DNA of 64,000 nt, from the NCBI GenBank assembly GCA_024711345.1, contig JANJTA010000008.1:1-64000 (forward strand), read 5' to 3'. Positions 1 through 64,000 of this stretch are shown one piece after another. Each line of letters opens with the position of its first letter. The stretch's first letter is position 1. The notes under the pieces were generated by a model. That model was not told the origin of the DNA and did not search any database. It saw nothing but the letters and a program-made list of their open reading frames with translations. Made by a program: the position numbers and the translations under genes. This DNA is from Rhodanobacter sp. (GTDB taxonomy: Bacteria > Pseudomonadota > Gammaproteobacteria > Xanthomonadales > Rhodanobacteraceae).

Positions 1-231
1 CAAAGTCGCCTGTCCAAGCTGGGTCATGCACTGCTACGCGCCAAGCTCTACATGCCGGCGATGACCGCCATCCGCCACAACGTGGCCGTGCGTGCCTTGT
101 TCGATCGGCTGGTAGCCCGCGGCAAGCCACGCAAGCTCGCCTTGGGCGCGGCCATGCGCAAGCTGCTCCACATCGCCTGGGGCGTCATCCGTTCCGGCAA
201 ACTTTTTGATCCCAAAACCGCACTTGCCTGA
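1..231 (+). mobile_element. IS110-family transposase, C-terminal part (cut by window edge)
   Basis: The first 77 codons are the C-terminal end of a transposase of the IS110/IS116/IS902 type. It reads SRLSKLGHALLRAKLYMPAM, then AIRHN and MRKLLHIAWGVIRSG, and ends with TGA at 229-231. This C-terminal domain carries the serine-containing part of the IS110 active site. IS110 elements lack ordinary terminal inverted repeats, so the right boundary cannot be fixed by eye; it probably lies within the next 20-40 bases. The 5' part lies outside the window, so intactness cannot be judged. The ABC transporter operon begins only 49 bases downstream. Confidence 0.85.
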
Positions 232-280
232 CGAGAGCCAAGACGGTATCTACCAAGAACCCATTCATCGGAGAACCGCC

Positions 281-970
<690 letters not shown>

Positions 971-1075
971 TGCCTTGAAGGGCATCGCGCGCGCCGCGCG
1001 AGGACGAGGCAGGACGCCGAGCGGCAGCGCACCAGGCAAGGTTGCTTGCCTCACCTATCCGAGAGGTCACGATTC

Positions 1076-2242
1076 ATGAAATACCTCCACCTGATCTGGG
1101 CCGCGCTGTTCCGGCGCAAGACCCGCACCCTCCTCACCCTGGTGTCGATCGTGGCCGCGTTCCTGCTGTTCGGCATGCTCGACGGCGTGCGCACCAGCTT
1201 TGCCAACGCCGGCAAGAGCGCGGCCGGCGCCGAGCGCCTGCAGACCGGCTCCAAGCTGTCCTTCATCCAGCCGCTGCCGTCGGCGCTCGAGGCGAAGATC
1301 GCGGCCGTGCCCGGCGTGAAGGACGTGGCCTACGCCAACTGGTTCGGCGGCGCCTACCAGGATGCGCACAACCAGATCTTCACCTTCGCGGTCAGTCCGA
1401 ACTACATCGACATGTATCCCGAGATCGTGGTGGCGCCGGAAGAGCGCAAGGTATTCGACAGCACCCGCACCGGCGTGCTGGTCGGCGACGTGCTGGCGAA
1501 GAAGTACCACTGGAAGGTGGGCGACAAGATCCCGCTGATGTCGAACATCTTCCCCAACCGCGACGGCAGCAAGACCTGGACCTTCGACATCGCCGGCATC
1601 ATGCACGCGAAGGATCCCGACCACGGCGAGTTCCTGCAGGGCGGCATCCTGATGCACTGGAAGTACTTCGACGAATCCAATCCCTACAACCAGGGGCAGG
1701 TGGGCTGGTACGTCAGTCGCGTGGCCGACCCCGCCGACGCCGACCGGGTGGTGCAGGCGATCGACGCGCTGTCGGCCAACTCCGACCACGAGACCCGCAC
1801 GCAGACCGAGCAGGCCGCGATGGCCTCGTGGATCAAGCAGATGGCGAACATCGGCCTGATCGTGTTCTCGATCATGGGCGCGGTGTTCTTCACGTTGCTG
1901 TTCCTCACCGGCAACACCATGGCGCAGGCGGTGCGCGAACGCACCTCGGAACTGGGCGTGATGAAGACCATCGGCTTCTCCGACGCCAGCGTGCTGATGA
2001 TCGTGCTGGCCGAATCGGTGGCACTGCTGTTGATCGGCGGCGTGCTGGGGCTCGGTCTGGCGGCCGTGCTGGGGCCGGTGGTCAGCGCCGGCAGCGGCGG
2101 CGTCATCAACATGCCGCCGGTGCATGCGGGGAGCTGGCTGCTGGGTATCGGCCTGATGGTCGCCATCGGCCTGCTGGTGGGAGCGTTGCCCGCGTTGCGG
2201 GCGATGCGCCTGAACATCGTCGATGCGCTGGCCGGCCGCTGA
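1076..2242 (+). CDS. ABC transporter permease, MacB/FtsX fold (first)
   Basis: A 388-residue membrane protein with the MacB plan: an N-terminal membrane helix (about residues 15-35, rich in L, V and A), a large periplasmic MacB-like domain (about 40-250), and three C-terminal helices of the FtsX type. The stretch RERTSELGVMKTIGFSDASV is the coupling-helix motif typical of FtsX/MacB permeases. The ATG at 1076 is preceded by GAGAGGT. It lies 105 bases after the ATPase gene and 12 bases before the second permease, so the three form one operon. The two permeases probably heterodimerise. Substrate unknown. Confidence 0.9.
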   Translation: MKYLHLIWAALFRRKTRTLLTLVSIVAAFLLFGMLDGVRTSFANAGKSAAGAERLQTGSKLSFIQPLPSALEAKIAAVPGVKDVAYANWFGGAYQDAHNQIFTFAVSPNYIDMYPEIVVAPEERKVFDSTRTGVLVGDVLAKKYHWKVGDKIPLMSNIFPNRDGSKTWTFDIAGIMHAKDPDHGEFLQGGILMHWKYFDESNPYNQGQVGWYVSRVADPADADRVVQAIDALSANSDHETRTQTEQAAMASWIKQMANIGLIVFSIMGAVFFTLLFLTGNTMAQAVRERTSELGVMKTIGFSDASVLMIVLAESVALLLIGGVLGLGLAAVLGPVVSAGSGGVINMPPVHAGSWLLGIGLMVAIGLLVGALPALRAMRLNIVDALAGR

Positions 2243-2254
2243 GGAGAATCCACC

Positions 2255-3580
2255 ATGGGCAAGTTGAAATCGTTTCTGCGCGGCCTCGGCCTGGGTCTGG
2301 TCGTCGTGGTCGGGGTGATCGCCTGGACCGTGCTGCCGTGGCCGGCGCTGCTGGCGCTGGCGGTGCTGTTCGCGGCATGGCTGCTGCTGGCGCGCTCCGG
2401 CCGGCAGGCGGGCTCGGTCACCGCGGTGGGCGTCAGCACGCTGCCGCAGCGCGTCGGCGCCTCGTCGGTGGTGGTCATCGGCATCGCGGGCGTGGTCGCG
2501 GTGCTGGTGTCGATGCTGGCAATGGGCGTGGGTTACCGCGAGACGCTGAGCAAGAGCGGCAGCGCCGATACTGCCATCGTGCTGCGCGGCGGTTCGGCCT
2601 CGGAGGTGTCCTCGGTGCTCGACCATGCCAGCACCACGGTGATCGAGCAGGCGCCGGGCATCGCGCGCGACGCTGCCGGCAAGCCGATCGCCTCGCCGGA
2701 GCTGGTGGTGGCGGCGAACCTGCCGCTGGCCGACGGCAGCGGCGACGAGGGCAGCGTGCAGATGCGTGGCATCGGCGAGCAGGCGTGGGCGCTGCGCCCG
2801 CAGCTGAAGATCGTCGCCGGACGCAAGTTCAAGCCGGGACTGCGCGAACTGGTGGTGGGCAAGGGGGCGCAGCACCAGTTTGCCGGGCTGGAGCCGGGCC
2901 GCGAGATCAAGCTGGGCAGCCAGACCTGGACCGTGGCCGGCGTGTTCGAGTCGGGTGACGCGATGGATTCGGAATTGTGGGGCGACGCCAACGTGGTCGC
3001 CGACACCTACCGCCGCGGCAGCAGTCGTACCTCGGTGTTCGTGCGCCTGACCGACGCCGCCGCCTTCGACGGGTTCAAGGCCGCGCTCGCTGCCGACCCG
3101 CGCCTGCAGGTCGATGCGAGCACCACGCTGGACTACTTCCGCAAGCAGTCCGAGGGCGTCACCAAGGCGATCACCATCATCGGCATCGTGGTCGGCGTGA
3201 TCATGGCCATCGGCGCGGTGTTCGGCGCGCTCAACACCATGTTCGCCACCGTCGCCACGCGCGCCCGCGAGATCGCCACGCTCCGCGCGATCGGCTTCCG
3301 CGGCCTGCCGGTGGTGGTGGCGGTGATGCTGGAGACCATGCTGCTGGCGCTGTTCGGCGGCATCGTCGGCGGGGCGCTGGCCTGGCTGGTGTTCAACGGC
3401 TACAGCGCCTCGACGCTGGCCCAGGGCACGGTCGGCACGCTCAGCTTCAAGCTGGCGGTGACCCCCGCGCTGCTGTGGACTGGCCTGAAATGGGCGCTGG
3501 CGATCGGCTTCATCGGTGGCCTGTTCCCTGCGGTGCGCGCGGCGCGCTTGCCGGTGACCACGGCGCTGCGCGAGTCGTAG
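2255..3580 (+). CDS. ABC transporter permease, MacB/FtsX fold (second, with extra N-terminal helices)
   Basis: A 441-residue permease. Unlike its partner it starts with two closely spaced hydrophobic segments (about residues 10-50) before the canonical MacB first helix (about 70-95), so it is longer at the N-terminus. The periplasmic domain follows, then FtsX-type helices with the coupling motif ATRAREIATLRAIGFRG. GAGGAGAATCC precedes the ATG at 2255. The gene ends 107 bases from the convergent AtoE-type gene, and the gap is almost filled by a perfect inverted repeat. It presumably forms a heterodimer with the upstream permease. Substrate unknown. Confidence 0.9.
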   Translation: MGKLKSFLRGLGLGLVVVVGVIAWTVLPWPALLALAVLFAAWLLLARSGRQAGSVTAVGVSTLPQRVGASSVVVIGIAGVVAVLVSMLAMGVGYRETLSKSGSADTAIVLRGGSASEVSSVLDHASTTVIEQAPGIARDAAGKPIASPELVVAANLPLADGSGDEGSVQMRGIGEQAWALRPQLKIVAGRKFKPGLRELVVGKGAQHQFAGLEPGREIKLGSQTWTVAGVFESGDAMDSELWGDANVVADTYRRGSSRTSVFVRLTDAAAFDGFKAALAADPRLQVDASTTLDYFRKQSEGVTKAITIIGIVVGVIMAIGAVFGALNTMFATVATRAREIATLRAIGFRGLPVVVAVMLETMLLALFGGIVGGALAWLVFNGYSASTLAQGTVGTLSFKLAVTPALLWTGLKWALAIGFIGGLFPAVRAARLPVTTALRES

Positions 3581-3591
3581 CGCCAGCTTGT

Positions 3592-3675
3592 CGCAGGAGC
3601 CCGCTGGCGGGCGATGCTTTTTGCTCTGATGCTCTCATTAAAAGCAAGAGCATCGCCCGCCAGCGGGCTCCTGCG
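3592..3675. repeat. REP-like inverted repeat pair (family A, copy 1)
   Basis: Two perfect 27-base inverted arms at 3592-3618 and 3649-3675, with core GGAGCCCGCTGGCGGGCGAT, are separated by 30 bases. It sits between the convergent stop codons of the ABC permease and the AtoE-type gene, a typical place for REP/BIME elements. The RNA would fold into a long stable hairpin on either strand. Three further copies occur in this window. Confidence 0.9.
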
Positions 3676-3687
3676 GCGGGTTTCAGC

Positions 3688-5103
3688 TCAGGGCATCACC
3701 GGCGGCACGTAGCTCAGCGTCAGCCCCAGCAGCCACAGCAGGCCCAGCACCAGCGGCACGTGCACCACCAGCTGCACGAAGGTGTAGCCCACCACGTCGC
3801 GCGCCTTCAAACCCAGCACGCCGAGCAGCGGCAGCATCCAGAACGGGTTGATCAGGTTGGGCAGCGCCTCGGCCGCGTTGTACACCTGCACCGCCCAGCC
3901 CAGGTGCACGTGCAGGTCGTTCGCTGCCTGCATCACGTAGGGCGCCTCCACCAGCCACTTGCCGCCGCCGGACGGCACGAAGAAACCCAGCACCGCCGAG
4001 TACGCGCCCATCACTGCGGGGAAGCTCTCCTGGCCGGCCACCTGCACGAACAGGTGCGACAAGCGGTGCGCCAGGGTGGCGCCGTCGCTGCCGGGCACGT
4101 GGGTGAGCAACGCGGCGATGCCGCCATACAGCGGGAACTGGATCAGCACGCCGGACGTGCTCGGTACCGCGCGGCTCACCGCATCCAGGAAGCTGCGCGG
4201 GCGCCAGTGCAGCAGGATGCCCAGGGTGAGGAACAGGAAGTTGTAGGTATTGAGGTTGGCGATCGCGGTGACCGCCGGCTTGCTGGCGAACTCGTGGCCG
4301 AGCCAGCCCAGGCCGAGCAGGCCGATGGCCAGCGCCAGCAGCGGGCTGTATTCCAGCCACTCGCCCGGGCGCGTGCGCGGCGGCAGCGTGGGAGCTGCCG
4401 GGGCCTCGCTCACGTCGAAGTCGCTTGCGGTGCGCGCGTTGGCGTCCGACGGCGCGGTATACCAGCACACCAGCAGCGATACCACGATCAGCACCGCGGT
4501 CAGCACGATCGACTGCCACAGGAAGATGGTCTGGCTGAACGGCAGCACGCCGGTAATCGCCAGCAGCCCCGGCGGCATGCTGGCCGGGTTCGCCTGCAGC
4601 TGCGCCGCCGAGGAGGACAGGCCCATCGCCCAGATCGCGCCCAGCCCGAGATACGCCGCCGCACCGGCCGCGCGGTAATCCATGCGCAGGTCGGTGCGAC
4701 GCGCCAGCGCGCGCACCAGCAACCCGCCGAACACCAGCGAGAAACCCCAGCTGAGCAGCGAGGCCAGCATGCTGACCAGCGCGATGTACACGATCGCCCC
4801 GCGGCCCGTGCGCGGCGCCCGCGCCAGCACGTCGATGAAGCGCGCCACCACCGGCGCGGTGGCCAGCACGTAGCCGCCGATCACCACGAAGGCCATCTGC
4901 ATGGTGAACGGGATCAGGCTCCAGAAACCGTCGCCGAACGCGGTGACCGTCGCCGCCGGCGTGGCGCCGAAGGCGAACGCCGCCAGCGCCACCACCAGCA
5001 CGCCCAGCGCGGCGAACACCCACGCGTCCGGAAACCAGCGCTCCGCCCACGCCGCGCTGCGCAACGCCGCGCGCGCCATCCAGCCGTCCTGTCTCGCGTT
5101 CAT
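3688..5103 (-). CDS. short-chain fatty acid transporter, AtoE family
   Basis: A 471-residue polytopic inner-membrane protein with at least ten hydrophobic segments. Segments such as FTMQMAFVVIGGYVLATAP, SMLASLLSWGFSLVFGGL and PSGGGKWLVEAP match the AtoE short-chain fatty-acid uptake family, and the last is its best conserved motif. In that family the substrate is acetoacetate or butyrate, taken up with protons. The start at 5103 is preferred because GGTGGAG lies 6 bases upstream; a GTG at 5115 in the same frame is possible. No fatty-acid degradation gene is next to it, so substrate is inferred from family only. Confidence 0.88.
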   Translation of the reverse strand: MNARQDGWMARAALRSAAWAERWFPDAWVFAALGVLVVALAAFAFGATPAATVTAFGDGFWSLIPFTMQMAFVVIGGYVLATAPVVARFIDVLARAPRTGRGAIVYIALVSMLASLLSWGFSLVFGGLLVRALARRTDLRMDYRAAGAAAYLGLGAIWAMGLSSSAAQLQANPASMPPGLLAITGVLPFSQTIFLWQSIVLTAVLIVVSLLVCWYTAPSDANARTASDFDVSEAPAAPTLPPRTRPGEWLEYSPLLALAIGLLGLGWLGHEFASKPAVTAIANLNTYNFLFLTLGILLHWRPRSFLDAVSRAVPSTSGVLIQFPLYGGIAALLTHVPGSDGATLAHRLSHLFVQVAGQESFPAVMGAYSAVLGFFVPSGGGKWLVEAPYVMQAANDLHVHLGWAVQVYNAAEALPNLINPFWMLPLLGVLGLKARDVVGYTFVQLVVHVPLVLGLLWLLGLTLSYVPPVMP

Positions 5104-5186
5104 GCCGTTCTCCACCGGTGAATCGCCCCATCGTCGCGCGGCGGCGGATACGCAGGCAAGGCGACGATGGTCGAGAACACCAGGCG

Positions 5187-5290
5187 GGAGCCCGCTCGCG
5201 GGCGATGCTCTTGCTTTCGCGGATCCCGGCTCCCGACAGACGAACGTCTGGTCATCCCGGCTTTCAAAGCATCGCCCGCGAGCGGGCTCC
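5187..5290. repeat. REP-like inverted repeat pair (family A, copy 2)
   Basis: Perfect 23-base arms at 5187-5209 and 5268-5290 share the core GGAGCCCGCTCGCGGGCGAT with copy 1. The 58-base spacer contains GACAGACGAACGTCTGGTCA, nearly identical to a stretch next to copy 3. The right arm ends in CTCC and the following TACGG supplies the TAG stop of the EamA gene on the minus strand. Confidence 0.9.
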
Positions 5291-6216
5291 TACGGTTTTG
5301 CCGTGTTTCCCTTCTGCTTCGCCAGCGTGATCACCGCCACGCCGGCCAGGATGATCGCCATGCCGGCCAGGTCGAACGGCCCGACGTGCTCGCCGGCCAG
5401 CAGCACGCCGAACAGCACCGCCACCGGCGGGTTCACGTAGGCGTAGCTGGTGGCCAGCGCCGGGCGCGCATGCCTGAGCACGTACAGGTAGGCGCTGAAC
5501 GCGATGATCGAGCCGAACACCGCCAGGTAGACGATCGCCAGGGTGGAACGCAGGGTCGGATGCACCGGCAGCCGTTCGCCGCTGAGCAGGGCGAAACCGA
5601 GCAGGGCGGCGCTGCCGCAGATCATCTGCGCGGCGGTGTTCATCGGCCCCGGCGGCATCACCTTGCGCCGGCTCCATACCGAGCCGAACGCCCACGCCGC
5701 CGCGGCCACCAGCAGGGCGGCGGCGCCGATCGACGAGCCGGCCAGGCTGCTGCCCAGGTTCAGCACGATCACGCCGGCGAAGCCGATGGCCAGGCCGATG
5801 CTCTCGCGCCGGTGCGGCCACTCGCCGTACAGGCCGGAAAACAGCGCGGCGAACAGCGGCATGCTGGCCACCGCCACCGCGGCGATGCCCGAGCTCACAC
5901 GCTGCTCGGCGAAGCAGACCAGGCCGTTGCCCAGACCGAGCAGCAGCAGGCCGGTGAATGCCGCGTTGCGCCACTGCTCGCGCGTCGGCGGCGCCATGCC
6001 GCGCCAGCGCAGGAAGCCGTACAGCGCCACGCCGGCGCCGAGGAAGCGCACGCCGGCGAGCAGGAACGGCGGCCAGCTTTCCAGCGCGAAGCGGATACCC
6101 AGGTAGGTCGAGCCCCAGATCACGTACAGCGCCAGCAGCGCCAGCGGAATCAGGAAGCGGGGATCAGTCAGGCTGCGCGGCGTGGCGGCCGCGGCGGAGG
6201 CAGCGGTATCGGACAT
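5290..6216 (-). CDS. EamA-family drug/metabolite exporter (YedA-like)
   Basis: A 308-residue inner-membrane protein with ten predicted helices in two EamA repeats. The N-terminal repeat has YVIWGSTYLGIRFALES and the second has AALLVAAAAWAFGSVWSRR. The order and the WGSTYLGIR motif match the YedA/RhtA branch of drug/metabolite exporters, which often export amino acids or purines. It starts with ATG at 6216; no strong ribosome site is visible. Its stop codon TAG comes from the edge of a REP element, so the original C-terminus may have been altered by the repeat. Confidence 0.88.
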   Translation of the reverse strand: MSDTAASAAAATPRSLTDPRFLIPLALLALYVIWGSTYLGIRFALESWPPFLLAGVRFLGAGVALYGFLRWRGMAPPTREQWRNAAFTGLLLLGLGNGLVCFAEQRVSSGIAAVAVASMPLFAALFSGLYGEWPHRRESIGLAIGFAGVIVLNLGSSLAGSSIGAAALLVAAAAWAFGSVWSRRKVMPPGPMNTAAQMICGSAALLGFALLSGERLPVHPTLRSTLAIVYLAVFGSIIAFSAYLYVLRHARPALATSYAYVNPPVAVLFGVLLAGEHVGPFDLAGMAIILAGVAVITLAKQKGNTAKP

Positions 6217-6269
6217 GGGGGTCGATCGCGTGGGGAAGGCGCATTATTGCCGCTTTCCCCGCTGCGGGT

Positions 6270-6545
6270 TCAATGCGTGACCGGCCGCCCCTGGCGGATC
6301 ACCACGAACTCGCCTTCCAGCACGGCCGGCTTCGCTTCCGGCCTGGCGGCGGCCGGCCGGGCCGGCGCGCTGGCCAGCTTCCACTGGCGCACCGCCAGCC
6401 ACACCAGCCCGCCAAGCAGCAGCACGCCAGCCACCACCAGCCCGAATACCAGCAGCACGCCCAGCACTGCGATGCCGAGCAGCAGCGACAGGGCACGCGC
6501 CAGCGGATGGCGGGGACGATGGTGAAGCGGCAGGGCGAAGCGCAT
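6270..6545 (-). CDS. small membrane protein of unknown function
   Basis: A 91-residue protein, not recognised as a named family. It has a basic, histidine-rich start (MRFALPLHHRPRHPLARA), one long hydrophobic stretch (about residues 18-52) that could form one or two helices, and a soluble alanine/proline tail ending EFVVIRQGRPVTH. It lies upstream of the EamA gene on the same strand and divergently from the Rieske gene. The length, an upstream AT-rich promoter-like stretch and ordinary codon use support a real gene, but function is unknown. Confidence 0.6.
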   Translation of the reverse strand: MRFALPLHHRPRHPLARALSLLLGIAVLGVLLVFGLVVAGVLLLGGLVWLAVRQWKLASAPARPAAARPEAKPAVLEGEFVVIRQGRPVTH

Positions 6546-6623
6546 GTGTTAAAAATCCGTGTGGTAAAATCAACGACTTACGCGTGCAACCATGGGGCCA
6601 TCCGGCCCGCGAGGCAAGTGCCG

Positions 6624-6983
6624 ATGGATACATTCACTCCCGCCCAGTCGACGACCCGGCAGGCGCTGTGCCGGCTGGACGAGATCCCCGACGGCGGCGC
6701 CACTGCCGTCGATGCCGTGCTGGCCGATGGCGAGGAAAGCCTGATCCTGCTGCGCCGGGGCGACCAGGTGCGCGGCTATCTCAACGTCTGCCCGCACGCC
6801 GGCCGCCGCCTCGACTACGCCCCCGGCAAGTTCCTGCTGAAGGACGACACGCTGACCTGCTGCGTGCACGGCGCCACCTTCAACCAGGCCGACGGCCTGT
6901 GCATCGGCGGCCCCTGCCGCGGCGAGCACCTGCGCACGGTGGCGGTGCAGGTGGAGGCGGGCGTGGTGAAGCTGGTGAAGTAA
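6624..6983 (+). CDS. Rieske (2Fe-2S) domain protein
   Basis: A 119-residue stand-alone Rieske domain. The cluster ligands are C56 and H58 (CPHAG) and C79 and H82 (CCVHG), giving CxH and CxxH motifs with 20 residues between. Such single-domain proteins act as soluble ferredoxin-like electron carriers, related to the ferredoxin of aromatic dioxygenases and to NirD. No oxygenase or reductase lies next to it, so the redox partner is unknown. The ATG at 6624 follows GAGG at about 6611. It converges with the UDP-sugar dehydrogenase gene 10 bases away, without a visible terminator. Confidence 0.88.
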   Translation: MDTFTPAQSTTRQALCRLDEIPDGGATAVDAVLADGEESLILLRRGDQVRGYLNVCPHAGRRLDYAPGKFLLKDDTLTCCVHGATFNQADGLCIGGPCRGEHLRTVAVQVEAGVVKLVK

Positions 6984-6993
6984 GGCGGGCAGC

Positions 6994-8262
6994 CTACAGC
7001 CGGCCGTCCACCGCCGCGGGCGGCAGCAGGCTCTTGATGTCGAACACCACACAGTGCTCGCGGCCGTAGCGGCGGATGCCCGCGTCGCCGGCATCCAGGA
7101 AGGCCTGGTGGGCGACCGCCAGCACGATCGCGTCGTAACGGCCCGCCGCGGGAGCGTCGATCGGGGCGATGCCGAGTTTCTGCCGGGCCTCCGCGGGATC
7201 GACCCAGGGGTCGTGCACGTCCACCTGCGCATGCGTGGCCTCGAGCTCGCGCACGATTTCCACCACGCGCGTGTTGCGCAGGTCCGGGCAGTTCTCCTTG
7301 AAGGTCAGGCCGAGCACCAGGATGCGCGAGTCGACCACGTGGATGCGCTTGCTCGCCATCAGGCGGATCACCTGGTGCGCCACGTACAGCCCCATGCGGC
7401 TGTTGATGCGCCGTGCGGCGAGGATCAGCTCGGGGTGGTAGCCGAGCACGGTGGCCTTGTGCGTGAGGTAGTACGGGTCCACCCCGATGCAGTGGCCGCC
7501 GACGAGGCCCGGCTTGAACGGCAGGAAGTTCCACTTGGTGCCGGCGGCGTCGAGCACGTCCTGGGTGTCGATGCCCATGGTGTTGAAGATCATCGCCAGT
7601 TCGTTGACCAGCGCGATGTTGACGTCGCGCTGGGTGTTCTCGATCACCTTGGCCGCCTCGGCCACCTTGATGCTGGGCGCCTTGTGCGTGCCGGCGGTGA
7701 CGATGCGCCGGTACAGCGCGTCGACGAAGTCGGCGGTCTCGGGCGTGGAGCCGGAGGTGATCTTGGTGATCGTGGGCAACCGGTGCAGCTTGTCGCCGGG
7801 GTTGATCCGCTCCGGGCTGTAGCCGCAGGTGAAGTCGTGGTTGAAGCGCAGCCCGGAGGCGCGCTCCAGTACCGGCACGCAGATTTCCTCGGTGGTGCCG
7901 GGGTAGACGGTGGATTCGTAGATCACCACGTCGCCGCGCTTGAGCACGCTGCCGACGCTGGCGCTGGCGCTCTCCAGGGGGCGCAGGTCCGGTCGGTTCG
8001 CCTCGTCCACCGGCGTGGGCACGGTGACGATGAACACGTTGCAGCGCGCGAGGTCACGCACGTCGGTGGTGAAGGCCAGCCGCGCGGCCGCGGCGAGTTC
8101 CGCGGCGGAGGTTTCGAGCGTGTGGTCGTGGCCCCGCCGCAGTTCCTCGACGCGGCTGGCGCTGGTGTCGAAGCCGATGGTGTCCAGCTGCTTGCCGAAC
8201 TCCACCGCAAGCGGCAGCCCGACGTAGCCGAGCCCGACGAGGGCAATCCTGGGTTCGTTCAA
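6994..8262 (-). CDS. tviB: UDP-N-acetyl-hexosamine 6-dehydrogenase (TviB/WbpO type)
   Basis: A 422-residue nucleotide-sugar dehydrogenase that oxidises the C6 hydroxyl of a UDP-N-acetylhexosamine to a uronic acid with NAD+. The Rossmann motif GLGYVG is at residues 10-15. The catalytic cysteine is C258 in [15 protein letters not shown], and [11 protein letters not shown] is typical of the TviB/WbpO branch. The start is TTG at 8262, preceded by a weak GGGA. No epimerase, glycosyltransferase or export gene is adjacent, so this surface-polysaccharide enzyme stands alone here. Whether the substrate is GlcNAc or GalNAc cannot be decided by eye. Confidence 0.9.
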
Positions 8263-8359
8263 GTGCGTATTTCCCGTTGCTGATGGCGCGCATCGTGCGG
8301 TGCGGCCCGGCGGCGAAAATACCAGCGATGCGGGCCGCTGTCGCTGGCCCGGCGCGCGA

Positions 8360-10201
8360 TCAGTGGAACAGCAGGTTGATCGCCACCAGGGTGAACACCA
8401 GCACCAGCAGCGTCAGCGGAGCGCCCACGCGCAGGAAGTCCTTGCCCTTGTAGCCGCCGGGGCCGGTGACCATCATCAGCGCGGGATGGCCGGAGCTGAG
8501 CAGGAAGGTGTTGGAGGAAGACACCGCCACGATCAGCGCGTAGGCCGACGGGTTGCCGCCGGTGGCCACCGCCACGCTGATCGCGATCGGCACCATCATC
8601 ACGGTGGCGCCCACGTTGGACATCACCTGCGAGAACAGCAGCGTGAGCACGGCCAGCACAAGTTGCAGCAGCCACGGCGAGGCGCTGCCCAGGTGGTCCA
8701 GCACCACCTGGGCGATCCAGGCGGCGGTGCCGGTAGCGTCCATCGACCAGCCCAGCGGAATCAGGCAGGCGGTCACGAAGATCGTCTTCCAGTTGATCGC
8801 CTTGTACGCCTCGTCCATGTTCAGCACGCCGGACAGCAGCATGCCGATCGCGCCGGTCATCATCGCCACCGACAGGTCGAGGTTGGTGAACAGCGCCAGG
8901 CACTTGGCCAGCAGGAAGAAGCCCACCGCCTGCCAGATCTTGCCCGGGCGCTGCTGCTCCTTCGGGATGTCGGTGACCACCACCAGGTCGCGCTCTTCCG
9001 CGGCCAGCGACAGGTCGCGCCAGTTGCTGTGCAGCACCACGGTGTCGCCGGCGCGCAGGCTGATCGAGCGCACGTCGTCGCGCAGCACCTGCTCGCCGCG
9101 GTTCACCGCCAGTACCGAGATGCCGAAGCGCTTGCGCAGGCGCAGCTCGCCCACGGTGTGCTTGATGAAGCGCGACACCGGCGGGATCACCACCTCCGAA
9201 ATGCCGGCGCGGGTGGGGTTGAACAGCTCGCCGAGCTGGCGCATGCGGGTGGACAGCCGGCACAGCTGGTTGTTGGCGAACTGGTTGAGCTGCTCGCGCG
9301 GGCCGAGCACGCCGAGCACCGAACCGACCCAGATCACATGGTCGGCCGGCGGCGCCATGCGCGCGTCGTTGCCGCTCTTGATCGCCAGGATCAGCGGCGC
9401 ACCGTGCAACTGCTCCACCTCGCCGATGCTCATGCCGACCAATGGGCTTTCCGCGGTGACGGTGAGCTCGGCGGTCTCGCCGACGATGCCGTAGGTCTCG
9501 GCGAAGTAGCTCTCGGTGCGCCCCGGCGTCACCTTCAGCCGCTCGTCCTCGTGCCCGGGCAGCAGCTTGCGGCCGAAGAAGTAGAAATAGCCCACGCCCA
9601 GCAGCGCCAGGGTCAGGCCGACCGGGGTGACGCTGAACAGGCCGAACTTCGGGATGGTGTGCGCGCCCGGCGGCAGGTTCACGTTGGCGCTGGCGATCAG
9701 GTCGTTCAGCACGATCAGAGGCGAGTTCGCGATCAGCGTGGTGTTGGTCGCGGTGAGGATGCAGAATGCCATCGGCAGCAGCAGCCGCGACAGCGGCACG
9801 CCGGTGCGCGCGGCCAGCCGGCTGGACACCGGGATCATCAGCGCCGCCAGCGCCTGGCTGGGGATCACCGCGCTGAACAGGCTGGCGACCAGGTTGATCA
9901 CCACGCCCAGACGCGATTCCGCTCCGCGCGCCATGCGCATCACGAAGTTCGCGGTGAGATTGAGCACGCCGGCGCGGTCCAGCCCCTCGCCCATGATCAT
10001 GATCGCGATGATCGCGATCACCGCGTTGCCGGCGAAACCGTTGAACACGCGATCGGACGGGATCAGCCCGGTCAGCCCGATCACCACCACCACCAGCAAC
10101 GCCACCATGTCGGCGCGGATCCACTCCAGCACCAGCATCAGCATGGTGAAGCCCACCAGCCCGAGCACCAGGATCATTTCGGGAGTGAGCGAGAGTGCCA
10201 C
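8360..10201 (-). CDS. SLC13-family anion permease with two TrkA-C (RCK_C) domains
   Basis: A 613-residue inner-membrane carrier. The N-terminal half has helices and the motif [20 protein letters not shown]; the C-terminal half repeats it with [20 protein letters not shown]. Between them (about residues 215-385) lies a soluble insert with two TrkA-C-like domains, seen in [20 protein letters not shown] and [23 protein letters not shown]13/DASS carriers move sulfate, dicarboxylates or similar anions with sodium; the RCK_C insert is thought to sense nucleotides. The start is taken as GTG at 10201 with AGGG upstream. The substrate is uncertain. Confidence 0.87.
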
Positions 10202-10346
10202 TAGCCGACGTCCCTGCGGAGCAGCTGGATGCGATGGATACGGCGGGGCGGTGGAAGCTTCACGCTGCGTCGATTCGTCCCTGGGCGGATGAGCGTGAGT
10301 ATAAGCGGGGCGATGCGGTGGCTGGTGAACCAAGGGCCAAGAGCGA

Positions 10347-10497
10347 CTCCTCCCCAGCCCTCCCCGGCGATGCAGGGGAGGGCGCAAGCGTGGCCTTCAT
10401 CTTGCGCGGAGGAGGAGCGAAGCGCTGCGGCATCGGAGTACCCGCTCTTGCTCCTCCCCCTGCGTGCAGGGGGAGGCTCGGAGGGGTGGAGCGCTTC
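10347..10497. repeat. G/C-run palindromic repeats (family B, copy 1)
   Basis: The 298-base gap between the SLC13 permease and trmB holds two palindromes. One has arms CCCTCCCC/GGGGAGGG at 10358-10365 and 10375-10382. The other has perfect 10-base arms CCTCCCCCTG/CAGGGGGAGG with a 4-base loop at 10453-10476. The second has the same 10-4-10 design as the palindrome found inside murE. No gene was seen in this gap. Confidence 0.75.
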
Positions 10498-10499
10498 GC

Positions 10500-11201
10500 T
10501 CAGACCTTGCGATAAAGCAGATCCCACACGCCATGCCCCAGCTTCAGTCCACGCCGCTCGAAGTGGGTCTCGATGCGCCATGCCGGTTTTTCGGCGTATT
10601 GGCCAAGGGCGACGGCGTTGCGCCAATCGGGTGCCGCTTCCATCGTTTCCAGCATGTGCTCGGCGTAGGGCTGCCAGTCGGTGGCCAGATGCAGCAGGCC
10701 GTGGGGGGCCATGCGCGAGGCGAGCAGGGCGACGAATTCGGGCTGGATCAGGCGCCGCTTGTGGTGGCGCTTCTTGTGCCACGGGTCGGGAAACCAGATG
10801 CGCGCCTCGGCCAGCGTGTCCGGGGCGATTTCGTGCTGCAGCACTTCCACCGCATCGTGCTTGTACAGCCGCACGTTGCGCGCGTCGCGCGCGGCCAGTG
10901 CGTTCATCAGGCGGCCCACGCCGGGGCCGTGCACCTCGACGCCGATGAAGTCGCGCCCCAGGTCGTGCTCGCTGGCCCAGGCCAGCGCCTCGCCGTTGCC
11001 GAAGCCGATTTCCAGCACCAGCGGCGCGGCGCGACCGAAGCTCGCCGCGAAATCGCGCGGAGCGCCCTGGTAGTCGATGCCGAAGCGCGACCACAGCGTG
11101 TCGAACGCGCGCTGCTGCGCCGGCGTCATGCGTCCTTCGCGCAGCACGAAGCTGCGGATGCGGCGCATGTATTCGGGGGTGGTGTCGTCGGTCGTCGGCA
11201 T
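10500..11201 (-). CDS. trmB: tRNA (guanine-N7-)-methyltransferase
   Basis: A 233-residue methyltransferase that forms m7G46 in the variable loop of tRNAs using SAM. The SAM-binding motif LEIGFGNG is at residues 63-70, and the family signature WFPDPWHKKRHHKRR follows at about 136-150. C-terminal THFERRG is also typical. The ATG at 11201 is preceded by TACAAT and exactly six bases, with no ribosome site, which suggests a leaderless mRNA. It is followed on the same strand by the SLC13 gene after a 298-base repeat-filled gap, so it is probably monocistronic. Confidence 0.95.
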   Translation of the reverse strand: MPTTDDTTPEYMRRIRSFVLREGRMTPAQQRAFDTLWSRFGIDYQGAPRDFAASFGRAAPLVLEIGFGNGEALAWASEHDLGRDFIGVEVHGPGVGRLMNALAARDARNVRLYKHDAVEVLQHEIAPDTLAEARIWFPDPWHKKRHHKRRLIQPEFVALLASRMAPHGLLHLATDWQPYAEHMLETMEAAPDWRNAVALGQYAEKPAWRIETHFERRGLKLGHGVWDLLYRKV

Positions 11202-11207
11202 CCGTGC

Positions 11208-11213
11208 ATTGTA
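11208..11213 (-). promoter_or_regulatory. -10 element TACAAT of trmB (leaderless)
   Basis: TACAAT lies on the minus strand with six bases (GCACGG) between it and the trmB ATG. Transcription would then start at or next to the A of the start codon. The same 15 bases, TACAATGCACGGATG, precede uup. Confidence 0.65.
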
Positions 11214-11310
11214 GAGCCTTGCCTCGCGCCAGCCCGCTTCCGCGAGCGGGAGCGGGGCAGGCGCGGCGTGCGCGGCCGTTCCCGCGCACGCGTGGGAGCA
11301 GCGGCCGGGT

Positions 11311-13578
11311 TCAGTGCTCTGCCTGGTCTTCGCGCACCTGCCGCTTGCGGTTGGGCGCTTCGCTGCGTGGTGGCTGCCGCGTTTCGGCGCGCGGCTGCGG
11401 CATCGCGCGCGGCTCCGGCATGGCGCGGGGTTCCGGCATCGCGCGCGGTTCCGGCATCGCGCGTTGCGGCGGCTGGTAGCGCGGCATCGGTTCGGCGCGG
11501 TCCGGGGCCGGTAGCGGGCGCGGCGATTCGCGCATGTACGCGCGCGGCGCGGGCTCGGGCCGCTGGAAACGCGACGCGGCCGGTTCGCGCAGGGTTGGTT
11601 CCATTGGCTGCGGCCGTTGCTGCGGCATGGTGCGCGCGGACGGGTAGCGCTGGAAACGACCCTCGTCCGCTGACGTGGACGGGCGGCCGGATTCGGCGCG
11701 ACGGATCGGCGCCGGCTCCGACGGCAGCGGGCGGTTGTCCGGGGTGGCACGCGGCCGCTCTTCGGCGGCGGGCGCGATGTAGCTGACGCCCGGGCGCGGC
11801 ATCGCCCCGGGGCGGTTCGCGTCGTCGCGGCCACCCGGATGGGCGAAGCGGGCCGAGCGCAGTTCCGCAGCGTCGCGCCGCATCGAGGGTCGGTCCGCGG
11901 GGTTGGCCGCGCTGATGCGCGGAGCCACCGGAAGCTGCCCGGGCACGGTTGCCGGTCGGCGCGTGGCGGCGTCGTCGCGAGCGGCTATGGCCGGGCGCTG
12001 GTTGCGCTCGGGCCGACCCGTGCCATCGAGCACGCGCACGTTGCTGCGCGGGGCGGCGAAGCGGTTGTCGCCGCGGCCAGGGAAGGCCGCCTCGCGGGCC
12101 GGCGCGGGCGGTGCGCGTCGGGCCACCACCTGGCGCTCGAAGCCGCCGGCGGGCAGATCGCGCGCGTGCGCGCTGCGCGGCGGCCGGTTCGGGTTGTCCT
12201 GCGGACGCAGGCGGTCGATGCCGCGCACCGGCACCGGTGCGCTGGCGAGCTTGCGCGGATCGACATCGAGCCGGTCACGTTGCACGCGGCGCCCCTCGGC
12301 GAAGCTGCGGCCAGGCACGGCGGTGAAGCCGCGCGGTGCCATGCGGTTGGCGTAGCTGACGTCGCGGAGCGGGCGGCCGGTGCGGTAGTAGCTGTACTGG
12401 CGGTCGATGTTGTTGATCACCGTGGTGCGATTGATGGTGTTGTGCACGTAGATGTTGGTGACGTTGACGCGCGTGTAGTAGCTGCGGTCGCAGCGGTACC
12501 AAGGGTTGTAGATCTCGCCCGGGCCGAGCGGGAACCAGCCCACCGGCGCGCTGCCGATGCCGATCGACCAGCCGCCGCCACCGACGAAGGCGACCAGCGC
12601 CGGCGCGTAGACCGGACGTACGTCAAGCGGACCCGGGATCCAGCCCCAGCCGCCGCCGACCCAGGCCCAGCGGCCGTAGTGGTACGGCGCGAAACCCCAT
12701 GGCGCGTCGTCCACCCAGGTCCAGCCCCAAGGCGCGATGTACGCCCAGTGGCCGCTGCGGTACGGCGCCCAGTCGACGCCGACGTCGGAGGGATACCACA
12801 CCGCGCCGTACTCGCGGGTTTCCCGCCAGCTGCCGTAGCGGTCGAGATCCTGGTAGCCCACCACGTCCTCGGACACGTAGCGGCGGCTGGACGAGCTCGC
12901 GTAGCGGCGGTCGCGCTCGCTGGCCCAGTCGTCGAACGCGTCGCCGCCGTCGACGTCGGTGATCGTCACCGCGGCCAGGCTGGAGTCGGTGAACAGGTAG
13001 CTGCGGCCGGGGTTGATCGGACGCTGCGCATTGTTCTCGCCGAACACGGTGGCGCCGCCGTCGAGCGCGGTGACCCGCGTGCTGCCGTCGCGGTCGTCGA
13101 CATCGACGCGGAAGGTACCGGGCTGGTCGGCCACCAGGGCTACCGTCGGCGTGTCGATCTCGTAACTCTGGCCCTCGTCGAGACGGCGCACGGTGAGGCT
13201 GAGCGTGCCCTGGGTCAACTCGATCTGGGCCAGGTTGTCGTCGAGGTCGAGCAGGCCGAGGTCGGTCTGCCCGTCCATGCGCAACGTGCCGCCGCCGAAC
13301 TCCAGTTCGGCGCGCGCGCCGCGGGCGGTGGACAGCTTGTCGCCGCGGGTCAGCGGGCGGTTGATGTTGGCGTCGCTCCAGTCTTTCGCGCCGGCCGGCA
13401 GAAAGCTGAGGTCGCCGGCGATGTACGACAGTCGCGCCACCCGGCTCGGCGGGTCGGCGCGATCGCCGGCGTTGCCCTGCGCCTGGGCCAGGCCGGCCGC
13501 CACGCACAGCAGCATGATCGCCAGCGCCCGCCAGCGGCGGTACCACGGGGTGGACAACCTGGCAAAACGGGTGGACAT
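11311..13578 (-). CDS. secreted FecR-domain / DUF6600 protein with proline-rich repeat tail
   Basis: A 755-residue exported protein. A basic start and a hydrophobic stretch ending AGLAQAQ form a signal peptide, cleaved near residue 33. Residues about 40-190 form a FecR-like domain (GDKLSTARGARAELEFGGGT). A middle region (about 240-360) is very rich in W, Y, G and P (HWAYIAPWGWTWVDDAPWGF), as in DUF6600. The C-terminal 350 residues are low-complexity R/P/A and include MPEPRA repeats. GAGGAGAG precedes the ATG at 13578; an upstream in-frame ATG at 13614 is less likely. No sigma factor or TonB receptor is adjacent, so it is not a normal FecR anti-sigma factor. Function unknown. Confidence 0.85.
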   Translation of the reverse strand: MSTRFARLSTPWYRRWRALAIMLLCVAAGLAQAQGNAGDRADPPSRVARLSYIAGDLSFLPAGAKDWSDANINRPLTRGDKLSTARGARAELEFGGGTLRMDGQTDLGLLDLDDNLAQIELTQGTLSLTVRRLDEGQSYEIDTPTVALVADQPGTFRVDVDDRDGSTRVTALDGGATVFGENNAQRPINPGRSYLFTDSSLAAVTITDVDGGDAFDDWASERDRRYASSSSRRYVSEDVVGYQDLDRYGSWRETREYGAVWYPSDVGVDWAPYRSGHWAYIAPWGWTWVDDAPWGFAPYHYGRWAWVGGGWGWIPGPLDVRPVYAPALVAFVGGGGWSIGIGSAPVGWFPLGPGEIYNPWYRCDRSYYTRVNVTNIYVHNTINRTTVINNIDRQYSYYRTGRPLRDVSYANRMAPRGFTAVPGRSFAEGRRVQRDRLDVDPRKLASAPVPVRGIDRLRPQDNPNRPPRSAHARDLPAGGFERQVVARRAPPAPAREAAFPGRGDNRFAAPRSNVRVLDGTGRPERNQRPAIAARDDAATRRPATVPGQLPVAPRISAANPADRPSMRRDAAELRSARFAHPGGRDDANRPGAMPRPGVSYIAPAAEERPRATPDNRPLPSEPAPIRRAESGRPSTSADEGRFQRYPSARTMPQQRPQPMEPTLREPAASRFQRPEPAPRAYMRESPRPLPAPDRAEPMPRYQPPQRAMPEPRAMPEPRAMPEPRAMPQPRAETRQPPRSEAPNRKRQVREDQAEH
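11395..11469 (-). repeat. 18-base tandem repeat encoding MPEPRA
   Basis: About four copies of an 18-base unit (GGCATCGCGCGCGGTTCC on the plus strand, with small changes) encode consecutive MPEPRA units near the C-terminus of the FecR/DUF6600 protein. In-frame multiples of three allow length change without frameshift. Confidence 0.85.
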
Positions 13579-13822
13579 GGGGCTCTCCTCGGGAGTGCGC
13601 GCTTGGGACGGCAAGGCTGGTTCGACGCCCTTGCCTCAACGTGCATTGTCGGGCCGGCGCCGACCGTCGCCAGCGCCTGCGCAAACCACCGTTCAGGGCG
13701 CGTTGGGCGCCGCGCCGTGGTCCGCTCGCCGTGCGCAACGGCACGCAGATGGCCGGGTGCCGCGCCCGGCCGACCGCGCCATGGCGCGGGGCGCGGCCGC
13801 GGCGGCAGTCCGTTGCCCCAGC

Positions 13823-13852
13823 TTTCCAACCACGCGAATCCCGGGTTACCAT
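13823..13852 (+). promoter_or_regulatory. probable promoter of tRNA-Gly
   Basis: TTTCCA (13823-13828) and TACCAT (13847-13852) are 18 bases apart. A GC-only stretch follows before the tRNA at 13864, the discriminator type seen in stringently controlled stable-RNA promoters. No gene was seen in the rest of the 13579-13863 gap. Confidence 0.45.
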
Positions 13853-13863
13853 CCGCCCGCCCG

Positions 13864-13937
13864 GCGGGTGTAGCTCAATGGTAGAGCTGTAGCTTCCCAA
13901 GCTACTGACGAGGGTTCGATTCCCTTCACCCGCTCCA
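13864..13937 (+). tRNA. tRNA-Gly (anticodon CCC)
   Basis: A 74-base tRNA with encoded CCA. The acceptor stem GCGGGTG pairs with CACCCGC. The D arm is AGCTC...GAGCT, the anticodon stem GTAGC/GCTAC encloses the loop TTCCCAA with anticodon CCC, and the T arm holds GGTTCGATTCC. It reads GGG codons. No other tRNA is adjacent; the rimB-like gene starts 30 bases downstream. Confidence 0.96.
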
Positions 13938-13967
13938 TTCCCCGGTTGCCGGACATCCCGAAACCCT

Positions 13968-14444
13968 ATGGCGGATCTGATCACCGCGGGCCTGACGACC
14001 TTGGGCTGGCGCGAGCGACTGGCGTTGCCGCAGTTGGGCATCGGCATGCTCAAGGCCAAGCTCGACACCGGCGCGCGCAGCAGTTCGCTGCATGTGGACA
14101 CCCTCGAGGAATTCCTGCGCGACGGCGCGACGTGGCTGCGCTTCACGCTCCATGTCGGACGGCGCCAGCCGGTGGCAATCCGTTGCGAGGCGCCGGCGTG
14201 GGATCGCCGCGCGGTCACCGACACCGGCGGGCGGCGCACCGAGCGCTGGTTCATCCGCAGCGAGGTACAACTGGCCGGGCAGCGCTTCAGCATCGACATC
14301 AACCTGACCGATCGCCGGCATATGCTGTTTCCGCTGCTGCTGGGCCGCAGCGCGCTGAACGGGCGCTTCGCGGTGGATCCGGCGCTTTCCTATACCCAGT
14401 CGCGCCCGCTGCCCGCGGCCACGGATTCGATGACCCACTCATGA
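13968..14444 (+). CDS. RimK-associated retropepsin-like protease (RimB-like, DUF785)
   Basis: A 158-residue protein of the 'ATP-dependent zinc protease' (DUF785) family, now viewed as a retropepsin-like aspartic peptidase. The motif [12 protein letters not shown] (residues 31-42) carries the DTG active-site triad. In pseudomonads the homologue RimB is encoded with RimK and is reported to trim the glutamates that RimK adds to ribosomal protein S6. Here it overlaps rimK by four bases (ATGA), which supports the same partnership. No clear ribosome site precedes it. It starts 30 bases after tRNA-Gly. Confidence 0.88.
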
Positions 14445-15361
14445 AGATTGCGATCCTCTCGCGCAACACCCGGCTCTATTCGACCAAGCGCCTGGTCGAG
14501 GCCGCGCGCGTGCGCGGGCACGTGGTGCGCGTGTTCGATCCGTTGCGCTGCTACGTGCGCATCGCGCCGGGCGCCTCGTCGATCCGCTACCAGGGCAGGG
14601 AAGTGCGCGACATCGACGCGGTAATCCCGCGCATCGGCGCCACCAGCACGTTCTACGGCACCGCCGTGCTGCGCCAGCTGGAAATGATGGGCGTGTACAC
14701 GCCGAACCCGTCCGACGCGGTGCTGCGCGCGCGCGACAAGCTGCGCTGCCTGCAGATCCTGGCCGCGCAGGGCATCGACATGCCGGTGACGGTGTTCGGC
14801 GACAACCCGGACGACGCCGACGACGTGCTGGCCCTGCTCGGCGACCCGCCGCACGTGATCAAGCTCAACGAGGGCAGCCAGGGCACCGGCGTGGTGCTGG
14901 CCGAGAAGCGCGCCGCCTCGCAGAGCGTGATCGAGGCGTTCCGCGGGCTGTATGCGAACTTCCTGGTGCAGGAGTTCGTGGCCGAGGCGAAGGGCAGCGA
15001 CCTGCGCTGCTTCGTGGTCGGCAAGAAGGTGGTGGCGGCGATGCAGCGCGAGGCCACGCCGGGCGATTTTCGCGCCAACCTGCATCGCGGCGGCACCGCC
15101 GTGGCGGCCGTGCTGAGCGCGGAGGAGAAGCGCATTGCCGTGCGTGCCGCCGCCGCGCTGGGGCTGGGCATCGCCGGCGTCGATCTGCTGCGCTCGAAGC
15201 GCGGCCCGCTGCTGCTGGAGGTGAATGCCTCGCCCGGGCTGGAAGGCATCGAGGCGGCCACCGGCATCGACGTGGCTGGCGCGGTGGTGGAGCTGCTGGA
15301 GGCACAGGCGCGCGAGGTCCCGGCCGAGACCCGCCCGCATCGCAAGCCGGCCAGGGCCTGA
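14441..15361 (+). CDS. rimK: alpha-L-glutamate ligase RimK (ribosomal protein S6 modification)
   Basis: A 306-residue ATP-grasp ligase that adds glutamate residues to the C-terminus of ribosomal protein S6 using ATP. It begins MKIAILSRN, as in other RimK proteins. The ATP-grasp core shows [15 protein letters not shown], then [18 protein letters not shown], and the metal-binding [15 protein letters not shown]. Its ATG overlaps the stop of the RimB-like gene, so translation is coupled. The C-terminal tail (about residue 290 on) is basic and variable. Confidence 0.95.
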
Positions 15362-15429
15362 GCCGCCATGGCGCGATGGTGTCACGGGCGGATGAGCTCG
15401 GGTTAACCGCACCGTAACCCGGCACCCCC

Positions 15430-15554
15430 TATAAAGCGGTCACTGTTCTTTGCGGCACGGTGGCCTGCGTGGCCCGGTGAGGCAGACAATGGTATCGGGG
15501 CAGTAGCTCTTGGGCCCGGATGGGCGACGGCCAGTCGCGCATCCGGGCTTTTTT
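15430..15554 (+). ncRNA. candidate small RNA or attenuated leader with strong terminator
   Basis: The 307-base gap between rimK and the response regulator has no convincing reading frame. TATAAA at 15430-15435 is a good -10 box; no good -35 is seen. About 115 bases of GC-rich, foldable sequence follow, ending in a very strong intrinsic terminator at 15514-15554. This could be a free small RNA of about 110 bases, or a prematurely terminated leader of the two-component operon that starts 115 bases later. It matches no riboswitch class that I recognise. Confidence 0.45.
15514..15554 (+). terminator. intrinsic terminator between rimK and the response regulator
   Basis: The arms GCCCGGATG (15514-15522) and CATCCGGGC (15540-15548) pair perfectly. 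Inside them GCGAC and GTCGC pair as well, leaving one G-G mismatch and a 5-base loop. Six T's follow directly (15549-15554). Confidence 0.9.
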
Positions 15555-15668
15555 ATGGCCGTGCAAGCCCCATTCAGTTTCACGGTGCGGCCGGCGCACC
15601 GGCTTCACCCAAGATTGTTAAGCTTGCAGCTCCAGCCGGCCCGTGCGCCGGCTGCGCAGGAGTGACCC

Positions 15669-16355
15669 ATGCGCGTACTGGTGATCGAAGACAACAGCGA
15701 TATCGCCACCAACATCGGCGACTATCTGGAAGACCGCGGCCACGTGGTGGATTTCGCCGGCGACGGCGTGACCGGCCTGCACCTGGCGGTGGTGCACGAT
15801 TTCGACGTGATCGTGCTCGATCTCACCCTGCCCGGCATGGACGGCCTGGAAGTGGCGCGCAAGCTGCGCCACGAGGCGCACAAGCAGACCCCGATCCTGA
15901 TGCTGACCGCGCGCGACGCGCTGGAGCAGAAGCTGACCGGTTTCGAATCCGGCGCCGACGACTACATGACCAAGCCGTTCGCGCTGCAGGAACTGGCCGC
16001 GCGGCTGGAAGTGCTGGCGCGCCGCGGCAAGGGTCCGCAGAGCCGCGTGCTGAAGGTGGCCGACCTCACCTTCAACCTCGACACGCTCACGGTGAACCGC
16101 GAGGGCAAGTCGATCCAGCTGAACCCGATCGGTCTGAAGCTGCTGCAGGCGCTGATGGAAGCGAGCCCCTCGGTGGTGACCCGGCAGGACCTGGAGCAGC
16201 GCGTGTGGGGCGAGGAGCTGCCGGACAGCGACTCCCTGCGCGTGCACATCCACGGCCTGCGCGCGGCGATCGACAAACCGTTCGACAAGCCGCTGATCCA
16301 CACGCGGCACGGCATTGGCTATCGGATGGTCGAGCCGGATGCAGTCCAGGCGTAA
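15669..16355 (+). CDS. OmpR-family response regulator
   Basis: A 228-residue transcription factor of a two-component system. The receiver domain (1-120) has the acidic pair E7-D8, the phosphorylation site D51 in VIVLDLTLPGMDG, a TAR segment and the invariant lysine in DDYMTKPF. The C-terminal winged helix (about 128-222) ends with HIHGLRAAIDKPF and HTRHGIGYRMV, typical of OmpR/PhoB. Its 3' end overlaps the kinase gene by 17 bases. Target genes cannot be inferred; the branch resembles PhoP/QseB-type regulators of Xanthomonadales. Confidence 0.93.
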   Translation: MRVLVIEDNSDIATNIGDYLEDRGHVVDFAGDGVTGLHLAVVHDFDVIVLDLTLPGMDGLEVARKLRHEAHKQTPILMLTARDALEQKLTGFESGADDYMTKPFALQELAARLEVLARRGKGPQSRVLKVADLTFNLDTLTVNREGKSIQLNPIGLKLLQALMEASPSVVTRQDLEQRVWGEELPDSDSLRVHIHGLRAAIDKPFDKPLIHTRHGIGYRMVEPDAVQA

Positions 16356-17622
16356 GCTGCGGTTCCGCCTCATCGTCTCCTTCGCGTTGTTCGGCTTCGG
16401 CCTCAGCGCGCTGTTTGCCGTGGCGGCGCTGTACGTGCGCGCGAAGGTGGAGGACCAGCTGGTGGTGTCGGCGCTGCAGCACGACGTCGACCAGGCGGTC
16501 GAGAACAAGCACCTGCACCCCGACCTGCCGCTGAAGTCCGACCTGATCGACGCGTGGCTGTGGAGCGACCGCACGATCTACAAGGCGCCGCTGGCCTGGC
16601 AGAACCTGGCGACCGGCGTCTACGACATGAAGGACGTGGACGCGTCCGGGCGGCCGCGCCACTACAAGCTGGCGGTCAGCCGCAAGTACGGCCTGATCGC
16701 GTTCGTCATCTACGACATCAGTCGCGAGGACCTGGGCAAGCAGCAACTGATCCTGTCACTGGTCGGCGCCGTGCTGCTGTTCAGCCTGCTGTCGCTGGCG
16801 ATCGGATTGTGGCTGTCGCGCAGGGTGCTCAAGCCGGTCAGCGAACTGGCCAACCGCTTGCGCGACTTCCGCAAGGCCGGCAAGGCCGAGCCGCTGGCGC
16901 CGCATTTCGCCGACGACGAGGTGGGCGAGCTGGCGCATGCGCTGGACGAATATTCGGCGCGGCTCACCGCGATGGTCGAGCGCGACCGCGAGTTCAACTC
17001 CGACGTCAGCCACGAGCTGCGCACGCCGCTGGCGGTGATCGCCTCCACCACCGAGCTGCTGCAGGGCTCGCCCGACCTCACGCCCAAGCTCGCCGAACGG
17101 CTCAAGCGCATCGAGCGCGCCTCGCGCCAGGCCACCGAGCTGATCGAGGCGCTGCTGCTGTTGTCGCGCGCCGAACGGCGCGGGCCCACCCGCGGCGAGA
17201 CCACCGAGGTCGGCAAGGTCGCCGCCGACGTGATCGAGAGCCAGCGCCCGCAGATGCGCGGCAAGCCGTTGACCATCGAGCTGGCCGTCAACGCGCCGGT
17301 CAGCGTCAACGCACCGGCCTCGGTGCTGTCGGTGGCGCTGACCAACCTGGTCGGCAATGCGATCAAGTACACGCTGGAGGGCAGCGTGCGCGTCGAGGTG
17401 GGCGATGGCCGCATCGAGGTGATCGACACCGGGCCCGGGATCAAGCCGGAGGACGCCGAGCGGCTGTTCCTGCGCGGCGTGCGCGGCGAGGGTGCCGGCG
17501 GCAGCGGCGCCGGACTCGGCCTGGCGATCGTGCGCCGGCTGTGCGAGCTCTATGGCTGGGGCGTCTCGATGCGCCCGCGCAGCGACGCCAACGGCGCCAT
17601 CGCGAGCATCAAGTTCAGCTGA
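16339..17622 (+). CDS. sensor histidine kinase
   Basis: A 427-residue membrane kinase partnered with the preceding regulator. One helix at about residues 10-32 and a second at about 135-155 enclose a short periplasmic sensor of about 100 residues. A HAMP segment follows, then the dimerisation helix with phospho-accepting H225 in SHELRTPL. The ATP-binding domain has N-box LVGNAIKYT, G1 DTGPGI and G2 GSGAGLGLAI. The ATG at 16339 lies inside the regulator gene, so translation is coupled; ATG at an earlier position would extend into regulator coding sequence without reason. The signal sensed is unknown. Confidence 0.92.
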   Translation: MQSRRKLRFRLIVSFALFGFGLSALFAVAALYVRAKVEDQLVVSALQHDVDQAVENKHLHPDLPLKSDLIDAWLWSDRTIYKAPLAWQNLATGVYDMKDVDASGRPRHYKLAVSRKYGLIAFVIYDISREDLGKQQLILSLVGAVLLFSLLSLAIGLWLSRRVLKPVSELANRLRDFRKAGKAEPLAPHFADDEVGELAHALDEYSARLTAMVERDREFNSDVSHELRTPLAVIASTTELLQGSPDLTPKLAERLKRIERASRQATELIEALLLLSRAERRGPTRGETTEVGKVAADVIESQRPQMRGKPLTIELAVNAPVSVNAPASVLSVALTNLVGNAIKYTLEGSVRVEVGDGRIEVIDTGPGIKPEDAERLFLRGVRGEGAGGSGAGLGLAIVRRLCELYGWGVSMRPRSDANGAIASIKFS

Positions 17623-17630
17623 GCAAGCCG

Positions 17631-17705
17631 CCGCTGCGCAGGGGGAGGGACGGACCCGGAGCCGTGCGCTCTGCTCCCTCCCCTGCATCGCGGGGGAGGG
17701 AGTCG
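17631..17705. repeat. G/C-run palindromic repeat (family B, copy 2)
   Basis: The gap between the convergent kinase and ilvE genes holds arms CTCCCTCCCC (17673-17682) and GGGGAGGGAG (17692-17701) around a 9-base loop, plus a CAGGGGGAGGGA half-site upstream. It resembles the elements at 10347-10497 and inside murE. Confidence 0.75.
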
Positions 17706-17709
17706 AGTC

Positions 17710-18627
17710 TCACACCTGCTCCAGCCAGCCCCATTTGTCGTGGGTGCGGCCGTCGAACAGGCCGAAGAACAGTTCCTGCAGGCGCAGGGTCACGCGGCCG
17801 GCCTTGCCGGTGCCGACCTGCTTGCCGTCGATCGAGCGGATCGGGGTGATCTCGGCGGCGGTGCCGCACATCAGCACTTCCTCGGCGAGGTAGAGGTATT
17901 CGCGCGGGATGTCGCGCTCGACCACCTCGATGCCGTCCTCGCGGGCCAGCGTCATCAGCGTGTTGCGGGTGATGCCGGTGAGCAGCGAGGCGCTGGCCGG
18001 CGGGGTGTGCAGCACGCCGTCGAAGACCAGGAACAGGTTCTCGCCGGCGCCTTCGCTGAGCAGGCCGGTGGAAGCCAGCGCAATGCCTTCGCCGAAGCCG
18101 AGCCGGCGCGCCTCGCGCGCGATCAGCTGGCCGGACAGATAATTGCCGCCGGCCTTGGCGCCGGCCGGGATGGTGTTCGGCGCGAAGCGCTGCCAGCTCG
18201 ACACGCAGGCGTCGATGCCGTTCTTCAGCGCCTCCGGCCCGAGGTACGGGCCCATCGGCCAGGCCGCCACGGCCATGTCGATCGGGGTCTCGGCGGAGAG
18301 CCCGAAACCACCCAGGCCGCGCCAGGCGACCGGACGCAGGTAGGCGGCGCCGAGGCCGTTGCGCTTGATCACCTCGCGACAGGCCGCGGCCAGGTCGTCG
18401 GCCGTGTACGGCAGCGCCATGTCGTAGATCTTGGCGGACATGTACAGCCGGTTCAGGTGGTCGGTGAGGCGGAAGATCGCCGCGCCGTCGGGCGTGGCGT
18501 AGCTGCGGATGCCTTCGAATACCGACGAGCCGTAGTGCAGCGCATGCGACATCACGTGGGTGGTCGCCTCGGCCCAGGGCTTGATGTTGCCGTTCTGCCA
18601 GATCCACTCGGGGTATTGCTGGGCCAT
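17710..18627 (-). CDS. ilvE: branched-chain amino acid aminotransferase
   Basis: A 305-residue PLP enzyme of fold type IV that makes valine, leucine and isoleucine from their keto acids with glutamate as amino donor. The start MAQQYPEWIWQNGNIKPW and HALHYGSSVFEGIRSY match IlvE. The PLP lysine is in AKAGGNYLSGQL, and SEGAGENLFLV and CGTAAEITPI are further active-site motifs. The length is normal. AAGGAGAA precedes the ATG at 18627. No other branched-chain gene is adjacent. Confidence 0.95.
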   Translation of the reverse strand: MAQQYPEWIWQNGNIKPWAEATTHVMSHALHYGSSVFEGIRSYATPDGAAIFRLTDHLNRLYMSAKIYDMALPYTADDLAAACREVIKRNGLGAAYLRPVAWRGLGGFGLSAETPIDMAVAAWPMGPYLGPEALKNGIDACVSSWQRFAPNTIPAGAKAGGNYLSGQLIAREARRLGFGEGIALASTGLLSEGAGENLFLVFDGVLHTPPASASLLTGITRNTLMTLAREDGIEVVERDIPREYLYLAEEVLMCGTAAEITPIRSIDGKQVGTGKAGRVTLRLQELFFGLFDGRTHDKWGWLEQV

Positions 18628-18692
18628 GTCGGTTCTCCTTTGGGGACCGCCCATGATAACTGCTGGCCGGCGGGGCGGCGTCAATGGCTGCG

Positions 18693-19268
18693 TCAATTCG
18701 CGCTGCGCAGCCACAGGCAGCCGGCCTGGCGCACGAGGTCGAAACGCAGTTCGCGCAAAGTGCCGCTGCCGTCGTTGCCGCCGACGTGCAGCACCAGTTG
18801 CCCGGTGGACGAGGGCGCCGCGGGCGCGCTGTCCGCGCTTGGCGCCATGCCGGTGCTGGCGGCCGTGGCCGGTGCATCGCCGCCCGGCATGGCCACGTCC
18901 AGCAGCGGCTGCTTCATCAGTTCGGCCAGCGAGCGGATGTCCGCGATCACCGCGCCGCGGCCGTAGCCGTCCCACAGCATCAGGCCGGCCAGGCGGTTCG
19001 CGTTGCGGCTGGCGAACGCGCCGATCACGCTCTGGCGCAGTTCGTCGGGGCTGGCAGCGCACAGGGTCGGGGGCGGCGCCGGCCGCGCGGCGGCCGGCGC
19101 GGGCAATGCGTTCGGGCTGACCGGGCTGGCTTGCAGCGCCGCGCAGGGCTGGTCGGTGAACACCGCGCCGCCGTTCGCGCCGATGCAGCGATGGATCGGC
19201 GACTGTGCCGCGGCCGGGGCGGTGGCGGCTGGCAGGATCAGCAGGAGCAGGGCGGCCAGGCGGTGCAT
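18693..19268 (-). CDS. secreted protein with DUF4124-like N-terminus, function unknown
   Basis: A 191-residue protein with a clear signal peptide (MHRLAALLLLILPAATAPAA), cleaved near AAA-QS. The mature start IHRCIGANGGAVFTDQPC resembles DUF4124, a small cysteine-containing periplasmic domain. A proline/alanine linker follows, then a region with SPDELRQSVIGAF and a C-terminal LRFDLVRQAGCLWLRSAN. Its ATG is preceded by TATGCT and six bases, again fitting a leaderless mRNA. It lies 25 bases from metF on the same strand, downstream of it. The role is not known. Confidence 0.75.
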   Translation of the reverse strand: MHRLAALLLLILPAATAPAAAQSPIHRCIGANGGAVFTDQPCAALQASPVSPNALPAPAAARPAPPPTLCAASPDELRQSVIGAFASRNANRLAGLMLWDGYGRGAVIADIRSLAELMKQPLLDVAMPGGDAPATAASTGMAPSADSAPAAPSSTGQLVLHVGGNDGSGTLRELRFDLVRQAGCLWLRSAN

Positions 19269-19274
19269 CGCGCC

Positions 19275-19280
19275 AGCATA
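19275..19280 (-). promoter_or_regulatory. possible -10 element TATGCT (leaderless) for the DUF4124-like gene
   Basis: TATGCT stands six bases (GGCGCG) before the ATG at 19268, the same spacing as TACAAT before trmB, uup and dusB. It matches the consensus in four of six positions. Confidence 0.4.
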
Positions 19281-19293
19281 CCCGCCACGCCGA

Positions 19294-20118
19294 TCAGGAA
19301 AGTTGCTGCAGTACCGCCTGGGTCGCCCTGGCCCGGTTCAGCGTGTAGAAGTGCAGCCCGGGTGCGCCGCCGTCGAGCAGGCGCCGGCACAGCTGCGCCA
19401 CCACCTCGGCGCCGAGCGCGCGGATCGCGTCGGCGTCGTCGCCGTGGGCCTGCATGCGCTTGGCGATCCAGCGCGGGATCTCGGCGCCGCACAGGTCGGA
19501 GAAGCGCTTCAGCTGGCTGAAGTTCGCGATCGGCATGATGCCCGGCACGATCGGCACCTCGACGCCGAGCCGGCGCACGTCGTCGACGAAGCGGAAATAC
19601 GCATCGGGGTTGAAGAAGTACTGGGTGATCGCGCCGTTCGCGCCGGCGTCGATCTTCGCCTTGAAGTGCATCAGGTCGCGCAGCGCATCGTCGGCCTGCG
19701 GGTGGATTTCCGGGTAGGCCGCCACCTCGATGTGGAAATGGTCGCCGCAGTGCTCGCGGATGAAGCTCACCAGTTCGGCGGCATAACGGAAGTCGCCGGC
19801 GCTGGCCATGCCCGAGGGCATGTCGCCGCGCAGCGCCACGATGCGCCGGTAGCCGGCGGCGCGATAGCCATCCAGCAGCGCGGCGATCTCGGCCCGGGTG
19901 CCGCCCATGCACGACAGGTGCGGCGCCACGTTGAAGCCATGCTGCGTGTGCAGTCGCGCCACGGTGTCGCCGGTGTAGCTGAGGGTGGAGCCGCCGGCGC
20001 CGAAGGTCACCGAGGCGTACTCCGGCCGGTACGCCTTCAGCACCTGCGCCGCGCGGTCGAGCTGGGCGCGCTGCTCGTCGGTCTTGGGCGGAAAGAATTC
20101 GAGGCTGATGGCGGGCAT
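19294..20118 (-). CDS. metF: 5,10-methylenetetrahydrofolate reductase
   Basis: A 274-residue TIM-barrel flavoprotein that reduces methylene-THF to methyl-THF for methionine synthesis. It begins MPAISLEFFPPKTDEQ, where the glutamate in EFFPPK is catalytic. FGAGGST, LRGDMPSG, and QYFFNPDAYFRF are FAD- and folate-binding motifs. The length is standard. AAGGA precedes the ATG. Its promoter region has a perfect 14-base palindrome next to a TAGAAT box, so it is probably repressed when methionine or SAM is high. Confidence 0.96.
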   Translation of the reverse strand: MPAISLEFFPPKTDEQRAQLDRAAQVLKAYRPEYASVTFGAGGSTLSYTGDTVARLHTQHGFNVAPHLSCMGGTRAEIAALLDGYRAAGYRRIVALRGDMPSGMASAGDFRYAAELVSFIREHCGDHFHIEVAAYPEIHPQADDALRDLMHFKAKIDAGANGAITQYFFNPDAYFRFVDDVRRLGVEVPIVPGIMPIANFSQLKRFSDLCGAEIPRWIAKRMQAHGDDADAIRALGAEVVAQLCRRLLDGGAPGLHFYTLNRARATQAVLQQLS

Positions 20119-20145
20119 GGGCGTCCTTCGCAGCGGCTGCGGGCA

Positions 20146-20169
20146 ATTCTATACGTTCATCGCGATGAA
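20146..20169 (-). promoter_or_regulatory. metF promoter with palindromic operator
   Basis: On the minus strand a -10 box TAGAAT (20151-20146) is preceded at once by the perfect 14-base palindrome TTCATCGCGATGAA (20169-20156). A repressor bound there would block the -35/-10 spacer. The regulator is not encoded in this window; an ArsR-type methionine-cycle repressor such as SahR is one candidate. Confidence 0.55.
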
Positions 20170-20339
20170 AAGATAGACGTCCGAATGCAAGGCAGGGAAA
20201 CCCGCGTGACGCCAGCACCAGCGGGTATCCACGGCGCTCTTCGGCGGGCCTCGTTCAACGGGACGCCGCTTTCTGCAGCACGGTCCCGGCGGGAAGAAGG
20301 GCCGCCTGCGCTACGCTGGGGTTTTCCATCGGCGCCGCC

Positions 20340-20897
20340 ATGTCCATCGTGCTCACCCCGTTCGCCCGTGCCCGCCTGTTCCCGCGCGAGCGGCGCGGCA
20401 ACACCATCCAGGACTGTACGGCCGAAGCGTTCCAGCAACGCCTGAACGACGAGCCGCCGCTGCGCGTGCTGGAGGGCTACGCGCCGTTCTGCCAGCTGCA
20501 CGTGCACCGCAACTGGACCTCCACGCGCTGCCTCACCGTGCCGGTCACCGACGCCAACCGGCACCTGCTGCGCAGCGGCTACGAGGCGCGCAGCAGGGCC
20601 GAGCTGCCGGTGCTGGTGCGCTGGTTCGAGGGCGTCGAGGCGCCGCTGGCGAACTGGCTGATCCCCATCCTCTACAGCCGCGAGCAACTGGCGAAGGAGG
20701 GCGAGCCGATCGACGCCGACTGGGGCATCGTGGGCTGCCTCTACACCATGGAGCCGGAGGAAATCCCGATGGCGCCGATCACCATGCTGCGCAACGCGCT
20801 GGGCGTGGCCGAAGGCGGCTCCGGTGTGCCGCTGGACCGCGAGGCGTACCGGCGCAGCGTGGCGTTCTGGGAAGCCAACGCGAACTGGCGGCCGTAG
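20340..20897 (+). CDS. DUF3228 family protein
   Basis: A 185-residue soluble protein of the DUF3228 family, whose function is not established. Recognisable segments are CQLHVHRNWTSTRCLTVPVT, then EAPLANWLIPILYSREQL and DADWGIVGCLYTMEPEEIPM. It has no signal peptide or membrane segment. The ATG at 20340 has no strong ribosome site; TACGCT about 25 bases upstream could be a -10 box. It is divergent from metF. Confidence 0.8.
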   Translation: MSIVLTPFARARLFPRERRGNTIQDCTAEAFQQRLNDEPPLRVLEGYAPFCQLHVHRNWTSTRCLTVPVTDANRHLLRSGYEARSRAELPVLVRWFEGVEAPLANWLIPILYSREQLAKEGEPIDADWGIVGCLYTMEPEEIPMAPITMLRNALGVAEGGSGVPLDREAYRRSVAFWEANANWRP

Positions 20898-20944
20898 CGC
20901 CACGGTCGGCGACTCACCATGCAGGCTTGCGGGTTACTCATATT

Positions 20945-20970
20945 GGGTATTTAATTACCCGAAATGGGTA
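20945..20970 (+). promoter_or_regulatory. operator/promoter of the HTH-nucleotidyltransferase module
   Basis: GGGTA (20945-20949) and TACCC (20956-20960) form an inverted repeat around TTTAAT, which itself fits a -10 box. A third GGGTA (20966-20970) lies 21 bases, two helical turns, from the first and overlaps the start codon. This AT-rich patch stands out in GC-rich DNA and looks like an autoregulatory site for the gene's own HTH domain. Confidence 0.55.
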
Positions 20971-21629
20971 TGAAGACTGCCAGGCACCCTGCCCAGCGCG
21001 CACGCAAGTCTGCGCCGCGTCACGCTGCATCCGTTCGCACCAGCGTGGCGGACGCCTTGTTCAACGCCACCCAGCAACGCGTGCTGGGCCTGCTGTTCGG
21101 CCAGCCGGAACGCAGTTTTTACACCAAGGAGCTGATCGACCTGGCCGGCAGCGGTTCCGGGGCAGTGCAGCGCGAGCTGCTGCGATTACACGACAGTGGG
21201 CTCTTGCTGCAGACCGAATCGGGTAACCGCAAGCATTACCAGGCCAATCCGGCGGCGCCGATCTTCGACGAGCTGTGCGGCATCGCCGCCAAGATGCTCG
21301 GCCCGGCCGATATCTTGCGTCGCGCGCTGGCGCCCGTCGCCGGCGAACTGCAGTTGGCGCTGCTGTACGGGTCGGTAGCCGGGCGCCGCGACACCGCGCA
21401 CAGCGACTTCGACCTGCTGCTGGTCTCGGACACGCTGACGCTGGAGCAGATCTATGCCGCGTTGGCACCTGCCGAGACGCAACTCGGCCGGCGGGTGAAC
21501 CCCACGCTGTACACTCGTCGCGAATTCGACAAGCGCCTGCAGGAAAGCAACCCCTTCCTGACCAAGCTGCTGGCCGGAGAAACCATCGCCCTGGTTGGGG
21601 AAAAGGATGACCTCGTCGCCGCTGGATAA
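20964..21629 (+). CDS. winged-HTH protein with MNT-type nucleotidyltransferase domain
   Basis: A 221-residue two-domain protein. Residues about 35-95 form a winged helix (RVLGLLFGQPERSFYTKELI, then GAVQRELLRLHDSGLL). Residues about 120-215 form a minimal nucleotidyltransferase with the complete active site GSVAGRRDTAHSDFD (GSx10DxD). MNT proteins of type VII toxin-antitoxin pairs AMPylate their HEPN partner; here the fused HTH suggests it also represses its own promoter. The next gene encodes a HEPN-like protein and overlaps it by 23 bases. The start could be ATG at 20964 or 20970. Toxin-antitoxin activity is inferred, not shown. Confidence 0.82.
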   Translation: MGMKTARHPAQRARKSAPRHAASVRTSVADALFNATQQRVLGLLFGQPERSFYTKELIDLAGSGSGAVQRELLRLHDSGLLLQTESGNRKHYQANPAAPIFDELCGIAAKMLGPADILRRALAPVAGELQLALLYGSVAGRRDTAHSDFDLLLVSDTLTLEQIYAALAPAETQLGRRVNPTLYTRREFDKRLQESNPFLTKLLAGETIALVGEKDDLVAAG

Positions 21630-22041
21630 CCTCGTCCGTATCGGCCAGTTGAAGGTCGAATCGTCGGCGCAGGCCGAATTCGATGGCTTGCTGCGTTCAG
21701 GACTGGTGCGCCTGGCCGATGCGAAGAACACTGCGCTGAACCTGGAGAGCCGCTTCGATCTTGCCTACAACGCGGCGCATGCCTTGTCGCTCGCTGCCCT
21801 GCGCTGGCACGGTTACCGCTCGGAAAATCGCTACCAGGTCTTCCAGTGCCTGACCCACACGCTGGCGTTGCCGGCCGCGCAATGGCGTGTGCTGGACCAG
21901 GCCCACCGCAAGCGCAACCTCGCCGAGTACGAGGGCGATCTGGAAGTGGACGAGGCGCTGGTTGAGGCGCTGATCCGTACGGCGCAGATCGTGGCGGAGG
22001 GTGCGGCTGCGCTTGGGCCGGTGCCATCCGCGGGATCGTGA
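21607..22041 (+). CDS. HEPN-like protein, partner of the nucleotidyltransferase
   Basis: A 144-residue all-helical protein that follows and overlaps the nucleotidyltransferase gene. It starts at ATG 21607 behind GGGGAAAAGG; a TTG at 21595 is less likely. The segment FDLAYNAAHALSLAALRWHG resembles helix 2 of HEPN domains. The place of the catalytic Rx4-6H motif reads HRKRNLAEYEGD, so R-N is kept but the histidine is replaced by tyrosine. This may mean a HEPN protein without RNase activity, or one using the tyrosine as an AMPylation target. A type VII-like module is the best guess. Confidence 0.72.
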   Translation: MTSSPLDNLVRIGQLKVESSAQAEFDGLLRSGLVRLADAKNTALNLESRFDLAYNAAHALSLAALRWHGYRSENRYQVFQCLTHTLALPAAQWRVLDQAHRKRNLAEYEGDLEVDEALVEALIRTAQIVAEGAAALGPVPSAGS

Positions 22042-22062
22042 ACCACCCTGGGGCCGGCAATG

Positions 22063-22088
22063 AAAACGGGCGCCTCGTGGCGCCCGTT
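22063..22088 (-). terminator. intrinsic terminator of ahcY (shared with the HEPN gene)
   Basis: Perfect 10-base arms AACGGGCGCC/GGCGCCCGTT with loop TCGT at 22065-22088. On the minus strand they are followed by TTTTC, as expected for termination of ahcY. It lies between convergent genes and may act weakly in the other direction. Confidence 0.85.
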
Positions 22089-22117
22089 CCGTCTTGCGCG
22101 AAGCCTGAGCCCGCCGC

Positions 22118-23557
<1,440 letters not shown>

Positions 23558-23670
23558 GGATATCTCCGGTTAGTGCGAGGCTCTTGTGAAGTGTCCGGCC
23601 ATGGATGGCCGGTCTTGCTTCGCGAAGGGACTCGCGTACAAACAACCGGGCGCCGTTGTGGAACGTGCCG

Positions 23671-23769
23671 CGCCGAGCCTGGCCGATTTCGTGAAAGTCC
23701 GCACGGGGATGGGCGGGGTTCGGCGGAGGCATCCGCCTTCACGGCAACGGTCGCAGCGCCCCTCGGCGG
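23671..23769 (-). promoter_or_regulatory. S-adenosylhomocysteine (SAH) riboswitch upstream of ahcY
   Basis: The minus strand reads CCGCCGAGGGGCGCTGCGAC near 23769-23750 and ends with GCCAGGCTCGGCG near 23671. These are the two conserved strands of the SAH riboswitch; CGCCGAG and CTCGGCG form helix P1. A variable hairpin arm (GGCGGATGCCTCCGCC) lies between. A TACAAT box is about 20 bases upstream (near 23791-23786). In known cases SAH binding turns the downstream gene on, which fits ahcY. About 110 bases separate it from the ATG. Confidence 0.88.
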
Positions 23770-23880
23770 GCAGTGCAGAAGGGTCATTGTAACGGCAGAC
23801 ATGAGCTTATGCCGCATGGTTGGGTGTCGCCCGCGCCGGGATTGGTTACGCTGGGGCCAGGCCCGCCATGGAGCAGCCGT

Positions 23881-26583
23881 GTGGAAGCGAGTCGCGAACC
23901 CGAGTTCCTGCCGCCCGACGGCCCGCTGCGCGAGGATGTCGGCCGGCTCGGCGCGATGGTCGGGCGCATGCTGGCCGAGCAGGGCGGCGACGCGTTCTTC
24001 GAGCGGGTCGAGCAGGTGCGTACCGCGGCGATCCGCCGCCGCCGCGAAGGCGCCACGCTGGAGGAACTGGCCGCCACGCTGGCCGGCCTGGACGCCCGCG
24101 ACGCCGAAGCATTGGCGCGCGCGTTCGCCACCTATTTCCAGGCGGTGAACACCGCCGAGCGGGTACACCGCATCCGCCGCCGCCGCGACTACCAGCGCGA
24201 GGGCAGCGCACCGCAGCCCGAGTCGCTGCTCGATGTGCTCGGCCGACTGAAGGCCGAAGGCGTCGGCCCCGACGAACTGGTCGGCTGGCTCGACCGGCTG
24301 TGGATCGAGCCGGTGTTCACCGCGCATCCGACCGAGGCGATGCGCCGCTCGCTGCTGGAGAAGGAGCAGGCCATCGTCGCCTCGCTGATCGACGGCTTCG
24401 ACCGCGAGCGCACGCCGCAGGAGCGTCGGGAGGACGACGACCGCATCTACATGGCGCTGTCCGCCGGCTGGCAGACCGCCGAGGCCTCGCCGGTGCGGCC
24501 TAGCGTGCAGGACGAGCGCGAGCACGTGGACTTCTACCTGGCCAACCCGCTGTACCGGATCGTGCCGGCGCTGTACGAAGCGCTGGCGCAGGCGCTGCAG
24601 GCGACCTACGGCGTGGCGATCCGGCTGCCGCGGCTGCTGCGCTTCGCCAGCTGGGTCGGCGGCGACATGGACGGCAACCCGAACGTGGGCGCCGACACCA
24701 TCGCCGAGTGCCTGGCCTCGCAGCGCACGCTGGTGCTGGAGCGCTACCGCGAGGACGTGGCCGCGCTGGCGCGCCTGCTCAGCCAGACCGAGGGCCGCGT
24801 GAAAGTGTCCGACGCGCTGCGCGCGCGCGTGGCCGACTACCGCGCGCGTTTTCCCGCGGCCGCGGCGCAGATCCGCCCGCGCCATGCCGACATGCCGTAC
24901 CGCTGCCTGCTGCAGCTGGTCGGCGCGCGGCTGGCGCTGACCGCCGAAGCCGCCGCGGACGGCTATCCGTCCAGTGCCGAACTGCTCGACGACCTGCAGC
25001 TGATCGCCGACAGCCTGTTCCAGCATCGCGGCGTACACGCCGGCGCCTACGCGGTGGAACGGCTGTTGTGCCGCGTGCGCAGCTTCGGTTTCCACCTGGC
25101 GCGGCTCGACGTGCGGCAGGATTCGCGCGTGCACGACGACGCGCTGGCGGCGCTGCTGGCCGACCCCGACTGGGCCACGCGCGACGGCGCCGCACGGGCC
25201 GAACGGCTACGTCCGTACGCCAGCGGCCAAGCGGTGTTCCCGCACAGCGAGGACGCCAACGCCACCTCGCTGCAGGCGGTGTTCGCCACCCTGCGCGACA
25301 GCCGCACGAGCCACGGCCACGACGCCACCGGCCTGTACATCATCAGCATGGCGCGCTCGGCCGCCGACGTGCTGGCGGTGCTGGCGCTGGCGCGCTATGG
25401 CGGGTTGGTGCAGGACGACGCCGTGCCGCTCAACATCGCGCCGCTGTTCGAGACCGTCGACGATCTGAAGAACGCACCGGCCACCTTGCGCGCGCTGCTC
25501 GACGATCCGGTCTACCGCCGCCATCTGGCTGCGCGCGCCGACCAGCAGTGGGTAATGCTGGGCTATTCCGACAGCGGCAAGGACGGCGGCACGCTGGCCT
25601 CGCGCTGGGGCCTGCAGCGCGCCCAGGTGGAACTGCTGGAAGTGGCACACGCCGCCGGCATCCATCTGGCCTTCTTCCACGGCCGCGGCGGCTCGGCCAG
25701 TCGCGGTGGCGCGCGCATCACGCCCGCGCTGATGTCCGCGCCGCGCGGCGCGGTGGCCGGCGTGTTGCGGGTGACCGAGCAGGGCGAGGTGATCCATCGC
25801 AAATACGGCATTCGCGCGCTGGCGCTGCGCAATCTGGAGCAGACCGTGGGTGCGGTGCTGCGCGCTTCGCTGCGCCCGCGCCAGGATGAGCCGCGCGAGG
25901 CGCGCTGGCGCGAAGCGATGAACACGCTTTCGGCGACCAGCCGACGCAGCTACCGCGCCTTCGTCGAACGCGACGGTTTCGTCGACTACTTCCGCAGCGC
26001 CACCCCGGTCGACGTGATCGAGCGGATGACGCTGGGCTCGCGCCCGGCCAGCCGGCGCAGCATGCGCGGCGTGCAGGACCTGCGCGCGATTCCGTGGGTA
26101 TTCGCCTGGACCCAGTGCCGCTCGATCCTGCCCGGCTGGTACGGCCTGGGCAGTGCACTGGAGCAGGGCGCGCAGCAGTTCGGCGAAGAAGCGCTGGCGG
26201 AGATGGCGCGCGACTGGCCGTTCTTCTGCAACCTGCTCGACGACGTGGAAATGGTGCTGGCCAAGTGCGACCTGCCGATTGCCGAGGCGTTCTCGAAACT
26301 GTCGGGTCCGCTGCACGAGGAATTCTTCACCCTGGTGCGCGACGAGTTCGCGCGCACCCGCCGCTGGCTGCTGCAGCTGAAGGGCAGCGACGCGCTGCTG
26401 CGCGACGAACCGCGCCTGGCCGCGTCGATCCACCTGCGCAACCCTTACGTCGATCCGATGAGCCTGCTGCAGGTCGACCTGCTGCAGCGCTGGCGCGAGA
26501 GCGACCGCCAGGACGACGCGGTGCTGCAGGCGCTGGTCGCCTGCGTCAACGGCGTGGCGCAGGGCTTGCAGAACACCGGCTGA
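23881..26583 (+). CDS. ppc: phosphoenolpyruvate carboxylase
   Basis: A 900-residue enzyme that makes oxaloacetate from PEP and bicarbonate to refill the TCA cycle. Catalytic segments are [40 protein letters not shown] and [13 protein letters not shown]; the C-terminus ends [10 protein letters not shown], close to the usual family end QNTG. The start is taken as GTG at 23881 because GGAG lies 7 bases upstream and the length then fits the family (about 880-940). In-frame ATG codons upstream would extend into the ahcY promoter region. Confidence 0.95.
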
Positions 26584-26611
26584 TGCGCTCCCACGCCTCT
26601 CGTTTGATCTT

Positions 26612-26693
26612 GCAAGCCCCAATCCCGGCTCTCAACAGGCGAACGTCTGGTCATCCAGGACCGAAAAGCATCGCCCGCAAGCGGGCTCCTACG
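26612..26693. repeat. REP-like element, single arm with flank (family A, copy 3)
   Basis: One arm, AGCATCGCCCGCAAGCGGGC followed by TCCTACGG, ends at 26693. To its left lies AGGCGAACGTCTGGTCATCC, almost the same as the spacer of copy 2. The opposite arm is missing, so this is a partial or degraded copy. The arm supplies the stop codon of the GIY-YIG gene. Confidence 0.8.
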
Positions 26694-26964
26694 GCGCGCG
26701 CGTGGTGGCCGACTGCAGCGCCGCGATGCGCTGCTCGCGCGGCAAGCGCTTCCAGGCCATCTCCAGCTTGAGTGCCTCGCTGCGGCTGGCGACCCACACC
26801 CACCCCAGCAACCGCCGCGGCGGGTTGGAACGGGTGAAGCGGGCGCCCTTGCCGCTGAGGTGTTTGGCGTAGCGTTGCTCGGGGTCGCGCGCGATGCCGG
26901 TGTAGACGCGGCCGTCGGCGCATTCGAGCAGGTAGACGGCCCAGGTGTCGGCGCCGTCGCTCAT
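26689..26964 (-). CDS. GIY-YIG nuclease-domain protein (UPF0213/YhbQ-like)
   Basis: A 91-residue protein made of one GIY-YIG domain. The motif appears as VYLLECADGRVYTGIARDPE, followed by the catalytic arginine in RYAKH, and GKGARFTRSNPPRRLL. The conserved glutamate lies in EALKLEMAWKRL. Stand-alone members of this group (YhbQ) are proposed DNA-repair nucleases, with function poorly known. It starts four bases after the GST gene on the same strand, so they share a transcript. Its TAG stop lies in a REP arm. Confidence 0.88.
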   Translation of the reverse strand: MSDGADTWAVYLLECADGRVYTGIARDPEQRYAKHLSGKGARFTRSNPPRRLLGWVWVASRSEALKLEMAWKRLPREQRIAALQSATTRAP

Positions 26965-26968
26965 GCGC

Positions 26969-27598
26969 TCAGGCCCACTCGATCAGGCCTTCGGCCTCGC
27001 ATACCTGCTTCCACGACGGGCGCGCCTTCAGCCGCGCGGCCAGTGCCGCGAGCTGCGGCCATTCGGTGGCGGGCTTGGGCATGTTGCGCGACCAGCGCAT
27101 CAGCATCAGCGTGTACAGGTCGACCAGACTGAAGCGCTCGCCGAGCATGTACGGGCCGTGCGCGGCGAGATGCGCGTCGATCTTCGACCAGCATTTCTCG
27201 ATGCCGGCGCGGGCCGCCTGCTTGACCGTGTCGGCGCCCTCGGGCAGGTGGTCGCCGGGATAGAACCACTGGCGGAACAGTGGCTGCAGGTTGTTGGCCA
27301 GGTACAGCATCCACTGCAGGAAGTCCGCACGCGGCGCGCTGCCGGGGGCGGGCGCCAGCGCGGCCTCGGGATGCCGTTCGGCCAGCAGCATCGCCAGCGC
27401 GGCGGCCTCGCCGTGCGGCGCGCCGTCGACCATCAGTGTCGGCACCACGCCGTTCGGGTTGATCGCGAGGTACGCGGCGCTGCGCTGCTCGCCCTTGTCG
27501 AGGTCGACGCGCTTGAGCTCGTGCGGCGCGCCGATTTCCAGCAACGCGAGGTGGACGACGAGGTTGGCGGAGCCGGGAGCGTAGTAGAGCGTGTACAT
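26969..27598 (-). CDS. glutathione S-transferase
   Basis: A 209-residue cytosolic GST. The N-terminal thioredoxin-like domain begins MYTLYYAPGSANLVVHLALL and has the cis-proline in NGVVPTLMVD and the glutathione-binding E in GEAAAL. The helical C-terminal domain follows from about residue 85, with YMLGERFSLVDLYTLMLMRW. The catalytic residue is probably the serine or a nearby tyrosine at the N-terminus, as in beta-like classes. GGAAGATC precedes the ATG. It is co-directional with the GIY-YIG gene. The substrate is unknown. Confidence 0.88.
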   Translation of the reverse strand: MYTLYYAPGSANLVVHLALLEIGAPHELKRVDLDKGEQRSAAYLAINPNGVVPTLMVDGAPHGEAAALAMLLAERHPEAALAPAPGSAPRADFLQWMLYLANNLQPLFRQWFYPGDHLPEGADTVKQAARAGIEKCWSKIDAHLAAHGPYMLGERFSLVDLYTLMLMRWSRNMPKPATEWPQLAALAARLKARPSWKQVCEAEGLIEWA

Positions 27599-27670
27599 GG
27601 CGATCTTCCGTGTGTGGCAATTCTCCGATGATACGCCGAGTCAACTTGCTGTCCGCTCGGCACTCGCGGC

Positions 27671-29533
<1,863 letters not shown>

Positions 29534-29539
29534 CCGTGC

Positions 29540-29545
29540 ATTGTA
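29540..29545 (-). promoter_or_regulatory. -10 element TACAAT of uup (leaderless)
   Basis: TACAAT plus six bases (GCACGG) directly precedes the uup ATG. The 15 bases through the ATG equal those before trmB. No ribosome site is possible in so short a leader. Confidence 0.65.
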
Positions 29546-29578
29546 GCGGCAGCAACGCCGCGGCCCGCGTTGCCATTC

Positions 29579-29612
29579 AAAAAGAATCGGGCCGCGCGAG
29601 GCGGCCCGATTC
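29579..29612 (-). terminator. intrinsic terminator of metK
   Basis: On the minus strand GAATCGGGCCGC pairs with GCGGCCCGATTC around a short loop and is followed by TTTTT. It lies between the metK stop and the uup start. Confidence 0.9.
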
Positions 29613-29634
29613 CGGTGCAGCATGCGATGCCCGC

Positions 29635-30834
29635 TTACTTCAGCTTCGCATCCTTGCGCAGCGCCTCGGCACGGTCGGTCTTTTCCCACGAGAATGCGGT
29701 GAAGGCCTTGCCGTCCGGACCCTTCATCTGGTGCGGGGTGCGGCCGAAGTGGCCGTAGCTGGCGGTCTGCTGGTACATCGGGTGGATCAGGTCGAGCATC
29801 TGCAGGATGCCGTACGGGCGCAGGTCGAAGTGCTTGCGGATCAGCTTCTCGATCTTCTCGTCGCTGATCTTGCCGGTGCCGAAGGTGGTGACCGAGATCG
29901 AGGTGGGGTGCGCCACGCCGATCGCGTAGCTGACCTGCACCTCGCAGCGGTCGGCGATGCCGGCAGCGACGATGTTCTTGGCCACGTAGCGCGCGGCGTA
30001 GGCGGCCGAGCGGTCGACCTTGGACGGGTCCTTGCCGGAGAACGCGCCGCCGCCGTGGCGGGCCCAGCCGCCGTAGGTGTCGACGATGATCTTGCGGCCG
30101 GTCAGGCCGCAGTCGCCGACCGGTCCGCCGATGACGAACTTGCCGGTCGGGTTGATGTGGATCTTGGTGGCCTTGTGCATCAGCTTGGCCGGCAGCACGG
30201 GCTTGAGGATGTGCTCGCGCACCGCCTCGATCAGGTCCTTCTGCTTCACCGACGGGTCATGCTGGGTCGACAGCACCACGGCATCGATCGCGGTGGCCAC
30301 GCCGTTCTCGTAGCGCAGGGTGACCTGGCTCTTGGCGTCCGGGCGCAGCCACGGCAGCGGCGAGTTCTTCCGCTTGCGGATCTTCGCCTGCTGCTCGACC
30401 AGCCGGTGCGAGTAGTAGATCGCCGCCGGCATGAAATCCTTGGTCTCGTTGGTGGCGTAGCCGAACATCAGGCCCTGGTCGCCGGCGCCCTGGTCTTCCG
30501 GGTTCTTGCGGTCCACGCCCTGGTTGATGTCCGGCGACTGCTTGCCGATCAGGTTGATCACGCCGCAGGTGGCGCCGTCGAAGCCGACGTCGCTGGAGTC
30601 GTAGCCGATGTCGAGGATCACCTTGCGGGTGATCGCCTCGAGGTCGATCCAGGCACCGGTGGTGATTTCGCCGGCGACGATCGCCACGCCGGTTTTGACC
30701 ATGGTTTCGCAGGCCACGCGGGCGCGCGGGTCCTGCGCGATGATCGCGTCCAGCACGGCGTCGGAGATCTGGTCGGCGACCTTGTCCGGATGGCCTTCGG
30801 AGACCGATTCGGAGGTGAACAGGTAGTTGGACAT
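29635..30834 (-). CDS. metK: S-adenosylmethionine synthetase
   Basis: A 399-residue enzyme that makes SAM from methionine and ATP. It starts [20 protein letters not shown], and shows the ATP-binding [12 protein letters not shown] and the P-loop-like [19 protein letters not shown]. The length is typical. Its leader of about 50 bases contains a small hairpin that can pair the region near the start. A clear terminator follows. With metF and ahcY nearby, three SAM-cycle genes lie within 11 kb but in separate transcripts. Confidence 0.97.
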
Positions 30835-30994
30835 CGCGGTTTATATCCCTTCGTGCGGATAGAAAGATAAAAGAAGTCCGGCATGATACATCGACGTTTC
30901 CCCTTTTGCAGCCCGGGGCGATTCTGGCGGCGGCCGGGTTAGGCCCATGTTCAGTCATTTGGACGGCTTTACGGCTCGCCGCCGCGCGCATGGC

Positions 30995-31825
30995 TCAGTA
31001 GGGGCTGGCGCGCGCCTGCACGAAGGCGAAGAAGAACACCGCATTGGGGTCGTTGCGCACCGCCTGCAGCTCCGTGCGCATGCCCTCGACCGTGGCGGCC
31101 TCGACCTTGCCGGCCAGCTCCAGCTGGTCGGCTGCCGACAGCAGCAGTTCTTCCCAGAACTCGATCATGTGCTTGCGCCGCGCCGGCTGGCGGTTGTCCA
31201 GATGGATGCTCTTCACCTCCGTCTGCACGTCGCGGTAGCCGCCGGCCAGCAGCAGATTGCCCAGCTTGGCGCCGATGAACGGGTCGCCGCCGCTGTCGTA
31301 CTGGTAATCGTTGAAGGCCATCCAGTAGCGCAGCAGGTTCGGCGAATAGGGATCGAGGAAGAAGGAGGAGTTGAGCACCTCGGTGACGTAGACGGTGGCG
31401 CCGGGGCTGAGCACGCGGCGCACCTCGCTGAGTACGCGCGCCGGGCTGGGCATGTGTTCCAGCACCCAGCACAGGTAGGCCGCATCGAAACTGCGCTCGG
31501 TGAAGGGAAGGTCGGTGGCGTCGGCCTGCTGCAACGTATAGCGCGTCGCGCATCCGGGGGTCTGCGCCAGGTTGTGGCTGGCGGCGGCCAGTTGCGCGGC
31601 GGAGCGGTCGATGCCGGTGACGTGCAGTTGCGGAAACCGGCGCAGCAGGATCTCGGTCTGCGCGCCGACCCCGCAGCCGACCTCCAGCACGCGCGTCGCG
31701 TCGCTGTAGTCGATGTGGCTGAACAGGCTGGTTTCGAACATGCGCGCCTGCCGCACCAGCCGCGACTGCTCCTCGGCGGAGAAGCCGTGGATATAGGGAA
31801 ATTCGCCCGTGGTGATGCTGCTCAT
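30995..31825 (-). CDS. class I SAM-dependent methyltransferase, substrate unknown
   Basis: A 276-residue soluble methyltransferase. Motif I is RVLEVGCGVGAQTEILL (about residues 44-60), motif II DRSAAQLAAA, then QQADATDLPFTERSFDAAYL and VLEHMPSPARVLSEVRRVLS, which is the UbiE/Methyltransf_11 pattern. The C-terminal half (from about 150) is a less common extension with LLRYWMAFNDYQYDSGGDPF. It lies upstream of metK on the same strand with a 160-base gap, so joint transcription is possible. The acceptor substrate cannot be told. Confidence 0.85.
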   Translation of the reverse strand: MSSITTGEFPYIHGFSAEEQSRLVRQARMFETSLFSHIDYSDATRVLEVGCGVGAQTEILLRRFPQLHVTGIDRSAAQLAAASHNLAQTPGCATRYTLQQADATDLPFTERSFDAAYLCWVLEHMPSPARVLSEVRRVLSPGATVYVTEVLNSSFFLDPYSPNLLRYWMAFNDYQYDSGGDPFIGAKLGNLLLAGGYRDVQTEVKSIHLDNRQPARRKHMIEFWEELLLSAADQLELAGKVEAATVEGMRTELQAVRNDPNAVFFFAFVQARASPY

Positions 31826-31915
31826 CGTCGACGTTCAGGAAGGCCGTTGCTGTCGGCTACGGTACTCCTCTGCCATGGCCGTGGGGCGCGGCCGACGATT
31901 CCACAGCGGCGTCTC

Positions 31916-32902
31916 TCAGGCCGCCAGGCGCGCCTCGTCCTGCAGCGCGGCGAAGTAGTCGCGGGTCAGGCGCAGTTGCTCGCCGGCGGTTTCGGCGCGG
32001 TTGACCACTTGCCGGAACGCGGCATTTTCGGGCCGATCCTTCGCGTACCAGCCCAGGTGCTTGCGCGCGATGCGCACGCCGGCCTGCTCGCCGTAAAACG
32101 CGTACAGGTGTTCGAGGTGACCAAGCAGGATCGCGGCGACTTCGGCCGGTTCCGGTTCGGGCAGCAGTTCGCCGGTGGCGAGGTAGTGGGCGATCTCGCG
32201 GAAGATCCACGGCCGCCCCTGCGCGCCGCGGCCGACCATCACCGCGTCGGCGCCGGTGAGGTCGAGCACATGCTTCGCCTGCTGCGGCGTTCCCACGTCG
32301 CCGTTGGCCAGCACCGGCATGCGCACAGCAGCCTTCACCGCGGCGATGGTGGCGTACTCGGCCTCGCCTTCGTACTTGTCGGCGCGGGTGCGCCCGTGCA
32401 CGGCGAGCGCAGCGATGCCGTTGTCCTCGGCGATGCGCGCGATATTGAGTGCGTTGCGGTTGTCGCGGTTCCAGCCGGTGCGGATCTTCAGCGTCACCGG
32501 CACCTCCACCGCGTCGACCACCGCCTTGACGATGCGCGCCACCAGCGGCTCGTCCTGCAGCAGCGCCGAGCCCGACCACACGTTGCACACCTTCTTCGCC
32601 GGGCAGCCCATGTTGATGTCGATCAACTGCGCGCCATTGGCCACGTTGAAGCGGGCCGCCTCGGCCAGCATCGCCGGGTCGTAGCCGGCGATCTGTACGC
32701 TGACCGGCTCGGGTTCGCCGGCATGGTCCATGCGGTGCAGCGACTTGCGCGTGTGCCACAGCTTCGGGTCGGCATTGGTCATTTCCGACACGGCCAGCCC
32801 CGCGCCCAGCTGCTTGCACAGCAGGCGGAACGGCTTGTCGGTGACGCCCGCCATCGGCGCGAGCACCACCGGCGGGTCGATGAGGTAGGGGCCGATCTGC
32901 AT
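31916..32902 (-). CDS. dusB: tRNA-dihydrouridine synthase B
   Basis: A 328-residue FMN enzyme that reduces U17 (DusB site) in tRNA. The FMN barrel begins VVLAPMAGVTDKPFR; the catalytic cysteine is in GCPAKKVCNVWSGSALL, where the second Cys donates the proton. HGRTRADKY and NGDVGTPQQ are conserved FMN contacts. In many gammaproteobacteria fis follows dusB, but here a methyltransferase does. The start is leaderless-looking, TACAAT-N6-ATG. A REP pair lies 40 bases upstream. Confidence 0.94.
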   Translation of the reverse strand: MQIGPYLIDPPVVLAPMAGVTDKPFRLLCKQLGAGLAVSEMTNADPKLWHTRKSLHRMDHAGEPEPVSVQIAGYDPAMLAEAARFNVANGAQLIDINMGCPAKKVCNVWSGSALLQDEPLVARIVKAVVDAVEVPVTLKIRTGWNRDNRNALNIARIAEDNGIAALAVHGRTRADKYEGEAEYATIAAVKAAVRMPVLANGDVGTPQQAKHVLDLTGADAVMVGRGAQGRPWIFREIAHYLATGELLPEPEPAEVAAILLGHLEHLYAFYGEQAGVRIARKHLGWYAKDRPENAAFRQVVNRAETAGEQLRLTRDYFAALQDEARLAA

Positions 32903-32908
32903 CTGCCC

Positions 32909-32914
32909 ATTGTA
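32909..32914 (-). promoter_or_regulatory. -10 element TACAAT of dusB (leaderless)
   Basis: TACAAT, then six bases (GGGCAG), then the dusB ATG: the same geometry as trmB and uup, with a different six-base spacer. No good -35 box is visible. Confidence 0.65.
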
Positions 32915-32941
32915 CTGCCCCGGCCGACCCGCCTCTCTTGT

Positions 32942-33016
32942 AGGAGCCCGCTCGCGGGCGATGCTTTTGCTCTGACGCCCATTGAAGGCAGGAGCATCGC
33001 CCGCGAGCGGGCTCCT
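32942..33016. repeat. REP-like inverted repeat pair (family A, copy 4)
   Basis: Perfect 24-base arms at 32942-32965 and 32993-33016, with core GGAGCCCGCTCGCGGGCGAT, are separated by 27 bases. It lies between the 3' end of the phosphatidate cytidylyltransferase-like gene and the dusB promoter. Confidence 0.9.
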
Positions 33017-33032
33017 GCGAAAAGCAGAGGCG

Positions 33033-33974
33033 TCACATCAGCGTGTAGCGCACCACGTGGAAGAACACCGGCGCGGCGAAGCTGACCGAGTCGAGGCGGT
33101 CCAGCATGCCGCCATGCCCTTCGATCATCTGGCCCCAGTCCTTGGCGCCGAGGCTGCGCTTGACCGCCGACAGCGCCAGCCCGCCGAGGAAGCCGGCCAC
33201 CACGATCAGCAGCGACATCCCGGCCGAGCCCCACAACGAGAACGGCGTGATCCACCACAGGCCCGCGCCCACCGCCACGGCGGACAGGCCGCCGCCGAGC
33301 AGCCCCTCGACCGTCTTCGACGGACTCACCGACGGCGCCAGCTTGTGCCGCCCGAACAGCTTGCCGAACACGTACTGCAGCACGTCGCTGATCTGCACCA
33401 CCAGCAGCAGGTACAGCAGCAGCAACAGGTTCTGCCCCTCGTAGCCGGGCACGTGCAGCAGCAACAGCGCCGGGGCGTAGCTGATGCAGTAGACGGTGAG
33501 CATCAGGCCCCACTGGATCTTGGTGGTGCGCTCCAGGAACGATTCGGTGTCGCCGCCCAGCGCGGTGATCGCCGGCAGCAGCAGGAAGCCGTAGACCGGG
33601 ATGCAGATCGCGAACAGCCCGTACCAGTCGATGCCGATCAGCCAGTACTGCAGCGGGATGGCGAGGTAGAAGCACAGCACCAGCGGCAGGTGGTCGCCAC
33701 GGCGGGTCGGCGTCAGGGTGAGGAACTCGCGCAGCGCGAAGAACGAGGCCAGCGCGAACAGCACCAGCGTGGCGACGCGCCCGAGCAGGAAGCATACGCA
33801 CAGGATCGCCACCATCCACCACCAGGCGCCGATGCGTGCGTTCAAGTTGGCGACGACCTCGCCCGCGCCGTCGCTGCGCGCGCGTCGCGCCAGTACCCAG
33901 CCGATCAGGCTCGCCACCACCAGCAGCGCCAGCACGGCGCCCATCACGGTCCAGAATTTCTGTTGCGGGCTCAT
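33033..33974 (-). CDS. phosphatidate cytidylyltransferase family protein (YnbB-like)
   Basis: A 313-residue inner-membrane enzyme with about eight helices, related to CdsA, which makes CDP-diacylglycerol from phosphatidate and CTP. The signature at the C-terminus reads SPSKTVEGLLGGGLSAV and KDWGQMIEGHGGMLDRLDS, close to the CdsA consensus. The ATG overlaps the stop of the acyltransferase gene as ATGA. With the CDP-alcohol transferase and acyltransferase it forms a three-gene lipid operon like E. coli ynbAB. A housekeeping cdsA is probably elsewhere, so this may be an accessory enzyme. Confidence 0.88.
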   Translation of the reverse strand: MSPQQKFWTVMGAVLALLVVASLIGWVLARRARSDGAGEVVANLNARIGAWWWMVAILCVCFLLGRVATLVLFALASFFALREFLTLTPTRRGDHLPLVLCFYLAIPLQYWLIGIDWYGLFAICIPVYGFLLLPAITALGGDTESFLERTTKIQWGLMLTVYCISYAPALLLLHVPGYEGQNLLLLLYLLLVVQISDVLQYVFGKLFGRHKLAPSVSPSKTVEGLLGGGLSAVAVGAGLWWITPFSLWGSAGMSLLIVVAGFLGGLALSAVKRSLGAKDWGQMIEGHGGMLDRLDSVSFAAPVFFHVVRYTLM

Positions 33975-34570
33975 GCCAGTTCCACCACCGCCGCGTGGGC
34001 GCGTTGCAGGAAGCTTTCCTTGTCCTCGCCCTCGGCCAGGCGCAGCACGCGGCCGAAGCGCACCATGCAGGTCAGCGGCACCGGCAGCAGGCTGCCCTTG
34101 GGCATCGCGCGGTGCAGCGTGTCCAGGTAGACCGCCACCAGTTCGGCCTGCGGATGGCGCCGGGCCAGGTGGTAGAGGCCGGCCTTGAACGGCTGCGGCA
34201 GCGGATCGGGGCTGCGCGTGCCTTCCGGAAAGATGATCAGCGAATCGCCCGCGGCCAGCGCCTCGCACAAGGGCTCCAGCGGGTCGCCTTCGCGATGCTC
34301 GCGGTCGCGTTCGATGTAGACGGCGTGGAAACCATGCTCGGCGATGAACCCGCGCAGGCCGCCCTTGCCCCAGTAGTCGCGCGCGGCGACCGGGCGCGTG
34401 CGCTGGCGCAGCAGTGGCGGCAGCGCGGCCCACAGCGCCAGCGTGTCCAGGTGGCTGCTGTGGTTGGCGAAGTAGATGCGCTGCACGGGCTTCGGTTCGC
34501 AGCCCAGCCAGCGGCCGTGCGCGCCGACCAGCAGGCGCACCAGGCCGACCAGGATGCGCGCGGTGATCAT
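33971..34570 (-). CDS. 1-acylglycerol-3-phosphate acyltransferase family protein (PlsC-like)
   Basis: A 199-residue acyltransferase. The catalytic HX4D motif is NHSSHLDTLALW (H and D five apart), and the phosphate-binding motif is FPEGTRS. One membrane-associated helix is at the N-terminus. PlsC-type enzymes acylate lysophosphatidate to phosphatidate, the substrate of the cytidylyltransferase encoded next. It overlaps both neighbours by four bases, so the three genes are translationally coupled. The exact acyl acceptor is not known. Confidence 0.88.
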   Translation of the reverse strand: MITARILVGLVRLLVGAHGRWLGCEPKPVQRIYFANHSSHLDTLALWAALPPLLRQRTRPVAARDYWGKGGLRGFIAEHGFHAVYIERDREHREGDPLEPLCEALAAGDSLIIFPEGTRSPDPLPQPFKAGLYHLARRHPQAELVAVYLDTLHRAMPKGSLLPVPLTCMVRFGRVLRLAEGEDKESFLQRAHAAVVELA

Positions 34571-35187
34571 GCGCCGATGCCTTTCAGCCGCGCGGCGATC
34601 GCGCGGGTGCGGGTTACGCAGGTCAGTGCCGAGCCGGCGGAAATGATGACCGCGGTGGCGAGCAGGAGCGGCTGGCGCCACGCCGGCAGCAGCGCCGCCA
34701 GCACCAGCGCCACGCCCAGCAGCCACATGCGGTGCGGCTTGGCCATCGGCCCGCGGAAATCCTGCGTCTGGCCCAGCGCGCCGCCGAGCGCACGGATGTA
34801 GGCGGTGAGCGCTGCGAGCAACGCGGCCAGCCAGCCCAGCCAGGGCAGCGCGATCGCGTAGCCCAGCGCGACCAGGAACAGTGAATCGGCCAGCCGGTCG
34901 GGCAGCTCGTTGTACAGCACCCCCGTGGGGGTGCCCTTGCCGCCCTCGACGGCGACCATGCCGTCGAGCAGGTTGCACAGCAGTCGCAGGCCGATCGCCA
35001 GCGCGCATAGCAGCGCACCGGCTGCACCGGGCAGGGCCAGCAGTGCCCACGCGCCGGTCAGCGCGAACAGCACGCTGAGCATGGAGATCTGGTTGGGCGT
35101 CAGCCGGCTGCGCGCCAGCGCCGCGGCGATGCGTTGTGCCCAGCCGCTGCCGCGCACGGCGATGGGTCGTCGATTGGCGTCCGGCAT
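34567..35187 (-). CDS. CDP-alcohol phosphatidyltransferase family protein (YnbA-like, variant motif)
   Basis: A 206-residue membrane protein with about six helices. The CDP-alcohol motif DGxxARx8GxxxDxxxD appears as DGMVAVEGGKGTPTG followed by VLYNELPDRLAD, so the arginine is valine and the third-position aspartate is asparagine. This variant seems typical of the YnbA-like branch, where extra acidic residues nearby may compensate. It is the first gene of the lipid operon. The start at 35187 follows a GGGGGG run; an upstream ATG at 35214 is possible. The alcohol acceptor is unknown. Confidence 0.82.
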   Translation of the reverse strand: MPDANRRPIAVRGSGWAQRIAAALARSRLTPNQISMLSVLFALTGAWALLALPGAAGALLCALAIGLRLLCNLLDGMVAVEGGKGTPTGVLYNELPDRLADSLFLVALGYAIALPWLGWLAALLAALTAYIRALGGALGQTQDFRGPMAKPHRMWLLGVALVLAALLPAWRQPLLLATAVIISAGSALTCVTRTRAIAARLKGIGA

Positions 35188-35247
35188 GGCGTGTCCCCCC
35201 TGTCCAGCGCGCATGCTAGCGCGGGCGCCCCGCCACCGGTATTGGCC

Positions 35248-36360
35248 TCAGCCGCGCCGTTTCCTGCGCGCGCGCCAGAACAGGAAACCGGTCACCAGGA
35301 AGAACGGCGGTAGCACGCCCGCGGCGGTCACCAGCACGCGCCACGGCGTGCCGCCGACGCCGCCGGAGTGCAGCGGGTAGACCGCATTGTTCATGCGGGT
35401 GCCGGCGCCGCTGGCGGTGGCGTCGAGGTGGCCGAGCACGCTGGCGTTCCAGGGATCGAGCCAGATCGTGCTGCGCCCGACCTGGTGCCACTCGCCGGGC
35501 GCCTGCGCGCGGATCACCAGCTGGCCGTTGCGCGCCGTCGGCAGCGTCACGCGGTGCAGCGCGGCGCCGGGCAGTGCACGCTCGGCGGCGGCCAGCGCGG
35601 CGGCCCAATCGATCGGTGCCTCGCGCCAGGCGAGCGGTGCCGGCGGGGTCGGCGGCGGCGCTTCGGCGAACACCGCGCGCAGCAGCCGGCCGGTGCCGGC
35701 GCCGTAGACCATCAGCGTGCCGGTGAGGCTGACCAGGAGGATCAGTGGCAGCGCGAGCACGCCCACGCTGCGATGCCAGCTCAGCCAACGCCGCGTCGGC
35801 GGCTGCGTGTGCGGACGCAGGCTGGCGGCGAGGTGGCGCCGACCGGGCCACCACAGCAGCGGCCCGGACAGCAGCAGGCACAGCACCAGCCAGCCGAGCA
35901 CGCCCAGCACTTCCTCGCCAGTCTCGCCGGCGAGCAGGTGGGTGTGCCACTCGCGCACGACCTGCAGCACGTCGCCGCGCGGCGCGCGGGTCAGCAGCAG
36001 CTCGCCGCCGGCCGGGTCGAGGTAGCGCCGCGTGCCGTCGGCAAAGTAGAGCTGCCACACCGGCAGGCCGGGCAGCGGCAGGTCGGCGGCGCGCAGGCCC
36101 TGCGGCTGCCACTGCGCGGCGATGCGCGCGAGTACCGCGGCGCGCTGCGCGGCATCGGGCAGGGCGTGGCCGGCGAGCTGCGGGTAGGCCGCGCGCAGCC
36201 ACGGCGGTTGCCAGGCAAGCAGGCTGCCGCTGAGCGCGATCAGCGCATACGCCACGCCGACGCTGAGCCCGAGCCACAGGTGCAGCCGCTGCAGCCACAG
36301 CCGCGGCCGCCCGCGCAGCCGCCAGGACGCCGTTTCGGCGCTGGAGGCGAAGTCGCTCAA
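35248..36360 (-). CDS. PepSY-domain membrane protein, probable ferrisiderophore reductase
   Basis: A 370-residue inner-membrane protein with four main helices: about 25-47, 140-165, 190-212 and 335-360. The N-terminal region RLWLQRLHLWLGLSVGVAYA and histidines in VREWHTHLLAGETGEE and RRWLSWHRSVGVLALP are typical of PepSY-associated TM proteins, where histidines bind heme. Such proteins beside TonB receptors (FoxB type) reduce iron in siderophores. It begins with TTG at 36360, overlapping the receptor's TGA (TTGA) behind AGGTG, so its translation depends on the receptor gene. Confidence 0.85.
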   Translation of the reverse strand: MSDFASSAETASWRLRGRPRLWLQRLHLWLGLSVGVAYALIALSGSLLAWQPPWLRAAYPQLAGHALPDAAQRAAVLARIAAQWQPQGLRAADLPLPGLPVWQLYFADGTRRYLDPAGGELLLTRAPRGDVLQVVREWHTHLLAGETGEEVLGVLGWLVLCLLLSGPLLWWPGRRHLAASLRPHTQPPTRRWLSWHRSVGVLALPLILLVSLTGTLMVYGAGTGRLLRAVFAEAPPPTPPAPLAWREAPIDWAAALAAAERALPGAALHRVTLPTARNGQLVIRAQAPGEWHQVGRSTIWLDPWNASVLGHLDATASGAGTRMNNAVYPLHSGGVGGTPWRVLVTAAGVLPPFFLVTGFLFWRARRKRRG

Positions 36361-38480
36361 AACACCTGCTGCCAGGTCAGCGAGACCACCCGGCCGCGGC
36401 CGGCGAAGTACGAGTCGTCGTCGCCGACGGTCTGCGACACGTAGTTGATGTACTGCGTGTTGCCGAGGTTCTGCACGCCCAGGGTCCAGTCGCCAGCGCT
36501 GCCGGTGTGCCACTTCAGATAGGCGTCGGCGGTGCTGTAGCCGTCGAAGTGCGCGCTGCGCCGGCCCAGCGTGGCGAAGTCGCGGCTGTAGGCGTGGCTG
36601 ACCTGCAGGTAGCTCGACCACGCGTCGTTCCAGCGCTGCGTCCACGACAGGTTGAGCCGGTTCGGCGCGATGTTGGCGCCGTCGAGGTCGGAATCGATCC
36701 TGCCGTCGCCGTTGCGGTCGGAGCGGCCGCGGTTGATCGCGAACGAGGCGTCGAAGCGGCTGCCGGCCAGCGGCTGCCAGTGCGCGCGCGCTTCCCAGCC
36801 GCTGATCGCAGTGCGCTGGCGCATCACGTTGTAGACCTGGTTGGGCGCATCGAACACCAGCACCGAACCCAGCCGCGAGCGCGAGACGTAGTAGCTGACC
36901 CGCGCGCCGGCGCGGTCGCCGGCGTACTCGACGCCCGCCTCGCGGTTGTCCGAGACCACCGGCTTGAGGTCGAGGAAACTGGCCACGTTCTGGCCGGGCT
37001 TGTTGATCGCGCGCAGCACGCGGCCCACATCGGGCAGGGTGTAGCCCTCGGCGTAGCTGGCGAACAGGTTGAGCCGGTCGGTGAGGTACCACACCGCGCC
37101 GAGGTTCGGCAGGGTCTTGCTGAAGCTGGGCGAGCCACCCTGCACGGTGACGCCGCCGTAGGCGGCCAGGGTGCGGAAGGTCGGCACCTTCAGCGTGCCG
37201 TGCTCGCGGCGCAGGCCGCCGGACAGCGACAGCGTCTGCAGCGGCCAGTACTCGGCCTGCAGGAACGGCGCCCAGCCGGTGTAGGTGCTGCTGGGCACCC
37301 AGTGGCGGCCGGTGTGGGTCAGCTCCTGGTAGGTGCGGTCGCGGTAGCCGTCGGCGCCGGCGAGCACGGTGAGCGTGCCGTCGAGCAGGCCGCGCTTCGC
37401 CCACGACAGCCGCGCGCCGTCCTTGGTCGAGACGTTCTGCGACTGGTCGAACAGCAGGCCCGGGCCGTAGGCCGGGTCCTGGAAGGTGCCGAAGGTGCCG
37501 CCGCCGAACAGCTCGCGGTTCTTCTGGTGATAGAGCTGCGCACGCAGTTCGCCGTCGGCCAGCGCCGGATCCCGGTAGTCGAGGCTGCTGGTCAGCACGC
37601 GGTTGCGCGGCGCGTCGCCCGGCTGCTTGCCGCGCACCGAGGTGGTCGGCAGGTTGGCCGTCATGTCGCCCGGTACGGCGGTGTAGTCACCGTTGCCCTG
37701 CAGGTCGAAGCGGTTGACGGTGAGCTGCAGGTGGCGGCCGCCGGCGACGTCGTAGCCGAACTTGGCGAAGCCGTCGGTGCTCACCGAATCCATCAGGTCG
37801 CCTTGGGTGCCGTCGACGCCGATCAGCCGCCCCTTCGCGTCCGAATACATGCCGCGCTGGCGCCATGCCGCGCCGGCGACCAGGTCGAACGCGCCGCTGC
37901 GCGCGGCGAGCAGGTACGAGGCGCCGTAGCCCAGGCCGTTGCCGCCGCGGGTGGGCGCGCTGGCATTGGTGGTGACTTCCTGGTGCACGCCGTCCTGCTT
38001 CGGCGCCTGTTTGGTGATGATGTTGATGATGCCGCCGGCGGCGCCCAGGCCCTGCATCGCGTTGGATCCTTCGACGATCTCGATGCGCTCGATCATCGCC
38101 GGGTCGATCGTGTAGGCGTCGCGCGAGCCGTTGCGCAGCGGGCTGGACTGCGGCACGCCGTCGATCATGTACAGCGGGTTGCGCCCGCGCAGGGTCTGCC
38201 CGCGCGAGCTGAGCTTCTGCGTGGAGGGGGCGAACGAGGGCAGCAGGTTGCCGATGGCGTCGGAGAGATCCGGGTTGATCGCCAGCTGCTGGCGCAGGTC
38301 CTCGGCGGTGATCACCGTGATGGTGGTCGGCAGCGCGCCCTGGCTCTGCGGCATGCGCAGCGTGCTTTCGGAAACCTCGATCCGCTTGAGCTCGATGGCG
38401 TCCTTCTGCTCGGCGGCGTGGGCGGCGCCGGCGAAGGCGAGTACGAGGGCAAGGGCGAGCGGACGGTGGGGGAACGACAT
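36357..38480 (-). CDS. TonB-dependent siderophore receptor
   Basis: A 707-residue outer-membrane receptor. The signal peptide ends at AGAAHA; a TonB-box-like IELKRIEVSES follows. The plug domain includes TITVITAEDLRQQ, RGRNPLYMIDGVPQSSP and IERIEIVEGSNAMQGLGAAG. The rest is a 22-strand barrel ending with aromatic F. A Fur box just upstream indicates repression by iron, so the substrate is very likely a ferric siderophore. It forms an operon with the PepSY gene. ACAGGAGG precedes the ATG. Confidence 0.94.
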   Translation of the reverse strand: MSFPHRPLALALVLAFAGAAHAAEQKDAIELKRIEVSESTLRMPQSQGALPTTITVITAEDLRQQLAINPDLSDAIGNLLPSFAPSTQKLSSRGQTLRGRNPLYMIDGVPQSSPLRNGSRDAYTIDPAMIERIEIVEGSNAMQGLGAAGGIINIITKQAPKQDGVHQEVTTNASAPTRGGNGLGYGASYLLAARSGAFDLVAGAAWRQRGMYSDAKGRLIGVDGTQGDLMDSVSTDGFAKFGYDVAGGRHLQLTVNRFDLQGNGDYTAVPGDMTANLPTTSVRGKQPGDAPRNRVLTSSLDYRDPALADGELRAQLYHQKNRELFGGGTFGTFQDPAYGPGLLFDQSQNVSTKDGARLSWAKRGLLDGTLTVLAGADGYRDRTYQELTHTGRHWVPSSTYTGWAPFLQAEYWPLQTLSLSGGLRREHGTLKVPTFRTLAAYGGVTVQGGSPSFSKTLPNLGAVWYLTDRLNLFASYAEGYTLPDVGRVLRAINKPGQNVASFLDLKPVVSDNREAGVEYAGDRAGARVSYYVSRSRLGSVLVFDAPNQVYNVMRQRTAISGWEARAHWQPLAGSRFDASFAINRGRSDRNGDGRIDSDLDGANIAPNRLNLSWTQRWNDAWSSYLQVSHAYSRDFATLGRRSAHFDGYSTADAYLKWHTGSAGDWTLGVQNLGNTQYINYVSQTVGDDDSYFAGRGRVVSLTWQQVF

Positions 38481-38510
38481 GGGGCCTCCTGTGCAGGGAG
38501 GCGCATGTTA

Positions 38511-38529
38511 AATGAAAATGATTCGCAAT
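38511..38529 (-). promoter_or_regulatory. Fur box upstream of the TonB receptor
   Basis: ATTGCGAATCATTTTCATT on the minus strand matches the Fur consensus closely and lies 30-50 bases before the receptor ATG. The AT-rich block stands out from the GC-rich surroundings. Confidence 0.85.
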
Positions 38530-38555
38530 AACAGGTTGTCGCGCCTGCGCCGGGT

Positions 38556-39836
38556 TCAGTGCGTGGGCACCACGCGTTGCGCGGCGACGGGGTCGTGCCG
38601 GTGCTTGAACAGCGGCACGAACAGCACGGCCATCACCAGCGCGTAGGCGGCGAAGGCCAGCCAGATGCCGGGCCAGTCCTTGCAGATCGCCACGGCGTCG
38701 TTGCACTGGTGGTTGGTGAAGAAGTGGTCGATCACGAAGCCGGCGATCAGGCTGCCCAGCACCGCGCCCACGCCGTTGGTCATCAGCATGAACAGGCCCT
38801 GCGCGCTGGCGCGGATCTTCGGATCGGCCTGGCTCTCCACGAACAAGGAGCCGGAGATGTTGAAGAAGTCGAACGCCATGCCGTAGATGATGCACGAGAG
38901 CACGATCATCCACAGTCCGCCGGCAGGGTCGCCGAACGCGAACAGGCCGAAGCGCAGCACCCAGGCCAGCATGCTCATCGTCATCACCGCCTTGATGCCG
39001 AACCGCTTGAGGAAAAACGGGATGGTCAGGATGAAGGCGGTTTCGGAGAACTGCGAGATGGAGATGATGATGGTGGAGTACTTCACCGCCAGCAGGTTGG
39101 CGTACGCGGGCACCTTGACGAAGTCGCTGAGGAAGGCGTCGCCATAGGCGTTGGTGAGCTGCAGCGCCGCGCCCAGCAGCATGGCGAAGAGGAAGAACAC
39201 CGCCATGTTGCGGTTCTTGAAGAGCGCGAACGAGGTGAGGCCGAGCCGGTCGATCAGGCTTCGACCCTCGGCGGCACCCAGCTTGGGCGGGCACTTGGGC
39301 AGGGTGAACGCATACAGGCCGAGCAGCAGCGAGGCGCCTGCGGCCACGTGGAACTGCGCGGGCGAGGCCTTGAAGCCGAGCAGGCTGGTGGTCCAGGTGG
39401 CGGCGATGAAACCGATCGTGCCCCATACGCGGATCGGCGGATAGGTGCTCACCACGTCCAGGCCGTCCTGCTTGAGCGCGTTGTAGGCCACCGTGATCGC
39501 CAGCGAGATGGTGGGCATGTAGAAGCACATGTTCAGCAGCATCACCCAGAACATCTGCTCCGGGCCGGTGACGTGCGGTATCGCGAACAGCACCACCGCG
39601 CCGCCGATCTGCAGCATGCCGTACAGGCGCTCGGCGTTGATCCACTTGTCCGCCACGATGCCGACCAGCGAGGGCATGAACAGCGAGGCGATGCCCATGG
39701 TCGAGAAGATCGCGCCGAAACTGGTACCCGACCAATGCTGGGTCTGGAACCACCACGTGCCGATGGTCAGCAGCCAGGCGCCCCAGATGTAGTACTGGAA
39801 GAAGTTGAGTACGGTGAGGCGGAGCTTGAGGCTCAT
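38556..39836 (-). CDS. nupG: nucleoside:H+ symporter, NupG family
   Basis: A 426-residue major facilitator with twelve helices that takes up nucleosides with protons. Close agreement with E. coli NupG is visible throughout: MGIASLFMPSLVGIVADKW, TYPPIRVWGTIGFIAATW, FALFKNRNMAVFFLFAMLLG, and FDFFNISGSLFVESQADP. The start MSLKLRLTVLNFFQYYIWG aligns with that of NupG. It is preceded by the uracil-DNA glycosylase gene and is probably separately transcribed. No nucleoside-degrading gene is adjacent. Confidence 0.92.
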   Translation of the reverse strand: MSLKLRLTVLNFFQYYIWGAWLLTIGTWWFQTQHWSGTSFGAIFSTMGIASLFMPSLVGIVADKWINAERLYGMLQIGGAVVLFAIPHVTGPEQMFWVMLLNMCFYMPTISLAITVAYNALKQDGLDVVSTYPPIRVWGTIGFIAATWTTSLLGFKASPAQFHVAAGASLLLGLYAFTLPKCPPKLGAAEGRSLIDRLGLTSFALFKNRNMAVFFLFAMLLGAALQLTNAYGDAFLSDFVKVPAYANLLAVKYSTIIISISQFSETAFILTIPFFLKRFGIKAVMTMSMLAWVLRFGLFAFGDPAGGLWMIVLSCIIYGMAFDFFNISGSLFVESQADPKIRASAQGLFMLMTNGVGAVLGSLIAGFVIDHFFTNHQCNDAVAICKDWPGIWLAFAAYALVMAVLFVPLFKHRHDPVAAQRVVPTH

Positions 39837-39942
39837 GGACGCGGGTTCCCCTGCAAGGCCGGGGTCGGCCCCGTGGCCACAATCTGGTAGCGCGGCAGGT
39901 TAGACGACGCCGGCGCCGGGCGGCAAGGTGCGATGCGGCAGC

Positions 39943-40572
39943 TCAACCCGTGTCGGCCAGCGCCGCCGTCACGCGCTCGCGCAGCACCGGCAGCAGCTCG
40001 GTCTCGAACCACGGGTTGCGCTTGAGCCACAGCCGATTGCGCGGGCTCGGGTGCGGCAGCGGCAGGCGATCGTACGCGAGGTACTCGCGCCAGCCCTGCA
40101 CCGTGTCGGTGAGGCGGGTGCCGCGCGGCACGCCGAGCATGCCGGCTTGCGCATACTGGCCGATCAGCAGGGTCAGTCGCACCTGTTTCAACAGCGGCAG
40201 CAGGCGCGGATGCCAGGCCGGCGCGCATTCGGGCCGCGGCGGCAGGTCGCCGCCCTTGCTGGTGCCGGGAAAGCAGAAACCCATCGGCACGATGGCCACG
40301 CGATCGGCGTCGTAGAAGGTGGGCTTGTCGATTCCCAGCCAGTCGCGCAGCCGGTCGCCGCTGGGGTCGTTGAACGGGATGCCGGTCTCGTGCACCTTGC
40401 GCCCCGGCGCCTGGCTGACGATCAGCAGCCGCGACGTCGTCGACGCCTGCAGCACCGGGCGTGGCCCCAGCGGCAGGTGCTTCTCGCACAGGCGGCAGGC
40501 GCGGATCTCCGCCAGCAAGCGATCCATCGCATGCGACCTTCGTGCGGCATCCGTGCTTTGCTTGTTCCCCAT
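39943..40572 (-). CDS. uracil-DNA glycosylase family protein (4Fe-4S type)
   Basis: A 209-residue protein of the family 4/5-like uracil-DNA glycosylases. CRLC and the pair in GFCFPG and RPECA give the CxxC...Cx16C set of four cysteines for an iron-sulfur cluster. The active-site motif is SQAPGRKVHETGIPFNDPSG, a variant of the G(E/Q)APG motif. The later motif is PHPSPRN, as in uracil recognition (HPSP). The ATG at 40572 is chosen because GGGAGT lies 6 bases upstream; an inner ATG at 40527 would shorten it by 15 residues. It excises uracil from DNA. Confidence 0.85.
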   Translation of the reverse strand: MGNKQSTDAARRSHAMDRLLAEIRACRLCEKHLPLGPRPVLQASTTSRLLIVSQAPGRKVHETGIPFNDPSGDRLRDWLGIDKPTFYDADRVAIVPMGFCFPGTSKGGDLPPRPECAPAWHPRLLPLLKQVRLTLLIGQYAQAGMLGVPRGTRLTDTVQGWREYLAYDRLPLPHPSPRNRLWLKRNPWFETELLPVLRERVTAALADTG

Positions 40573-40595
40573 GTGCGACTCCCGATTCGCTGCCG

Positions 40596-41969
40596 TCAGG
40601 GCAGCAATTTCCCCGGGTTGAGAATGCCGTCCGGGTCGAACGCGGCCTTGATGTTGCGCATCAGCCCCAACGTGGCCGGCGCCAGCGCCAGCGGCATGAA
40701 CTCGCGCTTGACCAGGCCGATGCCGTGCTCGCCCGACAGCGTGCCGCCCAGCGCCAGCACCAGCGCGAACAGCTCGGGCAGCGCCGCGTAGGCGCGCTCG
40801 ATCTCGTCCACGTCGCGCGGCAGCAGGTTCACGTGCAGATTGCCGTTGCCGGCGTGGCCGAAGCACACCAGCGGCACCGCGTGTTTTGCCGCCAGCGCCT
40901 GGGCGCCGTCCACCAGCGCGGGCAGGCGGCTCACCGGCACCACCACGTCTTCGTTGATCTTGTGCTGGGTCACCGCGCGCTGGGCGAACGAGAGCGCCTT
41001 GCGCGATGCCCACAGCGCGGCGTTCTCGCCGGCGTCGGCCGCGACCTCCAGCGCGACCAGGCCTTCGCCGCGCGCGGCGCGTGCCACCGCGTCCTGCGCA
41101 AAGCCCACGGTCTCCGGCGTGCCATCGACCTCGATCAGCAGCAGCGCACCCGCCTGCGGCACGTCGGCGTCCGGCGCGTGGTCGCGCGCCAGCTTGAGCG
41201 CCAGCGTATCCATGAACTCCAGCGCCGCGGGCGTGACCGGCTGCCCCATGATCCGCGCCACCGCCCGCGCCGCCGCGGCGGTGTCGCGGTACGTGGCGCG
41301 CAGCGAGCGCAGCGCGGCGGGCCGGGGCGTGAGCTTCAGCGTGGCTTCGGTGATCAGCGCCAGCGTGCCTTCCGAGCCGATCAGCAGGCGCGTCAGGTCG
41401 TAGCCGGTGGAATCCTTGGTGGTGTAAGTGCCGGCGCGAAAAGCCTCGCCGCTGCCGGCCACGCCGGCGAGACCCAGCACGTTGTCGCGGGTGGCGCCGT
41501 ACTTCACCGCGCGCGGACCGCCCGCATTACAGGCGAGGTTGCCGCCCACCGTGCACCACGGCGCCGAACCCGGATCGGGCGCCCAGAAGAAACCGTGCGG
41601 CGCCAGCGCCTGCTGCAGCGCCTCGTTGGTGACGCCCGGCTGCACCACGGCAAGCCGATCTTCCGGGGCGATGCGCAGGATCCGGTGCATGCGCGAGAAG
41701 CACGCCACCACGCCGCCGGCCGCCGGTACCGCTGCGCCCGTGGAGCTGGTGCCGCCGCCACGCGCGGTGAGCGGCACGCGATGTTTGCGGCAGGCGCGCA
41801 CCAGCGCCTCCACCTGTTCGTGCGCGGTGGGGAACACCACGGCGTCGGGCAACTGCTCGTGGCGCGAGTGGTCGCGCGCGAACGCGCGCCGTTCGGCCTC
41901 GCCGGTGGCGAGCGCATCGTCGGGGAAGATCTCGCGCAGGCGGGCGAGCAGTGCGTCAGGCAGGGGCAT
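40596..41969 (-). CDS. FAD-linked 2-hydroxyacid oxidase/dehydrogenase (GlcD/D-lactate dehydrogenase type)
   Basis: A 457-residue flavoenzyme. The FAD-binding domain (about 35-215) includes PLTARGGGTSSTGAAVPAAG and LIGSEGTLALITEATLKL. The C-terminal FAD-oxidase domain ends with GTLSGEHGIGLVKREFM and AFDPDGILNPGKLLP. This is the family of GlcD, D-lactate dehydrogenase and D-2-hydroxyglutarate dehydrogenase. The exact substrate cannot be chosen by eye; no glcE or glcF is adjacent, which speaks against glycolate oxidase. The ATG follows TACGCT and six bases, possibly leaderless. It is followed closely by the UDG gene. Confidence 0.88.
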   Translation of the reverse strand: MPLPDALLARLREIFPDDALATGEAERRAFARDHSRHEQLPDAVVFPTAHEQVEALVRACRKHRVPLTARGGGTSSTGAAVPAAGGVVACFSRMHRILRIAPEDRLAVVQPGVTNEALQQALAPHGFFWAPDPGSAPWCTVGGNLACNAGGPRAVKYGATRDNVLGLAGVAGSGEAFRAGTYTTKDSTGYDLTRLLIGSEGTLALITEATLKLTPRPAALRSLRATYRDTAAAARAVARIMGQPVTPAALEFMDTLALKLARDHAPDADVPQAGALLLIEVDGTPETVGFAQDAVARAARGEGLVALEVAADAGENAALWASRKALSFAQRAVTQHKINEDVVVPVSRLPALVDGAQALAAKHAVPLVCFGHAGNGNLHVNLLPRDVDEIERAYAALPELFALVLALGGTLSGEHGIGLVKREFMPLALAPATLGLMRNIKAAFDPDGILNPGKLLP

Positions 41970-42013
41970 CGGCCAAGCGTAATCCACTCGCGGAAAGAAG
42001 GTGCTGCGCCAGA

Positions 42014-42370
42014 TCAGCCGGCTTCGAACGCGCCGCGCAGCCACTCGCGGCGGATCGCCTCGGGCGGACCGTCGTAGCTCACCACGTCGAAGCGGCAGTT
42101 GCGCCGTGCGTGCTGCGGATGCGCGGCCAGCCAGTGCTGCGCGGCAAGAATCAGTTTCGCCTGCTTGGCCGCGGTGACCGAGGCGGCGGCGTCGCCGTGG
42201 CTGGCGCTCTTGCGGTAGCGCACCTCGACGAACACCACGGCATCGCCGTCGCGCATCACCAGGTCCAGCTCGCCGTGGCGGGTGGTGTAGTTGCGCGCCA
42301 GCAGCTGCAGTCCGGCGCGTTGCAGTTCGCTGCAGGCGCGCTGCTCGAAATCGTCGCCGGCGGCGCGCAT
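42014..42370 (-). CDS. yraN: YraN family protein (UPF0102)
   Basis: A 118-residue protein of the YraN/UPF0102 family, with the restriction-endonuclease-like fold. The motif GELDLVMRDGDAVVFVEVRYRK carries the E-D-ExK nuclease core. Family function is not firmly known. Its ATG overlaps the stop of lpoA (ATGA), so the two are coupled, as lpoA-yraN is in most gammaproteobacteria. Confidence 0.9.
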   Translation of the reverse strand: MRAAGDDFEQRACSELQRAGLQLLARNYTTRHGELDLVMRDGDAVVFVEVRYRKSASHGDAAASVTAAKQAKLILAAQHWLAAHPQHARRNCRFDVVSYDGPPEAIRREWLRGAFEAG

Positions 42371-44310
42371 CAGTTCGCGGCGGGCTGGAAGGTTCCGCTC
42401 GGCACGGAGCCCGCCGCTGCCGGCTCGACACCGGCGGGCGGCGCGTTCGAGGGCGCGTCGTCCAGTTGCAGGCTGCCGCCCAGGGGGCGCGCCAGGCCGT
42501 TCTGGAATTGCGCCCAGATCAGCACCCGGCGCACGCGGCCGAACTGGTCGGCGGCGAGCTGGCCGCTGGCGCCGGGCACGTAGCTGCCCGGGTGGGCGCG
42601 CAGCCATTCCAGGTACGGCACCAGGTTCCAGGCGTCCATGCCGAACGCGAACAGCCGTGCCGCGCCGCCGCGCGCGGCTGGCAGGCGCGCGGCGACGCCA
42701 TCGCGGTTCGGCAGCCCTGGCTGGGCGTCGAACAGCCACGGCGCGTCGCAGAACTCCACGCCGTCCAGGTCGCGGTTCGCGGCGGCGTCGTCGCTGCCTT
42801 CATAGACGTGCGAGGTAGCGAACACCGGCAGGTTCACCCGCGCGATGCGCAGTTGCGGCAGCAGCAGGCGCGCCTGTTCCGGACGCATGCTGATGAAGAT
42901 GCCGGTGTCGCCGGCAGCGCCGCTTTCGACCGGGACGACGGCGCTGCCGGCTGCGGTGGCGGAGGCGGCGGGAGCGGATGCAGGGGCAGCAGCGACCGCG
43001 GTGGGAAGCCTCAGGCCGGCGATGAGGCTGGCGTAACTGGTGACGCCCGGCGGCAGGGTGACCATGCCGGCCAGTTCGCCGCCGCGCGCCGCCAGCTCGG
43101 CCTTGAACGCGCCGGCGGCGCGCTGCGCGAAGTCGTCGGTGGACACCACCGCATAAACCCGGCGCAGGCCGCGCTCGACCATGTGGTCGGCGGCCTGGGC
43201 GCCTTCGGTCTCCGGCAGCAGGCCGAATTCGCTGGCGTCGCCGGCAGGCAACTGCTTGTCGTCGGGGTGGTTCAGCGCCAGCAGCGGCACCGGCAGCCGC
43301 GGCTGGCTGAACACCGCGGCGACCTCGCCGCGGGTCAGCGGGCCGACCACCAGCCGGGCGCCGTCGCTGACCGCCTGCTGGTACGCCCTGACCGCGCCGT
43401 CGGCGGTGCCCTGGCTGTCGTAGACGCGCACCGACGGGCGCGGCGCATGGTTGCGGCCGGCGTCGAGGTAGGCGGCGAAGAAGCCTTCGCGGATGGCCGC
43501 GCTCGCCGCGGCGTAATTGCCGTCGCTGGGCAGCAGCAGCGCGACCTGGCTGGGTGCCTTGTAGCCCTCGCGCACGTTCGCGCCGGCGCCGGGCAGCAGG
43601 GTACCGACCGGTTGCTGCAGCTCCGGCGTCGGCTGTGCCACGGCCACTCCGAGCCGGCTCAGCGCTTCGTTCACCCACGGCAGCATGCGGTCGCCGCGCT
43701 GCATCGCGGCGGCGCGCTGCTTGAGCGATTCGACGCCGACCTGGCCCAGCAGGTCGAGCACCTGCTGGCGGTTCTGCGAGTGGTCGTAGCCGCTCAACTG
43801 GCTGTCCATCTGCACGCGGGTGCGGGCGGCGCCCCAGCGGTCGCCGCTGGCCGCCATGGCGCGGGCACGCCATTCCAGCAGGCGCAACTGCAGTGGCGCG
43901 GGCACCGTCACGTTCGGCTGGGTAGTCAGCCGCAAGGCGGTGGCGGGGTCGTGCCGGGCGAGTGCCAGCTCGGCCTGCAGCAGGTCGAAGCGCAGCGGCT
44001 CGTCGCCGCTCAGGCGCTGGCGCTTGATCTGCGCCAGCACCGGGACGGCGCGGTCGAGCTGGCCTTCCTCGCGCCAGGCCTCGGCCGCCAGCAGGCGGTA
44101 GCTGTCGGCATGCCCCCGCGATTGGGCGGCGAGCGCCAGCCAGGCCTGCGCCGCCTGGTCGAACTGGCCCTGCCGGGACAGCGCCTCGGCGCTCTGTGCG
44201 GCGGCGAGCTCGGCCGGCGAACGCGGTGCGTTGGCCGGGACGCAGCCGGCCAGCGCCAGGGAGAACAGCAATCCGATCGCGGCGACGCGCGAGAGGCGCA
44301 TGAAGCGCAT
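42370..44310 (-). CDS. lpoA: penicillin-binding protein activator LpoA (outer-membrane lipoprotein)
   Basis: A 646-residue lipoprotein. The lipobox LALAGC places the lipidated cysteine at residue 23. An N-terminal TPR-like helical half (about 40-260) with SAEALSRQGQFDQAAQAWLA is followed by a periplasmic binding-protein-like half (about 270-620). In E. coli LpoA crosses the periplasm to activate PBP1A. The ATG at 44310 has AAGGG upstream; ATG at 44331 and TTG at 44340 are alternatives. Divergent from rsmI and coupled to yraN, the standard arrangement. Confidence 0.93.
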   Translation of the reverse strand: MRFMRLSRVAAIGLLFSLALAGCVPANAPRSPAELAAAQSAEALSRQGQFDQAAQAWLALAAQSRGHADSYRLLAAEAWREEGQLDRAVPVLAQIKRQRLSGDEPLRFDLLQAELALARHDPATALRLTTQPNVTVPAPLQLRLLEWRARAMAASGDRWGAARTRVQMDSQLSGYDHSQNRQQVLDLLGQVGVESLKQRAAAMQRGDRMLPWVNEALSRLGVAVAQPTPELQQPVGTLLPGAGANVREGYKAPSQVALLLPSDGNYAAASAAIREGFFAAYLDAGRNHAPRPSVRVYDSQGTADGAVRAYQQAVSDGARLVVGPLTRGEVAAVFSQPRLPVPLLALNHPDDKQLPAGDASEFGLLPETEGAQAADHMVERGLRRVYAVVSTDDFAQRAAGAFKAELAARGGELAGMVTLPPGVTSYASLIAGLRLPTAVAAAPASAPAASATAAGSAVVPVESGAAGDTGIFISMRPEQARLLLPQLRIARVNLPVFATSHVYEGSDDAAANRDLDGVEFCDAPWLFDAQPGLPNRDGVAARLPAARGGAARLFAFGMDAWNLVPYLEWLRAHPGSYVPGASGQLAADQFGRVRRVLIWAQFQNGLARPLGGSLQLDDAPSNAPPAGVEPAAAGSVPSGTFQPAAN

Positions 44311-44346
44311 GGGAAAACCCTTGTTCGTCATGGTCGTCAATGCGCG

Positions 44347-44352
44347 ATCATA
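44347..44352 (-). promoter_or_regulatory. -10 element TATGAT for lpoA
   Basis: TATGAT lies six bases before a TTG at 44340 that is in frame with lpoA. Transcription would begin near 44340, leaving a leader of about 30 bases for the ATG at 44310. Confidence 0.45.
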
Positions 44353-44391
44353 GCGGATCGACTTGCCGGCTTACGGCGCAGGAGTTTGCAG

Positions 44392-45216
44392 ATGTCCGCA
44401 CCATTTGGCTGCCTGTGGGTGGTCGCCACGCCGATCGGCCACCGCGACGACCTGTCCGCGCGGGCGATCGAGACCCTGCGCGCGGTGGCGGTGATCGCTG
44501 CCGAGGACACCCGCCACAGCCGCCCGCTGCTGGTGCATCACAACATCGACACGCCGCTGATCGCGCTGCACGAGCACAACGAGCGCGAGGCGGTGGAGGC
44601 GATCGTGCGCCGGATGCAAGCCGGCGAGGCGGTGGCGCTGATCTCCGATGCGGGTACGCCGCTGATCAGCGATCCGGGTTTCCGGCTGGTACGCGCCGCG
44701 CGTGCGGCCGGCATTCGCTGCATCCCGGTGCCGGGCGCCTGTGCGGCGATCGCGGCGCTGTCGGTGGCCGGCCTGCCCAGTGACCGTTTCGTGTTCGAGG
44801 GCTTCCTGCCGCCGAAGGCGGCGGCGCGGCGCAGTCGGTTGCAGGAACTGGCCGGCGATACACGTACGCTCATCTTCTATGAGTCGTCGCACCGCGTCGC
44901 CGAGAGCCTGGCCGCCATGCGCGACGTGTTCGGCGGCGGGCGCGAGGCGGTGCTGGCGCGCGAGCTGACCAAGCTGTTCGAGACGGTGATCGGCGAGCCG
45001 CTGGCGGAGCTGGCCGCACGGGTGGCGAACGATCTCGACCAGCAGCGCGGCGAATGCGTGATCCTGGTCGCCGGCCGCGGCGAGGAAGCCGACGCGAAGC
45101 TGGCCGAGGGTCAGCGCGTGTTCGCCATCCTGCGCGAGGAACTGCCGCCGGCGAAAGCGGCCAAGCTCGCGGCCGCGATCAGCGGCGCACCGCGCAAGGC
45201 GCTCTACGAGAGCTAA
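44392..45216 (+). CDS. rsmI: 16S rRNA (cytidine-2'-O-)-methyltransferase
   Basis: A 274-residue SAM enzyme that methylates the ribose of C1402 in 16S rRNA. It starts with LWVVATPIGHRDDLSARAIE and has AEDTRHSRPLL, SDAGTPLISDPG and FEGFLPPK, all family hallmarks. CAGGAG precedes the ATG at 44392. RsmI and RsmH (46502) modify the same nucleotide, C1402, at the ribose and the base; here they lie in the same neighbourhood. It is divergent from lpoA and followed by rnpB. Confidence 0.96.
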   Translation: MSAPFGCLWVVATPIGHRDDLSARAIETLRAVAVIAAEDTRHSRPLLVHHNIDTPLIALHEHNEREAVEAIVRRMQAGEAVALISDAGTPLISDPGFRLVRAARAAGIRCIPVPGACAAIAALSVAGLPSDRFVFEGFLPPKAAARRSRLQELAGDTRTLIFYESSHRVAESLAAMRDVFGGGREAVLARELTKLFETVIGEPLAELAARVANDLDQQRGECVILVAGRGEEADAKLAEGQRVFAILREELPPAKAAKLAAAISGAPRKALYES

Positions 45217-45321
45217 AAGTGTGTGGCGCGGAGCGAGAACAGAGGGAGGGGCCGGCGCCCATGCAACAGCTTTTCTCCCGTTTCTCACTCATCATCCGCT
45301 CACTCCTGTATTCTTCTCCGC

Positions 45322-45685
45322 GGAGTCGGCCGGACAGTCGCGTCGCGCGCAAGTGCGTCGAGGAAAGTCCGGGCTCCGCAGGGCAGAGTGCCAGGTAACG
45401 CCTGGGCAGCGTGAGCTGACGGCCAGTGCAACAGAGAGCAGACCGCCGATGGCCCCGCAAGGGGATCAGGCAAGGGTGAAAGGGTGCGGCAAGAGCGCAC
45501 CGCGTACGGGGCCAACGCCGTACGGCACGGTAAACCCCACTCGGAGCAAGACCAAATAGGGGAACGATAACGCGGCCCGCGTTGTTCCCGGGTAGGTTGC
45601 TGGAGCCAGGCGGCGACGCCTGGCCGAGAGGAATGACTGTCGCGCCGCAAGGCGTACAGAACCCGGCTTACAGGCCGACTCCACC
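45322..45685 (+). ncRNA. rnpB: RNase P RNA (class A)
   Basis: A structured RNA of about 364 bases that is the catalytic subunit of RNase P. The ends GGAGTCGGCC and GGCCGACTCC pair as helix P1. Universal segments are present: GAGGAAAGTCCGGGC, AGAGCAGACCGCC, GGGTGAAAGGGTGCGGTAAG-like (here GGCAAGAGCGCACC), and ACAGAACCCGGCTTA near the 3' end. Its place between rsmI and mraZ is conserved in many gammaproteobacteria. TATTCT at 45309-45314 is a likely -10. Exact ends are approximate. Confidence 0.95.
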
Positions 45686-45939
45686 TCGTTCCCGCCTTCG
45701 CCATCGCCGCGACCCTCAAGTTGCGGTGGTGGCGGAGGCGCTTGCGTGAACAGTGGTTCATGCAGGAACGCCGACGCGGGGCCGATGCGACCCGGTTTGG
45801 CTCGGCGCCGGCCTCAAGCGGTGCATTCGGATTTATAAAAAATTCCCTGCTTTCAAACACCTTCCCGGTGTTTCTCAGAATATGCTGCACATGTGGTCAG
45901 CATTCCGCCTTTACTCCTTGATTCACAAGCGAAATTCCC
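45686..45939 (+). other. gap between rnpB and the mraZ promoter
   Basis: No convincing gene. It holds two small hairpins: GCGTGAAC/GTTCATGC near 45745, and AAACACC/GGTGTTT near 45857-45873, followed by TCTC, a weak terminator at best. An AT-rich patch (TTTATAAAAAATT, about 45833-45846) could be an extra promoter. Confidence 0.5.
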
Positions 45940-46001
45940 TTGACAGTCTCATGGGGCGAGATTATCGTGGGCTCCAGTGTGAAATCGTGGGTTTTAGTGG
46001 A
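45940..46001 (+). promoter_or_regulatory. mraZ/dcw promoter with four MraZ-type repeats
   Basis: TTGACA (45940-45945) is followed after 17 bases by TATCGT (45963-45968). Starting inside this -10 box are four repeats at exact 10-base steps: GTGGG (45967), GTGTG (45977), GTGGG (45987) and GTGGA (45997). MraZ is known to bind GTGGG-type direct repeats with 5-base spacers upstream of its own gene. Bound protein would cover the transcription start, and the last repeat merges with the ribosome site GTGGAG. Confidence 0.88.
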
Positions 46002-46012
46002 GTTCATTGACC

Positions 46013-46459
46013 GTGTTCCAGGGCGAAACCGCCATCACCATCGACGACAAGGGCCGCCTGACCATCCCGACCGCTTATCGGGAGCAGGTGGCGGGCGAAT
46101 GCGCCAATCGTCTGGTGATCACCTACAACCCGTTCGAGCCGGGCTGTCTGTGGCTGTTCCCGTACGCGGCGTGGGAGCTGGTGCGCGACCAGGTCAATGC
46201 GCTGTCCAAGGTGGTCAAGGCGCATCGCGACATGCAGATGAAGCTGGTCGGCGCGGCCGCGGTGGTCGAGCCCGACTCGGCGGCACGGGTGCTGCTGCCG
46301 GCCAGCCAGCGCGCTACCACCGGCATCGAGAAGAAGGCGGTGCTGCTGGGCATGGGCGACAAGTTCGAGCTGTGGAGCGAGCAGGAACACCTCAAGAAGA
46401 TCCGTCAGACCATCGGCGAAGCGGAGATCACACAGGCAATGGCGGAATTGCGCCTGTAA
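46013..46459 (+). CDS. mraZ: transcriptional regulator MraZ
   Basis: A 148-residue DNA-binding protein with two AbrB-like SpoVT domains. It represses the dcw operon from repeats in its own promoter. It reads MFQGETAITIDDKGRLTIPT, and the second half repeats the pattern with DSAARVLLPASQR. The start is taken as GTG at 46013 because orthologues begin MF; a TTG at 46007 would add two residues. It is the first gene of the cluster. Confidence 0.94.
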   Translation: MFQGETAITIDDKGRLTIPTAYREQVAGECANRLVITYNPFEPGCLWLFPYAAWELVRDQVNALSKVVKAHRDMQMKLVGAAAVVEPDSAARVLLPASQRATTGIEKKAVLLGMGDKFELWSEQEHLKKIRQTIGEAEITQAMAELRL

Positions 46460-46501
46460 GGCGCGATCGGCATGTGGGCGGGACGGGAGCGGGAGTGCGG
46501 C

Positions 46502-47428
46502 ATGGCCGAGCAAGTTTTGCGGCACATCCCGGTGATGCTGGGTGAAGCAGTGGAGGGACTCGCCGTGCATGCGGGCGGGCGCTATCTCGATGGAACCTTC
46601 GGTCGCGGCGGTCACGCCCGCGCGGTGCTGTCGCGCCTGGGTCCCGACGGCCGGCTGCTGCTGATGGACCGCGACCCCGCGGCGATCGCCGCCGCGCAGG
46701 CCGAATTCGCCGCCGACCCGCGCGTGTCCATCCGCCACGCGAACTTCTCCCGCCTGGCCGAGTGGGACGAGACCGCCGTCGGCCTCGATGGAGTGCTGCT
46801 CGACTTGGGCGTGTCCTCGCCGCAGCTGGACGAAGCCGCGCGCGGCTTCAGCTTCATGGCCGACGCGCCGCTGGACATGCGCATGGATCCCAGCCAAGGC
46901 GAGAGCGCGGCGGATTTCCTGGCTCACGCCAGCGAGCGCGAGATCGCCGACGTGCTGTGGCACTACGGCGAAGAGCGCCACAGCCGGCGCATCGCTCGCG
47001 CCATCGTGGCCGACCGCGAGGCCACCCCGTTCACCCGCACCGGCCAGCTGGCCGCGCTGATCGAGCGCGTGGTCGGGCGGCGCGAGCCGGGCAAGCACCC
47101 CGCCACGCGCAGCTTCCAGGCGCTGCGCATCCGCGTGAACGGCGAGCTGGACGCGTTGCAGCAAGGCCTGGACGCGGCGCTGGAGCGGCTCAAGCCGGGC
47201 GGCCGGCTGGCGGTGATCAGCTTCCATTCGCTCGAAGATCGTGCGGTGAAACTGTTCATCCGCGACCACTCCGGCCGCGTGCAGAACAGCCGCCGCGGGC
47301 CGCCGCTGCCGGCCGCACCGGCGCGGCTGGCCGCGGTCGGCAAGGCGCAGTTCCCGTCCGCGGCCGAGCAGGCGGCGAATCCGCGCGCGCGCTCGGCCGT
47401 GCTGCGCGTGGCGGAGAAGTTGAGGTGA
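46502..47428 (+). CDS. rsmH: 16S rRNA (cytosine(1402)-N4)-methyltransferase
   Basis: A 308-residue SAM enzyme (also MraW) that methylates N4 of C1402 in 16S rRNA. The SAM site is [16 protein letters not shown], with [20 protein letters not shown] and [11 protein letters not shown] as further signatures, and [13 protein letters not shown] near the end. GGGAG precedes the ATG at 46502; an ATG at 46472 is less likely. Its last bases overlap the ftsL start (GTGA). Confidence 0.96.
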
Positions 47429-47694
47429 GGGCGCTCGGCGCCCTGTGCCTGCTGATGCTGCTGATCGCGGTGCTGGCCAGCGCGCTCGGCGTGGTATGGA
47501 CGCGCCACGAGAGCCGCGTGCTGTTCGTCAAGCTGACCGCGCTGCAGAACCAGCGCGACGAGCTGAACATCGAATACGGCAAGCTCGAACTGGAGCAGGC
47601 CACCTACGCCGAACCGCGACGCATCGACGACGAGGCCCGGCAGAAGCTGGGCATGGTCGATCCGCGTCCGCAAGACATCCGGTTGCTGCGATGA
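47425..47694 (+). CDS. ftsL: cell division protein FtsL
   Basis: An 89-residue bitopic division protein. One transmembrane helix (about residues 5-26, [20 protein letters not shown]) is followed by a periplasmic coiled coil ([20 protein letters not shown]). FtsL joins FtsB and FtsQ to recruit and activate FtsWI. The start GTG at 47425 overlaps the rsmH stop; its own stop overlaps the ftsI ATG. The short cytoplasmic part is only three or four residues. Confidence 0.9.
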
Positions 47695-49508
47695 GCTGGC
47701 GCAACCTCAACACTCCCTCGCAGACCGCCGGCCGCCGCCGCGGCGCCGGCCCCAGCGCGCGCCGGCGCATGGTGGTGGTGGTCGGTCTGCTCGGCCTGGT
47801 CTCGGTCGGGCTGGTGGCACGCGCGTTCGACCTGCAGGTGGTGCGCAAGCAGTTCTACCAGCGCCAGGGCGACGCGCGCTTCCTGCGCGAGATGCCGATC
47901 CCGGTGTCGCGCGGCACCATCTTCGACCGCAACGGCGAACCGCTGGCGGTGTCCACGCCGATGATGTCGATCTGGGCCAACCCGGCCGAGGTGCTGGACA
48001 ACGACGAGCGCATCCCCGCGCTGGCGCAGGCGCTGGGCGTGGACGCGGACAGCCTGAAGGCGCAGCTGGCGCAGCGCTCGGACCGCGAGTTCGTCTACCT
48101 GCGCCGGCAGATGGCGCCGTCCGCGGCGCAGGCCGTGCTGGACCTGGGCATTCCCGGCATCAACGGCCAGCGCGAGTTCAAGCGCTACTACCCGTCCGGT
48201 GAAGTGACGGCGCACGTGCTCGGCTTCACCAACATCGACGACCGCGGCCAGGAAGGCCTGGAGCTGGCCTACGACGACTGGCTGGCCGGCAAGCCGGGCG
48301 CCAAGCGGGTGATCCGCGACCGCATGGGCCACGTGGTCGAGGACATCGAGCAGGTGCGCGCGCCCAAGCCCGGGCAGAACCTCACGCTCAGCATCGACCG
48401 GCGCATCCAGTTCCTCGCCTACAGCGAGCTGAAGAACGCGCTGGAGAAATCGCAGGCCGATTCCGGCTCGATCGTGGTGCTCGACGTGAAGACCGGCGAA
48501 GTGCTGGCGATGGCCAACCTGCCCACCTACAACCCGAACGCGCTCGGCGGCAGCAAGCCGGGCCAGCGGCGCAACCGGGCGATGACCGACGTGCTCGAGC
48601 CCGGTTCCACCGTCAAGCCCATCCTGATGGCGGCGGCGCTGTCCAGCGGCAAGTACACGCCCACCAGCCCGATCATCGACACCACCGGCGGCCACTGGTA
48701 CTTCCAGGGCCACGACATCCACGACACGCACAACTACGGACTGCTCACGCCGACCGGCGTGATCACCAAGTCCAGCAACGTGGGCGCGGCGCGCATCGCG
48801 ATGACGCTCGACACCACGCTGATGTACGACACCTACCGCGCGTTCGGCTTCGGCAACAGCACCGAGAGCGGCTTCCCCGGCGAGGCCGCCGGTTCGCTGC
48901 GCATCGGCCGCAGCTGGCGGCCGCTGGAGAAGGCCATCCTCGGCTACGGCTACGGCCTCAACGTGACCGTGCTGCAGCTGGTCAACGCCTACGCCACCAT
49001 CGCCGATGGCGGCGTGATGCACAACCCGAGCTTCATCAAGGGCGGCGACACCACCGCCAGGCAGATCATCTCGCCGGAAGTGGCGGGCCAGCTGCTGCGC
49101 ATGATGGAAACGGTGACCGGCCCCGGCAGCACCGGCACGCTGGCGCGCATCGCCAACTACAGCGTGGCCGGCAAGACCGGCACCGCGCACAAGGCCAGCA
49201 TCGGCGGCTACGCCAAGAGCAACTACACCTCGGCGTTCGCCGGCATCGTGCCGGCATCGGCGCCGCGCCTGGCCGCGGTGGTGGTGATCGACAACCCGCA
49301 GAAGGGCAGCTACTACGGCGGCACCGTGTCCGGGCCGGTGTTTTCCAAGGTGATGGAAGGCGCGCTGCGCCTGCTCGACGTGCCGCCGGACAACATCGGC
49401 CGCTGGTACGTGGGCGGTCCGCTGCAGAACGTCGACGGCCTGGTCGGCAGCAAGCCGCCGGTCGATGCGCCGATCGACGACGCCCCGGTCGACGAGGACA
49501 CGCCATGA
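47691..49508 (+). CDS. ftsI: peptidoglycan D,D-transpeptidase FtsI (PBP3)
   Basis: A 605-residue septal transpeptidase. A single N-terminal helix (about 26-45) anchors it. The pedestal domain (PVSRGTIFDRNGEPLAVST) is followed by the catalytic domain with S306 in STVK, then SSN and KTGT. It cross-links septal peptidoglycan together with FtsW. ATGA overlaps link it to ftsL and murE. The tail after about 580 is acidic and proline-rich. Confidence 0.96.
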   Translation: MSWRNLNTPSQTAGRRRGAGPSARRRMVVVVGLLGLVSVGLVARAFDLQVVRKQFYQRQGDARFLREMPIPVSRGTIFDRNGEPLAVSTPMMSIWANPAEVLDNDERIPALAQALGVDADSLKAQLAQRSDREFVYLRRQMAPSAAQAVLDLGIPGINGQREFKRYYPSGEVTAHVLGFTNIDDRGQEGLELAYDDWLAGKPGAKRVIRDRMGHVVEDIEQVRAPKPGQNLTLSIDRRIQFLAYSELKNALEKSQADSGSIVVLDVKTGEVLAMANLPTYNPNALGGSKPGQRRNRAMTDVLEPGSTVKPILMAAALSSGKYTPTSPIIDTTGGHWYFQGHDIHDTHNYGLLTPTGVITKSSNVGAARIAMTLDTTLMYDTYRAFGFGNSTESGFPGEAAGSLRIGRSWRPLEKAILGYGYGLNVTVLQLVNAYATIADGGVMHNPSFIKGGDTTARQIISPEVAGQLLRMMETVTGPGSTGTLARIANYSVAGKTGTAHKASIGGYAKSNYTSAFAGIVPASAPRLAAVVVIDNPQKGSYYGGTVSGPVFSKVMEGALRLLDVPPDNIGRWYVGGPLQNVDGLVGSKPPVDAPIDDAPVDEDTP

Positions 49509-51067
49509 GCAGCGGCCACCTCGACCAGTTGCTGCTGGGCATTGCCGACGCGCCGCTCGCCGCGGCGCCGGACGTCGGCCGCATCGTGGTCTCCGGCCTG
49601 ACCCTCGATTCGCGTCGGGTGCAGCGCGGCGATGCGTTCTTCGCCCTGCGCGGCAGCCAGGCCCATGGCATCGTGTTCGCTGCCGGCGCCGTGCAGCGCG
49701 GTGCCCGCGTGGTGCTGGCGGAAGCGCCAACGCCGGGTGAGTCCCTTCCCCTGCCTGCAGGGGAAGGTGCCGAAGGCGGCAGGGGTCGACTGCCGCAGGC
49801 AGTCGGTGAGGCTCCCGTGCTGTGGATCGACGGCCTGCACAACCAGGTCAGCGAGATCGCCGCGCGCTTCTACCGCCGCCCCAGCGAGTCGATGCGGATG
49901 GTCGGCGTCACCGGCACCAACGGCAAGACCTCGTGTGTGCAGCTGCTGGCGCAGGCGTTGACCCTGCTCGGCCACCGCGCGGCCTCGATCGGCACGCTCG
50001 GCGCCGGCGTGCATGGCCAATTGCACGAAGGCGAGCGCACCACGCCCGACGCGGTGACGGTGCAGGCGCTGCTGGCGGAGTTCCGCGATGCGGAAGTCAG
50101 CCACGTGGCGATGGAGGTTTCCTCGCACGCGTTGGAGCAGGGCCGCGTGGCGGCGGTGGATTACGAGGTGGCGGCATTCACCAACCTCACCCGCGATCAT
50201 CTGGATTACCACGGCAGCATGGAGGCCTACGGCGCGGCAAAAGCGAAGCTGTTTGCCTGGCCGGGCCTGCGCAGCGCCGCGATCAACGTCGACGACGCAT
50301 TCGGCCGCGAACTGGCGACGCAATTGCCGGCCGACGTGCAGCGCCTGCGCTTCAGCATGGCCGGCGACGACGAGGCGGAAGTTGCCGCCAGCGCGATCGT
50401 CACCTCGGCCGAAGGGCTGGCGTTCCTCTTGCGCACGCCGTGGGGCACGCGGGCGCTACGCAGCCAGCTGATCGGCCGCTTCAACGTGGCCAACCTGCTG
50501 GCCGTGGTGGCCTGTCTCGGTGCGCTGGACGAGCCGTTCGCGCGCATCGTCGAAACGGTCGAGCAATTGCAACCGGTGAACGGGCGGATGAGTCGGCTCG
50601 GCGGCGTGCAGGGTCAGCCGCTAGTGGTGGTCGACTATGCGCACACGCCGGACGCGCTGGAGCAGGCGCTGGCCGCGGTGCGCGCGCATTGTGCCGGCAA
50701 GCTGATCTGCGTGTTCGGCTGCGGCGGCGAGCGCGACGCGGGCAAGCGCCCGCTGATGGGCGAGATCGCGGCGCGGCTGGCCGACGTGGCGATCGTCACC
50801 GACGACAACCCGCGCGGCGAGGACGGCGATGCGATCGCGGCGCAGATCGTCGCCGGCATGGCGGCGGCGCGCGCGATGGCGGTGGAGCGCGACCGCGCGG
50901 TGGCGATCGCCGATGCGCTGCAGCTGGCGCGCCCGGGCGACGCGGTGCTGATCGCCGGCAAGGGTCACGAGACCTACCAGGACGGCGCCGCCGGCAAGCG
51001 GCCGTTCGACGACCTGGCGGTGGCGCGCGCCGTGCTGGAGCGGATCGGCAGGGAGGCACGTCCATGA
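49505..51067 (+). CDS. murE: UDP-MurNAc-tripeptide ligase (meso-DAP adding), with repeat-encoded insert
   Basis: A 520-residue ligase that adds meso-diaminopimelate to UDP-MurNAc-dipeptide with ATP. The P-loop is GTNGKTSCV, and DNPRGED is the meso-DAP signature. Between about residues 78 and 101 it contains GESLPLPAGEGAEGGRGRLP, which has no counterpart in the usual fold and is encoded by a palindromic repeat (49744-49767 and 49777-49798). The frame stays open, so the enzyme probably works with a loop insertion in the N-terminal domain. The ATGA overlap with ftsI and the GGGAGG before murF keep it in the operon. Confidence 0.95.
   Translation: MSSGHLDQLLLGIADAPLAAAPDVGRIVVSGLTLDSRRVQRGDAFFALRGSQAHGIVFAAGAVQRGARVVLAEAPTPGESLPLPAGEGAEGGRGRLPQAVGEAPVLWIDGLHNQVSEIAARFYRRPSESMRMVGVTGTNGKTSCVQLLAQALTLLGHRAASIGTLGAGVHGQLHEGERTTPDAVTVQALLAEFRDAEVSHVAMEVSSHALEQGRVAAVDYEVAAFTNLTRDHLDYHGSMEAYGAAKAKLFAWPGLRSAAINVDDAFGRELATQLPADVQRLRFSMAGDDEAEVAASAIVTSAEGLAFLLRTPWGTRALRSQLIGRFNVANLLAVVACLGALDEPFARIVETVEQLQPVNGRMSRLGGVQGQPLVVVDYAHTPDALEQALAAVRAHCAGKLICVFGCGGERDAGKRPLMGEIAARLADVAIVTDDNPRGEDGDAIAAQIVAGMAAARAMAVERDRAVAIADALQLARPGDAVLIAGKGHETYQDGAAGKRPFDDLAVARAVLERIGREARP
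49742..49803 (+). repeat. palindromic repeat inside murE (family B, copy 3)
   Basis: Arms CCTTCCCCTG and CAGGGGAAGG pair perfectly around CCTG at 49744-49767. A second pair, GCGGCAG and CTGCCGC, follows at about 49776-49797. The 10-4-10 palindrome has the same design as the intergenic element at 10453-10476. It adds about 20-28 codons without breaking the frame. Confidence 0.85.
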
Positions 51068-52446
51068 TGAAGCTCTCCGCCATCGCATTGTGGACCCACG
51101 GCCGCCTGCTCGGCAGCGACGTCGAGGTGACTGGCGTCGCCATCGATACGCGCAAGCTCAAGCCCGGCGACCTGTTCGTGGCGATCAAGGGCGAGCGGGC
51201 GGACGGCCACGACTACCTGGCCGAGGCTGCCGCGCGCGGCGCGGTCGCCGCGCTGGTCACGCGCAAGGTCGATCATCCGCTGCCGCAGCTGCTGGTGGAC
51301 AGCACGGAGCTGGCGCTGGGCGACCTGGCCAGCGCGGTGCGCGCCCAGCGCAACGTGCGCGTGGTCGGCATCACCGGTTCCAACGGCAAGACCACGGTGA
51401 AGACGCTGGTCGCCTCGATCCTGTCGCGGCACGGCCGCACCCACGTCAGCGCGGGCAACTTCAACAACGAACTGGGCCTGCCGCTGAGCTTGCTGGCGAT
51501 GCCGCGGGACACCGAGTATGCGGTGTTCGAGATGGGCGCGGGCAAGCCGGGCGACATCGCCTACCTGGCCGCCATCGCGCGGCCCGATATCGGCCTCATC
51601 ACGCTCATCGCGCCGGCGCATCTTGAGCGCATGGGCAGCATCGAGGGCGTGGCCGAGACCAAGGGCGCGCTGTACCAGGCCTTGCCGGCCGACGGCGTCG
51701 CCATCATCAACGCCGACGACGCGTTCGCCAGTTTCTTCACTGGTTTGGCCGGTGCGCGCCGCGTGCTGCGTTTCGGGCTCGACCAGCCGGCCGACGTTGG
51801 CGCGGACATCATCGAGCAGCGTGTGGACGGTTCGCGCTTCGTGCTGAGCACGCCGCAGGGCGACGCCGAAGTGGCGCTGCCGCTGCCCGGCCGCCACAAC
51901 ATCGCCAATGCGCTGGCCGCGACGGCGGTGGCGCTGGCGCTGGAGGTGCCGCTGGCAACCATCGTGGCCGGACTGGAGCAGGTGAGCGGCGTGGCCGGCC
52001 GCCTGCGCCGCGAAGTGGTGGCGGGTGGCTGGACGTTGATCGACGACAGCTACAACGCCAACCCCAGCTCGATGGCGGCGGCGATCGACACCTTGCTGTT
52101 GGCCGGCGGCGAACGCTGGCTGGTGCTGGGCGACATGGCCGAACTGGGTCCCGATGCGCGTGCGCTGCATGCCGGCATCGGTGAGCGCGCCCGCGAGCGT
52201 GGCGTCGAGCGGCTGTTTGCAGTCGGCCCGCTCGGCGCGGCCACGGTCGAGGCATTCGGCGCGGGCGGCGAGCATTTCGACGACAAGCCTGCGCTGATCG
52301 CCGCGCTGCAGGCGCAGCTGCACGCCGGCGTCACCTGCCTGGTGAAGGGTTCGCGCTCGGCCGGCATGGAGCAGGTGGTGGCGGCGCTCGGCGGTCATCC
52401 GACTGCGGCGGGCAAGAACGAAGGGGGTGCCTCCGATGCTGCTTGA
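51064..52446 (+). CDS. murF: UDP-MurNAc-tripeptide--D-Ala-D-Ala ligase
   Basis: A 460-residue Mur ligase that adds the D-Ala-D-Ala dipeptide. The P-loop is [14 protein letters not shown]; the central domain shows [28 protein letters not shown] and the C-terminal domain [15 protein letters not shown], all typical of MurF. GGGAGG precedes two possible ATG codons at 51064 and 51067. It overlaps mraY by 11 bases. Confidence 0.96.
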
Positions 52447-53518
52447 ACTGGCTGACTGGATGGCACGGCATTTCACCGCGCTGCACCTGTTCCAGTACAT
52501 CACCTTCCGCACCATCATGGCCGCGCTCACCGCGCTGGCCATGTCGCTGCTGTGCGGGCCGTGGCTGATCAATCGGCTGGCTGCGCTGAAGGCTGGCCAG
52601 GTGGTGCGCAGCGACGGGCCGCAGACGCACCTGGTCAAGGCCGGCACGCCAACCATGGGCGGCGTGATGATCCTGCTTTCGGTCACCATCGCCACGCTGC
52701 TGTGGGCCGATCTGCACAACCGCTACGTATGGGTGGTGCTGGCGGTGCTGCTGAGTTTCGGCGCGATCGGTTTCTACGACGACTACAAGAAGCTGGTGCT
52801 GAAGGACAGCCGTGGCCTGGCCTCGCGCTGGAAGTATTTCTGGCAGTCGGTGTTCGGCCTGGTGGCGGCGCTGCTGCTGTACCACACCGCGCAGCTGCCG
52901 GCGGAAACCGCGTTGTACCTGCCATTGTTCAAGCACGTGGCGATCCCGCTGGGGCTGTTCTTCGTGGTGATTGCCTACTTCATGGTGGTGGGCTTCTCCA
53001 ACGCGGTGAACCTCACCGACGGCCTGGACGGCCTGGCGATCATGCCCACCGTGCTGGTTTCCGGCGCGCTCGGCGTGTTCGCCTACCTGGCCGGCAACCG
53101 GGTGTTCTCCGAGTACCTGGGCATTCCCTCGATTCCCGGCGCGGGCGAGCTGGCGATCTTCACCGGCGCGCTGGCCGGCGCGGGGCTGGGCTTCCTGTGG
53201 TTCAACACCTATCCGGCGCAGGTGTTCATGGGCGACGTCGGCGCGCTGGCGATGGGCGCGGCGCTGGGCTGCGTGGCGGTGATCGTGCGGCAGGAGATCG
53301 TGCTGCTGGTGATGGGCGGCGTGTTCGTGATGGAAACCGCCTCGGTGATGATCCAGGTAGCCAGCTTCAAGCTCACCGGCAAGCGCGTGTTCCGCATGGC
53401 GCCGATCCACCACCACTTCGAACTCAAGGGCTGGCCGGAGCCGCGGGTGATCGTGCGCTTCTGGATCATCTCCGTGGTGCTGGTACTGATCGGCCTGGCC
53501 ACGTTGAAGGTGCGCTGA
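52436..53518 (+). CDS. mraY: phospho-MurNAc-pentapeptide transferase
   Basis: A 360-residue inner-membrane enzyme that makes lipid I from UDP-MurNAc-pentapeptide and undecaprenyl phosphate. Ten helices are visible. Key motifs are [41 protein letters not shown] and [14 protein letters not shown]. The length equals that of E. coli MraY. GAAGGGGGTG precedes the ATG. murD, which normally follows, is absent; the stop overlaps the ftsW start by one base. Confidence 0.97.
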
Positions 53519-54759
53519 TGCCGATCTTCGACGCCACCACCCAGGCCAAACGCCGCAGCGGACCGCGCGGCAGCTTCGATCTGTGGCTGCTGGTCGCGCT
53601 GATCGGGCTGGCCGGCGTGGGCGTGGTGATGGTGACCTCCAGTTCGATCGCGGTGGCCGACAGCCAGCACCTGGGCGCGTTCTACTTCCTGAAGCGGCAC
53701 CTGTTCTTCCTCAGCCTGGGGCTGGTTGCCGCCGGGCTGGCGATGCGCACCGAGCTGAAGCTGCTGGAGAAGTTCGCGTTCCCGCTGCTGGCGCTGGCCT
53801 TCCTGATGCTGCTGGCGGTGTTCGTGCCGCACTTCGGCATGCGCATCAACGGCGCGCGGCGCTGGCTGAACCTGTTGGTCACCACGTTCCAGCCGGTCGA
53901 GGCGGTAAAACTGATTCTGGTGGTCTACGTCGCCAGCTACCTGGTGCGCCATCGCGAGAACGTGGAGACGAAATTCCTCGGCCTGTTCAAGCCGCTGCTG
54001 GTCGCCGGCATGATCGTGCTGCTGCTGCTGGCGCAGCCGGACTTCGGTTCGGCCACGCTGGTGATCGCGGTGACCATCGCGATGGTCTGGCTGGGCGGCG
54101 CGCGGCCGATCTTCCTGTTCCTGATGGGCCTGCCGCTGATGCCGCTGCTGTACGTGGCGGCCACCGGCGAGAGCTACCGCATGAAGCGGCTGACCTCGTT
54201 CATGGACCCGTGGAAGGATCCGTTCAACGACGGCTTCCAGCTGACCCAGTCGCTGATGGCGATCGGCCGCGGCGAGTGGACCGGCGTGGGGCTGGGCTCC
54301 AGCGTGCTGAAACTGTCCTACCTGCCGGAGGCGCACACCGATTTCATCTTCGCGGTGATCGGCGAGGAGCTGGGGCTGGCCGGCGTGCTGCTGGTGATCG
54401 GCCTGTTCGGCCTGGCGGTGGGGCGGGGCCTGTACCTGGGCCTGAAGGGCGTCGAGGTGGGCCAGCGCTTTGCCGGCTACGTGGCCTTTGGCGTTTCGCT
54501 GATGCTGGCGCTGCAGGCCTTCGTGTCGGTCGGCGTGAACCTGGGCGCGCTGCCGACCAAGGGGTTGACCCTGCCGCTGATCAGCTACGGCGGCTCGTCG
54601 ATGGTGCTGACCTGCGCGATGGCCGGCGTGCTGCTGCGCGCCACTTTCGAGATCAATCGCGCGCTGGACGCGCGGCAGAAGGCTACGCGGATGCCGGCGG
54701 CGGTGGCCGCCGCCGACGCGAACGTCGCGGCGAAGCCGCGCGAGGCGGTGGCCGCATGA
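53518..54759 (+). CDS. ftsW: lipid II polymerase FtsW
   Basis: A 413-residue SEDS glycosyltransferase with ten helices that polymerises septal peptidoglycan with FtsI. Typical segments are TSSSIAVADSQHLGAFYFLKR, RRWLNL, LAQPDFGSA, EAHTDFIFAVIGEELG and LPLISYGGSSM; the aspartate in AHTDF is the catalytic one in SEDS proteins. A soluble alanine-rich tail follows the last helix. The TGATG overlap puts it directly behind mraY. Confidence 0.96.
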   Translation: MPIFDATTQAKRRSGPRGSFDLWLLVALIGLAGVGVVMVTSSSIAVADSQHLGAFYFLKRHLFFLSLGLVAAGLAMRTELKLLEKFAFPLLALAFLMLLAVFVPHFGMRINGARRWLNLLVTTFQPVEAVKLILVVYVASYLVRHRENVETKFLGLFKPLLVAGMIVLLLLAQPDFGSATLVIAVTIAMVWLGGARPIFLFLMGLPLMPLLYVAATGESYRMKRLTSFMDPWKDPFNDGFQLTQSLMAIGRGEWTGVGLGSSVLKLSYLPEAHTDFIFAVIGEELGLAGVLLVIGLFGLAVGRGLYLGLKGVEVGQRFAGYVAFGVSLMLALQAFVSVGVNLGALPTKGLTLPLISYGGSSMVLTCAMAGVLLRATFEINRALDARQKATRMPAAVAAADANVAAKPREAVAA

Positions 54760-55829
54760 ACGCGCCGGCACCCGTGCTGATCATGGCCGGCGGTACCGGT
54801 GGCCATATCTTTCCCGGCCTGGCGGTGGCCGAGTGCCTGCGTGCGCAGGGCGTGCCGGTGGTGTGGCTGGGCGCGGTCGGCGGGATGGAGACGACGGTGG
54901 TGCCGGCGCAGCGCATCGAACTGCACGCGGTGACGGTCGGTGGCCTGCGCGGCAAGGGCCTGAAGACGCGGCTGCTGGCGCCGCTGATGCTGCTGCGCGC
55001 GCTGGTCGCGTCGTTGGCGGTGCTGCGCCGGGTGCAGCCGCGCAGCGTGCTGTCGATGGGCGGCTACGTGGCCGGCCCCGGCGGCCTCGCCGCATGGCTG
55101 CTGCGCCGGCCGTTGCTGGTGCACGAGCAGAACCGCGTGGCCGGCTTCACCAACCGCAAGCTGGCCGGACTGGCCAAACGCGTGCTGGCTGGTTTCGCCG
55201 ATGCGCTGCCGCGCGCCGAATGGGTCGGCAACCCGGTGCGCGAGGCGATCGCCGCGTTGCCGCCGCCGGCCGCGCGCATGGCCGGGCGCAATGGCCGGCC
55301 GCGCCTGCTGGTGCTGGGCGGCAGCCTGGGTGCGCGCGCGCTCAACCTGGCGCTGCCGCGGGCGTTGGCGCAGTTGGCGCCGGCGCAGCGCCCCGAGGTG
55401 CTGCACCAGTGCGGCAACCGCGGCCTCGACGAGGCGCGCGCGGCGTATGCGCAAGTCGGCGTCGAGGCGCAGGTGATGGCCTTCATCGACGACATGGCCG
55501 GCACCTATGGCTGGGCCGACCTGGCCGTGTGCCGCGCCGGCGCGCTGACCCTGGCCGAACTGGCCGCAGCCGGACTGGGCGCGGTGCTGGTGCCGTTTCC
55601 GCATGCGGTGGACGACCACCAGACCCGCAACGCCGAAGTGCTGGTGGCGGCCGGCGCCGCCGAACTGATGCAGGAGAACGAACTGGACGTACAGATTCTG
55701 GCGCAGCGGCTGGCATCGCTGCTGGGCGATCGCAGTCGCCTGCTGGCGATGGCCGAGGCCGCGCGCACGCTGGCCAAACCCGACGCGGCGCAGGTCATCG
55801 CGCGCGCTTGCCTGGAGGTGGCCGCATGA
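54756..55829 (+). CDS. murG: UDP-GlcNAc--lipid I GlcNAc transferase
   Basis: A 357-residue GT-B glycosyltransferase that turns lipid I to lipid II on the inner membrane face. It shows GGTGGHIFPGLAVAE, SMGGYVAGPGGLAAW, HEQNRVAGFTNR, and the C-terminal CRAGALTLAELAAAGLGAVL with FPHAVDDHQTRNAE. It is linked to ftsW and murC by ATGA overlaps. Confidence 0.96.
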   Translation: MNAPAPVLIMAGGTGGHIFPGLAVAECLRAQGVPVVWLGAVGGMETTVVPAQRIELHAVTVGGLRGKGLKTRLLAPLMLLRALVASLAVLRRVQPRSVLSMGGYVAGPGGLAAWLLRRPLLVHEQNRVAGFTNRKLAGLAKRVLAGFADALPRAEWVGNPVREAIAALPPPAARMAGRNGRPRLLVLGGSLGARALNLALPRALAQLAPAQRPEVLHQCGNRGLDEARAAYAQVGVEAQVMAFIDDMAGTYGWADLAVCRAGALTLAELAAAGLGAVLVPFPHAVDDHQTRNAEVLVAAGAAELMQENELDVQILAQRLASLLGDRSRLLAMAEAARTLAKPDAAQVIARACLEVAA

Positions 55830-57265
55830 CACCGCGTCGATTGCATGCGCATGAAGACCCGATGAGCACGTTCCGCCGGGTGCACTTCATCGGCATCGGT
55901 GGCGTCGGCATGAGCGGCATCGCCGAGGTGCTGCACAACCTCGGCTACGCCGTGTCCGGCTCCGACCGCGCCAACTCGCCCACCGCACAGCGGTTGCGGC
56001 AGTTGGGCATCGACGTGCATGTCGGCCACGCCGTGGAGAACATCGACGGTGCCGACGTGGTGGTGACCTCCAGCGCGATCAAGCAGGACAACCCGGAACT
56101 GCTCGCCGCCCGCGCCGCGCGCATCCCGGTGATCCCGCGCGCGGAGATGCTGGGCGAGCTGATGCGCTTCCGCCGCGGCGTGGCGATCGCCGGCACGCAT
56201 GGCAAGACCACCACCACCAGCCTCACCGCCAGCGTGCTGGCCGAGGCCGGCTACGATCCGACCTTCGTGATCGGCGGCCAGCTCAACGCGGCCGGCGCGA
56301 ATGCGCGGCTGGGCACCGGCCAGTATCTGGTCGCCGAGGCCGACGAGTCCGACGGCTCGTTCCTGCTGCTGTCGCCGGTGATCGCCGCAGTCACCAACAT
56401 CGACGCCGACCACCTGGAGAACTACCACGGCGATTTCGCCGAGGTGAAGAAGGCGTTCGCCGATTTCCTGCACCGGCTGCCGTTCTACGGCCTGGCCGTG
56501 CTGTGCGTGGACGACCCGGAAGTGGCTGCGCTGGCGAAGTCCACCACGCGCCGCGTGATGACCTACGGCATCGACGCCGCCGATGCCGACGTGCGCGCAC
56601 GCAATGTGAGCCAGCACGGCTTCGAGATGCACTTCGAGCTGCTGCTGCCGGGCCGGGCCGACGCGCTGCCGGTGAAGCTCAACCTGCCGGGGCGGCACAA
56701 CGTGCTGAACGCGCTGGCTGCCGCGGCGATCGGCTGGCAGCTGGGTGTCGAGGCGGAAGCGTTGGCGCGGGCGCTGGCAAACTTCCAGGGCGTCGGCCGG
56801 CGTTTCCACCGGCGTGGCGAGATCGCGCTGGACCAGGGCAGCGTGCTGCTGGTTGACGACTACGGTCACCATCCACGCGAGCTGGCCGCGGTGTTCGCCG
56901 CCGCCCGCGGCGGCTGGCCCGGGCGCCGGCTGGTGGTCGGTTTCCAGCCGCACCGCTACAGCCGCACGCGCGACCTGATCGATGACTTCGCCAACGTGCT
57001 GGCCGAGGTCGACGTGCTGGTGCTGACCGACGTCTACCCGGCCGGCGAGGCGCCGATCGCCGGCGCCGACGGCCGCGCGCTGGCGCGCGCGGTGCGCGCG
57101 CGCGGCAAGGTCGATCCGGTGCTGGTCGAGCATCCGCGCGAGCTGAAGGAAACCCTGCCGGCGCTGCTGCGCGATGGCGACCTGCTGCTGCTGCTCGGCG
57201 CCGGCGATATCGGTGCGGCGGCGGTCGAGCTGGCCCAACTCGGCAACCTGAGGACGCACAAGTGA
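55826..57265 (+). CDS. murC: UDP-MurNAc--L-alanine ligase
   Basis: A 479-residue Mur ligase that attaches the first L-alanine. The N-terminal Rossmann motif is [17 protein letters not shown], the P-loop [10 protein letters not shown], and later [24 protein letters not shown] and FQPHRYSRT. The ATG at 55826 has GGAGGTG upstream and overlaps the murG stop; ATG at 55862 would remove 12 residues. No murB follows, unlike in many clusters. Confidence 0.95.
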
Positions 57266-58203
57266 GCATGAAGGTGACAAATCCAGCGCAGTTCGGCCGC
57301 GTCGCCGTGGTGATGGGCGGCAGCTCGGCCGAGCGCGAAGTCTCGCTGGATTCCGGCCGCAACGTGCTGGCGGCGTTGAAGGCGCGCGGCGTCGACGCCC
57401 ATGCGGTGGACGGCATCCCGGCGCTGCTCGAGGCGCTGCGCGGCGGCGGCTTCGCGCGCGTGTTCAACATCCTGCACGGCCAGCACGGCGGCGGCGAGGA
57501 CGGCGTGCTGCAGGGTGCGCTCGAGGCGCTCGGCGTGCCGTACACCGGTTCGGGCGTGCTCGGTTCGGCGTTGTCGATGGACAAGACGCGCTCGAAGCGC
57601 GTGTGGCAGTCGCTGGGCTTGTCGACGCCGAAGTTCGTGGCCTTGCCGCGCGGCGCCGACGTGCATGCGGCGGCGAAACAGGTCGGCTTCCCGTTGATCG
57701 TGAAGCCGGCCTGCGAAGGTTCCAGCGTGGGCGTCACCCGCGTGTTCGAGGAAGCGCAGCTGGACCAGGCGGTCGAGCTGGCCGCGAAGTATCCGGGCGA
57801 CCTGTTGATGGAGACGCTGATCGAGGGCGACGAGCTGACCGTCGCCGTCCTCGGCCGCCAGGTGCTGCCGTCCATCCACATCGTGCCGAAGGGCGCGTTC
57901 TACGACTACAACGCCAAGTACATCGCCGAGGACACGCAGTACCTGTGCCCCGGCCTGGAAGGCGACGCCGAGGCGCAGCTGCGCACGCTGGCGCTGGCCG
58001 CGTTCGATGCGCTGGGCTGCGCCGGCTGGGGCCGCGTCGACGTGATGCGCGACCGCGCCGGGCGCAACTGGCTGCTGGAAGTGAACACCGCGCCGGGCAT
58101 GACCTCGCACTCGCTGGTGCCGAAGGCGGCCAAGGCCGCCGGCATCGACTACCAGGAACTGTGCTGGCGCGTGCTGGAAACCAGTTTCCGGGAGGGCACG
58201 TGA
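57262..58203 (+). CDS. ddlB: D-alanine--D-alanine ligase
   Basis: A 313-residue ATP-grasp ligase that makes D-Ala-D-Ala for MurF. Recognisable parts are [17 protein letters not shown], the catalytic loop [16 protein letters not shown] (variant of HGxxGEDG), [13 protein letters not shown] and [19 protein letters not shown] at 57262 overlaps the murC stop (GTGA); ATG at 57268 is an alternative. GAGGA lies upstream of both. Confidence 0.95.
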
Positions 58204-58934
58204 AGGGAACCATCCGCCTCGTCGCCTGGTGCCTGGCCGTCGCGCTGGTCGCGCTGCCGATCGTCGGCGTGCTGCGCGGCTGGTTCGCGGTCGGGCGCTG
58301 GCCGGTGACCCAGCTGACGGTGCAGGCCGAGTTCAGACATGTCAGCGCGGACGACATCCGCGCCGCGGTGCGCCCGCGCCTTGGCCGCGGGTTCTTCGCG
58401 CTGGATCTCGACGCGGTGCAGAAGGCGGTGGCGGCGCTGCCATGGGTGGAGTCGGTGGAGGCGCGCAAGCGCTGGCCCGACACGCTGCTGCTGCGCATCT
58501 ACGAGCGCCAGCCGTTCGCGCGCTGGAACGACAAGCAGCTGATCAGCCGCCAGGGCCTCGTGTTCACCGCGCCAGGCATGGATGGCATCGGCGCGCTGCC
58601 GAGCCTGCACGGCCCGGATGCGCGGCTGGCCGAGGTGGTCAGCTTCTACGCGGAAACCCACAAGGCGTTCGCCGGCACCCATCTGCAGGTCGCCGGCGTG
58701 GCGCTGACCGAGCGCGGCAGCTGGAGCGTGAGCATGGCCGACGGCGCCCAGATCGTGGTCGGCGACCGCGAGTACGCCGGGCGCCGGCTGCGCCGCTTCC
58801 TCGACGTCTACCCGCAGCTCATCGCCGGCCACAGCGACGGCTTCGCCTACGCCGATCTTCGCTACACCAACGGATTCGCCGTGCGCTGGCCGCCGACGGC
58901 CGCCGCCAACGCTGGAGGTTCGCCCCGCTCATGA
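58200..58934 (+). CDS. ftsQ: cell division protein FtsQ
   Basis: A 244-residue bitopic division protein. A cytoplasmic start and one helix (about 5-30) are followed by a POTRA domain (about 37-108, [19 protein letters not shown]) and the FtsQ/DivIB beta domain with [20 protein letters not shown] and [14 protein letters not shown]. It forms the FtsQLB complex. GTG start overlaps ddlB; the stop overlaps ftsA (ATGA). The cytoplasmic tail is shorter than in E. coli. Confidence 0.94.
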
Positions 58935-60163
58935 AGCCGCGCAATGACAAGCAACTGGTGGTCGGGCTCGACATCGGCACCTCGAAGGTGGTGGCCATCG
59001 TCGGCGAGTACGAGCCGGGCGAGCCGATCACCGTGATCGGCATCGGCACCCACGTCTCGCGCGGCATGAAGCGCGGCTCGGTGGTGGACATCGAATCGAC
59101 CGTGCACTCGATCCAGCGCGCGGTGGAGGAGGCCGAGCTGATGGCCGGCTGCGACATCCGCTCGGTCTACGCCTCGATCTCCGGCAGCCACCTGGAAACC
59201 CGCAACTCGCATGGCAACGCGGCGATCCGCGACCGCGAAGTCACCGCCAGCGACCTGGAGCAGGTGCTGGAGGCGGCCAGCGCGGTGGCGATCCCGGCCG
59301 ACCGCAAGGTGCTCTACAAGGAATCGCAGGAATACCGCATCGACGGCCAGGATGGCATCCGCGCGCCGATCGGCATGAGCGGCGTGCGGCTGGAGGCGAA
59401 CGTGCACCTGGTCACCGGCGCGGCGGCGGCGGTGCAGAACGTGACCAAGTGCATCCAGCGCTGCGGCCTCACCGTGGACGAGCTGGTGCCGTCGGCGGTG
59501 GCCAGCGCGAAGGCGGTGCTGACCGACGACGAGCGCGAGCTGGGCGTGTGCCTGGTCGACATCGGCGCGGGCACCACCGACATCGCGATCTACACCCAGG
59601 GCTCCATCCGCCACACCGCCTCGCTGCCGGTCGGCGGCGACCAGGTCACCAGCGACATCGCCTACGGCGTGCACACGCCGACCGCGCACGCGGAGGAAAT
59701 CAAGATCAAGTACGCCTGCGCGGTGACCGGGCTGGCCCACGCCGAGGAAACCATCCAGGTGCCCAGCGTGGGCGATCGTCCGCCGCGCCGGCTGGCCCGG
59801 CAGTCGCTGGCGCAAAGCGTGCAGGCGCGCTACGAGGAAATTTTCGAGATGGTGCAGGACCAGCTGCGCCGCTCCGGCTACGAGAGCCTGGTGGCGGCCG
59901 GCGTGGTGCTGACCGGCGGCGCCTCGAAGATGGAAGGCGCGCTGGAGCTGGCCGAGGAGATCTTCCACAAGATGGTGCGCATCGGCGTGCCGCAGCAGAT
60001 CGAGGGTCTGGGCGAAGTCGTGTCGAGCCCGCTGCACGCTACCGGCGTGGGCCTGCTGCTGCATGGCGCGCGCGCCGGCGGCACGCGCGTGGGCGGTTCG
60101 GCCGGCGGCAGCGTCGGCGGTCTGGTCGGCAAGCTGCGCGGCTGGCTCACCCGGAATTTCTGA
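58931..60163 (+). CDS. ftsA: cell division protein FtsA
   Basis: A 410-residue actin-like protein that tethers FtsZ to the membrane. ATP-binding motifs are GLDIGTSKVVAIVG, LVDIGAGTTDIAIY and VVLTGGASKMEG. The C-terminal KLRGWLTRNF is the amphipathic membrane-targeting helix, preceded by a glycine-rich linker (GGSAGGSVGGL). ATGA overlap with ftsQ. A 123-base leader separates it from ftsZ. Confidence 0.96.
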   Translation: MKPRNDKQLVVGLDIGTSKVVAIVGEYEPGEPITVIGIGTHVSRGMKRGSVVDIESTVHSIQRAVEEAELMAGCDIRSVYASISGSHLETRNSHGNAAIRDREVTASDLEQVLEAASAVAIPADRKVLYKESQEYRIDGQDGIRAPIGMSGVRLEANVHLVTGAAAAVQNVTKCIQRCGLTVDELVPSAVASAKAVLTDDERELGVCLVDIGAGTTDIAIYTQGSIRHTASLPVGGDQVTSDIAYGVHTPTAHAEEIKIKYACAVTGLAHAEETIQVPSVGDRPPRRLARQSLAQSVQARYEEIFEMVQDQLRRSGYESLVAAGVVLTGGASKMEGALELAEEIFHKMVRIGVPQQIEGLGEVVSSPLHATGVGLLLHGARAGGTRVGGSAGGSVGGLVGKLRGWLTRNF

Positions 60164-60199
60164 ATAACACGAATTCGGCGGCGCAGGAGGCGACGCCAC

Positions 60200-60294
60200 G
60201 GGCGGAGGGACATCCGCCCACCACCATGGACCGACAGGAGTCGTCCCCCATGGTTACAACGACAACAACTCTGCGGAGGACGGGAAATGTTTGA
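60200..60294 (+). promoter_or_regulatory. ftsZ leader: hairpin plus overlapping mini-ORF
   Basis: GGCGGA and TCCGCC at about 60200-60217 can form a small hairpin. An ATG at 60250 with AGGAG eight bases upstream opens a 14-codon frame ([14 protein letters not shown]) that contains the ftsZ ribosome site and stops at 60292-60294, eight bases into ftsZ. This would couple ftsZ translation to that of the mini-ORF. Expression is unproven. Confidence 0.45.
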
Positions 60295-61471
60295 ACTGAT
60301 CGATAAACTTGCACCTAATGCAGTCATCAAGGTGATCGGCGTGGGCGGCGGCGGCGGCAATGCCGTGGCCCACATGCTCAACGCCAACATCGAAGGCGTC
60401 GAGTTCGTCGTCGCCAACACCGACGCGCAGGCGATGTCCAACTGCGGCTCGCGCACTCACCTGCAGCTGGGCGGCAACGTGACCAAGGGCCTCGGCGCCG
60501 GCGCCAACCCGGAGGTCGGCCGGCAGGCCGCGCTGGAGGACCGCGAACGGATCGAGGCGATGCTGGAAGGCGCCGACATGGTGTTCATCACCGCCGGCAT
60601 GGGTGGCGGTACCGGCACCGGTGCGGCGCCGGTGGTGGCGCAGCTGGCCAAGGAGAAGGGCATCCTCACCGTGGCCGTCGTCACCAAGCCGTTCCCGTTC
60701 GAGGGTCGCCGGCGCATGCAGGTGGCGCTGAAGGGCATCGAGGACCTGTCCCAGCACGTCGACTCGCTGATCACCGTGCCGAACGAGAAGCTGCTCAGCG
60801 TGCTCGGCCGCGAGGTCACCCTGCTCAACGCGTTCAAGGCGGCCAACGACGTGCTGCAGGGCGCCGTGCAGGGCATCGCCGACCTGATCACCGCCCCCGG
60901 CCTGATCAACGTCGACTTCGCCGACGTGCGCACCGTGATGTCGGAGATGGGCCTGGCCATGATGGGCTCGGGCACCGCCCGCGGCGACGACCGCGCCCAG
61001 GCGGCGGCCGAGGCGGCGATCAAGAACCCGCTGCTGGAGGACGTCAATCTCAACGGTGCCTGCGGCATCCTGGTCAACGTCACCGCCGGCCCGAACCTGA
61101 CCATGCGCGAATTTGACGAAATCGGGCGGATCATCCACGACTTCGCCAGCGAGGATGCCACCGTGGTGATGGGCACCTCGCTGGACCCGGAGATGAAGGA
61201 CGACGTGCGCGTCACCGTGGTCGCCACCGGCCTCAACCGGGCGATGGCTTCGCGCCAGCAGCCGCCGATCCGCATGGTCGAGACCCAGGTGCAGATGCGC
61301 CCGCGTCCGGTGGTGCTGCGCACCGGCACCGGCAACGAGGTGGTCGACTACGCGCAACCGGACATGGCGGTCAGCCACGGCCGGACGGAACCGGTGGCGC
61401 CGGCGAAGGGTGCCGAGCCCGGCTTCGATTACCTGGACATCCCGGCGTTCCTGCGCCGCCAGGCCGACTGA
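60287..61471 (+). CDS. ftsZ: cell division GTPase FtsZ
   Basis: A 394-residue tubulin homologue that forms the Z ring. The N-terminus [13 protein letters not shown], the GTP signature [12 protein letters not shown], and the catalytic T7 loop [15 protein letters not shown] are present. The conserved C-terminal peptide [10 protein letters not shown] binds FtsA and ZipA. GGAGGA precedes the ATG by a few bases. It ends the dcw cluster; lpxC follows after a 454-base gap. Confidence 0.98.
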
Positions 61472-61925
61472 GGAGCCTATCGACCCGGTACCGCTTGCAC
61501 AAGTTAAGGAGATGCGAAAGGATTGAACGATCGCCCGCTGGATCGGTCCCTACCTCCATCGTGCCGTGCCGGCGCCATGTGCCGGATCCAGCGATGCGCG
61601 GGGAAGGGCCGAGGCCGGCTTCGGCTGGCCGTTCGCAGCTTTACAGCAACAAGACTGTGCGTCGGGATGGCGCACGGCCTGTAGATGCGGGGTTGCCCGC
61701 AGCGCCAGGCCCGATACCCCTTGCCAGATTCCCGTCCCTGGCCCGGGGTATCGTGTCGTGCTGTCGCTTCATCGGGAGAAACCGCAGCGGACGCATCGGC
61801 TTTCAAGGATGAAAGAAACATGAAGGCTTAATCAGACTGTACGGTACGGTTTGCTTTTACCACAGGTTAAAACTGTGTTAGCATCCGCTCCTGATTGGCT
61901 GCTGCCTACACAGGTACCAACTACG
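61472..61925 (+). other. gap between ftsZ and lpxC
   Basis: No supported gene and no strong terminator behind ftsZ. Short frames lack convincing starts. The last 70 bases turn AT-rich and hold the lpxC promoter. Confidence 0.6.
61856..61884 (+). promoter_or_regulatory. probable lpxC promoter
   Basis: TTTACC (61856-61861) and TAGCAT (61879-61884) are separated by 17 bases, in the AT-rich end of the ftsZ-lpxC gap. The mRNA leader would be about 35 bases. Confidence 0.5.
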
Positions 61926-62840
61926 ATGATCAAGCAGCGTACGCTCAAGAACGTCATCCGGGCGACCGGCGTCGGTCTGCATACGGGTGACAAGGTGTAC
62001 ATGACCCTGCGACCGGCGGCGCCGAATACGGGCATCGTGTTTCGCCGCACCGACCTGACCCCGCCGGTGGACATTCGCGCGCGCGAGGACAATGTCGGCG
62101 ATACCCGGCTGTCGACCACGCTGGTCGACGGCGACGTGCGCGTGTCCACGGTCGAGCACCTGCTCTCGGCGATGGCGGGTCTGGGCATCGACAACGCCTA
62201 CGTCGACCTGTCCGCGCCGGAAGTGCCGATCATGGACGGCAGCGCGGGCCCGTTCGTGTTCCTGCTGCAGTCAGCGGGCATCGAAGAACAGAACGTGGCC
62301 AAGCGCTTCATCCGCATCAAGAAGCCGGTGAAGGTGCAGGAAGGCGACAAGTGGGCCAGCTTCGAGCCGTTCGAAGGCTTCAAGGTCGGCTTCTCGATCG
62401 ACTTCAACCACCCGATCATCAGCCAGCGCACCTCGCGCGCCGAGATCGACTTCTCCACCACCTCGTTCGTCAAGGAAGTCAGCCGGGCGCGCACCTTCGG
62501 CTTCATGCGCGACATCGAGATGCTGCGCGAGCACAACCTGGCGCTGGGCGGCTCGATGGACAACGCGGTGGTGCTGGACGACTACCGGGTGCTGAACGAG
62601 GACGGCCTGCGCTACGAGGACGAGTTCGTCAAGCACAAGATCCTCGACGCGATCGGCGACCTGTACCTGCTCGGCCACAGCCTGATCGGCGCGTACCACG
62701 CGCACAAGTCCGGTCATGAGCTGAACAACAAGCTGCTGCGCACCCTGATGGCCGATGCCTCGGCTTGGGAAGAGGTCAGCTATCAGGACGATCCGGCCAC
62801 CTCGCCGATCTCCTACGCCCACCCGGCGCAGGCTATCTGA
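61926..62840 (+). CDS. lpxC: UDP-3-O-acyl-N-acetylglucosamine deacetylase
   Basis: A 304-residue zinc amidase, the committed step of lipid A synthesis. The start [20 protein letters not shown] is standard. Zinc and active-site motifs are [47 protein letters not shown] and [14 protein letters not shown]. The length matches E. coli LpxC. The ribosome site is weak (AGGT). A perfect terminator follows at 62878-62913. Confidence 0.98.
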
Positions 62841-62877
62841 GCCGGCTGCGGCCCGACTTCCGCTAGTTCCTCACAAG

Positions 62878-62913
62878 GAAAACGGCCCCGTCGCGAGACG
62901 GGGCCGTTTTTTT
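62878..62913 (+). terminator. intrinsic terminator of lpxC (bidirectional)
   Basis: AACGGCCCCGTC and GACGGGGCCGTT pair perfectly around GCGA and are followed by seven T's. The A-run on the other side would let it also stop minus-strand transcription from the DciA-like gene. Confidence 0.95.
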
Positions 62914-62969
62914 GTGGCGCAAATCACGTTCGGTAGGCGCGGCGCTTCACGCCTCCGCGACATGGCGGA

Positions 62970-62998
62970 TTACTCCTTAACAAATGGCGTGCTATAAA
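62970..62998 (+). promoter_or_regulatory. plus-strand promoter facing the 3' end of the DciA-like gene
   Basis: TTACTC (62970-62975) and TATAAA (62993-62998) are 17 bases apart in an AT-rich patch. Transcription would start near 63005 and run antisense to the DUF721 gene toward the M23 peptidase. Confidence 0.45.
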
Positions 62999-63026
62999 AC
63001 CGTCCGCGGCATGCAGACCGGCATCA

Positions 63027-63509
63027 TCACTCGGTGCCGCGCAAGGGGGAATCAGCGGTTTCGGCGAAGGACGCCAGCTCAAGGAACAGCGCCCGCAACT
63101 CGGGGTCTGTGAATGATGCGGCGGCGGCCCTGAGGTGGGCGGCGGCGGCAGGCGAAAGCGGTTTCGACCGGTCCGGCGCGGTGGCGGCGGGTGCAGGGGG
63201 GATCACTTTCACGGTGACTGAACTGGCGCAGGTGCCAATGGCATGTGCGGCGGCAAGGATTTGCGCCTGCATCAAGCGCAGGCGCGATGCCCAGCCCGGT
63301 GAAGACGCCAGGAAGACGAGGCGGCCGTTGCGCAGGTTGGCGAATCTCACCTGCTCGCGCAGCGGCAATGGCAACGTCTGGCGCAGTGCGCGGTCCAGCG
63401 CTTCCAGCGCGTCGGCCCTTCGGGCCAGCGTCGCGAAGGAGCCGCAGTCGGCGAGGGGCTTCGGTCCGCTGCCGGTGCGGCGGGAAGTGGTCGGAATGGC
63501 GCGTTGCAT
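63027..63509 (-). CDS. dciA: DUF721 protein, DciA-like replicative helicase loader
   Basis: A 160-residue protein with a DUF721 domain (about 25-110): LRQTLPLPLREQVRFANLRN, then LVFLASSPGWASRLRLMQAQ. DciA is the helicase operator of bacteria that lack DnaC, including most gammaproteobacteria outside the enteric group. The C-terminal third is alanine/proline-rich with [20 protein letters not shown]. It lies on the opposite strand to lpxC and the M23 gene. The ATG at 63509 faces the peptidase start 27 bases away. A function like DciA is inferred from domain and place. Confidence 0.78.
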   Translation of the reverse strand: MQRAIPTTSRRTGSGPKPLADCGSFATLARRADALEALDRALRQTLPLPLREQVRFANLRNGRLVFLASSPGWASRLRLMQAQILAAAHAIGTCASSVTVKVIPPAPAATAPDRSKPLSPAAAAHLRAAAASFTDPELRALFLELASFAETADSPLRGTE

Positions 63510-63536
63510 GGTGCCGGAATTCGACCCAGGAAAGAC

Positions 63537-64000
63537 ATGCAGATCATACTCGTATCACGCGCCCGGAAATTGCCGAAAACCCTGGACCTGGCCGACCATC
63601 GCCTGCGTTGGAAGCTGTTCTCGGCCGCGGCGCTGGCGGTACTCGGCTGCCTGGGCGCCGGCATGGCGCTGGCGATGCTGGTGGCCAGTCCGCGCGACCG
63701 CGCGCTGGCCGAGATCCGTGACCTGCAGCAGCAGGCCAGACAGCAGAATGCCCAACTGACCGGAGTGCGCCAGGAGGCCCAGCGCAGCCTCGATGCGCTG
63801 GCTGTGAAGCTGGGCCAGCTGCAGGCCCAGTCGACCCGTCTGAATGCGCTGGGCGAACGCCTGACGGAGGTTGGCAAGCTCGACGACGGCGAGTTCGATT
63901 TCGATCAGCAGCCGGCCGTCGGCGGCGTCGAGGACTCCGGCAGCAGCGCTTATGCGCTGCCCCCTGCACTGGACAGCAGCATCAACCAGCTGGCCAGCCA
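63537..64000 (+). CDS. M23-type peptidase/coiled-coil envelope protein, N-terminal part
   Basis: The first 154 codons of a protein cut by the window edge. It reads MQIILVSRARKLPKTLDLAD, a membrane helix (about 27-50, LFSAAALAVLGCLGAGMALAML), then a coiled coil (IRDLQQQARQQNAQLTGVRQ) and an acidic stretch. This plan, with position behind lpxC and the DUF721 gene, matches the membrane-anchored M23 metallopeptidase normally found before secA. The catalytic domain is not in the window, so the peptidase call rests on N-terminal plan and context. CAGGAAAG precedes the ATG. Confidence 0.75.
   Translation, partial: MQIILVSRARKLPKTLDLADHRLRWKLFSAAALAVLGCLGAGMALAMLVASPRDRALAEIRDLQQQARQQNAQLTGVRQEAQRSLDALAVKLGQLQAQSTRLNALGERLTEVGKLDDGEFDFDQQPAVGGVEDSGSSAYALPPALDSSINQLAS

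Follow-up and report, generated by a model that had tools for sequence, protein, structure and literature searches.

How does a palindromic repeat come to lie in the reading frame of an essential enzyme? The stretch of Rhodanobacter sp. DNA analyzed here (64,000 nucleotides of contig JANJTA010000008.1, henceforth the window) contains a murE gene in which a perfect palindrome lies within the open reading frame, raising the question of whether a mobile repeat has been tolerated there as a peptide or whether an old loop of the protein merely happens to be encoded by palindromic DNA. Comparable fusions have been described. The Rickettsia-specific RPEs, which are 105-146 bp long, are palindromes that occur in intergenic DNA as well as in in-frame fusions with conserved proteins, and in one enzyme the effect of such an element was judged to be neutral or slightly harmful; RPE, ERIC and Correia fusions are reviewed in the same source (parts of PMC2229807). 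Likewise, in-frame intragenic REPs have already been published from several bacteria, including those in tRNA synthetases in X. oryzae, in DnaE in R. conorii and in recB, at roughly the same site in two Xanthomonas (parts of PMC3733652). The in-frame location of a REP in a gene is therefore an already known kind of event, and the first-pass annotation of this DNA, in which such repeats were considered rare and known in Rickettsia, understated this literature. The genome-distribution section of PMC3733652 names tRNA synthetases in general, with no mention there of MurE, MetH, IcmF or GcvP. In Pseudomonas, a part of PMC3116915 describes REPINs as inverted doublets, with singlets being their remnants. 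In the open-access literature we encountered no description of several repeat families using the same loop across species, no paper on the VIPAQAGI type of sequence considered below and no paper with a title on palindromic repeat insertions in Rhodanobacter.

A repeat insert within an intact murE gene

All three Mur ligase Pfam domains are present in the window ORF and its best PDB matches are MurE structures. The palindrome originally reported inside this gene is borne out, with both the core and the second hairpin being exact and lying within the frame (Table 1). In comparison to relatives with empty alleles, the net insert is 54 nt, which adds 18 amino acids in frame, and the initial figure of 20-28 extra residues was slightly too high. 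The ends of the insert can be placed only approximately, because the 5-6 codons replaced by it differ between alleles. The peptide predicted for this region includes ESLPLPAGEGAEGGRGR, and the RNA of the entire insert region is predicted to fold with -40.6 kcal/mol. The second hairpin retains 5 to 8 of its 8 pairs across the murE carriers, and a similar hairpin, GACGCC-GCA-GGCGTC, is found at the equivalent place in the leuS inserts described below.

Table 1. Features of the murE insert and related palindromes in the window
Feature	Position	Strand	Basis
murE CDS, 520 aa	49505..51067	+	ORF, Pfam, PDB MurE matches, NCBIfam
Repeat-insert region, net +54 nt relative to empty alleles, codes approximately for GESLPLPAGEGAEGGRGRLPQAVGE	49735..49812	+	MurE alignment
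Core hairpin CCTTCCCCTGC-CT-GCAGGGGAAGG, perfect 11-bp arms, 2-nt loop	49744..49767	+	Palindrome search
Mini-hairpin GCC-GAA-GGC of the repeat tail	49769..49777	+	Sequence; tail shared by many dispersed copies
Repeat tail GGCAGGGG (GGAAGGGG in most carriers)	49778..49785	+	Comparison of carriers and dispersed copies
Second hairpin CGACTGCC-GCA-GGCAGTCG	49787..49805	+	Exact; common to murE carriers
Intergenic relative, forming an inverted pair with 10357-10383	10453..10476	+	Palindrome and pattern search
Looser relative between two genes	17674..17702	+	Palindrome search

Filled and empty alleles of MurE

MurE was sought in 120 relatives and found in 117, the genus part being 44 of 45 genomes (designated by G numbers, with G000 being that of the window). 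The alignment comprises these 44 sequences and those of 26 of the 27 genomes from other genera of the family, G058 being excluded as its match stops short of the loop; it covers one family, with 48 genomes from other families of the order left out. Eight genus sequences (G000, G002, G009, G021, G024, G032, G033 and G040), each of 520 aa, are filled, with a common stretch of 25 residues around ESLPLPAGEGAEGGRGRLPQAVGE. The remaining 36 are empty: most of them have about 5 residues at this position, and G001, G008 and G022 have longer loops with sequence unrelated to the repeat. No such insert is seen in 23 of the 26 sequences from other genera. In two genomes of the genus g2 (G045 and G070), a palindromic insert of a similar kind occupies the same loop; that of G070 is TTTCCTTCCCCCGCGCGCGGGGGAAGATGCCCGCAGGGCAGAGGGG, read as FLPPRAGEDARRAEG, and the G045 copy is more decayed. 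In G069 (L203) the same loop is filled with GGGAATGGGGAATCGGGAATCGGGAAT, a GGGAATC-type insert; this is a direct repeat, and its type also occurs next to a gene in L109.

An old conserved MurE loop, palindromic at the DNA level by accident, would agree with the variable length of this loop across the family and its above-average length in some genera. The first-pass annotation had named occurrence of the insert throughout Xanthomonadales MurE as the sign of such a loop; instead, 36 of 44 genus sequences are empty, close relatives G030 and G035 included, and copies of this DNA are scattered through relatives and occur in six other enzymes, leaving this explanation very improbable. Palindromes are prone to assembly error, which counts in favor of an assembly or sequencing artefact; against this, the insert occurs in eight separate assemblies, four of which (G021, G024, G032 and G040) have 1 to 5 contigs, its frame is intact and its substitutions are species-specific, and we give an artefact virtually no credence.

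In a MurE tree built without the loop, the eight carriers are not monophyletic: the empty G035 groups with the filled G009 and G021 (support 0.954), and the filled G032/G033 with the empty G026 (support 0.999). Since the carriers do not constitute one clade, any account of their distribution must also invoke loss, transfer or repeated insertion.

Dispersed copies of the repeat

Within the window, a core pattern in which as many as 3 mismatches were allowed matched only at 49745 and 10454, in comparison to 0.01 matches expected, and the likeness first noticed between the murE core and 10453-10476 is thus not a matter of chance. The resemblance also proposed for 17673-17701 holds only in the sense of a looser relative. 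The region 10340-10500 displays CTCCCC-type palindromes as an inverted pair between two genes, a REPIN-like layout. Dispersal of the family is seen in the relatives, but the window's own genome (3.8 Mb, 41 contigs) is poor in copies, with a single occurrence of the strict core and, among the matches listed, 5 repeat-family matches at E <=0.05. A 64-nt query has matches at E <=0.05 in at least 37 of the 45 genus genomes; among the matches listed, the richest five have 27 to 32 each and many others one or two, and many of the matches to this query consist of the bare hairpin alone. The consensus of the copies is TTCCTTCCCC(C/T)GC-NN-GC(G/A)GGGGAAGG-TGCCGAAGGC-GGAAGGGG, with an alternative form having GCCCGAAGGGC and GGATGGGG. 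Copies read by eye begin with TTCCTTCCCC or CCCTTCCCC and finish with GGAAGGGG or GGATGGGG, giving a repeat of about 46 nt, and none of those so read has a GTAG/CGTC tag at the foot of the hairpin, in which respect the murE repeat differs from the GTAG/CGTC REP superfamilies.

From the fetched loci we collected 171 unique copies, a set enriched for rich genomes and open-frame matches that consequently provides no estimate of frequency. Codon usage in their 240-nt flanks, scored with a table derived from genes of the genus, some of the tested ones included, was bimodal: 21 copies are coding-through (codon score >=0.42; murE 8, leuS 5, ileS 3, icmF 2, and dnaE, metH and gcvP 1 each) and 149 have a score <=0.08 or no open frame. 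One copy with a score of 0.31 (L390) lies upstream of a start codon and was not counted as coding. Peptide searches yielded further candidates (L151, L152, L154-L157, L159, L160, L162 and L164-L166) that were also dropped, because on reading they turned out to be unrelated sequence, spurious frames or copies located between genes. Thus, 150 of the 171 copies in this non-random sample are not coding-through, the dispersal characteristic of REP/REPIN elements.

With a laxer cut (188 copies, of which the non-coding ones are largely those of the copy-rich G001 and G008), 131 of 167 non-coding copies versus 0 of 21 coding copies were accompanied within 160 nt by an inverted partner, the partners being mostly 22 to 56 nt away. 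The Fisher p of this contrast is ~6e-13, or ~4e-5 with seven gene sites replacing the 21 copies, the copies being non-independent. The same repeat is indeed present between genes, as originally claimed, in the form of dispersed copies in relatives; most non-coding copies resemble Pseudomonas REPINs in forming inverted doublets separated by a short spacer. Within genes the singlet form is no strict rule, because IcmF, MetH and IleS also contain paired repeats.

In-frame inserts in other core enzymes

A search for other coding copies, as suggested by the first-pass annotation, recovered the repeat or its close variants in frame in six further enzymes of relatives, namely LeuS, IleS, DnaE, MetH, IcmF and GcvP. 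NCBIfam backs these names and that of MurE, with the fetched IcmF and MetH fragments scoring under the full-length cut-offs of the equivalog models. LeuS has the repeat in 7 of 45 genomes (G008, G009, G011, G015, G021, G024 and G040), that of the window being without it; G012, missed by the text pattern, was scored as empty from adjoining match coordinates, and the LeuS loop of G022 is 7 aa longer, with unrelated sequence. In leuS of G021 and G011 (L253 and L254), a second sequence, DLQAQxRLRNSVAGPDRGEPQGWGES, is nested in frame in the mini-hairpin of the repeat. These two genomes are far apart in the MurE tree. Among the fetched loci, an exact pattern for the nested sequence matched 4, all in leuS of G021/G011, and it had no match in the window.

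The other five enzymes were compared in 15 of the 45 genomes, chosen by hand and including those with known inserts. IleS contains the repeat or its CTTCTCCC variant in 7 of the 15 (G003, G008, G032, G033, G035, G037 and G040), with the inserts of G035 and G040 extending into a second arm. In DnaE the repeat is in the opposite orientation in two of the 15 (G021 and G040), the G040 copy holding further sequence inside; 8 of the other 13 were read and 5 scored as empty from adjoining coordinates. MetH has the repeat in 4 of 15 (G003, G008, G009 and G032), a different repeat of the CCCTCTCCC type in G035, and is empty in 10. In metH of G032 (L427/L361), one partial and one complete copy of the repeat occupy a single loop (SLPPQAGHTSTSLPPQAGEGARRADGG). 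GcvP has the repeat in 1 of 15 (G008).

The loop of IcmF is occupied in all 15 genomes by one of four sequences. Type 1 is the murE repeat (G032 and G037); type 2 is PSPSGRGTEGEG...NPHPQPLSxxERG or near variants (7 genomes, including that of the window); type 3 is VIPAQAGIASP...KSDSGLRRN (G002, G024 and G030); and type 4 is AERSxxGxVEA (G001, G021 and G026). In the window's genome (G000:C8:11319-11885, L470) the long inverted pair PSPSGRGTEGEG...NPHPQPLSRGERG is in frame in IcmF. Type 2 is dispersed: the pattern CCCTCACCCCNACCCCTCTCCC, in comparison to which the icmF copies are one base longer, has 17 matches in the window's genome versus 0 for the reversed control, with corresponding values of 14/3 in G002, 23/6 in G003, 10/2 in G035, 22/5 in G040 and 6/0 in G009, and no clear excess in G008 (6/6) and G033 (3/2). 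Type 3 is dispersed as well, with 2 to 14 matches to GTCATCCCGGCGNANGCCGGGAT per genome in seven genomes versus 0 in the control. The exact type 4 pattern matched 2 loci, both icmF, and none in the window. The IcmF segment had no solved-structure match at E <=0.001. Unlike in the cases covered by the genome-distribution section of PMC3733652, different repeat families here share one loop.

Reading frame, protein structure and sequence change

At six gene sites (murE, leuS, ileS, dnaE, metH and icmF) obtained by a frame-blind DNA search, the core is read as LPxxAGEG. If the three frames of the core were equal, six sites in one frame would, by simple arithmetic, have a probability of ~0.004; GcvP and further IleS/IcmF copies, found by peptide searches in the LPxxAGEG frame, were left out of this count. 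In DnaE this peptide is encoded on the opposite strand, the palindrome giving an identical reading both ways. All frames are open in four consensus forms of the repeat, and stops occur in 25, 6 and 25 of 146 non-coding copies (forward frames 1-3, the first being that of LPxxAGEG). RPEs have a favored reading frame. In this feature and in its in-frame fusion in conserved genes the present repeat is like the RPEs; compared by description only, it is unlike them in being about 46 nt long, in belonging to Rhodanobacteraceae and in sharing loops with several repeat types.

Modeling of the loop, which had been proposed as a check, placed the insert in a low-confidence stretch. An AlphaFold2 model of the window MurE (29 sequences) has a mean pLDDT of 93.5 and a TM score of 0.85 to E. 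coli MurE (1e8c), and its sole low stretch is residues 81-90 and 91-100 (block-mean pLDDT 62 and 72), between the strands 69-73 and 103-108. The LeuS insert maps to the gap 695-712 of chain 7nua and the DnaE insert between residues 581 and 582 of chain 4jom.

Over 28 carrier pairs, which are non-independent, the MurE insert displays 220 nonsynonymous and 117 synonymous differences, and the rest of MurE 2237 and 2698, respectively; no indel was seen in the insert across these pairs. Judged by these counts, the insert is under relaxed change. The core stem is fully paired (11 of 11) in G000, G009, G021 and G032 and retains 7 to 10 pairs in the other four carriers. Relative to G000, both arms of the G032 stem have changed and yet pair fully, which matches the other subform of the repeat; simple decay explains this less well than gene conversion, a second insertion or maintenance of the hairpin would.

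These data also bear on an adaptive origin, in which the peptide or mRNA hairpin would alter folding, partner binding or translation and would be selected. The intact frame in 8 of 8 MurE carriers, the refilling of loops by different repeats, the complete stems in four carriers, achieved in G032 via changes on both sides, and the stable predicted RNA fold are in its favor; it is opposed by the relaxed nonsynonymous change, the patchy presence with many close relatives lacking the insert and the low model confidence of the loop, and on balance we consider it unlikely.

Link to transposases

Y1_Tnp genes are present in 36 of 45 genus genomes (96 matches). In the 52 of these 96 loci that were scanned, with flanks of up to 1.5 kb, no Y1_Tnp (RAYT) gene was flanked by the murE repeat at E <=0.05, the one exception being a partial match (E 0.037) among the 32 loci scanned first. 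This, together with the retention of coding singlets as peptide, is unlike REPINs. At L136, two matches to the VIPAQAGI-type arm (E 0.001 and 0.022) lie beside one Y1_Tnp gene. Five carriers of the repeat (G009, G013, G014, G021 and G035) have no Y1_Tnp match, and neither a transposition event nor target-site duplications were seen. In 10 of the 15 genomes, the icmF loop has a Y1_Tnp gene at a distance of 3.7 to 8.1 kb (e.g. G000:C8:5552-11885); of the other five, three lack Y1_Tnp, one has it 2.2 Mb away and one has a weak fragment on another contig. Among 12 genomes each, Y1_Tnp lies within 10 kb of murE, ileS and dnaE in 0, 0 and 1, respectively. The proximity to icmF looks like a single inherited island rather than ten independent events, but the loop that it adjoins is the one filled in every genome compared.

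A probable tolerated passenger in flexible loops

Taken together, the murE insert is most probably a copy of a REP/REPIN-like element that inserted without breaking the frame into a flexible loop of the N-terminal domain, where it has since persisted as a neutral passenger. The proposal that a repeat colonizes genes as a tolerated peptide is supported because there are both empty and filled alleles of murE, dispersed copies and six further enzymes with inserts; the presence/absence pattern and dispersal are observed, and from these we infer the movement and tolerance. For the inserts in general, tolerated passengers in flexible loops are the most likely reading. Copies of the repeat would land widely, selection would remove nearly all those hitting genes, leaving those in disordered loops, which presumably accommodate the Gly/Ala/Pro-rich LPxxAGEG peptide without harm. 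The genic copy would mostly be a singlet that may lose its stem pairing in some lineages while retaining the frame. The paired form might move as single-stranded hairpin DNA by means of a RAYT-like HUH transposase, and filled alleles might spread between species by recombination.

Such recombination could even be the main process, with filled loops spreading by interspecies homologous exchange and the repeat being a rare settler rather than a frequent invader. Both the interleaving of filled and empty MurE in the tree (G035 with G009/G021; G032/G033 with G026) and the shared nested LeuS insert of the distant G021 and G011 point in this direction, but inserts in seven genes, several repeat types and the separate g2 MurE insert need many insertions, and we hold this to be a possible though somewhat doubtful alternative. 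Spread by recombination and passenger insertion are compatible.

Implications

We tentatively propose, with somewhat less than even confidence, that in this family a fixed set of disordered loops of MurE, LeuS, IleS, DnaE, MetH and IcmF serves as safe landing pads at which unrelated families of palindromic repeats insert, nest, replace each other and are exchanged between species. If this were true, intergenic selfish DNA would continually supply essential proteins with new peptide, and the icmF loop, adjoining a conserved REP-type transposase island, would be the busiest pad. By way of caution, repeat-like peptides in gene models can be genuine coding sequence. The genus offers a natural experiment, in which the same enzyme occurs with no repeat, one, a nested or a different repeat per loop, and with such paired alleles the question of whether selfish DNA builds protein becomes testable outside the obligate intracellular bacteria.
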